Below are positions 1 to 64,000 of a DNA stretch of 64,000 nt, in pieces (position 1 is the stretch's first letter; each line of letters opens with the position of its first letter). The notes below the pieces were generated by a model. It did no database searches and was not told where the DNA came from. It was given only the letters and a program-made list of their open reading frames with translations. Source of the stretch: Tethya wilhelma (Eukaryota > Porifera > Demospongiae > Tethyida > Tethyidae); contig CAXIPT010000002.1 in the NCBI GenBank assembly GCA_964030475.1, positions 5,854,161 to 5,918,160 on the forward strand, in the 5' to 3' direction. Both the position numbers and the translations under genes were made by a program.

Positions 1-305
1 CATACATGTCACTGTTAAATTTTGGTGCATTGATATCCAAGCACAAACTATAGGATTCCATAAAAACATCAAATAATGACCACACCTGAAAGTTGGGGTG
101 GGACAAACTGTTAAGTACATCTTAAACCACTTTGGAGTGGACCCAAATTCATACCTTGGTTCATCCATTCAAAAATAAACTTAACATTTACCCATTTTTT
201 GAAGTTAGATTTAATGAAGTTGTTAGTTGTACGCAAAAAACGAAATCTACTCTTAGATTGTAAGCAATGTAGTTATAATCTACATAAAGGCTATCTATGG
301 CTCAC

Positions 306-3300
306 TTTTTCTTTCTTCTGGAGTTGACTCCTCAGTTGTTCTGTTTCAGCATTGGCTCTGGCTAACGTTTCACGCTCGGACTGCATCAGTTCAACTTGTG
401 CCACCTTCTCTGTCAGTTGGAGGCGAACACTGTCCAGCTCCTGTTGTAAGCCATCAACCTAAAGAAATAGCATGACAATTTCTCTCTAGCTCCTATAAGT
501 GCTAATAGTTACTGGACTTTAAATTAATTTTGGACAATAAATTAGCTCACACATAACATGGACAGATCTTATAAAAAAAATGTACGCATAACACTCGATG
601 GGCACAACCTTGGGTGTATAAAGAACCACCAATGGCTTCCACTGCTCTTAATCCACACAACCTCTCCATCACTGCACTTACTTGCAAGCCATTATCCTCC
701 TTGCTCTCTCTCAGTTCATCCCTGAGACTGCTCACCTGGCTCTCTAGAAGGCTCTTCTCTGTCATGACCCTTCCCAGCTCGTGGGACTTGCCCTCCATCA
801 CAGCTTGGAGCTCTCTCAGAGAGGAGGAGTGGGTGAGATGGAGCTGGCTCAACTCTGACCTCACCTCAGATACCTACATACAATGTGGCATACAACAATG
901 GGTAGTGGAATAATGTTCTTCATAGCAGTAGCCAATGAAGGAGTGTTGCCATACATCTGATTTTAAAGCAAACTGTGTCATACTATGGGGTGGGGAGTAG
1001 TGCCAAAATGTGGCTATTATTACTGTGTAGCTCCAAATTCTTATGGCACAAAAAAAATTCATGAAAAGTTTGTCTTTGCTGCTTTGAACTAATTTTCATG
1101 AATCACGAGCTGTGACAGCTAGCTGAGCGAGCCTAGCTTGAAGCTCAGGCGCTTTGTCTACGCTGTAAGTAGCCATTTCTTTGCTCTTTTCGAAGGTGTA
1201 AAGCAAATTTTTAGCAAGTTTTCATTGCGGTTTACCGCTGGTTAAAGGCGGTCATTACGGTAAACAGTGGAATACCGCTAGTGAAATACCGTAGTTTACC
1301 CACAAAATTCCACGAGTTTACCGCGGATTTCCCCTCACATTTTCACCCGGGATATATGTATGACCAATCAGATTTGAAAATTGATTTTCGGGCCAACTAA
1401 ATTCACTTCCGTAAGAGAGCATATCAAGTTTGTTTACACATTTCTTCACAAGTACAAACACAACTGACCTCCTTGTTTAATCTCTCAACTTCTGCTTCTT
1501 TCTCCTCCACCTGTCTCTTGACCACACCCACTTCCCTCTCAGACTCCGCCCTCTGAGAGGACACATCCTCCAACTGCCGACTCAGCACCCTAACCTGCTC
1601 CCTCGTCTCTTGAAGGGATCGTTCCTCTACGGCCTTCTCGGTGATGGCTGTCTGAAGGGAGGCTTCTTTCCTCAAGAGCTTGTCTCTTAGGTTGTGAGAT
1701 TCTGTCTGGGCGTGAGAGAGACTGGTCTTGGTGGCAGTGAGCTCATGGGTGGTCTGACTCAGAGAGGACTGGGCTTCTTGAAGTCTAAAATATAAAGATA
1801 CAAATATGAAGAGATAAAGAGTGGTGAAAACTTAATTTTTCTTGGCAGTATATAGTTAGTAACTAGCTATAGCCTCGATCCCAGGCCTTCTGCGTGCTCA
1901 GTGCTAGTATTGATTTATTAAGTTGACGATCTTTACCATTTTCGTAATTTTTTAGCACGCAGAAGGCCTGGTGAACGAAATCACGTGAATGACATCAGAA
2001 AACTTGTAGCGTAGGCGGCCTAACCGCAAGCAAGACTTGAAGATTTTTTCTTGTGCACAAGCCCGCGAAGCAAGACAAAAGAGCAGCGTTTTTTTGTCAG
2101 AGTAGCACAGCACTGCGCTAGGCAATGCCTGCCAAAATGTCTCAAAGCAGCAAGAAAGTTTGAGCAAAAAGAACCGATGTCTGGACATATCACTCATATC
2201 TAAGGTCAAACTAAGTCCAAATTTATGTTTACTTGGCTGTTTTGTCTGGTCTTGATCTTTTGACTTCTGTCATCTGGCCTTCAAGCTCAGATTGGCTGCG
2301 CTTGTAGTCTAGCTCCAGGCCAAAGCGCTAGCGCGCAGCATTGGCTCACAAAATTATTCACAAACTGATGATGTCATATGCAAAATACGTGGGCAGTCTA
2401 AGCAGTCCTGCCCACGCGCAAAATCACTTGTCTACCATGCGTCTACCCTCGTTTCCCAGGCCCTCTGCGTGCTTAAATAAAATCATCTGGTAAGGATCGT
2501 CAACGTAATAAATCAACACTAGTAGCACGCAGAGGGCCTGGGGACGAGGCTAAACTAGCTATACATATGTATATGCAGGATCATTCAAAACCACAATTGT
2601 GACAACTCTTCATTTGTACATACATCCTCAAAACTACAATACATATGCATACACATAACACATGCAGTGAGATAAACCATTATTCCTAGAAGTATTATAG
2701 TACCTAGCTATATATACTGCTAAGATCATCTAAACCAGATCATCTAACAATAGTTTGTGTTGCAACAACTCAACACTTCTAGTAAAAATAGCGTTAGATT
2801 GACTATTTCCAATAGGTATATAGTAGACCATACAAAAAGCTTAGTGAACAACGATGGTACTATCTCACCTAGCTCTGAGGCTCTGACAGAGGCTGCTCTG
2901 TTCCTGAAGTTCTCCCACCAGCTGTTGCTCTCTCTCCACCAGCTCCTCTATCCTCTCTCTCTCCTCTTCTCTCACGGGAGCAGCTTGAAGCGTTGCCAAC
3001 TGGTGCTCAAGGATGCTCAGCCTCGACGCCATTTCTTCTTTCTCTGAGACCAGCCTCTCTTCAATCTCCTCTTTGGCTGATAGTCTGTTTCTCATGTCCT
3101 CCAGTTCGTGGATTTCTTGTTGTTTTGCTCGAAGCTGTTCTTCATAGGAGCTTTGCAGTCTGTTTGTCTCATCACGCTGTGTAGATAGCTTGATGTCTTG
3201 TTGCTCACGGTGCAATCTCAGGTCAGAGTTCAACTGGGTGGTGGATAAATAAAGAGTAATATTGAAGAAAATTAGTGGAATGTGGTATCCTTTGATCTGT

Positions 3301-5333
3301 AAATAGAACTCGAATTTACACTAGGAGTGGTGGGTGGTGGATAAATAGAGGTATGTTTTGATCTGTGAATATAGCTTTAATTCACACAAAAATATTCATG
3401 ATCAGTGAATGCAGTGCATGTACTATACATATGTCACACATGTATTAAAGAATGAACAAACCAGCTAGGTCAATGCATTTGCTACAAACCTTTTTCAAGG
3501 CCTCTGATTCTTGCTGGGAGAGGAGCCTGGTCTCTTGAGATTGCTGCAGCTCTTGTCTCAACTTCTCACACGAGCTAGAGAGATTATCAACCTGTACGTA
3601 AGAATCAACAATCACCAGGCATGTTACACAGTGCAACTACATGTAACAAAATTGAGCAAAGAAGATGCTTAAAACACTCTTGATAGATTTCCATCAATGG
3701 GTAAAACTATTTTTGAACCCTGCTATGCAAACAACAAAACAAAAACAACCCAGAAAATAACCAATTAAACCAAACAAACAACAACAACAACAAAAAACAA
3801 CATTAAGTTTGACCTAGCTCCCACAACTATCGTCAACAGTGGACATCAAACATGTGTTCTCATCTTTAAGCTGTTATATGTATTCAAACCATACCTGTTT
3901 CTTCAAGGCTTCTCCTTCAGTTCTCCATCTCTCCACCTCTCTCTCTTTCTCCCTCAACAAGGTCTGTCCATGATGGACCTCTCTCCTCAGCTCCTCCTCC
4001 TCAGCTTCCTTGGCTTTGAATCTTTCCACCAGAGCCTGTGTCTCCTCCACCAGTTCACTCTCAAGGTCTTTGTTGAAGCCACTCTCAACTTGATGGACAA
4101 GATTCTGGAAGGAAATTCAAGAAAATATCACACATAATTACAAAGTTCATCTACACAGCTTTAAAGTTTAGTTACACAATTAAGAAGTATGTGAAAATTC
4201 CACATTTACCATTTTAAAATGCAAATTCATGAAAATAACCTTCAGAAAAATATAAAGGATTATATGGTATACAAGCACACAGGTACAGTGTACTTAATAC
4301 GTTACACATGATAGGCACACTCATGTCTATAGCTATATATCTCTGTTGTTTATCAAAATCCTATGTCATATAGTTACTGTGGCAAAAATTGATTCCATAT
4401 GTTCAAGGTATAACAATAAACATGGCTGTGCAGTACCTGTATCTTCTCTTCAGCAGTGGTCAGAAGTTGTGTCTTGTTGGTTAGCTCACTCCTCAAGTGG
4501 CTCTCTTCTCTCTCCTTCTCCTCCACCACCTGCTCCAGATGGAGGGTGGTCTGTTGGGAGTGAGCCAACTGAGACTGGAGGTCAGTCACTTGAGATTGGA
4601 TATTGGACAGCACCTGTTGGAGCTCTGACACCTATACATGGAGAGTAAACCGTGAAAATAGGAGGTTAATGGCAATGTACCCATGGTTACAAAGAAAATT
4701 ATGCTACACATGTAGAAGGAACGTACATAGAATGGAAAGCAGAAAGGAAGTAAGGAATGAGCGAAGGTAAAGAAAAACATAGGTACATAAAAATGCTGGA
4801 GCTCTGACACTTACAGAGGAAATGAAAGCAAGAAACTTATGGCTATTATTATGTAAACATGATCATACAGTTAGATAGAAGGAAGAGTGGTAGAGCCTAT
4901 GATCAAGGAAATTTTGATTGTACAAAGGTGTTGGACACAGACCATCATGCTCATGTATGTATAGGTGCTATTGATGAGATAGCTTTCTATTTCGTAGTTT
5001 ATTTTGGTACCTTGTATGTACATATACAACTAATAGATCCATTCCTGTATAAGTGTTTTAAGTATTGCTACACATTTTCTATTGAAAGTATATGTACCAG
5101 TAGTACAAATCTATATACATCTTGCACACGAAAGCATTAATTTTAGTGTACACAAAGTCAAAAGCTGTGCTGTTCACCTGTTTGGTGGCATTGACATAGT
5201 TCTGTACCAGGTTACAGACAGCATTGTGGAAGGTTGAGGCCCTAGCTTGTAAGGCTGGTAGATCAGAGAGAAACTGGTAGTCAATATGACTCAAGGTGGA
5301 GTCAAGAGGATCAATGCTGATATCTGGAGGCGG

Positions 5334-5412
<79 letters not shown>

Positions 5413-8400
5413 TNTTCAAGACTTTCCAAAGAACTCTCTTTCTCAGACTTCAACACTTCTAAATCACTTTGAAGCTGATGCTCAATGCCTTCCTTTTCAG
5501 TTTTAAGCGACAATATCTGTTCTTTGAACGATGTCATCTGTTCTTCAAAGAGAATTTCTTGATTACGTGCAAGCTCACAGATACCCTCTAACTCCTTGAC
5601 TTGCTCCTGAAGCCTGGTTATTTCCTCTTCATACTTGGCTTCTGTCGAAAGAAGCTGGTTTGTGTACTGTTCTCGTAGACTTGCTTCTAGTTCTGCCAAT
5701 ACAGTGGTGCTTTCTTGGACCTTTTCGCTTAGTATCGCGATTTTTTGCTCGAACGATTGTTTACAATCTTTGAGTGCATTTTCAAGTTCTTCTGAGTGAT
5801 CAAATTTCAATTTTTCAATAACTTGCTCATAATTAGAAACGATTTCCTTACGTGACAACTCGCGTGCTTCAATCACTTTGAGTTCCCACTCTTCATTAGA
5901 TTGAGAAATCTTTGTTTCATAACTTTCGACAATTTCTTTCTCTCTCTCAGCTAACTTTGAAGCTAGCTCTTGGTCAAACTTGATCCTAGCATCTTCTAGT
6001 TGCTGATCCAACTCAATTCTGGTCGATTGCAAATTCGCTTCGTGTTCATCTCTTAATTTCTCTAGTTCTTCACGATGTGTTGCTTTGAGGTGCTCTAGTT
6101 GGAGTCGGAGTTGCTGCTGGTTGTCTTCAGTGATGCCAGTGGAAAGAGCTTGAATGTGGAGCTCGTGAACCTGCTTCAATTTCTCCCTCTCTGCAGCTAA
6201 CTCACGTTCAAGTTGATCCTATTGGAGAGGGAAAAAAAAAAAAAAAAAAAAATGCAGCAACTCAAAACTATTTTTAGGAGTATCTAAGTAGAGCAATAAG
6301 CAATGCATGCTTGATAAATTATAGAGTGCAGCCTGAGATAGGATTCTACAGTGTACATATGACATACATAGTAGAGACTAAGTAAAGTGAGTCTACATAC
6401 AAAGAAGAAACTGTTTTTACAGTTAGCATGTAAGTAGCTAAACACTTCACTCAAAACATGCCAAGCGAGTGCCATAATCACATTTGTTATCTAGACACTG
6501 TAGTTGGGACCACCCCTTTCACGAGAGAGGAATGTGAAAAGGCAGCTGCACCAAAAATTCATTTTTCCAAACACGCACAAACTGCATTTTTTTCCCCCTC
6601 CTTTTTTGTACCTTGTATTGCTGTGAAAGTCGCTCCTCAAGTTGCTGCAGCTCGGCTTCGCGTTCTTGCTTCAACCTGGCTTCCAACTCCGCCATGTCGG
6701 ACAACTTCTCCCGCTGGAGAACTTCTTTGACAGTTGCAAGTTCTTTGACTCTTCGCTCGTCCAGATCCAAGGAAATCTCGCTCAATTTCTGTTCGTGAAT
6801 TGTAGCTAGTTCAGTTCTAAGGTCGTCCAACTGGAAAAGAAACAGACACAAAACAGCAGATGCAAAATGTTTGGAGAAGCCCGCCAAGCTAAGTAACTCC
6901 AATTAACGCGCACCAACAAACCCACCCCTAAATTCACGCAACGACCATTACCACATAACATGGCCTTGAACTGCAGCCAAGCTTTTCAAGCCGTGTTTTG
7001 AAGCTCTAGCTTGTTATAAAGGCTTCCTTAGTTATATAATGTCTAAAATGGCCTGCCTAAACAATAGCATCATTGCTCAGTTAGCAACAACTTCTCTTAG
7101 TATGTAGTGGTTCAGGATTGCAGGCAGGCCATTCCTCAAGACTGACTGTACACACACACACAGACATACACATATAAACTTATTGATGAAATACAATATC
7201 AGTTAACAACACACATTGCCACACTGTACAAGAAAGAAATAGTTGCCACACACACACACACACACACACAAACTGAGAGAGAGAGAGAAGCAAAATTTAC
7301 AGTAACAGAGCAAATAATGGCCAACCTACAATCCAAAACATACTACATAATAAGATTGAATTAAAGTTGTTGTAAAGTTACAAAAATTATAACTGTCTAG
7401 TAGTGCTGATCCTTGCATATCATACAGGCCATAATAGAGCATTAGGAGAAAAAATACTTTAGAATACAGTAAGTTAAGTATCTTACAATACTGATTAGTG
7501 GTGCACAGAGAGTGAAATGATTTCTATAGATTAAGTTTTACAGTCAAGACGCGAGTATATAAAAGCACACACAGTATAATAATTCAATTTGAAAATCCTA
7601 CTCATGAAGGGGTGGAAAAATACTCCTAGATATCCTTTGGGACAGAAAACAACAATAACCTTTAATTCACCTCTTTTCTGTGCCTGTTCATCAGCGACTG
7701 TAAATCTTGCTCGTGCGTCTTCCTCAAGCTTTGTTCTACTCCTGCCACCTTCCTCTTGTGTTCTTCCACCAGTGAGCTAACCTCAATATCGTGGCGATGG
7801 TTAAGCTCTGAGGTTAGGGTGGTCATCTCGCTGTCTTTCTGGTGGATCTTCTTCAACCATTCGTCTCTCTCGTGTTGGTGCTCGACATCTTTGAGTTGAA
7901 GTTTCGACTCGATTTCAGTGAGCTCTTTCACGAGTTGGTCTTTCTGGTTCACCAGTTCTTGTTCGAAACGACTCTTCTCAAACAGAAGTTCTTCTAGACG
8001 CTGTTTCTCTGACAGCCTTCGTTCCAACTCAGTGCGATGGAAACTGAGTTCTTTCTCTAAAACGGTCTTGTCGTGGAGTTTATCTGTGAGAGCACGTCTA
8101 GCACGAGAGAGATTTTCTTCCAAACCACTCTTTTCTTTCATTACAACTCCTAGCTGTTGGTGTGTAGCTTTCTGATCTTCTTGCGACTCAGTTTCAGTAC
8201 GCATTGGACTCGATTCGCTTTCAGAAAAGGTAGGCTGTTTAACGGTCATTTTAGCTTCCATCTCTTGAATCAACTTCTCCTGTTCTTGTACCTTCTCTTC
8301 CAAAGCTCTCTTCTGTTCGTCAACAAGACTCTCCTGCTCATCTCTAAGTTCTTCAACTTCTTGGGCAAGCTCGTCCTTTTCAGCACAAATGGTCTGAAAG

Positions 8401-11400
8401 TCTCGAAGCAAATTGTCGTATTTCTTAGTCATTTCTTCATCAGTGACAGTCTTTGCATCAGTCAACTCTCTTTCCAATCGTTCCTTGTCTTGTACAAGTT
8501 GTGTCACTTCGTCTGTCTTAGAACCAAGCTTGGTTTCAAGATCGGCCAAAGACCGATTCAAAGATTGAACGGTCTCTTCCAACTCGGCCTGTCTAGCACT
8601 CATACTAGTAATCTCTTTCGTGAGCTCTTCGACTTTTTCGTTTGAACTGACAGCAGCCTCTTCTTGCTTCAAAGCATTCTCATTGGCTTCTTGGACTTCA
8701 GTTGCTGCCTGAGTCTTCAACTCTTGCATTTCGTCTTCTTTGACCTTAAAAGCCGCTTCGAGAGAGTTCACTCTCTCTTGCAAGAGCTCACATCTCTCTC
8801 GGAATGGTTTTAACTCGGACATGTTCTGCTTGAGTGATTCTATCTCTTCGTTTGCACCCCAACTGCTTTCTAGTTGCTTCTGGAGTATTTCTGACGAAGC
8901 GATGTATTTCTGACATTTCTGAGTCAGACTAAACACTTCTGTGTTGAGCGAATCATTCTGAGCTTGAAGTTCAGCAATGGACACATTCTTTTGAGCCAGC
9001 TGATCCTTAAGGTTGGAAGCTTCTTGGCTTTGCTCCGAAAGTGCACTCTGGACCTGTTCTAAGCCATTCAAGTCATTCTCCAGCTCACTCACTCTTGCTT
9101 TATACGTCTCAACCTCTTCTTTCACAGCAGTGAGAGTCTGCTCATCCTGCTCGTGAGCGCTATTAGCAATGCTCAGTTCGACTTCGAGCGATTTTACACG
9201 ATTCTGGTACGTGGTACAATCACCTGAGAGTTGGGTAATTTCTGTATTTGCTCGAGTGACATTTTCTTGCAGTTCGTAGAGCTGGCGCTGGGAGGATTCC
9301 AGTTGAGATAGCAAATCTTTCTTCATGATTTCACTCTGCGATAGCTCATTTCTAAGCGTGTCTCTCTCAGCTTCAATGTCTTTTGTGAGCTCTTGAGCTT
9401 TGGCAAAAGCAGTCTCTTCATTCTTAGCAAGGACCGAGCGTTGTTTATCCAGCATCTGTTTGTACTCAGACTTCAAACGCTCGATTTCAACGTGGCGTGC
9501 TTCGTCAAGCTCGGTTGCAAGAAGGCTCTTTTCGCGATCCATCTTACTAGACCATTCCTTCTCTAGCTCCCTTCTAAGATCATCCATTGCCTGTGTGTGC
9601 TGTTCTTGCAAAAACTCGGCTTCTTGAGAATGGGCACTTTTGAGCTCCTCTTTCAAATTTTTCAGAGCTTCTTCGCGATTTTTATGCAGCTCATTTTGTA
9701 GATCAAGCAGCTCGCTTTGGTGTTTGACTTTAAGTGCTTCAATCACTTCTGCACTTTGACCCGACTCAACAGAAGCTGATAGTCGGCCTAACTCTTCTTC
9801 AAGACTTTTAATTCGAGTCTTGAAATCTGTGCTAATGCTTTCGATCTCTTCGGCTTTTTGAGCTTCAAATGTCTTCTTAGCTTGATCGATATCTTGAGCG
9901 TGTTCTTCTCTCAGTTCCGACAACCGACTTTCGATATTTCTCTCCTGAGTTCGATAATCGTCCAACTGTTTCTGCAAACTCTGCATGTGTTCTTCAGCTA
10001 GTTCGAGACTAGCTCTGTTGCCTGAAGATTCCGAAACATTCTCTTCCAAAAGACTCACTTCGCTGGCATGAGAAGATCGCAATTCGTCTATATCGAATTC
10101 GTGCTGCGACTTCAACTCCTCGAGAGTTTTTTGGTGGTCAGATTCAGAGTCTTGAAGTCGGATTTGGTATTCGTCCACCGCTTGCTGAAGCGCCAAAAGC
10201 CTCTGTTCGTAGTCTTCCTTGACACGATCGAGATCTTCTTTGTGCTGTTGTCTCACTTCGTCAATTTCCATCGAGGTCTCGGACTTTGTCGATTCTAAAC
10301 GGTTTTCAAGATTGGCTGCCTTTTCTTTCCAGTTGTTCAAACGTTGTTCGAGAGTTAGCGAGTCTCTTCGCACACTCTCCAGCTCAGCTGTGTGCGATTC
10401 CATCAAAGATTGAAACTGGTGTTCGATGTTTTCTTTTTCGCTTCTCAAGCCATCAAGTTGACTCTGTACCTGTTGAACTTGCGTCATCATTTGAGTGACA
10501 TTGGACTCGGCCATTTCTTTCTGTTCCACTACAGCTTTGTGAGCAGCCATGAACTGCGCGTGAAGCTCTTGAATCTTCAAATTTGCAAGCTGTTCAACCT
10601 GTACACGATTTTCTTCCATCTTCTTCTGAGCATCTTGTAGCAGTTCATTTTTCTGAGTTTCGAAAACAGACAACATTTGCTTCTTTTCTTGCTCGTGCTC
10701 GGCTAAAAGTCGAGCCTTCTCGTTCTCATGAAGCTCCTTCATTTTCTCCTTAATCATCTTCAAACGTTCAGCCTCCAATTCGTCCAACTCCCTATCACCA
10801 CCACCTCCCATTGACCCCATCTCTGACTGACTAGTCAGCTGGGTCGTGAGCCTTTCAATGTGTTCGGCGTGCTTTTGATCCTTTTCTCTTAGCATCGTAT
10901 TGCGAATGTTTTCCTGTGTTTGAAGCAAACTCTCCATTTCGGTAGTATGCTTGTCTCTGACTTCCGTTAACTGATGCTCCAGATTACGAAGCTGGGTTTC
11001 GGTCTGTACCAAAGATTGCTGCATATTCATAAGCTGTGCTTGATAGCTCGACGAAAGCTCACGTTTGACTTGCTCCAAAGAAGAGGTGTAATTCTCGCGA
11101 GTCATTTCCAACTCATTTTGCAACTTTTGCTGAACACCCTGCGCTACGTTGAGCTCATTTTGAAGCCGTTCTTGAGCATCCTGAGAACTCTTTAACTCTT
11201 GTTCGAGTTTTATCACAGCTTCGGTGTTGGGTAGGGGTTCCGGCTCAATTGGACTAGCGTGACGATTAGCCGTGCCATCGGGCATGTCTTGTTGCTCCAC
11301 CTGGTAGCGGGAGGTTGTGATCGAGGCTAACGAAGAGGGGACGGAGTTTATTGATTGGGTGGGCGGGATTGAATGGGTAGGGGGCGTGGTCAGAGGATGA

Positions 11401-12743
11401 GAGGTGACCTGGAGAATGAGGAATTCACACTAACTTGTTTGGTTGGCAAGATACGATGCATTTGAAAGATATTGAAAATTGTAAAAGTAAAATACACACA
11501 CACACACAGGTGGGCCAAGTGTTGTTATATATACTGTCACAATAGCATCTATAGCTGGATACATGCAGTACACAGGTGTAATTGTGGGCCAAGTGTTAAT
11601 CTCACAACATCATAATTGCATCAGATTCTACAGCTAGGTGCATGTACACGCACCACATGATGGCCTAAATATTGTCAGACTAAAATTTGACAATTTGAAC
11701 TTTGACTGTGAAGCTGTCAAATCAAAAATCCCACTCAATTTTTTTGACAAAAGACAGCAATACCATATGCTTAGCAACTTTGATCGTTTTATGGAAATAT
11801 GGGGGCTATAGCAACCACAGTTTCGATACTGAAAGCAAATGCTAATCATATCGGTACATAACCTGTAGTCCTACAGCGATTTTCGTGATACAGCATCCAC
11901 ATCTATAAGAATGCCCATGCACATACATAGAGAAAAGGACAAAATGTCACTATACATAGGAGACAAGACACTACAGAGCATTTTAACGTACAGCATTCTA
12001 AACGATAAAACTACAATAATATAATGTAAAGATACATGTACTGTATGGTGTACACTTGGACTATTGTACAGCAAAATAGCTGTAGAGAACATTCTAAAAA
12101 TTTAGATTCCCTGATGCACACATGTATGCATGTACATTGTACATATACTAGGAAGCAAGAAGCTGATACTTACAGAACTCTACCCAGGTTCCCCTTACAA
12201 CATTCATGTACAACATGTACAAAGTGTCTGTCCATTGGGAGTTTGGCTTCCCCGTGGTAATCTCATCCTGACACACAAACACACACACCATATGTACCTC
12301 AAGGAGACCAGAACACACCACAGGCACTTAGTACATGCACACATGTACACATGGAAGCTCAACTTGTACAGCCTCAACTGCTAAACTACACAAAAAAGAC
12401 CTGTGTATATTCTACATCTGCAAAGTACTGTATATCTCACCTTTTCTGGGTCTAAGCTGTTCCACTTATTGTAGCAAATGCACATACACTACAATAAGTG
12501 GAACAGCTCACAGCTTAGACCCAGAGAAGGCGAGGTATATGCAGTTTTGAAGCTACTGTACTGTATTATGACCTACTTTATGTTCACATGTGTTGAAAGA
12601 AAATTATCGTGTTTTGACTACAAAAAAATTTTCCCAAAGTTAGGAAGGACTTTTAAACCTTCACAGTTGATGAAGATCAAGTCCCAACAAGAAAGCTTAA
12701 CCTAATTTATCAATTAATACTGTAAGCAGTAGCCTACACACAN

Positions 12744-12786
<43 letters not shown>

Positions 12787-13676
12787 CTCACAGGTGGAGG
12801 CATAGACGTAAAACTCATCAACTGTTCCACCATCTCCTTGTCACCATGACGACCAGCTACATCGAACGGAATTGGAGAAACATTTCCAGAATGAGTCTCA
12901 CCCCCTCCAACACCAGAGGTGCTCTCAGTCACAAAGGGGGCAGTCAAACTCAAAGAGCCTGGTTCACTGAGGCTACTGGTGTCGGCCTCACTAGGTGTAT
13001 TAGTGGCACCACCATCATTGGTGCTGGGGATGATCAGAGACGTGGCTTGTTTCTTCTTCTTGCCTTTCTTTTTCTTCTTCTGGAAGGCTAGAAGCTGATA
13101 GAAACGAGAAGAAATGATTATCACAACTCAAGTAGCTATTTGTTAGAGCACTAAACAAAAGAAAGAATTCATCAAACAAAATTTTATGATGCAACAAAAT
13201 TGTCTGCCTTTTTTTAAAATTTGTTGCATATATATTGCAAAATATAAACAGAGTACTAAGTGGTGTTGTGTACATGATTAACATGTTATTGTATTTGTCA
13301 AGCCAATTTTCACAGTTAGAAACGTGTGAGTGTTTATGTATCATGTTCATATTCAATGGGAATCACTTGATAGAAATATCAGCATGATTTGTTTGTCAAT
13401 TGCCTAAATGCCAACAGATGTGTGCATTTGCATGTACTAAAACATCAAAACAAGCATATCTAAATAACCAAGGGCCATTCACATCCTGATGCTCTCAAAG
13501 CATTCCAAACAACGCCCACCCTACGAACAACCCTGACTTATATCCTTCAAGAGATAAGGACCTCTACACTCGCAGACACAAGGACAAACAGAGAGCAATG
13601 CAATAGGCACCAATGAGAGCTTACTTACCGCTTCCTTTCCAGCTAAAACCTTGCTCTTTCTTTCCTCCTCGTCCAT
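306..13676 (-). CDS. AKAP9/pericentrin-like giant coiled-coil scaffold (3' end off window)
   Basis: Large coiled-coil protein, likely a centrosome/Golgi scaffold. Exons in coding order: 13676-13629, 13094-12792, 11408-7671 (giant 3738-bp exon), 6830-6612, 6218-about 5415, 5333-5178, 4631-4437, 4104-3895, 3591-3490, 3233-2869, 1784-1469, 873-682, 458-306. About 2,270 codons are visible and nearly every junction is phase 0. The joined N-terminus reads MDEEERKSKVLAGKEA then LLAFQKKKKKGKKKK. It fits the AKAP9/PCNT start pattern (EERxxKxxAGKxxLxxF plus a basic stretch); GM130 is a weaker match. A Ser/Thr/Pro-rich linker follows, then almost unbroken Glu/Lys/Gln heptad sequence. Any C-terminal PACT domain would lie left of base 306. 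The donor of the fifth exon is lost in a GT/GA microsatellite with an n at 5414. Coding status is secure; family assignment rests mainly on the N-terminus. Confidence 0.75.
1870..1978. mobile_element. Hairpin MITE family D, copy 1
   Basis: TAGCCTCGATCCCAGGCC plus TCTGCGTGC at the left and GCACGCAGAAGGCCTGG at the right form inverted repeats around an 60-bp core with a GTTGACGATC motif. In an intron of the coiled-coil gene. Confidence 0.75.
2446..2552. mobile_element. Hairpin MITE family D, copy 2
   Basis: CCCTCGTTTCCCAGGCCC...GGGCCTGGGGACGAGGCTA; same termini and core (GATCGTCAACGTAATAAATC) as copy 1 in the opposite orientation, about 470 bp away. Confidence 0.75.
5335..5414. repeat. (GT)n(GA)n microsatellite between two coding exons
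   Basis: On the minus strand it reads CT then CA and ends CACAG directly before the exon starting at 5333. It makes the acceptor, while the upstream exon's donor is lost at the n (5414). Confidence 0.9.
12437..12538. repeat. Long inverted repeat (hairpin) in coiled-coil gene intron 2
   Basis: CTGGGTCTAAGCTGTTCCAC/TTATTGTAG and CTACAATAAGTGGAACAGCT followed by AGCTTAGACCCAG pair across a short AT-rich loop, with the outer CACCTTTT/GAAGGCGAGGTATA also largely complementary. Likely a small MITE. Confidence 0.75.
12743..12781. repeat. (GA)n microsatellite at a donor site
   Basis: Lies 11 bp past the donor of exon 2 of the coiled-coil gene (minus strand CCT|GTGAGTCTCCC, then CT repeat). It starts with an n at 12743. 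Confidence 0.9.
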
Positions 13677-14032
13677 CTTTTCGCACACAACAAAAGCCTT
13701 TTTACCGCGCAGGAAAACCCGCCAATTAAATTTCACCACATGTGATTCTCACGTGAGCGTCAGCCGACTTTATATCTGCATCAACATACATCGACTACCA
13801 AGACCTTTACTCAGAAGCTGAAAGTCGAGACACTGGGCGGTTAAAATTACAAGCAAACGCCTTGTGACTACACAGAAACGGTCTCTACTCGTTGCAGCAA
13901 CCTTGTTTCACTTCAAAGCGGTATATGACTAGTGAATACTTCAAAAGGGGTGTAGCTGCATACTAATTTGTTGTCTAATTTCAGTTCTTGGACGCGTGTC
14001 CGTGTAATTGGCTTGCTCTACAGGTATTCGAC
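13677..14032. promoter_or_regulatory. Divergent (bidirectional) promoter region
   Basis: A 356-bp interval separates the start codon of the coiled-coil gene (minus) from that of the PP2C gene (plus). I see no TATA box in good position on either side, so it probably holds both start regions and 5' leaders. A possible 5'UTR splice acceptor (TCTACAG) ends at 14023, just before the phosphatase ATG. Inferred from layout only. Confidence 0.5.
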
Positions 14033-15493
14033 ATGGCCATGGAAGGCATTGAATCCATTCCACACATTTCAGAGAGAAACAGGGAGAGTGATAAATTGCC
14101 CGTACGCTACGAGTACCAAAGACCCGCTTTTCTCGAAATCACTCAAAAAGAAGCAGACGCTTCGAAAGATCACGGTCTTCGAAACATCCTCACTCCACAC
14201 GACATCCGTAGAATGCCTTGGCGTGCCGGTTACGCCGAAACAATCAATTCGGGTAAGACCCTCTACTTTAACGAAGATCAAGCCTCCATTTTCGTCAGTG
14301 CCTTGGACCATCACGATCAGGAGAAGGATATTTCCAGTAGCATTCCTTACGTACTCTTTGGCATTTTCGATGGCCATGCCGGTACCGGAGCTGCACTCAC
14401 AGCGGCTAACACACTCCACCATCACGTAAGGGAGAAGCTTATTCAGATTCGACGTTTTCTTGCGCGAGAGACGGCCAGTGTCATTGCAGAAGATGATCCT
14501 GGACTGGGTTGCATCGCAGAGCCTATACCGACCGAGATGTTGGTGATTGGAGCTCTGGAAGAGTCCTACGCTGAGATGGACGATCAGATTCGCAGGGAGA
14601 GACAGACGTATCGTATCAAGGGTGGTTGCACGGCCATCACAGCTCTCTTCTTACAACAAAAGCTCTTTATATCCAATGCTGGAGATTGTAGAGCAATTAT
14701 CCTCTCTGAAAAGCACACAAAAATCACCGAAATGTCAATGGATTTTACACCAGAGACAGACAGAAAGCGCCTTCAGACGCTCGCCTACTTGCAACCCCAG
14801 CTCCTAGGCACCCACTTTGGTCGCATAGAGTACCAGAGAAGGCTTCGAAAGAAGGACATAGGCTCCCGAGTGTTGTATCGCGACCGGCACATGTCAGGGT
14901 GGGCCTACCGTCTAGTGAACGAGGATGACGTGAGTCGCGTTCCGATGATCATAGGTCACGGGAAGCGTGCTCGACTCATGGCAACGATCGGGACGACACG
15001 AGGTTTTGGAGATCACGATCTTGAAGCTCCCGGTGGACTGTGGATCAAACCGTTTTTGACGCCGATACCCGAAGTGCGAGTGTTGGATCTCTCCACGATG
15101 AACTACACAGAGGGCGATATCTTGATCATGGCCTCGGACGGCCTTTGGGAGAGACTCACCAATGAAGAGGCTCAAGAAATTGTCGTGGAAACGTTTCAAA
15201 AGCATCCTATCGACGAAAAGATCTACACAACAGCAGCTCATAATCTAGTTTTAGCAGCACGTGGTACGTTTGGGAAGAAAGGCTGGCGAACCACAAAGGA
15301 GCAAATAGCCAGCGGAGATGACATAACGGTGTTTGTGATCCCCCTTCACAATTATCACACTCCACCCAAGCAAGGCTGCCTTGGCGAGCTTTTTGATAAC
15401 CTGCTGGACTCTGATCCTATTACTTACGCAGCAGGTACGCCGGAGTTCTTGGACCATGCACAAAATGTGTCACAGTTTGTACCTCTAAAGTGA
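14033..15493 (+). CDS. PP2C-family Ser/Thr phosphatase, PPM1H/J/M type
   Basis: Intronless 486-residue Mn/Mg-dependent protein phosphatase. The start is the ATG at 14033 (GACATGG context), because the frame upstream has no earlier ATG. Visible family marks: PWRAGYAETINSGK and NEDQAS near residues 63-84, the metal site FDGHAG near 112-117, GDCRAIIL, TRGFGDHDL followed by WIKPFLTPIPEVRVLDLS, SDGLW, and a late GDDITVFV aspartate motif. The PWxxGYAE...GKxxxNEDQA and GDHDLxxxxxxxxIKPFL strings point to PPM1H/PPM1J/PPM1M rather than PPM1A or TAB1. All metal-binding aspartates seen in active family members are present, so it should be catalytic. Length is close to human PPM1H (about 514 residues). 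The lack of introns among intron-rich neighbours could reflect an old retrocopy, but the frame is fully open. Confidence 0.93.
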   Translation: MAMEGIESIPHISERNRESDKLPVRYEYQRPAFLEITQKEADASKDHGLRNILTPHDIRRMPWRAGYAETINSGKTLYFNEDQASIFVSALDHHDQEKDISSSIPYVLFGIFDGHAGTGAALTAANTLHHHVREKLIQIRRFLARETASVIAEDDPGLGCIAEPIPTEMLVIGALEESYAEMDDQIRRERQTYRIKGGCTAITALFLQQKLFISNAGDCRAIILSEKHTKITEMSMDFTPETDRKRLQTLAYLQPQLLGTHFGRIEYQRRLRKKDIGSRVLYRDRHMSGWAYRLVNEDDVSRVPMIIGHGKRARLMATIGTTRGFGDHDLEAPGGLWIKPFLTPIPEVRVLDLSTMNYTEGDILIMASDGLWERLTNEEAQEIVVETFQKHPIDEKIYTTAAHNLVLAARGTFGKKGWRTTKEQIASGDDITVFVIPLHNYHTPPKQGCLGELFDNLLDSDPITYAAGTPEFLDHAQNVSQFVPLK

Positions 15494-16024
15494 TATTTTT
15501 GTGTAGATTTAATGTTGTGTGTATGTATGTGTGTGTTTATTTTTGTAGTATTGTGTGTGTACAATAATGTGCATGTCAATTGTAATACGTATACAGTGTA
15601 CTTGTATGTATTGTGTGTGTATGATGTTATTGCGCTATACTGTATGCATGCATGTGTGCATGTTGATGTGTGTTTGCCTGTGTGTGTTTATGTATCAATA
15701 TTTATACAATTTAATTCGATACCAAAACACTTCTCATGTAATTTGCATGAACTGTCTCTGTTGAGCATGAGTTAGGTATGCTATGTCAGCAACTACACAT
15801 GCATGTATACCACCTGTCTGCATTCATACATGCATATGCATGTTTAATGACCCCCTCTCGCGATGATAATGAGCCACAAACCATGCTGTCTACCGTTGTT
15901 TACTTGAGGTTGATGCTGTGGCAGTGCAGATCACATTTATAGCAGTTGTATGAGTTCCATCCGGGTGGATGTATACACACAAGTGCACTGACTGACAGGC
16001 TTGGCAGTTAGTTACTAGCAGCTG
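15494..16024. other. Intergenic spacer between PP2C and PLXDC-A genes
   Basis: TG-rich simple sequence covers about 15510-15690, probably the 3'UTR of the phosphatase gene. No convincing canonical AATAAA signal was found close to its stop codon. The rest is AT-rich sequence without ORFs or clear repeats. Confidence 0.5.
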
Positions 16025-16032
16025 TATATAAG
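16025..16032 (+). promoter_or_regulatory. TATA box of PLXDC-A
   Basis: TATATAAG lies about 200 bp before the ATG at 16226, leaving room for a transcription start near 16055 and a 5'UTR of about 170 bp. The match to the TATA consensus is good; use is inferred. Confidence 0.5.
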
Positions 16033-16225
16033 GCAGTCCATAGCTGGCATGGTCAGATAACAGTCAATATCGAGAGTTTGGACAAGTCACTCACTGAATT
16101 AACTGGCACTGCTCTTTAGCTATAGATATCAATTTCCAAATTTGTCTTCAGAAACAGCCACAGACTTGAAGCTTACAAAATTGACTTGAGAAAACTTTGA
16201 AAAATCACTGTCAACTGACGCAGTT

Positions 16226-25561
<9,336 letters not shown>

Positions 25562-25837
25562 TCAAACTACATATATATTTGTCCACATCGACAACTGAAT
25601 GCAGTGTAAACATCTAACATGAAGTATATACTGATTATTATACATGAGTATATTAATACTATTTTTTTGTGTACATTAATCAGCAATATAACAATATATA
25701 CAAGTTAAAGCAATCATTGTTTTCAAAGTGCAACAATTATTACAATCTATATAGCGCAAGCCAACATATTTAGTCACGTGCGTAGTGAACACATACACGT
25801 GACTTTCTGCATGCCGGAAATTATTTGTTCATCTGGG

Positions 25838-25845
25838 TATAAAAG
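25838..25845 (+). promoter_or_regulatory. TATA box before the orphan signal-peptide exon
   Basis: TATAAAAG lies 88 bp upstream of the ATG at 25926, at suitable spacing for a transcription start near 25870. Confidence 0.55.
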
Positions 25846-25925
25846 TAACCACAACAACTTGGAATTTGTTTTTCTTCACGTTGGAACGAACCGTCTGAGT
25901 CACGCCTCTACTGTCCCACAAAGTA

Positions 25926-25989
25926 ATGGAGTCAAGAGCTTCCTTGTTCTTGGTGCTTCTGGCAGCCACCATTGCTCTCCCTGTGAAAA
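25926..25989 (+). CDS. Signal-peptide first exon of an unidentified gene (rest not found)
   Basis: ATG followed by MESRASLFLVLLAATIALPV, a textbook signal peptide, then a GTAAG donor after phase 1. Size (64 nt) and phase resemble exon 1 of PLXDC-A (58 nt, phase 1), and a TATA box precedes it. I found no convincing downstream exon on the plus strand up to 32 kb. It may start a secreted or membrane protein with short or diverged exons. It may equally be a leftover first exon of a third PLXDC-like copy; the evidence does not decide. Confidence 0.5.
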
Positions 25990-26553
25990 GTAAGATTATA
26001 TAAATTGTACGTATGTCTATAATTTGAGCTGTAGACTTGTGTATTTTCAGTCGAGACTAAACATCTTTTAGTTACCTAGGCTTCAGAACTAAAGCCTTTT
26101 TTTGTAGACTAAAGAACTCTTGTGGACATTTTATTGTGTCTGCAAGGCTAACACTGTGTGTATGGTTTGAAATAAATATAAATTTTTGTTCATGATCACC
26201 CATGAATGTGGTTTCTTTGACCATTAGTATATAAAGTATAGATTTTGTATGCTTTGACACATTTAGAATAATGTCACAGTGACCATAGGCATTTGTGGCA
26301 TGTGCAATATCAGCACACTTGTATAGTTGGCCCTTATCACACGACCTGCAAAAATGTCCCCCTTCTCTGCACACCCTAGCTTGGTTGCCAGCTGACAGTT
26401 GTGTTTATGTCGGATGTAAGACTTAATGATGGTCGGGTAATTAGTCTAATTTGTAGGGTTTGTTTTAGATCTCAAACACAACCATTGATGCACCCACACA
26501 TACATGCATGCATGCATACCAATAGCATATGCTACTATTCTCCACACACACGT

Positions 26554-26589
<36 letters not shown>

Positions 26590-27222
26590 ACTATTGAATA
26601 CACTGGTCCTCACCAAGAGTCAATAAAGTTCAAGCAATTTCTTCATCACAAACACTACATCCAGACAAGACAAGCTCCTTCAACAGTAAGCTTTTGATAA
26701 GTGCAACAGTGAGTCTCTGTATACTACCCTGTATATAGCAATTGTATAACAATTAGTGTAGCAACTGCTTTATAATGGTGTCAATGTACCTTGCTCTCAT
26801 AGCCTGTTTGGAATGGTTGTTTTAGAACCACATTGCAAGGTAGGTTGTATCGGTAGTGGTGTTCCTATTTCATTCGTAACCTTGTTAATTGTGTTCAAGC
26901 CAGTCAAGAGAAAAGAGAGTAAAAATATTGGCAGCGAAATCAGTTCTTATGGTACATGTTTAGTATTGTTTATTGCTTTTTCTTCTTCTGGATGGTGATA
27001 ACCTTTAGTCTAAGAAACTGACCATGTCAAGTGCTATAGACTGCTGAGCTAAGCAACCAACTGACCAAATGTATTACTTTTGGTTGAGGAATGTAAACTT
27101 GAACTTTGCTGTGGACTATGTACACTAATCTGTTATTTTTGATGTGGATGGAATTCTGTAAATTTATGTGCAACCATTTCACAAGTGATTTGAGCTGCAA
27201 GTGAGTATATACCTATTCTTGC

Positions 27223-27265
<43 letters not shown>

Positions 27266-27853
27266 GATTGTTATACACCCCCATTGTGTATACTCACAAG
27301 TTTGAATATCTATTCTTTCTTGTCTGATGTGATAACATTTATCTAAGGAGCCAAGCATTATGTGAGCTACCACCAACTACTAACAGAGTACAACTGAACT
27401 ATCTACTCACAATGCATAATAAAGTGATTCACACATCAGTATAGATCTAGTGATGTATGTACTACATTACTGGGCGTATCATGTGTGTCATCATTTCTCA
27501 AGGGAGAAGTATAAAGTTATTTGGAATGTGCTGTATGTACATGTATAATGCAGATTGCATAAGATTTCTACAGAATATATGGTTCTGTATGTGTGTGTCT
27601 TAATAAGGCTTTTTGTAATGTATTGAATTATCACATGTGACTAGGAAACCTCAATTGTCAACTCAAGTTACAACACCCAGTGATGGATGTTTATACCTAA
27701 TTTAGCAAGTGCTGAAATTGTTGTCTCTAACAGGGCCGTCCTCCCATTGCCTTACAAGTATTTTTGGGGGGGATTTGTATAATAAATTTTTTTGGAGAGC
27801 TTTGGTAATAAGGGTACCAACAAAGTTGACCTGCATATCCAACATGTGTTTGT

Positions 27854-27915
<62 letters not shown>

Positions 27916-28026
27916 NATTCGGTTTTTTAGCGGACTAAATCGTCCACGACTAGGAACAAGACCTTGGTACCTGAAATCATTATTAAAAGCACCATTGTAT
28001 TACTACAAATAAATCTATAGTTAACC

Positions 28027-28144
28027 TAGACTCGCGTAGCCAGCCCGGCCCTCTCTAATATTCGCTCCGCATGCACGCTCCGGCTGGCTACGCGGAGCGT
28101 GCATGCGGAACGAATATAAGAGAGGGGCTGGCTACGTGAGACTA
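28027..28144. mobile_element. 118-bp hairpin MITE with 9-bp TSD
   Basis: The two arms are near-complete inverted repeats (TAGACTCGCGTAGCCAGCC... against ...GGCTGGCTACGTGAGACTA) with almost no loop. TAGTTAACC flanks both ends (28018-28026 and 28145-28153). Like family C, it begins TAG with a 9-bp target duplication. Confidence 0.85.
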
Positions 28145-29044
28145 TAGTTAACCAGGTCTGAGAGTGGTTGCTCATTCACTCACAAGCCCCCTCATATTAC
28201 CATATAAGGTCATGTGCTACATGTGTTGGAATCACAAGGTCACAATCACAGGCATGAAAGTTAAGGCGCCTAGGCAGTCACCAATTGTGGTCCCAGTCGA
28301 GGATCTAAGCTTAGCATATAAAATTCATACGAAAACCATTTGTGTAACCCATTCTCNAAAATAGCTTAGATCAAAAATCGGTTAGCAAAATCGATTTGAA
28401 CGTTCAGGGCCACTGTAGAACTAGCTTAGATAGTACTAGCCTAGGATAGAATGGCAGGCACTACAAGTATGGCTAACTTTTTTTGAGATCACTGACAAGG
28501 CATACCAGTGGCATCTGTATCTGACGAAAAAGCGTAGTAAAGAAGCCAATCTTTCACAAAAGAAGCGTAGCGAGGGGAGAACTTTTGCTTCTAGGAGTCT
28601 GCTTCTCAGTCACTGTACACAAAACACAGCTAGCCAGATAACGAGTTTCTTTGCCAGCTGATTACAAAAATGGCGGAAGTCGGAAAAGGGGTCTTCAGTG
28701 ACGTCACGTAGTGACAAATTGCTGAGCTGGCCAAAGCAAAGAAGCATGCACTAATCATTGCGTATGCACATGCAGCATTGCTTCCCTTCCCAATTGCTTA
28801 TACCAGTATAAACTAGTTATTGCTGTGTGTTGCTTAATCCCCTCCTTTCAACTTGCTCTCTCCCCATACAAATACATGCATATAACACTACTATAATTTT
28901 CAGAAAGTTTTAAGTAACTCCCCCCCCCCCTTTATTTTGCCCTGGGGGAAACCCTGTCCTATCCTATAAGTATCCCCTGCACCTTCTTTGCAAGCTTCAA
29001 GCTTATATATACAGAAAGTCTGTGAACTAAAATGCCATATGTAA

Positions 29045-29357
29045 TTTTGCCATTTGTACGAGAAGCATGCTGGATAAGCGAAAAGTCCGGATAATCGAAT
29101 TTATACTGGTTCTTTGCAGCACTAGCAGTAGCCACAATAGTTATTTAGCATGACACAACACTGGTAGATTGTATTTTTGACTTCATTTGGACTTGAATCA
29201 CTCAAATTTTGGCTGATACGTGCAAGCGTCAAGCTGGAAAGTAGGCAGAGTCTATAAAATTTTGTTCTAATTAATTAACTGAATTTTGGCCTTCCAGCTC
29301 GATCTGGATAATCGAGGTTCCGGATTAACGAGGTCCAGATAACCGAGGTTCTACTGT
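29045..29357. mobile_element. Probable pogo/Tigger-type TIR remnant
   Basis: The right side ends GATAACCGAGGTTCTACTGTA with repeated GATAATCGAG/GGATTAACGAGG units, and the left side has GTCCGGATAATCGAA. This terminal style is typical of pogo-like elements. No transposase ORF is seen. Confidence 0.45.
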
Positions 29358-30341
29358 ATTGCTGCACAGCCTAGCAATCCTAATTAGTTTCAAGCTTACA
29401 CACTGGAGGGCTTTGGAAAAACTTAGCTCAGCTAGAGTTTAGTAGTCTTATAGTATAAGAACACTGCATGATTTGTGGTAGTGTTCTAGTCACCTTTTGT
29501 GCACTTGCACACTTGCATCACAGTATTTATTGTACCTTCAACGTCAGACATTTGAAAATGAATATTAGGTGTGTTGAAACTCTGACTTTTGGCAGTAATC
29601 TAAATGAATGGTAATTGTTACAGAGGCAAAATGTTACTAAACCGAAAATTCGGCAGCTCTTATGTTTGGGGTCTGGTATAGCATTTTACCTATTGTCATT
29701 CACCTGTATAATTATCTGTCAATAATTCATCTATGAATCGGGAACGATTATATGACATGCACCATTATAACAAGAAGTGGGTAAGCTTCGCTCGCCCACT
29801 CTTTGTTTATGTACGTTTACAGCAGCATGGCTAAGCGCATACAGTATGTCCTTCTTGAGACACGAAAAACCTGGACTCATTGCCTGGAAAAAGTGCCTGA
29901 CCAGGGCAGGTCCACCGCCGGGAAGATTCAAGAGGGAGAAAAAGTGGTGCCCATGCAGTAGTCTTCGATGCCTTTTTTATTACAGACAGTAGTGACATAG
30001 CTGCAGTGTTTCCCCCAAAGGGAGGTAGGCATGCTCTCCGGATATTCTCTTGGTCTGTTGTTTGTCACCTAAGACTGGACAAGGCCTGCATATTTTGAAC
30101 AAATTTGTGCATGGCCTATGGGTAGCCTCGTTCCCAGGCCCATAGCCAATGGTATGCCTATGAGCATGCAGTTGTGAGTTACGATCTCTGTAGCGGCTTC
30201 TGCAAAACTGAGCTCTAATTTTTCAGTGTGTTTGGTCCAACTATTAGCCTAGCTATACTAAATTTCCAAATTAGAAGTTACAGCAGATTGTGCCAAGAGC
30301 TACAACGATTCTCCCCTTACCTTGGCTAATTCAAGATTACG

Positions 30342-31120
30342 TACTTGCTGTACATGCAAAGTTGTCCTGTAAGATGGTATATAGTCTTGTCCCCAGACTC
30401 CACTCCTTCTGGGGACAAGACAACTATACTTTGCATGAGTCATGATGAGCGTCGAGTTCTCTAGTTAGCTAGCTATATAGCTTTATGCATATGTACACCA
30501 TAATACCGAAGGTCATCGATATCAAACGTGCGAGGCACTTATATGCACTATGTGTACACCTAGTAGTAACAATATACCTGAACAAACTGGCTCACTTCTG
30601 ATCACATTTCTTATCAATACTTCCTTTTCTTCAGTTAGCCCGGCTAAATCAGATAGTTATAGTTTGTACAGATACACCAATAAAAAATATCTTAATGCCA
30701 TACGTGTAACAGTATACATGTACGACGTACCTCGTCTGTAATCTACTAAGTAGCCCTTTTCCATTGCACTTGCAAGATGACCTAAAATGGTACTAGGAGA
30801 TAAATTTCTTCTTTGAGCTACATTTGCCTGTGTATCACAATAGACGTATGAATGGTAATTTCAAATGGTCACGTATATTCAAATAACTTGCAACATACCA
30901 CAGAAATATTTTGGTCAGTGAAGATTTCATAACTGGCATTCTCTGTGTTAGTGAGGGCAGAAAGAATGTTTGTCCTCTTTACAAGTTCAACCTGATCATG
31001 AGTGAGATATCATAACTCAAATTAAATTCAGGGGGAAATGCATATGTGCAACGAAAAGAACTGGAAGCTCCAGTGCTTGAAACAAACACCAAAAGAGCTC
31101 TAGAACAGATTGTTAGTATT
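30342..31120 (-). pseudogene. Inverted partial copy of the WRN winged-helix (HTH) exons
   Basis: Near-identical inverted copy of 57406-58193, which carries WRN exons 28-30. Copied exons lie at 30991-30899, 30827-30731 and 30643-30578, with acceptors and donors kept. Coding differences that I read are synonymous (for example TTG to TTA), so the duplication is recent. No helicase or HRDC exons accompany it, so it cannot make a helicase. The right border coincides with the n at 31121, which leaves open an assembly artefact. A GTCTTGTCCCCAGACTCC hairpin near 30390 is part of the copied segment. Confidence 0.85.
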
Positions 31121-31164
31121 NTGAACAAACCTAGGCGAAACAAATAACTATTATTGAATAATCA

Positions 31165-31640
31165 TACGTACGGTAGTACGTATAGTAGGAATGGACCGAC
31201 TGTCCCATTGACACAATACAAAATGTTCATGCTTATAAACTTTCAGGGAAAGAAAGCTAAGCCTTCAAATGCATTTAATAGCCTCCCACAGACAGTTAGC
31301 TTACTGTATTAACCAAGAAGACTGGTAGAAAGTTTCTAGAGCACTCTGGAGAGAGTGCTCGCGAGAAGCCACAAGAGTGCAATTTTGTTCTCCTTCCTTT
31401 CTTCCTTCCTTCCTTCCTTCCTTCCTAACTGACTTACTTGAACGCGATTTCCAGACAAACAAAAGGCATTGAGCCAACTTTAACCATATAGTGGGACTTC
31501 ATTTCATCTGTAGTACGTCCTTTTCGACTCGTTTGCTGGCGAAAACGCAGCAAACAAAATTTAGGCAGCTTTGAAACTCTTGATATAAAATACTGTACTT
31601 TTTATTTAGCCATTTTGATGTTGGTAAAGGTCGTCAATAG
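31165..31640 (+). repeat. Diverged copy of interspersed repeat family A
   Basis: The start (TACGGTAGTACGTATAGTAGGAATGG... CCCATTGACACAATACAAA) follows the family A consensus at 38467, 41087 and 49755, with many substitutions. The interior contains a (CTTC)n run near 31392-31425. Confidence 0.5.
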
Positions 31641-31766
31641 ACCACGTGGTTTGCATGCATATAATGCGCATGCGCATCAAATGTACACCTTTTAGAGACT
31701 GACTAGTCTCTGCTGTGTGATTGTCTCCATGCAATTGAGCACCTTGGTGTTTAAAAAGTGAATGAA

Positions 31767-32136
31767 CAAGTAGTAAAAATTTTATAAAAATGAGAAGTGT
31801 AGGAATGGGCAGTGCGGTAAAAAGCAATGAAACAAGGCAAGTCTCTGAATTTCGGCACATGACTACTTCATTTTTTTGTGCCTTAACAGCTATTCTTTGT
31901 GTATCTACATTCTAAATGCTTGTTACTTCATCCAAATTAGTCAAGTGCATGATTGCCGTTGCATTGACTCATGAGCCAAACGACCGACATTCATAATGAT
32001 GGAATTCAAATTTGCAATTCACTCATGAAAATGAAGTAGTCATGTGCCGAAATTCAGAGACTTGCCTTGTTTCATTGCTTTTTACCGCACTGCCCATTCC
32101 TACACTTCTCATTTTTATAAAATTTTTACTACTTGT
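31767..32136. mobile_element. Foldback element with about 107-bp arms
   Basis: Arms 31767-31874 and 32029-32136 are almost perfect inverted repeats, from CAAGTAGTAAAAATTTTATA through TTTCGGCACATGACTACTTC, around a loop of about 155 bp. No ORF. The arm core TAGGAATGGGC resembles the TAGGAATGGCC core of family B foldbacks. Confidence 0.85.
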
Positions 32137-32570
32137 TCTATTATAGTTGATTGTGTGTTTTTGTAATAATGCATGGATCATGTACTTGTAATTATGTGTG
32201 AAATTATTTTTTAGACGATAATATTAATTGAATTAACTCTTTGTATAATAATTATAATTTATTGCATAGTTAATAATAATTGTAATTATTATCATACATA
32301 CAATTAAATCAACATTACGTACAATAATAATAAAACTCAGTCTTAATTGACTGCATGTAGTAATTATTGCGATTTAAAACTATTCATGATCATAATAATT
32401 ATTAACCATGTAACAACAGCTTTGAAACAAAATTAATGATACGAGATCGTGTATAGTATACCAGCTCTTATAAAAATTAATGCAATTAATACACATGAAA
32501 ACTATATAAATACAGTACATTCTTCTAGCTGTGCTTATTAATTTATTATTGTCATTATTGGATGGTTGTT

Positions 32571-35500
32571 TTATGACTCTTCAGTGAGCGTTGTCTTCCC
32601 TGACTCAATATTATAGGAGGCTGCGGTCTTGTTGAGAGTCCTGGCCTTAGGACGATGCTGTAGTCAACCATTGAGAGATGATCAGGTAGGTAGGTACAGT
32701 AGTATAAACATGAAATAAAACAACAATAGAACATTAATTATTATCAAAGGAACTATGTCACTATAATTATAAGCAGTGTTTTATAAATAAGACTAGAAAC
32801 CTTAAGTGTGCATTATGCCGAGCTACTAAGACTTGTAAGAACAGTTGACTACATAGTATACGCAAGTATTAGCAAAATGTGCAATATAATAATTATGGAG
32901 TAGTATGCAAACGTTCCTGAATATGGTACCCAAGAATAAACAAAAACGTTCCAAACGGCAAAAAAATTTATTTCAAGTAACAAAACACTGCTTATAGTGA
33001 CGCAGTTCCTTTGCACGGTTATTATAAGGCATGATGTGTGTGTGTGTGACTGTGTGTGTGTGTGTCTCACCTCAATCATAAACAGTCCGACGGGAGATGT
33101 AGGGTTCTTATATCCATACCACACCACAATGATACAAGCAGCAACCAATGCTATAGCAATCAGCAGTACAATGACCACCACTATGATACCAATGATAGGA
33201 CCAGTCCCCAACTGGGTAGATGGAGAGGCTATAGGGACAGAGCGTGTACAATATGGTGTTTGTAGTATAGGTAAAGGGTAAGATTTAAAGAGTATGAACT
33301 ACTATGTACTGTGTACTGTATAGCGGGAAAATTTCGCGGGGTTTAACTTTCACGGTTTTCACGGATCACGATCAATCTGTGAAAGTTTTTATCCACGAAT
33401 TCTTTGTATTACGTATGGGCTTGCATATAGCTTATCTGTAAAAGTTAAATCACAAAAATGTTTGACTAGAAACATCCGTGAAAGTTTGACACCGCAAAAC
33501 TTTCCTGCTATACGGTAGCCGGAAATATTGATGGTCATAACTTTGCCAGTACTTAGATCATTAAAGACAAATCAATTTTTTGTGTGCGTAGACAGTAGTG
33601 CATATGTAGACTATCTTTAAACTGTCCGGGTAACTTAGAGGTTGAAACATCTGATCAATATTCTGGCTAAATGGTATAACTGATACCAACAGGTGATAAA
33701 GTTTCAAGTAACAGTTGACCAACTAACTCATGCTTGCTTGCTTGCTTCACAAGAAGTAAGCTGGGTACGGTATGTGTGTGTAGTAACCATGCAATGTGTT
33801 TTATGTATTTTGTCCCAGAATGCCATGCATACATTTAGCGATACACACTGTGTCAAATTAGATTAATTTTAACCGCTAAAAATTTTCTTCACGAGTGTGA
33901 GCGGCAAAAGTTTCCACATCTATACAGTACAATTATTGTATGCTGAATTACGCGATGCAGAGTAGGTGTATATGTAGTATGTGTTAAGCTGGCATAGATC
34001 TGCATGCATGTATCCAACCTCATGGATATACTGTACAGATACCCAACACTCATACTCAGTACCATCTAGTGGGAAAGTTTCACAAACAATATATAACTTT
34101 TGCGATCTTCATCACAGATCAAGATCTGTATGCATGCTCATGTAAGTCTGTCAATCTACCAAATTTAGTTACCTACCAAATTTTCCAGCTTATCTTATTT
34201 TGCCAAGTTCTGTTTTAGCTTTTGGAGAGAAATTCTCTCCTAGCATTATGCCGTAAGTTTTATTCTGTGAAACTTTCCCATTTGATGGTAGATATAATAA
34301 TTATGTGCCACTCAGGCTAACATTTGGGGAGCACAACAACAGGAACAGTAGTTGTCGTACTAGTGGGTGTGGTTGTGGGTGGGGCCTTACTTGTAGGTGG
34401 GCCGCAGCTGGTGACATTCTGTGAAAGAGAAAATCAAAAGTACATGTAACATGATTATAGAATGTAAATTTTGATAATTAGATGTCCATCCAGTTTGAGA
34501 ATGCTGGTAGGAAAAAAAAATCTCTTAGAACTAGCTAATTTCAAAATTTTAAGCACCATTGTAATTGTTTTCCCCATTCTTTTGATTACTCTTCAAGCTT
34601 CCTGCACCTTATCAGCCGAAAGTCAGCCATAAAAAAAGTATGGCATGAATCTCATTATTTCACTTCCAGCGGCATTCTCAAACCTGGACTTTAAACTTGT
34701 AAACCATAATTATGCAGCTGCAGGCCTTCAATCCCACGTGCTTTTATTGCTAAATTCAGGGAAGTGAACCAGCAAAGCAAAGCAGGGAAGGCCTGGTTTA
34801 TGAGGCCACATTGCAAGTAGAGGGAAAACGTAGTTAGACTGAAACAAATAACTTTTGTGGATCTTCAAGTAATATAACTGTACATTTCATAATTCACATG
34901 TAGAGTTTGTGCAAATTTTGAGGAGATCATCAAAGAAATTTTGCAAAGCATGTTTATTTCAAGACTCACCGATAAGTAGCAGCCTGATTCAAACCATTCT
35001 TGTCTGTGTCTGTCAATACCGTCAGAACATCTGCAAAGAAAGGAGCAGACAGTTGCTCAATGCCCAAACAGAGTACCGTATATAATGGGAAATTTTCGTG
35101 GGGGAAATTTTTCGTGAATTTCGCAGTTTGATAGCTTTCCGCAAAAGTTTTCCCCCACGTAATTTCTAAGGTACAGTATGTAAGTGGTCGTCATGTAATG
35201 TTGAGATGCAATCCACGAAAATTTTCCCCGTGAATTTCTATTTGTCTCCAATTTTTGTTTGTTGAATTTCTTTTCGTGTGTTTCATTATGACAGATTTGG
35301 CACGCTACATAGCCGGTCTTTTCTTTACAATACTATCATTCATCCAACTTTGCATGTATATCACAAGCTCTCTTTCTTCTATTGTTGTGTAGTTAGTAAT
35401 CATAAGAATCAAGAGAACCAAAAAGTACACAATCTATATGTATGTACACTACGTACATAGGTTCCATATAATGTATGTTAGTAGTTGAGCTGACCTGTTC

Positions 35501-35580
35501 CGATCACTGCACCATGTGCAGCTGAAGGGAGAGGTTTGAGTGAGAGAGGAACACTCATCGCAGGAGGTAGCTTGGATGCA

Positions 35581-35620
<40 letters not shown>

Positions 35621-35844
35621 NNNNNNNNNNNNNNNNNNNNNNNNNNNNNNAAGGCCCACTTCCATTGTGTGTGTGTGCGTGTTGGAAGTTGCTGAGCAAC
35701 AGTAGTAGGTCAACAAGTTGTATGCATTTTTAAGTGTATTGTATTACTAGTGGGGATAGTACTACATGTATATTTCTGTTTACTTAGTAGCATGTGATTT
35801 CTTTGAAAAAGTCACAATGTAATCTTCCAACAAAATATTTCTAT

Positions 35845-35910
<66 letters not shown>

Positions 35911-38127
35911 ACATCTCACTTGGAACAGGGTCAATGATGAATGCACTGTTGTTCAATACCAGATTAGAGTTGAGGGTGATTCGATGATACTCATAGATGG
36001 AACGAAAAACAACTGTATTGAAAAAAAGAAGAAAAGATTATTATTACCACAGATTGCTGCAAATACTGCATACAACAAGAGTTAGGTTTCAACAATTGCA
36101 GCCCTCAATGCATGACCACCCTGGCTCTAGTGGACAGAATCATTATGAGCAAGAGTTAGACAGAAAAATCAAATTAAGGAAATTTTTGAGATCTGTACAG
36201 TGTAGCTGGGATTGTATATGTCTCTGAATTCTAGCTGAATTCTCTTGCTACTGAGCTAGAACTTTAACTTGAATTTAGAGTTGCATCATGCCATTCCCAT
36301 GTACTCTTTATTAATTGCATACAATAGCTAGGTTACAAAGTTACCCCACGCCTGAGACACTTGTAGATTTTATTTCAGAGAATTGATACTATACAGGACT
36401 TATAAGAATTGCCAATAATAGAGTTAATGGTCTCTAGAACTGGTGGACTAGATTCAAGATTTGAAAAACATCATCCTTCATGAAAACTACGGGAAATGAG
36501 TTACAACAGTGTTACTAGTCCACTTACATCCTCCAGGCAATGGGTCATCAACGTAGAAGGAGTCCGCCAGTCCTACAGTCACTGGATGATCCTCATCATT
36601 AATGTCCCTTACAGGCAGAGGGATCTGTAGAGATTGTATAATATTATGTATGTGGTACATATAAATATTTACAGTAAGAAAAAAATTGTTAATTTTTCAG
36701 TTACTGTAAATCATGTGCAGAGGCTAGTACTTCTGGCATTCAAGTAATACATGTATTTATATATTTTTTTTTCTTTTTCTGAACATCAGTTAGGGCATTA
36801 TTTATTTTCTTGTAATAGTAGTGAATAAGTTGGTAAAGATCACCAAAATTGAAACCACGAATTTCCAAGCAATGATTTAAGCAAACATTTACAGTTACTG
36901 TAATTATATAATTGGATTATCTAGTGAATATTATGACATACATTTCTGTAGACAAAGTGGATGGTTCCATTCCGGAACAGAGATACTTGGAATGTGAATG
37001 GACCAGCTTCAACGTGATCGTGATTATGGACCTCATCCCACTGAACTGTGTAGCGCTCATCTGATGGTGTGTGTGTATAACAATCAAAATTATTTAAAAC
37101 CATAAGAAAAGGCAACTGTATAATAGTAATCAAAATAATAGTAATGATAAACTGTATCAAAGTAGATCAAAATATTTTAAAACAATTTTTTCTCATGCAC
37201 ATCTCATCAATAATCATTCTCTCACACAGTACATAGTGCAAAAATTTTAAAATGTATGGCACTCTTTACCGAATTGTTCAAAGTGGCGAAAATTTCCACA
37301 TGAAAATTAAACAAGTGAAAATTTATAGTGACGAAAATTTTTTCAATCTACGGTACATGTATATATGTACAAAGCTGTTAGTACTTACTGTTTCCATAGT
37401 ATAGGATCCTTGCAGTATCATTGACCCCAGGATTGAAGTCGGCCTGCAGGGGGGCTATGAACTGAGTGAGGTGTGGCTGGTCATGATAGTAGGTACCAGT
37501 GTACAGGAATCCTGAGGGAAGGAAAATACCGTATAGCTAAAATGTTCGAGGAATAAAATTTTCGTAGAAAGGCGCGATTGCCAAACTTTTCGCGATTTAA
37601 TTTTCGAGGATCGAGCAGCCCCACCCATATATTGCAATGTGATCCCGAAAATTTCACGGGTAAATTTAGCTATATACGGTAGGTCCAATTTACAGTGCTA
37701 CAGCTTATACAAACTATGGTAGATCGGGAAATCTATAGTACATACTATTACAGTCCATCTGGTTTGAGAATCCCACCGGAAGTGAAATAATGAACAAGCT
37801 AACTATTGACTGGTAAGGCGTAGAAAGCGTAGAAAGCTGGAAAGCAACCAAAAAAACAGGGAGAACAAGTGCTTTCCAATGGTGCTTGAAATTTTGAAAT
37901 CAGTTGGATAATAAGAAACTTATTTGATTTTTTCTACCAGCATTCTCAAACCATTTTTTTTTGAGACAATACTGAAATGAAAAGCTGCATTCAAACATTC
38001 TATTCAAACTCCCATATCAATAGATAATTAGCTACATACATATATACATGTACATACCTCCAGTGGTGATTCCAATTCTGTTGATGGTGTGTCCGTAGAA
38101 CTGGAAGTTGAATGTTAGATTATGTAC
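32571..38127 (-). CDS. PLXDC-type receptor, copy B, exons 4-13 only (5' exons missing)
   Basis: Paralogue of PLXDC-A, tail-to-tail with it. Exons in coding order: 38127-38058, 37511-37389, 37060-36942, 36624-36528, 36012-35920, 35582-35495, 35030-34970, 34418-34322, 33228-33071, 32657-32571. Lengths of exons 4-10 equal those of copy A exactly (70, 123, 119, 97, 93, 88, 61), and phases agree. The visible 330 residues cover FNFQFYGHTINRIG, the nidogen-like block, PSI domain (RCSDGIDRHRQEW), a shorter Thr/Pro stalk, a membrane helix, and a tail HRPKARTLNKTAAS. I see no stop or broken splice site. Exons 1-3 (signal peptide, N-terminal stretch, YYTSSFY block) are not found up to 44 kb; that space is filled with repeats. 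It is either a 5'-truncated pseudogene or a gene with a distant or novel start. Confidence 0.85.
33314..33516. mobile_element. MITE, TACCGTATAGC type
   Basis: Ends TACTGTATAGCGGGAAA and TTTCCTGCTATACGGTA are inverted repeats. The interior is AAAGTTT/CACGG-rich. It lies in the PLXDC-B intron before the membrane exon. The same termini recur at 37527-37681. Confidence 0.75.
34060..34290. mobile_element. MITE, related TACCATCTAGTGGGAAAG type
   Basis: TACCATCTAGTGGGAAAGTT and its approximate reverse complement (AACTTTCCCATTTGATGGTA) bound a 231-bp segment in a PLXDC-B intron. The arms are imperfect. Confidence 0.65.
35582..35650. repeat. (GT)n microsatellite, splice acceptor and 30-n gap
   Basis: On the minus strand the repeat ends CACACACAG directly before PLXDC-B exon 9. 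The gap 35621-35650 lies in the intron and removes no exon. Confidence 0.9.
35850..35908. repeat. (GT)n microsatellite
   Basis: About 30 GT units just 3' of PLXDC-B exon 8 on the minus strand. Confidence 0.95.
37527..37681. mobile_element. MITE, TACCGTATAGC type
   Basis: Ends TACCGTATAGCTAAA and TTTAGCTATATACGGTA form inverted repeats around an AAAATTTTCG-rich core, just upstream of PLXDC-B exon 5. Left-end fragments of the family also occur near 35082 (ACCGTATATAATGGGAAA) and 41920. Confidence 0.75.
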
Positions 38128-38466
38128 CTGTGTGTATATGTGCGCCCATTGTACAGTACAATGAAAGTTCAATGTAAAATAAACCATAACACATAGTACA
38201 TTAAAAGATTGTTTTTTTAAAGGGGTATGTAACAACGAAATCAGAACTGATACCAGTCCTTTATAAAGTAGGATATGTAACATATTATAATATGGCCAAA
38301 TGAAATCTAATGCAATTGCTTTAGCACAATATTACTTTCTACATAGAGTGCATGATATTCTCAACATAAAGCTAAAACCACCTCAAGAAAAATTAAGTCT
38401 CCTTGAGAAAGTACACGGTCTATACAGCTAATTAAGATTAAGAATGGTGTATATATATATAATATT

Positions 38467-38985
38467 CCCAGTACGGTAGTACTGGGTACATAGGAATGGC
38501 ACGGATGCCCAATTAGCGCAATAGAAATATTCACGCGAATAACTCTGCAAAAAACGAGCGCTTGGCACTATAAGGCTTCTAAAGCTTCATTTTAGCTCAT
38601 TCTCTTTCTAATGAGCCTAAAAACATGGCCTAAAACCATCGCTAAAGTACTTAACTAAATTATGCCAAACCTCCAATTTTCTCCATCTTCTTCTTCTTCT
38701 TCTTCTGCTTCTTCTATCTTGGCACGACTTTTCTCAGAGACCGCTCGCTTTCAGAAGCTGATTCATGAACGAATAAACTTGGTTTCTTTGTCTTCAGGTC
38801 CTTTTGGCATCGTTTTTGCACGTCTCCCGTTCAGTCACTAGATACAAGACAAAAAGCGCTTTCTCCGTATGGTAGCCATTAATTTCTACGCTCGTGAATA
38901 ATTCATTAGCTATGAGGGAAATCAAATTGACGACCCTTTTCCAGTTAGACAAGTGTGCGTTATTTGGAATCCGAATATTCACTGT
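38467..38985 (+). repeat. Interspersed repeat family A, copy 1
   Basis: Starts CCCAGTACGGTAGTACTGGG, a palindromic end, then TACATAGGAATGGCACGGATG. Shared landmarks with the other copies: AATGAGCCTAAAAACATGGCC, a CTT-rich run, TTTTCTCAGAGAC, CTAGATACAAGACAAAAAGC. No ORF; about 0.5 kb. Confidence 0.85.
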
Positions 38986-39277
38986 CTGTAGCCATAGATA
39001 ATAGCTAATACCTGAAGATTTCTGGTTGTGCTGAAGTCTTTGTAACCAGTTACCTTTCAGTCTTAAATATTTAGGTGAGTAGACTACTTTGTTACATAGT
39101 TGTCATTATAAGAAGATGAACAAAGCAAGTAAATTTTGTAAGATACAGCTCCAGCCTCCTGAGATAACTTGACATTAGTAAAGCTAGCTATAATAATGCT
39201 GATAGTGTACAAGTAACTACCATATACACACAAAGCTCAAATGTGATTAGTAGAATTATGAAAAAATGAGAACAAAC

Positions 39278-39548
39278 AAGTGAAAAAAACATTGGAAATG
39301 TAATGAGACATAGGAATGGCCAAATCGTAAAAAAGGAAACGAACAAGATGGAATGGCTGTTTGAGNGTGTGTGCAGAATCATTCCTGTGTGGGCTGCATT
39401 TAGTACTCTCTTCCCATGTTGAGTCCCTCATGTTGCCCATAGGAATAATTCTTTACACACTCAAACAGCCATTCCATCTTGTTCGCTTCCTTTTTTACGA
39501 TTTGGCCATTCCTATGTCTCATTACATTTCCAATGTTTTTTTCACTTG
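39278..39548. mobile_element. Foldback element family B, copy 1
   Basis: Arms 39278-39366 and 39460-39548 are near-perfect inverted repeats (CAAGTGAAAAAAACATTGG... and the reverse complement). An n at 39366 marks a seam at the arm-loop border. A half copy of the right arm follows at about 39603-39725. Confidence 0.85.
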
Positions 39549-40216
39549 TACGACTTATATATTGTTTTGTTGACCTGAGCAATTAAAGTTTGATACTTGG
39601 GACTCGACATGGGAAGAGTACTACATGCAGCCCACACAGAAACAGACATCTTGTTTACTTTCTTTTTTGATTTGGCCATTTGTATGTCTCATAACATTTC
39701 CAATGTTTTTTTTCACTTGTCAGTTACATGTTTTGCAAGTGCATTTCTCCACGTTCTATTTACATGCCAGGTACATAAAACCTTCTTTGTAGAGTTATCT
39801 GTACTCCATGCTTTCCAGTATATTGTATTGCATCATCTGACATAAAAATTGCTGGTTGAGAACTACTGTACAGAGCCTCAAGAAAGACAGTTATAGCTAC
39901 TTCTGTTTGTCTATTTGAAATGGCCCATACTACAGATAGTCCTTCACAGAATTCATTGATTACCAACACAGTGATCAGAAAATATAGGTACTGATTAGCA
40001 CCATGAGTAGCATTCATACAAATTGCTTTGTTAGCAAATTTCTTCATCATTTCACATTGGAACTCTGGATGTATGCAAAGAAGAATATCATCTGATCCTA
40101 GCCAACAACTCTTATCATGAACAAAAGAATAGGATTATGTCTATATCCTTTGTCAGTCAACTGTTTCTCCCAAATACTCAGACTAATTGCATGGATCTAA
40201 GCTATGTTTTTGGCGG

Positions 40217-40790
40217 TCTATTGAGCTAGACCCTCCTCCTTTGTCACATTGCACGCTCCGAGAGAGAGGGTCTAGCAAAGGTGAAGTTTAATGAGATTTC
40301 AATTGACCAATCGGATTCAACTACCCAGATTCTGGTTAGTAATTTACGTGTGGGTGGTAGTTTGCGCACGTGGAAATACACCGCGTGTTCTATCACAGAA
40401 GTATGCTAGTTATTGATGATTCCTGGAGCTTTTGTACCCAAAAAAGGCTTGAAAATAGTGTTAGATGTAAGCCTAAGCATGGCCCAAGGCATTTAACAAA
40501 GGTACAAAGAGACTGAGCAGCGCGTGTGGAACAGATTCTACCTGATTACCTGTCAGTCTATCAACTTCTACTCTGGACCTGTGGCTATCAAAGGCTATCT
40601 TTTGGTACTAGCGAGTGCTCTTCAGGCTGCAAGTCTATCTCGTTGTCCTGCTTGCCGTCTTTCTCTAAAATAGTGTGCATTGTTAACGCACATTTAATTC
40701 CGCGTTTTTGCTTTAAACGTGACCTTTGCTAGACCTTCTCTCTTGGCACATGCAACGTGACAAAGGAGGAGAGTCTAGCTTGATAGACTA
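40217..40790. mobile_element. TIR element family C, second copy, opposite orientation
   Basis: Same termini as 22286-23173 (TCTATTGAGCTAGACCCTCC... and ...GTCTAGCTTGATAGACTA), with the interior reverse-complemented relative to the first copy. It lacks the nested CAGGGGCGTAGC element. A clear target duplication is not visible. Confidence 0.8.
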
Positions 40791-41086
40791 TGCTTCAATA
40801 CTTCAATGTTCCAGTACGGCGAGCCTCATTAAAAACATAAAGAAACAAATTAATGCGGAAAATATCCAAAAACATAGCAACTGTCATGCCGTTGATTAAA
40901 CTGGAAATAACTAGGATACTCAAATTGAATGAACAACTTTAAACACCTAGGGTGCGCATGCTCATGAAGACTTTTGGTATTTTAATTTACATGTAATGGA
41001 CAACGTGGGATCGGAATTTTGTCAAGCTGAAGCAAAGAATTCTTGCTAAAAGAGCCAGGGACCGTTTTACAATTAAGCCCTGCATG

Positions 41087-41570
41087 TAGTACTGGGTACA
41101 CAGGAATGGCACGGATGGCCCATTAGCGCAATACAAATATTTACGCGAATAACTCTGCAAAAACTGAGCGCTTAGCACTAAAAAACTTCTAAAGCTACTA
41201 TTTAGCTCTTTCTCTTTCTAATGAGCCCAAAAACATGGCCTAACAACACAACAAACGCAAACATGCCAAACCTCCAATTTTCTCCATCTTCTTCTTATTC
41301 TTATTCTCCTTTTTCTATCTTGGCTCAACTTTTCTCAGGGACTATTCACTTTTAGAAGCTGATTCTTGAACAAACGAACTTGGTTTCTTCTGGTACAGTC
41401 GCTTTTGCCATCGGTTTTTAGCGCCTCTCATTGAGTAGCTAGATACAAGGCGAAAAGCGCCTCCTCCATATGGCCACCACACTCATGCTTAATTCATTAG
41501 CTTCCAGAAAATTTGAATTGATGACTCTTTCCACACACAAAAGTGTGCATTATTTGCACTGAAGTTGCCT
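41087..41570 (+). repeat. Interspersed repeat family A, copy 2
   Basis: Begins GTAGTACTGGGTACACAGGAATGG and follows copy 1 with scattered substitutions through the CTT-rich run and CTAGATACAAGGCGAAAAGC. Confidence 0.85.
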
Positions 41571-42318
41571 GGAACTATTTTGTGATACCTGGTTGCTCTT
41601 CTTAAGAGAAGAATCAGGACTTTGATTTCATAACATATAGAAAGACAAGTAAATCTTATGATACAGCTCCTGCCTCTAAATGTCTGAGATGTTTGTTTCA
41701 CTTCAGTATCAAGCAGGCTACACAACCATAGCTCCCAACTTTCAATAGCACCAATGCTGGTCATGGTTATTTTATACAAAACATGAGTACTGAACTGTCA
41801 TAATATTCGTGTCAGAGCCGGCTTCAACAACTACGTAGAACTTGATATTTTCAATAAATATATTCATTGGGTGTGCGCCATTTAATTTTCGTTGGTAATG
41901 GTCGTCCACGAAAATTTTTTAACAAAAAATTCCCGATATACGGTAAATTATTGCTCAAATAGCACTTACTGGCTAGTAGCTACTGAGATACAGGCTCACT
42001 AAACAAAAATACAGACGTAGTAAAACGAAGTTTGAGACTAAAAAACATCCTGAGAGAGCCAGCAAGCCTGAAGTGCTGAAGGTGAGTCCTAGGTTTAACT
42101 CTGCTGCCAGACCTGTACCTGTGTTGAGGGTTTTAGGGTCAGGTAGGCGGGTCAGCGGGTTTTACTAGGTAAATGCTGGTCTGACCCTTTGAGAGCTATG
42201 ACAACTTGTGACTTCAAGTACCAGCTCAGCAGCCCGCCGCTGGCTCAGTGAGTTTGGCTTGCCAGACTACTAGCTCAACTCAAATGTAATTTGTAGAAAT
42301 ATGGAAAAATGAGAATAA

Positions 42319-42592
42319 ACAAGTAAAAAAAAACATTGGAAATGTAATGAGACACAGGAATGACTAAATCGTAAAAAGAACGCAAACAAGATGGAATGGC
42401 TGTTAGATTGTGTAATAATTCTTCCTGTGGGCAAAATGAGAGACTCAATAAGGAGATTGTTAAATGCAGCCCATACAGGAAGAATTATGTACACACTCTA
42501 ACAGCCATTTCATCTTGTTTACGTTCTTTTTACGATTAATTTTAGTCATTCCTGTGTCTCATTACATTTCCAATGTTTTTTTTTTACTTGTA
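42319..42592. mobile_element. Foldback element family B, copy 2
   Basis: Arms around 42319-42410 and 42500-42592 match the arms of 39278-39548 (ACATTGGAAATGTAATGAGACA, AAGATGGAATGGCTGTT). The loop GCAGCCCA... TTAACAATCTCC is in the opposite orientation to copy 1. Confidence 0.8.
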
Positions 42593-42599
42593 AATATTG

Positions 42600-44078
42600 G
42601 TCAACCTAAACTAGATCAGTGAAGCACACTAGGCTTGCAAAGTAATTTTTCTGCTATACTTCCGTCTCGTTCCCAGGAGACTAGTCCTGACTCTCCGTGA
42701 TCAAGCAGCCCTGCTGATGCTGATCAGTTTGCTCAGGCTTGCCCCTCGATGTTTCCATCTGACTAGTAATAAGATGCTCTTTGTTAGGTATGTCACCATT
42801 AGCCCCGTTTACACGCCACTGACTTTTAAACTAGTTTAAAAGGATGCGCATTAATGCACATTGGCTTGTTTACATGTTTACCACAAACCGCCTACATTTT
42901 TGTGGCCTGTAAACATGAAACATTTGTGAGCATTAATTAGATTGAAAATTTTATCGAGTGGAAATAGCTTCAGTAGGCAAAAATGAAAGTCCAAACAGGT
43001 TTATTCTATGTAAAAATAGCTTTCCTGTTCTTCCTTGAGTGTTTCTTATGACAGAAATTATAATCCATCATTCTTTTGTTCGTGGATTGGAGTCTCAATT
43101 TAGGTACGTAAAAATGTGTAGTTATTTTAGTAGCTAAGTATCACTAGCTAGCTCTAATCCACTTCTCAATTCGGCTTGTACTGTTTATAAGTGAATCGGT
43201 TTAGTCTAAACTGCCTTCAAACCGTTTAAAACCACCTCCAGATGTGGATTAGCATAATGTGCATTGAAGCACACTGAAGCGAGCAGTCCCCTCCCATACT
43301 TACCAACCCTCACATAAGCCTGAAAAGCCATTTAACAATTATATACTGACACACATCACTGAGGACACTCAGTGTTAACGCTAAGTCACTATGTGGATCA
43401 CTGATCACTAAGAACACTGAGTACACTGCAGACATTGAGGACACTATAGTCACTGAGAACACTGTGCCGTGGAATCAAATGATATTCATGAAGCCAATGT
43501 ACTCTCCTTTATCCTCATGTCACCATTGAAACCATTCAGGTAACATGTCTTGTTTTCAGCCAGGAGGTTTAATAGAACTATAATAATTGTTACAATAAGA
43601 GTTTATACTGATCAAGCATGAACTGCTAGCAAGAGCAATTACGTCATCGAATTTTAATAACTTTTAATTAACCTCTGTAATTAATTCTACATATTTGTAG
43701 ATAATTAATCTCTTATAATTTATTTTATACATTTTTTTAAAGTTGCCACTTTTTTATTCACATAGGCGTATGGCAAAATTTGCCATACACCTATGTGTGA
43801 TCAGTACACAGTAGCCCTGTTGTATTATATGTGGTACAAAACTAAACTTGAAATATGATTGTCTAAAAAATTTTGCAGCTCAATCCAAGCAAGTTTTCTT
43901 GGGTGGGTGTGGCTGATGACGTCAAATGCAAGAGCTATATATATATATATACAAGCGCTAGCGTAAGCCTCGCTTCGCTAGGAACTTACAACAGGAACAA
44001 TCTGGTAAAGGTCGTCAATATTTCGAGGATCAATTAGAAGGTTGAAGGTAGAAGGTCATCCCCCCCTCTCTCGATGTC
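42600..44078. other. Intergenic spacer upstream of WRN
   Basis: No supported exon. It holds a perfect 19-bp-arm palindrome at about 43762-43799 (CACATAGGCGTATGGCAAA) and a TATATATATATA run about 130 bp before the WRN ATG that could serve as a TATA-like element. Confidence 0.4.
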
Positions 44079-47000
44079 ATGGAAGCTGAAAGCGATGCAG
44101 ACTCACTATCAAACTTTGATTTGCTACAATCTCTACGTGGTCTTAGTAGAAAACTCGATGCTTGTATAGAGAATGTATCCTGCACTACATGCATTGACTT
44201 TCTTTCTGAAAAGAATTTGATACTCAGAAAGACTGTAACAGAGCTTCACTTAGAGTGTCTGAGAGTAGGAGAAAAATTGGACAAGTTTTTGAAGTTTTTG
44301 CATCAACATAAGGTGTGTAAGTTTAGATATTTGATATTATAAAAAATATTGCTGCATTGCATTGAGGGTTGATAGGAATAATAATAAGCTTACACCACCA
44401 GTGGTAGATCCAGGGAGGATCCAAGGATGCAAAGTAACCTGCCTTTCAGTAAGCAAGAATATGCAGATTACTAATTTAGTATCTATTTACCACCAAATGC
44501 TCAAAAATTTCACTAAGTACAACTCTTATGAAAGATTATTCAGTTTCTATACCTGCCTCTTTCTAGCCATTTTTTGACATATTAGCCTATAGTTTTGGAA
44601 AGCTTTCAAAGGTGCAAAGCTAAAACCAAAAGTGGGCTGGGCTAGGACAAATTTTTTTGCACATGTTCTCTTTGGAACCCTCTTTTCATAATCCTGCTTC
44701 TGCAAATGGCCACCTGGTATAATTCCATGGTTTTCCTGGTATCTATCATCATAGCTAATTGACAGTGTACACAAGAACAGGTCCATGAACTGAAGGGGGG
44801 AGAGAGATACCCACACTAGATAGGGAGCATCTGTAAATAAACCAATGGCCAATGAAGAGTATTTGCAAAGGTTCAGTTGCATTCTTCAGCTCCAGTCCGG
44901 AAGCTGACTGTCTTTGAAGAAATCAATATTTAACGGGGCAAAGGGCAAAGGTGATGTAACTGGGGTAATTCTGACAACCAAAATGACATGTCATTAAGCA
45001 TAAGTACAAGTATTCATAGATTCAGCAGGATGATATAATGGTTCTCAAGAAGATTTTGTCTAACACATAACCTGGACCAAACTAATCAACACCCACACAT
45101 GTTGTACTCATGCAAACAACTCAACTTTTGTCTTATTTGTAGCTCTACTTTGAATAGTTTACAAGGGGTACCAGCTCCCATATGCACTCTACTAGGAGCC
45201 ACAATTGCGATCCTGTTAAAATGCTGTGGACAGAGCTGAATTTTGGCAACTTGACCTTGGACCTCACTTTTACATGCTACTAATTTCATAAAATGACAAA
45301 TTACATTAATGCTGCAAGGCTAGGATACTGCTGGGAATGTCTGTTTACTGTGCATTGCATTCCATTTGCAATCAATTTGTCTTGTGATCACCAACCATTT
45401 CATGTTTAGCATTTATAGTTTTTTTATAGAGAGCATTTATGTGAAATCTGAAGTTTAATCCTGCTCTTGTTATGTGAAACTTATTGTCTAAATTTGAGTT
45501 ATCTTGTTCTTAGTATTATATTCTGCATCCCCAGGATTTGTAAGATTTAAGTTGTGACATCTCATTCCCACAAGGGTTGTACAGTTGTTTGTCGCAGGCT
45601 TTTTTTGTTCCTGAGAAAAAATCATCGCTAATTAAAAGTATGTACCACACAAAAAATGCAAACCTCTATTTTTTTCAGCTTTTATCTTATTTCAAATACA
45701 CTGAGGTTACAAGGCTGATTAGTATAGTAATTATGTGATGTTCTGAAAGTCCAGTAGCCTCGGACAATCTCAAAGTACTGCATTTAATTTGTACCTGCAT
45801 AGCAGCATCATCAGAATAATCATAGAGAAGACTACATGTATGTGGTGTCATAATTGTGCTCAGGTGTCCAGCAATAAAGTGTAGTGTATAATTATGTGAG
45901 TGCGCAATTTTTATTCATTTGAAAATTAATATTGTATGTTTGACATTTTTCTCAATTTCTCGTTGATTTTAGACTGATCTGCAATTGGACGTGGATGATG
46001 TGTACAGGTCATCTGCAGTGTGTACCAATCCTAGTAAGCTCAACGATAGTGACTGCTTTTTTGTAAATTACTATAACACCATTTAGTACACATGCATGGC
46101 AATGTATGAGATATAACTAATTGTAGTATTTCCTCACAGGCATTGATAATGACTCCAAGTTTGTGTGTGCATTATCAGAAAAACAACAAGCTGATAAAGA
46201 TCTACTATCTGATAATGGTCAGCCTCTTTGTGGTATATCTGTGCTGATAAGTATACATTTGAATGCAGGCTGTTACATATAATAATCATCATACATATCC
46301 ATATCTAGCCAGTATTTTGAAGTTATATGTTCCATGTGCATCAAGAAAAACAAGTTGATCATTGCATCTGTTGTCCTAATTGCTATTGCTACCCTTTCTT
46401 TTTTCATCATCAAATAAAAATAAGAATTGAAAATGCATTTTGGTACAGTATGACACTTTTTTGTCGTTTGTACTGCTTACATTGTTTTCATGAAACAAAT
46501 ACACTCACAAACTGGCTGCAGTATCTCTCTCTATACATACTGAGAGGCCGAAAGTAAACAATATAGATCTGAGTGATACAGAAAGTAATTTGGTCGATAG
46601 AGAGGACTCCACTGATGTGAAGACAATGGTGGAAGTAGCTAAAGATAACAGTACTGAGGACCTGTTTGATGCCAGAGTGATAGGTACGTAAGACATTTAC
46701 TTTAGATCTCTTATATAGATCGAAATTATTTTATGAGCAATATCTACTTCACAAGTAGAAACACTCTAAAAAGATAAGTGTCAATGTCATTCACACAGTT
46801 TTATTTAGGAATTAATTAATGCACATTTCTATTTAAATATCTAATGATTAATCTGTCTAATTGCATCCAACTGACAATGGCTTAGTTATCAAGAGTAGCT
46901 ATATTATCTCTTGAATTTCTCTCCTTGCTTAAAATCTACTTGTCTATTCTGTGAAGTACTAGTCCTGATTTATTGACAACTCAGACTTCAAGCTTGAATG

Positions 47001-50000
47001 AATTATAACATGACAATTTATATATCATTACAATGCTCTATTTATTCTGATTACAATGGTGCTAGTTATATTTTTTGTATGACAATGTTCTAATTTTACC
47101 AAAAGGCAATGAATTTGTATTCATAGGGTACGATACTACCTTTTATGGCCAAAGCTAGGTTCTAATAAAATATTATTTACAAGTAGTTACAATCGACTGA
47201 ATTTTAGCTTACAGATTGGTAAGCAAAAAATAATATTTATATAGATTACAAGAATTGATCACAGTAAGGACAATAACGCTCTTATGTATATTCGCCCAGT
47301 ATGAAAGTTTAGCTGCTGTAAAAATACATGGACATTATTTCTTATTGTTGCATGTTATCCTTGCAATGTACCGTGGAATCGCCTGAGTCATTAAGTGCAC
47401 TTCACATTAATTTTAGTACACATTGATTATTAGGTCCATACAATCTTTGATTATTTCTCTTTGATAAGAGGCGCATTGTTGTAGTTCTTAAAGCTGGAAG
47501 TTCTCAGTGTCCATGTATAGTAGTGTTCTAAGCATAACAGCACTTTCCTTGACAGTTTGGCTCTCCATTTTGCTTGGAAAAGGGGGGTTCTCAAGCACTA
47601 GCATGTGCTTGAAAAATGCTCAAAAAGGTCATATGACAGAATAACTAAACTCTACGTCATTGTAACTGGAAGTTGAATTTTTGTGCTTCATTTCTAGTGC
47701 TTTATCAAAATAATTATGTTCTGGTCAGTTGACTATACATATGACAATGTACATCATTTAATCATAGTCATTACAGAGTATAGAAAGTAATTCTAGCAGA
47801 TGTTATGATTATATCAGGTTGCCAACCCCCATCTCTATGTCATATTGATATCTTAAAGAAGAAATTTGGACATTCAAAGTTCAAACCGTAAGAAAGTTTG
47901 ATATGCAACTACTAGACTAGAATTTAAAATTCAAGTGGTATCACTATATTGTGTTGCAGGGAGCAATGGAGAATCATTCACTCTCTCCTTTTCGAACAGA
48001 GAGACAACTGTGCAGTCATGGCTACAGGTAATATTTTTTCTTATGTTTTGTTTTTTCCTCATAAACCAAACTGCTTGTGTCTGTACATACATTATAGTAG
48101 CGTTGTTTTTATTATATTATGTATAAATAGAATTGAATGTGGTGTTTTGTTTGTCAGGCCCAGGGATCCTGTTTTGACTCGTACTTTCCTTTTTTTGTGA
48201 AACAATTTGAGAAGCATACCCCTAGTTTATAGTACAGAGAAGTAATGGCTTAGTGGGATAATTTATTATTATGCAGCAAGATTGTCTTTTTTAATGCTCT
48301 AAAACAGTGTCAAGTATGTGGGCCAGACAAAGTTGGTACAAGCTGCCATATTTTCACCTGTTTATACCTATACATGCACAACCACACTCAAGGATTTGGC
48401 AAGAGTCTCTGCTATCAATATCCAGCTGTTTATACTGATAAGGTGGTTGTAGTTGTGTCTCCTCTTATATCCCTGATGGAGGACCAAGTCATGGCATTAA
48501 AGTATAAAGTGCTACTTGTTATAATAATTCATTGCCTGTATTTATTGGTACAATTGCAGTTTTAAAGGCATTCCAGCAATTTTCCTTGGTTCTGCTCAGA
48601 GTGATGGGTCATCAGCTGTCTCACAAATTTTGACGTAATTTTTTGTATCACTTTGACCAGAGGAGGTCTGGCATCTGTGGGTTAATTGCAGACCATTTTT
48701 AAATTAACAGATCATGTCACTCACATTTTCTAGTCTTAATTAAGATGCTACTGCTTGGAAATAAGCTGGGTTTTGTTCTCTTTCCTGTTTCCTTGCTAGA
48801 TAGTTGCTTAGAGGGTAAGACAGCCTTTGCAAATGGCTATATTCTTACCCGGAAATATTGTCATGTGATTGCCAAAGTTTTGTAACCGACCCATAATTGA
48901 CCTCCGGATGTTGGACTTCCTCTGCACCATGACATAGCATACCAAACCTAAATATTCTATTCTTACATGCACTATTCTGCAGTGGATCAATTCGAGTTGT
49001 CTATTTGACTCCAGAATATATTATGCATGCGTCATCTCTCATCTGCAGCATTAACAAGAAAATTGGTGAGATATGTTAAGTAGTTACATTATAACCATCA
49101 TAATATTATGACCCAGCTAACTTGGGTACCCTTATTTGCAATTTATTTTCTTACAAAAAAAAACAATGAATAACACTGTACAAACGTAATAATAGTTTGG
49201 TTTGCCTATGGTCCGTACGTACATTTTGATGCCATGCCCACTCAGTCCGTGGCTTAGTGGTACGAGTGCCTGACTAGTTGTGTGAAGGACTCTACATTTC
49301 TAGATGCATCCTGCACATAGACTGGAAACATTTTTAAACTTATATTTTTCTGTCATGACTGTAACTTTTTTCTATGAGTGAATTTACTTTAGGTTTCACA
49401 ATGCTAATTGTTTTAATTACAGGTATTGTACTAGTTGCTATTGATGAAGCTCACTGTGTTTCACAGTGGGGCCATGACTTTCGTTCACACTATCGTAGTC
49501 TGAATGTTATCAAAAGCTGGCTTCCTAGTACGCCTATTCTAGCTCTCACAGCAACAGCCACACCTCCTGTTCGCAAGGACATTTGTACCTCTCTACACTT
49601 GAAGGACCCACTGGAGACATTTACAAGTTTTGACAGGTATTTACATACAACATATGTTTGTGCAATTAATTGGTTACCCAGCATTCAGCCTACCTTTAAT
49701 ATGTTGTAAGTACACTCATTACATGTAGAATGACCAATTCTAATAATTATGATTCCCAGTACGGTAAGTACTGGGTACATAGGAATGGCATGGATGGCCC
49801 ATTAACACAATACAAGTATTCACGCTAATAACTGCAAAAAATAAGCGCTTGGTACTGTAAGGCTTCAAAAGCTTCTTTTTAGCTCATTCTTTTTCTAACG
49901 AGCCTAAAAACATGGCCTAAAACCATTGCTTGAATACTAAATAAAACTAAAATATCCCAAACCTCCCAATTTCTCTATCTTTTTCTTCTTATTCTTCTAT

Positions 50001-53000
50001 GTTGGCAAGACTTTTCTCAGAGACTGCTTGCTTTCAGAAGCTAATTCATGAAATAAACTTGCATGACCGGTGTCTTTGCCTTCATGTGCTTTTGGCATCG
50101 GTTTTTCGCATGTCTCTTGTCCAGTCACTAGATACAAGACAAAAAGCACCTTTTCCGTATGGTAGCCATTATTTCTTTACTCGTTCTTACTATATTTCTA
50201 ATGTTTTTTTTTCTTGTGTAAATATTACTGATTTACATTAAAGATCACAAGTGTGATATATAACTTTCACTAAGGAAATGTAGCATGGGGAGAACATTTG
50301 CTTTAGGAGTCTGTTTCTTTGATGCTGTAGACAAAACTTAGCTAACCAGATATTTAAGGAGTTCTTTTCAATTGTAAAATTTGCAGACATCAGTAACGGT
50401 TGTCTGTGACACTACATAATAAATTCACTCTGCGTAGCAAATTTGTACGGTCATACAATTTATTTGTGTTGCAGACCTAATTTATATTTGGCTGTCCACG
50501 TACGCTCTGATTCTGTCTTAGAGGACTTGAAACCATGTATGGTAGCTACAAAGAGAGGGCTCAGGTGAGTTCTATATTTGCTGCAATTTGAATTGTGCTG
50601 TTGAAACAATTATTGTTTTAACTTGCTGTGTTCAAATATAAGTTTATTTATCATCTAATCGTTATAGGACAGTGTATTCATTTGAAGGTCCTACCATAGT
50701 GTATTGCAGAACTAAACAGATGACTGAAAATGTTGAGGCAGTGCTAAAAAGTACGTTATCCTATTTGGATCCAGGCCTTTCTTTTAAGCTTACCTCCTCT
50801 CCCTGCATTTGTATAGACAATGGTGTGAATTGTGCCAAGTACCATGCTGGGTTAACTCCTACACAAAGAAAAGAAGCCCATCAACGGTTCCGCCATGATA
50901 GTCTGCAGGTATTATTATACCCACAGAGATCAAAATTCGGCTTTACATCTCATGCGTGATATACGGTTTGACCAGATAATCATGCAACTAGGTCCATGTT
51001 AGCTGCATCACTCTATGAGGCTCTTATGTGCATTCATATTGTGCTATAGTTAAGAATATGCAAAGGGTTATGCAACGTTGGTGCCTTGGGTTTAGTAATG
51101 TATATGATATGCTGTTTATGCTTTCTTTGTCTTTTACTCAGTGTATTGTAGCAACCGTAGCTTTTGGGATGGGAATTGACAAGCCTGGCATCAGAATGAT
51201 CATCCACTACGGAGGTATAGAATTATAGAAGAGAGAAAAGTAGTTCATTTAATATTAGTAAGTCCAGCAATGTACAAACTACCATCTAATTGCTGTCCTA
51301 GCACCACAAGATATTGAAACATACTATCAAGAGATTGGGCGTGCAGGAAGGGATGGGTATGTCCGTCTTTACTTATAGAAATATTTTACTAATATACAAT
51401 TGACATATTTTTTTAGCCAATCAAGCAAGTGCTATGTCTACTTCAAGCATAGTGATTTCCAAACTAATCGGTTCTTTTTGAGAGACATTACTGACATGGA
51501 CTTTAAGAGTCACAAGTTGGAAATGCTGGTGAAGATGGAGAGATATTTGTCGCTTTCAGGTTGCAGGAGAAGGTTAGTGATATGTCTACCTGGAACAAAT
51601 GTTCCACTTTTAAAACTTTTGTAGTATTTCTGCTGTATACATATGAGAAAATTAATGTGTTTTTTTTACATAATGAGTTACTATAATTATGAGCTTGTCA
51701 CTGAATCGGATATTATTTCACTCAGGTTTCTTTTAAGTCATTTTTCTGAGAACCTTCCATCTTGTGTAGGAGGGCACAGAGATTGTTGCGATATCTGTAG
51801 GAAAATGTATGTAAATTCATGCAAAATTAGATATGTATATTAACTTGTGGTTTCTTCTACCTTTTCCATATTTTGAAGACTCTCTCAACCAATCACTACT
51901 TCAGTGGATTCTACTGACTCTGCGTTAGAGTCTCATGACTATTCAGCTGATGCTAAAATGATAATGGAACTTATCAATGTGAGACTGTGTGTACAGTATA
52001 GTTTGTAAAAAAAGTAATTCGAATATTAATATAAAAGTCTTCCTCCAAACCTTTCTATAGTTTAGATTATTATAATTTTGTTTGTACAGTTCAATATTCT
52101 GAGCTGTGAAATGAAAAGTGCACTACCGTTACCAATTATTCTTTTTCTCCATGTGCATTGCACTAGGAAATTGTCTGTATAGTCACCTTATTATAGAATC
52201 TTTTGTGGTGATACAGAGATTAATTTTTTTCTAATGTTAATTTTTTATTCAGGACTCAAATGAACATGGCTATTCCTATGGAATTACCATGTACACATAT
52301 ATACTTCGTGGCTCAGTAAGTTGTACTGTATGCAAATTCACCTTCTGATTTCTTTATACATCTTTCATTGTTACTGTGTGTGTATAGCAAAGCCAAAGAA
52401 TTCCACACTGGGCTAAATCAAGTAGACTCTATGGAAAGGGAATGTGAGTGCTGTTCTCCAATCAATAATTAGATTTAGTTGTGTGTTTGGAATTACAAGT
52501 ATATGTTTGCAAAAATATATTGACTGATGGATATGCATTTTGTCTGTAAACTGTTTTTAAAATCGAATTTTGTTATAGCCATAACAGTGAAAAGTGGTGG
52601 AAAGAGTTTGGTAAGAAATTAAAGGAATAAATTCATTCATAGCTGAGATTATTTTAAGTTTGATTTGTTTATTTTAGTGTTCCAGTTGAAACTGCAAGGT
52701 TACCTTCAGGAGAAACCAGTTAAGGGTAGCTTTGGTTGCACTATTCATCTTTCATCTGAAGGGAAAAGATGGTTCAATGATGGTTCTGTAACTACTATCA
52801 AATTTACACCTAGTGATTTCCTCCTCTCTTTGGAGAATGTATCACAAGCAGGGACATCAAGGTGCAAAATGATTGTTATAATATTACACTAGTTGTGGTT
52901 GACTCCCAATTTGTCCATTTTGAAGGTCTCACCTCCCTAAAACTGGAACAAGTTATAAATCTAGTTCTTTTGTACACAACGCTGTACCCATCTATCTTCC

Positions 53001-55643
53001 TACCACCTCCAATCGTGATGCCTATCAGACAGTTGTCATTGAACGCAAAGAAATGTTTGAAGCTCAATCACCTTCACATAAGGATGCCAAGACATCTAGC
53101 TTGGAGGTAGGATGTTACAGTAATTATTGTAATGTGGATAATTATTTCTTGGAGCATTTACATATCATTCAGAAAGAATGTTTCAGCTCAATAATGTCTA
53201 TCTCAACAAATTTGTTAGTATATTATTATAAGTCACTCTACTATATACAATATACATGGTGTATGTTAAAGGAGATATGGGACCCCAGAGTTACACTATG
53301 AGTGGCAAACTACATCTATGATCACAAATATATTTATCTATTTTGTCATGTTTGTGCTATATATTATCCTTTTGCTCTGATTTTATTGTCTACTTATGTG
53401 TGGTAGGTATGGTTTCGCTGAAACCGGTAGAAGTATCTAGTGCTGTGTTATAGTTGTTTTTATGTCCAGTTGGTCAAAATGAGGAAGCCCTTGTGGAGGC
53501 AACAGAGGTGGGTACTCATCACTGTGGTCCAATCGATAAGGTCGTAGTTCAGTTACTTCCTTTTTCTTGCATTTTTCTATCAAGTCTTTCAACTTCAGTA
53601 GAAATCTCTTTGGTACAAGGTGATATACAGCCAGTATTAATCCATACATGGGTGGAATAAATATTAGGAATATGCCATAATTATACCAATATTTGTGAAC
53701 ATGCTTTGGATCGACTATAGCCACAAACCGAAAAGCGGGAAGTCCATACCACGTGATAGCAAAAATTAAAAAGAGGAAAAGATCCAATGTATTTAGTTTG
53801 TCATTTTTGTATGGCCTGACTGTGGCTATGATGAATGCTGTGATAATGTACATGATGGCAGACAAGGGGAAGTAGAAGGGACTTGTAGTTATTGCAAATA
53901 GAGCTACATTTGTAATTCTAAACATCAAATAATAGGCTGCAATGTATCTACAATCGTGTGATTTAAGTTTGTAACAGCCAGTGAATATGTCCATGAAAAT
54001 GTGAAGGGGGTGGAAATGGAAGTTGAAGCAGTTCAGGCACTTGTGAAAGCATCGACAAGGGTAGACTCCAAGAAGAACAAGTGGGATAACATTGAATGTT
54101 ACAAACATAAACAGAGCAAGGCAAGCATATGGGAGGTGTTCTTTGCCAAAATATTCATAAGTACCATCATAGTAAAGATAGAGTTTTGGCAGCTTTGCTC
54201 CTGTGGCATCATGTAGCACCACAGGAGTGAGGAGATCAAATGAAATGTTGACAATTTTTACATACGAGAGTAGAATAAAAGTGGCAAAAGCTCCAATGAG
54301 AGAATTCTGAAGATCCCATTCTCGTCGAATGTGAGCCAAACACTTGTAGAATGGTCTCCAAAGAGTCACAACTATGCTGTAGTGGTAGTGGAGCTTGTAG
54401 AAGATGTAGGTTATGAATATCAGAATCAAAGGATAGATAGCTATCACATACTCTAGAGCCAGTGTGTGTAGAATTGTTAGCTTTTGATGCAAACAGAAGG
54501 GATGGTAAAATCCTCGAAACAGATCCAGATTCCATATCTTGTAGAAGAATACAAAGATGTTGAAAAATATTCTGTCGTTGGACTTATTCACTTCTAACAT
54601 ACGTATTATGAATGGAGCTGCACATAGTTGACTGATCAAAATGTATGCATTGAGTTTACCTGAAGTCACTGTAATTTTGAAAACTATCACAATTACGTAT
54701 ACTACAGTAAGAGGAAGGAATGCCACTGCAAAATACTTCAACCAATTGTAGGTGTAGTGCTTACATTTAACACACTCTGAGCTGTAGGAATATATAGGAG
54801 GAGAGTAACCATCCATACATTTGCCACACATTTGTCCTTCCCTCTTTAAATTTTTGCATGTACCTTCAGAAGAGACGTAACTAAAGTCTATGAAGTCACA
54901 GTTGAAGTAACAATAGCCAACAACTGTTTTGTTGAAAATTTCATTGTGTGTCATACACTGACACACTGAAGTGCTCACTTCGAGAGTGTATGGATCACAT
55001 TTGACCACTCCATTGAGGCTGTCCCCACACTTGCATCCACTGCCATCATCAGTCGGTACTGCCCACAGTTTATTGCAGTCACCTGTCGTTACTGTAGCTG
55101 TTAATGTATCAGAAATTTTGTTGGTAGTATTATCACATGCTGCAGCTGCTATTAGTAGCATCAGTATGATTCTTCTCAATGAAACAGTAAAGGAATCATT
55201 TTCAATTTTCATTGTTTTGGTCATAATGCTAGCTAGGATACTCACTATAAAAATCACTTATTAACTAGTCAAATATCCTCTTTTTTTTCTCTTTCAAACT
55301 TCAGAAATTATAAACTGCCTGCAGCTAAAGATCCCTATATTGTTATAATACAGCTGTAATGCTACTGTTTTGTTTTTCTGCATGTATAGTTTTCTTTATT
55401 TTTGTTTATCATTAGTTTTAGCAAATGGTCATAATTTTTTTATGAATGTTATTTTTTCTACATTGTACCTGTATTGCGGAATCCAAAATTTAATGTACAA
55501 AAACAAGCACAGAATTGAAACTAGTTTAAGCTTCAAAATGCACATTATTCATAGTTTAATGCACTTCTTTAGTTACTGTAAACATGAATTCGCCTCACGG
55601 TATGACACACACACTGGTACATACACAGGCACACACCACATTC

Positions 55644-55684
<41 letters not shown>

Positions 55685-58600
55685 TGTTGTTAGAGGATAC
55701 TAGTAATGTAAGAAATAGTACACCAAGCACTATAATGTTTAGTGTCCAAGCCATTTACATCCTAACCTCTTGTAAGCACATAATTCTAAGCATGCTCAGA
55801 GAAAGCCTCATGTTAGGGGTTATGTCAGATCCTTCGGGTCCTAACGAAACCTTTAATGTTATATTGCACTCTCTTTCCACTTCGCAATGTGTAGAATGCA
55901 GTTTACCAAGCATTGATTTCTCTACGAAATCGTATTTCCATGGAAAAAGATGTTGCACCATATATGGTAGCAAACAACACACTACTGGCTGAACTGGCTA
56001 AGACAAGGTATAAACATAACCTACCTGTGTATCCTTAATGATGAATGTACATTATATACCTATTTGATTTGGTGACAATTATTTTTGCTGGTATGCAACT
56101 TCTTCCCTACTATACACTTACACAGACCAACTTCTGAGCATATCTTGAAGAATGTTGAAGGAGTATCCGAAAAATGGCTAAGAGAGTATGGAGACTCTAC
56201 CTTAAAAACAATAGCTGTAGTTTGTCAGACTGAAGGTACTGATTCCCCTGTTACCATGGACATTGTACCTGAAGCTATGAAGACTAAACTAGAGGGAAAA
56301 GTTATTAAGGTGATTACAATGTTGGATAAGTACCAAACTTAATTATTTAGTAATTATTTTCTAGTTAATGGCATTACGGTGTATATATAGTAGTAATACT
56401 GTTGTTAGAGGATACTAGTAATGTAAGAAATAGTACACCAAGCACTATAATGTTTAGTGTCCAAGCCATTTACATCCTAACCTCTTGTAAGCACATAATT
56501 CTAAGCATGCTCAGAGAAAGCCTCATGTTAGGGGTTATGTCAGATCCTTCGGGTCCTAACGAAACCTTTAATGTTATATTGCACTCTCTTTCCACTTCGC
56601 AATGTGTAGAATGCAGTTTACCAAGCATTGATTTCTCTACGAAATCGTATTTCCATGGAAAAAGATGTTGCACCATATATGGTAGCAAACAACACACTAC
56701 TGGCTGAACTGGCTAAGACAAGGTATAAACATAACCTACCTGTGTATCCTTAATGATGAATGTACATTATATATCTATTTGATTTGGTGACAATTATTTT
56801 TGCTGGTATGCAACTTCTTCCCTACTATACACTTACACAGACCAACTTCTGAGCATATCTTGAAGAATGTTGAAGGAGTATCCGAAAAATGGCTAAGAGA
56901 GTATGGAGACTCTACCTTAAAAACAATAGCTGTAGTTTGTCGGACTGAAGGTACTGATTCCCCTGTTACCATGGACATTGTACCTGAAGCTATGACGACT
57001 AAACTAGAGGGAAAAGTTATTAAGGTGATTACAATGTTGGATAAGTACCAAACTTAATTATTTAGTAATTATTTTCTAGTTAATGGCATTACAGTGTATA
57101 TAAAGTAGTACATATGATATAGTGCTGGTTACATAGTAAGTATGTATAATTATGTTAGAACATGCCTGGCCCACTCTTTTTACCTAATAATAATAATTAT
57201 TATTTCATCGTCTATTTGAAAGTGCCCATCAGTAGGTATGCATGTATATATCATGGCACTTAGAGTTTTGCTGCCTGTGTTTTCACTTTTGAGTGTAGTT
57301 CAGGCTGCTATATTGTCAACACATGAAATTTGAGCAAATACAGTAGTTCCTGCTACAAACATTCGAACTTGAAACAGAAAACAAAGACTATGTACGGAGA
57401 AAAGCAATACTAACAATCTGTTCTAGAGCTCTTTTGGTGTTTGTTTCAAGCACTGGAGCTCCCAGTTCTTTTCGTTGCACATATGCATGTTCCCCTGAAT
57501 TTAATTTGAGTTATGATATCTCACTCCTGATCAGGTTGAACTTGTAAAGAGGACAAACATTCTTTCTGCCCTCACTAATACAGAGAATGCCAGTTATGAA
57601 ATCTTCACTGACCAAAATATTTCTGTGGTATGTTGCAAGTTATTTGAATATACATGACCTTAGATTAGCATTTGAAATTACTATTCACATGTCTATTGTG
57701 ATACACAGGCAAATGTAGCTCAAAGAAGAAATTTGTCTCCTAGTACCATTTTAGGTCATCTTGCAAGTGCAATGGAAAAGGGCTACTTAGTAGATTACAG
57801 ACGAGGTACGTCGTACATGTATACTGTTACACGTATGGCATTAAGATATTTTAAATTGGTGTATCTGTACAAACTATAACTATCTGATTTAGCTGGGCTA
57901 ACTGAAGAAAAGGAAGTATTGATAAGAAAAGTAATCAGAAGTGAGCCAGTTTGTTCAGGTATATTGTTACTACTAGGTGTACACATAGTGCATTTAAGTG
58001 CCTCGCGCGTTTGATATCGACGACCTTCGGTATTATGGTGTACATATGCATAAAGCTATATAGCTAGCTAGCTAGAGAGCTCGAGGCTCGTCATGACTAA
58101 TGCATAGTATAGTTGTCTTGTCCCCAGAAGGACTGGAGTCTGGGGACGAGACTATATACCATCTTACAGGACAACTTTGCATGTACAGCAAGTATATGGG
58201 TCATTCCATTTCAATTCAACAACATTTCGCAAGTGACCTCCTTGAAATTCCACCAAACTTAGTACAGTTGTAGTGTGTAATAAGACATTATTCAAAACAA
58301 TATATTAGGCCCTCAACTTCTATGGCTTCTGAGTAATGGGCATCCAAAAATCAAGCTTTTTCAGAGATTTTGCTCTACACCTTAGCCTTGATACAGCCAT
58401 AACTTTCTTATAAAGCTTCGATAGGACAAATGTTTAGTACCATCATGTTGTCCATAAAATTCCCTTTCAGATGAAATATTGTATGGCTTCATCCGATCAA
58501 GTGGTCAGAGAACTACTATTACTTCAATTTGACCTATGACCTTTCTGAAAAAGTGCTGACTCAATTTTTTTTATTTTCAAACATCACCATTCTTAGGCAT

Positions 58601-59538
58601 TAAACTACTGTTTGACCGAGTTTTTGACCGAGGACGTTGTTTTGTAGTACATAGCTTCTGCATGTCCCTAGCTTGCTAAACAGCTTAGCTATACAAAAGG
58701 CTAAATGTACCTAGCGTAGCTTGCTCTGACTGAGTTCATGTGACCTGCATACATGGTGCATGGCTGGCTTGCAAGAGTCTGTGATTTTCTAGTGAGAGCA
58801 CAGCTAGAATGCCATGAACTGTAGTACTTCATTGAATGACATACTGTACAAAATCAGTGCTCCTCGATCTGTGAGAGGCACATCATGCACTATGTGTACT
58901 ACTAATTATTATATTATTATACACAGTTGAGCACAATTCAGAATTCTCCCCACGATAACTTATGCAGAGTGGTACCAAGAAAGCATCAAAGCATTCTTGT
59001 GGTTGTTAGGCATTCTTTCAATTAAAATTAACCACATTAAAGAAAGATTAGCACAACAAGAGTGGTATAGCATTGCTCTGACAAGCTTTAGGGAGAGCCC
59101 TGATTCAATTAAGTGTGCAGTTATTCATGATGTTTTGTGGTATAGAAGTTAATATGTGACACTCACATGCACATTATGCATGCAGACATAGGTTGTCTTT
59201 CTGCTATAAAGCAACAGCTTCCAAACCATATTGGATTTGGTGAAATCAGGCTTACTATTGCTCTACTCTCTATTCTCACTGGCTTTGTGAAGTCTGCAGA
59301 AGGCAGTCAACAATTTAAAAAAAGTTCTCCAGTAAATGCAGTTACTCCTTCGCAGAGAAAGTCATCCGCAGATTCTGGTATATCTAAAGAGGTGAGCTCA
59401 TCCTCATCCAATTGGTACAGCAGGCAGAGTTCTTCACAACCATGTGGTACCAAGAGGAAACTGCCATCTTCTTTTCGGAGTGGATCAAGTACTCAAGACA
59501 TTGGCCTCAAACCTAAAATTAAAAAAAAGTTTTGGTAA
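44079..59538 (+). CDS. WRN: Werner-type RecQ helicase with two HRDC domains, no exonuclease domain
   Basis: ATP-dependent 3'-5' DNA helicase for replication and repair. 31 exons: 44079-44312, 45973-46033, 46140-46217, 46522-46683, 47818-47887, 47960-48027, 48393-48501, 48560-48634, 48983-49065, 49423-49636, 50475-50564, 50668-50750, 50817-50908, 51142-51214, 51302-51356, 51417-51572, 51726-51806, 51879-51978, 52253-52315, 52388-52443, 52579-52610, 52678-52861, 52926-53106, 55895-56007, 56126-56309, 56610-56722, 56841-57024, 57535-57627, 57709-57805, 57893-57958, 59186-59538. Total 3,603 nt, 1,200 residues, in frame throughout. Residues 1-205 form an acidic/helical N-terminus without a DnaQ-like exonuclease. 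Then [11 protein letters not shown] (about 225), [13 protein letters not shown] (about 320), EIGRAGRDG, a zinc site with CRRR and CCDIC, RQC winged helix ([15 protein letters not shown]), HRDC twice (about 801-899 and 900-998), HTH ([18 protein letters not shown]), and a basic KPKIKKKFW end. RecQ motifs and this C-terminal layout identify WRN rather than BLM or RECQ1. Confidence 0.92.
49245..49322 (+). repeat. Possible tRNA-derived SINE head
   Basis: GTGGCTTAGTGGTACGAG resembles a pol III A box and CTGACTAGT is shared with the 25142-25222 fragment. The B box is degraded. It lies in a WRN intron. Confidence 0.3.
49755..50200 (+). repeat. Interspersed repeat family A, copy 3
   Basis: CCAGTACGGTAAGTACTGGG start, TACATAGGAATGGCATGGATG, ACGAGCCTAAAAACATGGCC, CTAGATACAAGACAAAAAGC: the same order as copies 1 and 2. 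Inserted in a WRN intron, in transcription sense. Confidence 0.85.
53437..55224 (-). CDS. Intronless Cys-rich multi-pass membrane protein nested in a WRN intron
   Basis: A 595-residue ORF, taking the ATG at 55224 as start (the frame runs 11 codons further without an ATG). A hydrophobic leader ([10 protein letters not shown]) is followed by a Cys-rich ectodomain of about 130 residues containing [16 protein letters not shown] and the motif [20 protein letters not shown], then ECVKC. About eight to nine hydrophobic segments follow, beginning [20 protein letters not shown], and the cytoplasmic tail is Lys/Pro-rich ([29 protein letters not shown]). I know of no named family; the GQxCGxCxxGYxPPxYSY motif plus multi-pass body matches my memory of uncharacterised, multi-copy proteins of sponges. 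A receptor or transporter role would be a guess. It lies wholly inside the 2.8-kb WRN intron 23, on the opposite strand, and needs its own promoter. Confidence 0.85.
   Translation of the reverse strand: MTKTMKIENDSFTVSLRRIILMLLIAAAACDNTTNKISDTLTATVTTGDCNKLWAVPTDDGSGCKCGDSLNGVVKCDPYTLEVSTSVCQCMTHNEIFNKTVVGYCYFNCDFIDFSYVSSEGTCKNLKREGQMCGKCMDGYSPPIYSYSSECVKCKHYTYNWLKYFAVAFLPLTVVYVIVIVFKITVTSGKLNAYILISQLCAAPFIIRMLEVNKSNDRIFFNIFVFFYKIWNLDLFRGFYHPFCLHQKLTILHTLALEYVIAIYPLILIFITYIFYKLHYHYSIVVTLWRPFYKCLAHIRREWDLQNSLIGAFATFILLSYVKIVNISFDLLTPVVLHDATGAKLPKLYLYYDGTYEYFGKEHLPYACLALFMFVTFNVIPLVLLGVYPCRCFHKCLNCFNFHFHPLHIFMDIFTGCYKLKSHDCRYIAAYYLMFRITNVALFAITTSPFYFPLSAIMYIITAFIIATVRPYKNDKLNTLDLFLFLIFAITWYGLPAFRFVAIVDPKHVHKYWYNYGIFLIFIPPMYGLILAVYHLVPKRFLLKLKDLIEKCKKKEVTELRPYRLDHSDEYPPLLPPQGLPHFDQLDIKTTITQH
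55684..57113 (+). repeat. 715-bp tandem duplication carrying both HRDC exons of WRN
   Basis: Unit 1 (55684-56398) and unit 2 (56399-57113) are about 99% identical. Only about five differences were read, including CAG/CGG and AAG/ACG codons (Gln/Arg and Lys/Thr) in the second HRDC exon. Each unit holds an acceptor, a 113-nt exon (phase 0 to 2), an intron and a 184-nt exon (phase 2 to 0), so each adds 99 residues in frame. Confidence 0.97.
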
Positions 59539-59859
59539 AATTAAATTATAAACATGTACCTTATAGTATTTATCACTAGCTAGATACATGCATGCAACTA
59601 TTTACAACCAATTTCACTTTAATCCAATTGTATTAACATTCCCAATTTTATATTTTAGGCTTTTACTTTCAGTTTATGATCGTAATGTGCACTAGTAATT
59701 AATCTGTGCTTGCAATGTCATATCCTTAAAAATTGTATTCCTCATACTAATATTGTACATGTGTACATGTGTGTGCATTAAAAATGAGAAACACAACTCA
59801 AACACATAATATTATTGAAAGTAATAATTATACAATAATTATTACCAATAACTATGTGT
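59539..59859. other. Convergent 3' intergenic region, WRN and GNPTG
   Basis: Only 321 bp separate the two stop codons. The sequence is AT-rich and should hold both 3'UTRs and poly(A) sites. ATTAAA occurs near 59777 on the plus strand; no canonical AATAAA is obvious on either side. Confidence 0.6.
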
Positions 59860-62701
59860 CTAATCATTTTCGTCAAGCAAATCAAAAAGTTGTCTATCAA
59901 TAGTATCAGAATCTTGATTAATGACATGTCTCTGTTCACTTGGAGTAAGACCAGGTGATTTATCTAGCTGTTCATCACTGTCTGAATCTAGAATGATATA
60001 CAGAGTACAATAAAAGTTATACAAAATTAATAATAATTATTATTATTGATTATACATACCTTTCACTTTAGTTTGTACTGCAATTGAATAGAGATAATCA
60101 TATAGTCTTTCCTCCACTTGATTTGTAGTCTGGACCTTGTTCTGATTGTGGTGCACATTCTCATGTTGAGTACCAGTTTCACCATTGCTTTTAACCTCAG
60201 TTGTAGAATTTGTTAAATGGACAGCTATGTGAGGATATTTCTGTTCTAACACAGCAAGTTTGTTATTAAGCTGTGTTAGTTGATGTTTCATTGCTTGGCT
60301 GTCCTAAATTTGAACAAAAAACCGACCATAAACTATGTACATCTTGTATTCGAATTATAATTATGGTAGTTAACCTGTAAGCATTCATTCAATTTGTCAG
60401 ATAAGGAAACTTCATCAGTGTTTTCTGCAGGTACTAGTGGTGTTTCTAAAACAGATAATCCCTGATAATACATTGATTGATACTTATTGTGAATTAACCA
60501 GGATTTATCCTTACCTTCACTGATTACAGGGTTGGTATCTTCTTGTTTCAAGATAGGTTCTTTTAGGAAACCACACTCTGTCAATATGTGCCTCCTCTTT
60601 TTCTCAAGGCCCTACATAGTGAGGTACATGATCAACATGAAACTTACAAGCCTACCATACTCATTAACTCTACATATAATTAAAATCATATGACATTATA
60701 TAATGTATACGTAGAAGAGTAAGCATCACATGCTTGATACATGCAGATAAGCAAGGAGAGAGCCTGGTGTGATGTAGTTAATTTGAATGTCATTTTCCTT
60801 AATTGGAGTGGCATGTACAGTACCACAAGCAGAACTGAATAGACTAAACTACCAGAAAACCATATGTGGTTCTTTTTTAATTAAGCTTAGAACTTATCCT
60901 TCATGATTATAATTATACTCATGCAATAATATTTGTGATTGTCAGTTTATCGGTTTGCTTTGTTGATCGAGGCCTGATAGAAAGATCAAGACTGAACTCT
61001 GAACTCTGAACTGAAAGGGTATGTAGTATACTTCTGCAGTCAAATTGGCATTCACTAGAGACTAAATTAGCCTCGTCCCCAGGCCCTCTGCGTGCTAGAC
61101 TATTGCTGATTTATTACGTTGATGATCATTACTGGACAATTTTATTCAAGCATGCTAAAAAATTAAGAAAATCAATGGTAAAGATTGTCAACATAATAAT
61201 TGCACGCAGAAGGCCTGGGAAGGCCTGGGAACGAGGCTAAGACTATATACTTAATGTCCTTGGTCTTTTTTAATCACTCTCTCATTGTTCATAGACTGGC
61301 TTGTGCCACCTTAGGTCCTATCTCACATCTCCCTTGGCATCCAACATAATACACATGATTTACCAGGCTCTCCCTTACTTTTGAAACATTTGCAAAGGAG
61401 GAGCCTGAGGCTACTAGTGGAGAGTCTTTATTAGAACAAGTCAATCTACCTTGAATTTAGAAAAAATTTCTAAGCAAACACAATACATGTACCTGGTATG
61501 TAATTTCTTCACTATAAAATTCTTGCTCAGCTTTATCCCACTCCTTTAGTTGCTTGTCAGACAACAGATGGTAAACTAAAATTTAATAAAGAGACAAAGT
61601 AATAATTAGATCATAACACATTAACTTATCGCCAATTTGAACTACATTAATTACTACTTGCTGCACTATTGGCACTCAAAGCTGAGTCAGCAAAACAGAT
61701 GGCTCAGACGCTTTCATGCCTCCCCTGGTTGGAACGAAATATATATAGGGATCACATGAAGAGCTTTACTGCAACCCTTTTCTGTTGCCCCAGCAACTTT
61801 TATTAATGTACACAAAGAAAATTGTTGATTATAGAAAAAAGATTGTTGACTCAAAATTTTTGTTATTAGACTAAGTGTGATATAATCCCTATAGGTTGAC
61901 CAAATATGCTAAAGAAATATAATATAAAAATCTTGCCTTGCATGGCACCAGTGAAACAAGCCAGGGGGGTGTCAAGCCAGATGACATACTTGCAAGTACT
62001 TGGTTCACTGGCATTGTGCACTCGAGTGACTGTACTGCAGTTGAACATTACCTATTATGTAAATATACATGTACTACATGTGTTTATACATATTAAGTAT
62101 ATGTGTTAGCCTTAATTGCAAAACCAGTCCCTTGGCACTTATTTCTTAAGTTGCCTTAGTATAAATATATTATGAAAGAGAAATGGACACACAAGTTAGC
62201 CCAACAGCAATCCACTAAAATAATTATAGTATTTACTCAAGTGTTAGAATGTGATTTGAGCCTTGATTGTTGAACACACAAATAATGGGAATCACAATAA
62301 TGTACCCATTCTTATGTTTCATACACTTGCTAAAAATAAAAAACTGTATAGGACTATCTTTATTATTGAATTGGTTCCTACATCTCACATGAATTTAAGA
62401 TTACCTTTACTTCTCTATCCAATGAGCCACACGGTTCCCCCATTGTAAAATACATGCCAGCAAAAGTGTCATTGGTAAAAAGCCATTCATACCAAACTCT
62501 AAAATTATATATGTATATATTATAAACAAAACACATGTAAAACAAATTAATATAATAAAGAGACTGACCCAAGAACACCATGAAATGAGCTCCAACCAGA
62601 TCTTCCTTCATTTTGAGTCACATTTTGAAACGGACATACTTCATAGTTGTATCTGCAAACAATAATTATTACAATCCATTTTATATGGTAGTCGTTTTGT
62701 C

Positions 62702-62739
<38 letters not shown>

Positions 62740-64000
62740 CCAACTATATCTCAAGAACAACAGCTCCAGTCTTCAAAAGCAGCATACCAAGGTAAAAATA
62801 ATCAAGATTATCTAAAAGAATTACACAAGGAATTCAAAAAAGTTGTAGTTCCTGCTTTTCAGCATCTTCGAGCACTAAGCTTCGAGGCCACACCCATAAG
62901 GCCATACAGCATAATTATATTATAAGCTGTCCTTTTCAATTGCGAACCTTCAAAACTATGTCTTCTTGGATTTATACTAACTTAGGAGAGTCTCTATACT
63001 CTGTCTGAGCTGAGTTGGCCATCTGGTTGACTGTCCATGTGTTGAATGTGAAGAATGCGCAGCGCAATAAACTAAGTGCACGTGAGCTCTACAAATACTC
63101 TACGTAAATGTCGTATGATGCAAAGGTGAGACCAAGCATCAATTAGAAAGAACGTTAAACGGCTTGCATTGCTTTGTATGGAGAGTTTTGTTTCTCCAAG
63201 TTTCAAGAAGAGCAGCAAAGTACTCTTTATATTATGTTATTTGGGTTAGAGAGCTGAGCAGATTCATCCAAGTCCTACCCAATTTGCATTTTCTGTTCGT
63301 GAGTTATTCGCGCAAAAGTGAGTGCCAACTCAGCTCAGACAGAGTATAGTATCCACAGACTTGCAATAAGTCACCATGCATTCTGTATGAAGAAAAGTGG
63401 TAGCAAAACCATTACAAATGGCAAAAATTAGTCAACTATCTTTTTCTCCAGGGTAGTATATAGTATGCTAATAGCACAGGACACAGTTAATCTCTTTAGT
63501 TTCTTCATGAGTGAAAAGGACAGCTTCTCATTGACTCTAAGAGCTAAAAATGGATCAAAGGGCAAGCTTGGGTGATTTTGACCACAACACCCTAACCATG
63601 TCCAACCACGACGTGCATGTGATTAAAATCTTCCAGGCTCTTTCTCTCTCCATTTGCACGCAGAAAATAATTTGCGTGCAGAAAAAAATTAGCTGGAGGG
63701 AGCCTGGTTCGAGGCTACATCGATCCCAGCCACATCTACAAGAAATTGTTACAGATTCAGAACATGGCAGTCCCACAACACAGAATAACAATTAAGGACA
63801 AAATCTCACTTGTTTTCAGATCCTTTGAAACATGTTCCATTCAATAGTTGCAAGTGATGAGGACCTGTTAGACAAAGTATGTATGAATGTATACAATGTC
63901 AATTGATTAGCACTCCCCTGACACAGTAGATACAGGAACAAAGCACCTGTAACATCCGCTGGTTTGGCTCTTAAGGTCAGCTTTTGTGAACTATAGTAAG
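59860..64000 (-). CDS. GNPTG: GNPTG, gamma subunit of GlcNAc-1-phosphotransferase (5' end off window)
   Basis: Golgi protein that assists tagging of lysosomal enzymes with mannose-6-phosphate, partner of GNPTAB. Exons in coding order: about 64000-63947 (partial), 63864-63810, 62652-62569, 62498-62405, 62051-61949, 61575-61493, 60611-60375, 60303-60060, 59987-59860; phases agree at every junction. The MRH lectin-like domain is clear: GTCFKGSENKYNYEVCPF, QNVTQNE, VWYEWLFTNDTFAGM, EPCGS, then NASEPSTCKYVIWLDTPLAC. This follows GNPTG closely (YEFCPFHNVTQHE; EPSTCVYALTFETPLVC) rather than OS-9 or glucosidase II beta. After it comes the DMAP-like part (SDKQLKEWDKAEQEFYSEEI, ILTECGFLKEP) and an acidic tail ending DLLDEND. 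The signal peptide exon lies right of the window. Confidence 0.92.
61068..61239. mobile_element. Hairpin MITE family D, copy 3, with 9-bp TSD
   Basis: TAGCCTCGTCCCCAGGCCC...CCTGGGAACGAGGCTA in a GNPTG intron. The flanks AGACTAAAT (61059-61067) and AGACTATAT (61240-61248) look like a 9-bp target duplication with one mismatch. The right arm has a short internal duplication of GGAAGGCCT. Confidence 0.8.
62996..63348. mobile_element. TIR element in GNPTG intron
   Basis: TATACTCTGTCTGAGCTGAG at the left is matched by its reverse complement CTCAGCTCAGACAGAGTATA at the right, 25 bp in all, about 350 bp apart. No transposase ORF. Confidence 0.75.

Follow-up and report, generated by a model that had tools for sequence, protein, structure and literature searches.

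Metazoan WRN proteins, such as those of human and of the sponges Halichondria panicea and Dysidea avara, carry DEAD, Helicase_C, RecQ_Zn_bind, RQC, HRDC and HTH_40 domains; the precise function of HRDC in WRN has been described as unclear (PMC4212688). Among related helicases, RecQ of Deinococcus radiodurans has three HRDC domains at its C-terminus (PMC4163472), and within human WRN itself residues 424-477 form a tandem repeat of a 27-aa acidic segment (PMC3927811). False duplications are also described from published draft genomes, in which they are mostly shorter than 2 kb, have a median identity of 98.1% and seldom exceed 99.5% identity; most of those with coding content comprise one or two exons (PMC2864568, Kelley and Salzberg 2010). 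A gap between copies on the same scaffold has been given as a main mark of such duplications (PMC9516828, Ko et al. 2022).

We analysed a window of 64,000 nt (the whole stretch of DNA under study) from Tethya wilhelma that contains a WRN helicase gene. This gene has the same set of domains as the metazoan WRNs named above but, as assembled, it differs from them in having a second complete HRDC, and no exonuclease domain was found. It resembles D. radiodurans RecQ in having several C-terminal HRDCs; however, the three domains of that protein are separately named, whereas those considered here are encoded by intron-bearing DNA that is 99% identical between copies, in a gene of animal type, and the second of them is possibly not real. 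The 27-aa repeat of human WRN is likewise tandem and in frame within WRN, but is a short acidic stretch rather than a folded domain. With false segmental duplications of drafts, as characterized in the two surveys cited, the HRDC units share being short, adjacent, about 98-99% identical and in containing one or two exons, and differ from them in having no gap between copies and in keeping the reading frame. The features of the locus, in positions of the window, are as follows.

30342..31120, reverse strand: inverted copy of 57406-58194 (WRN exons 28-30 with introns), 95.4% identical, which stops at a single N at 31121
44079..59538, forward strand: WRN helicase gene, 31-exon model, based on Pfam domains, collinearity with human WRN and an open spliced frame
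55645..55678, no strand assigned: (CA)n microsatellite run, ending 2 bp before unit copy 1
55681..56395, forward strand: unit copy 1 (715 bp)
55895..56007, forward strand: exon 24 (A1), N-half of HRDC 1
56126..56309, forward strand: exon 25 (B1), C-half of HRDC 1 plus linker
56396..57110, forward strand: unit copy 2 (715 bp), joined bluntly to copy 1 without N
56610..56722, forward strand: exon 26 (A2), N-half of HRDC 2, identical to A1
56841..57024, forward strand: exon 27 (B2), C-half of HRDC 2, which has R and T in place of the Q and K of B1
57535..57958, forward strand: exons 28-30 (HTH_40 region), the next after the HRDC cassette

The hand-built WRN model has AG/GT at all internal borders and a single terminal stop, and comprises 1,201 codons including the stop (1,200 residues if both cassettes are used). 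Pfam profiles matched DEAD, Helicase_C, RecQ_Zn_bind, RQC, two HRDC stretches and HTH_40, and the four domains that make up the RecQ helicase core (DEAD, Helicase_C, RecQ zinc-binding and RQC) all scored above their cut-offs. When queried with a single HRDC, the part of the protein from RQC to the C-terminus is collinear with residues 1011-1355 of human WRN (E = 2e-25). The exonuclease profile PF01612 had no match in residues 1-241 of the protein, nor in the window as a whole. The Pfam domains and the collinearity with human WRN thus bear out the identification of the gene as WRN in an earlier note on this DNA, and our independent spliced model reproduces the total of 1,201 codons given there.

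Exons 24-27 are 113, 184, 113 and 184 nt long, such that each cassette of 113 + 184 nt encodes 99 codons in phase 0-2-0. An HRDC profile built for this study matches residues 804-871 and 903-970, in each case over positions 2-69 of its 69, and the C-half exons extend about 30 codons beyond the HRDC core. Splicing of all four exons leaves the frame open through exon 29, as do the routes A1-B1, A2-B2 and A1-B2 and the route with no cassette; the two unbalanced routes tried, A1-A2-B2 and A1-B1-B2, both run into a stop. The description of each unit as a two-exon HRDC that is entered and left in phase 0, with all four exons splicing in frame, therefore holds for this model. Of all possible placements of a 715-bp unit in the WRN gene, 13% cover whole exons in frame, 20% cause a frameshift, 40% cut an exon and 28% are intronic. 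Because 13% of placements keep the frame, its preservation at this locus is mild evidence only.

The two units lie head-to-tail with a period of 715 and are identical at 710 of 715 positions (99.3%); BLAST paired the copies over 719 bp at 99.2%, far beyond chance. Alignment of the copies confirmed the head-to-tail repeat, the roughly five differing sites and the two amino-acid changes reported previously, and the repeat itself stands, with its ends moved from 55684 and 57113 to 55681 and 57110. Inspection of the joint at 56395/56396 showed it to be blunt, with 0 bp of microhomology, and no N occurs inside or between the units. Five positions differ between the copies: 56059/56774 (C/T), in the intron between the cassette exons; 56227/56942 (A/G, Q to R) and 56281/56996 (A/C, K to T), both in the second exon of the cassette; and 56378/57093 (G/A) and 56388/57103 (T/A), both in the trailing intron. 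The initial 378 bp are without any difference, all five being in the distal 337 of the 715 bp, a clustering with a chance of about 0.02 if differences were uniformly placed (worked by hand, after the fact). The left edge of the repeat lies 2 bp past the end of the (CA)n run, and only 0.34% of window positions are as close to where a long dinucleotide run stops; inspection of the right edge revealed no special feature.

Coding and non-coding positions differ at about equal rates (2/297 and 3/418, respectively), and both coding differences are replacements, a pattern that gives no indication of both copies being under selection. The earlier note had concluded, from the copies differing at about five sites with two amino-acid changes, that both were kept open. 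This does not follow, as with five differences a neutral copy would not yet have had time to decay.

We compared the HRDC complement of the gene with that of its homologues. A full-length query holding a single HRDC gave at least 7,991 matches under E 1e-30, and the best 120 of these, some of them without an organism name, were used. The best matches are to a WRN-like protein of Halichondria panicea (52% identity) and to a protein without a name (51%); those of the 120 that are named are animal WRNs. With the profile built here, exactly one HRDC was found in 119 of these 120 and two complete HRDCs in none, against two in the assembled gene model. A second HRDC is thus as rare in metazoan WRN, among these best homologues, as had been claimed. 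The WRN model of the pearl oyster Pinctada imbricata (P0097) has one and a half HRDCs, the full domain following a near-identical copy of its N-half; this duplicated N-half (residues ~656-775) ends at the same point of the domain as exon A here. An exonuclease is present in 15 of the 120, all vertebrate-named (counted by eye), and on these sequences the domain is not a defining feature for invertebrate WRN. At the Q/R site, 24 of the best 120 homologues have Q and nine have R; at the K/T site, 17 have T, and K falls outside the twelve commonest letters. Both changed residues are, by this comparison, at variable positions.

A query with the double-cassette protein found no match at E 0.001 or below among 7,999 candidates, in a database that shows no protein of the same species in the lengths searched, and a query with the C-terminal region of WRN had no match among 4,569 candidates. 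HRDC matches to designed PPR proteins (PDB) were rejected as repeat artefacts; no single stretch passed alone. Elsewhere in the genome HRDC matches occur at two places, both on contig C1; one of them has same-strand PF01612 matches about 3 kb away, the arrangement of an EXOSC10-type gene. Literature searches returned nothing that joins HRDC, WRN and sponge, and the titles and beginnings of abstracts listed contained no mention of a tandem HRDC in an animal WRN.

The assembly comprises 124.6 Mb in 204 contigs. We sampled runs of N in 264 kb, made up of the window and 20 stretches (200 kb) of contig C1, and found 29 runs, 25 of them single-base, with 257 N bases in 264,000. For 15 of the 29, a dinucleotide run is no more than 30 bp away, which indicates that contigs in this assembly often break at microsatellites. 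Nine further small loci (L002-L010), with eight N runs, were excluded from the 29 because seven of the nine had been chosen for likeness to the flank of the repeat. A published draft of T. wilhelma was built from Illumina, Moleculo, Hi-C, Chicago, Nanopore and 10X data with SSPACE-LongRead and GapCloser, and has 126.1 Mb in 557 scaffolds with 1,030.7 kb of N (PMC11347921). Compared with that draft, as described in its report, the assembly analysed here differs in total and in contig number, and its sampled share of N is well below; it is nonetheless plausible that the assembly corresponds to the published GapCloser-built draft.

Near-identical tandem pairs like that of the HRDC units are found elsewhere in the assembly. 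In the 200 kb of C1 the sole other gapless tandem pair of more than 99% identity and more than 200 bp is in stretch L032, where positions 1364-4604 hold a perfect (100%) tandem duplication of 1,620 bp (540 codons) within an open frame of 2,451 codons; its edges have no microsatellite. By eye, this long frame looks like a repeat-rich membrane-protein gene. A second pair (L035, positions 946-4195), located through a scan for AAA domains, is also gapless and blunt, with units of 1,625 bp and one difference. Its unit holds four exons of an AAA gene that total 902 nt, which is not a multiple of three; when the exons are spliced in full, copy 2 is out of frame and the joined exons reach a stop at their codon 304. 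With a single copy the frame reads cleanly on into the next exon. In our judgement, a duplication that would truncate such a gene is more easily an assembly fault. The identity range published for false duplications, as summarized in the survey of drafts, fits the 99.3% of the HRDC unit, but not L032 or L035.

In genome-wide scans for four domain families, matches were read by eye for equal-scoring same-strand neighbours within 3 kb; as only part of the candidates was scored, the counts are lower bounds. The AAA scan gave at least one pair (L035) among at least 21 matches (19 of 198 candidates scored). No pair was seen for Helicase_C (at least 128 matches; 150 of 181 candidates scored), RRM_1 (at least 99 matches; 150 of 164) or Pkinase (at least 128 matches; 125 of 1,421), nor was there a further tandem pair in the ~29 kb of L002-L010. 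These four results suggest that near-identical tandem pairs are not everywhere. Several candidates were set aside: an AAA pair on C9, 5.2 kb apart, contains an 851-bp repeat of 100% identity that is truncated by the end of the stretch, is not a simple tandem and was left uncounted; a 125-bp pair in L026 (99.2%, period 93 bp) was not counted as a like pair; and short-period arrays or repeats below 99% (L018, L024, L025, L026, L028, L029, L031, L033 and L034) were not counted.

We consider it probable, though not proven, that the second 715-bp unit is a false tandem duplication made during gap closing of the draft. The right-hand contig would have started directly after the (CA)n repeat, and gap closing from the left side would have run across that repeat and onward through DNA already present in the right-hand contig; with the overlap missed, 715 bp would have been written twice. 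We infer the gap-closing step itself, and the real locus would hold a single HRDC cassette. The edge at a microsatellite, the blunt joint and the distal position of the differences would fit an extension in which the beginning of the following contig was written a second time. In favour of an artefact we counted the pattern of gaps near dinucleotide runs, the presence of (CA)n at one edge only, the lack of microhomology, the distal position of all five differences, the L032 and L035 pairs (the latter out of frame), the failure to find two complete HRDCs in any of the 120 best homologues, the size range of published false duplications and the likeness to the T. wilhelma draft built with SSPACE-LongRead and GapCloser. 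Against it we counted the joint without N, the preservation of the frame and of all splice sites, the frame of L032 that stays open and its edges without microsatellite, and the lack of a further like pair in the ~29 kb of L002-L010; moreover, the AAA gene of L035 could be rescued through exon skipping. Near-identical tandem duplications with blunt joints also occur naturally, and since repeats can promote breaks, an edge at a microsatellite is compatible with a real duplication too. The earlier note had offered a false duplication from merged haplotypes as the main alternative; a false duplication does appear the likelier reading, but we do not favour merged haplotypes as its simple cause, and prefer an overlap at a microsatellite during gap closing.

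A real and recent in-frame tandem duplication, yielding a WRN of 1,200 aa with two HRDCs about 30 residues apart, seems to us unlikely, if far from negligible. Such a protein would act as an ordinary WRN, a 3'-5' RecQ helicase with strand separation by RQC, and the doubled HRDC could be a docking module of higher avidity for DNA or partner proteins. The intact frame, splice sites and HRDC matches, the placing of the Q/R and K/T changes at variable positions and the joint without N are all consistent with it, and precedents exist in the three HRDCs of D. radiodurans RecQ (PMC4163472) and the 27-aa repeat of human WRN (PMC3927811). However, none of the 120 best homologues has two complete HRDCs, no transcript was found with the double-cassette protein query (the database showing no protein of the same species in the lengths searched), the assembly has like pairs of which one would truncate an AAA gene if fully spliced, and one edge of the unit lies at the kind of site where the assembly tends to break. 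It is doubtful that this is a sponge WRN translated with two near-identical tandem HRDCs, in a genome that repeatedly makes blunt tandem duplications of 0.7-1.6 kb; with its copies still undiverged, such a protein would be the first case of a doubled HRDC in an animal WRN. We think it quite improbable that the DNA is truly duplicated and yet silent or segregating, being carried by one haplotype or giving an mRNA with one HRDC. The routes A1-B1, A2-B2 and A1-B2 are all open and every whole-single-cassette route tried is in frame, the copies are too alike to reveal age or selection, and neither coding difference is silent, which is what a lack of constraint would produce; yet no positive sign of a second haplotype was seen at the HRDC duplication. 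If the duplication were real, it would offer a natural test of the role of HRDC in WRN. If, as we think probable, it is false, then exon duplications in this assembly that are gapless, in frame and nearly identical need the support of reads before they are taken for gene innovation, and other such pairs in it are owed an equal check.

The inverted copy of WRN exons 28-30 at 30342..31120 has intact splice sites and five coding differences in 256 nt, four of them silent by eye. It could have arisen by partial duplication long ago or be a misplaced piece of the other haplotype; as these two origins are indistinguishable, it was used neither for nor against an artefact. If it is the other allele, its difference of 4.6% would make allelic variation a poorer match for the 0.7% by which the HRDC units differ.

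Other features were observed in and around the gene. Within WRN intron 23, on the opposite strand (53437-55257, reverse strand), lies an intronless open frame of 606 codons that by eye looks like a multi-pass membrane protein, with a weak match to DUF7630 below the cut-off. Related sequences occur at dozens of places in the genome, and the frame has a cysteine-rich motif in common with the long frame of L032. The last WRN intron (58194-58623) holds a dispersed element of ~430 bp, found at many places at 75-98% identity; at four or more places it occurs as pairs in opposite orientation, separated by ~0.8-1 kb, an arrangement that resembles a transposon with long inverted ends. Lastly, C1:5529643-5530104 and C3:4215849-4216310 hold the same helicase block of two exons, equal in scores and in spacing; it may be a haplotype copy left in the assembly or the result of a recent dispersed duplication.
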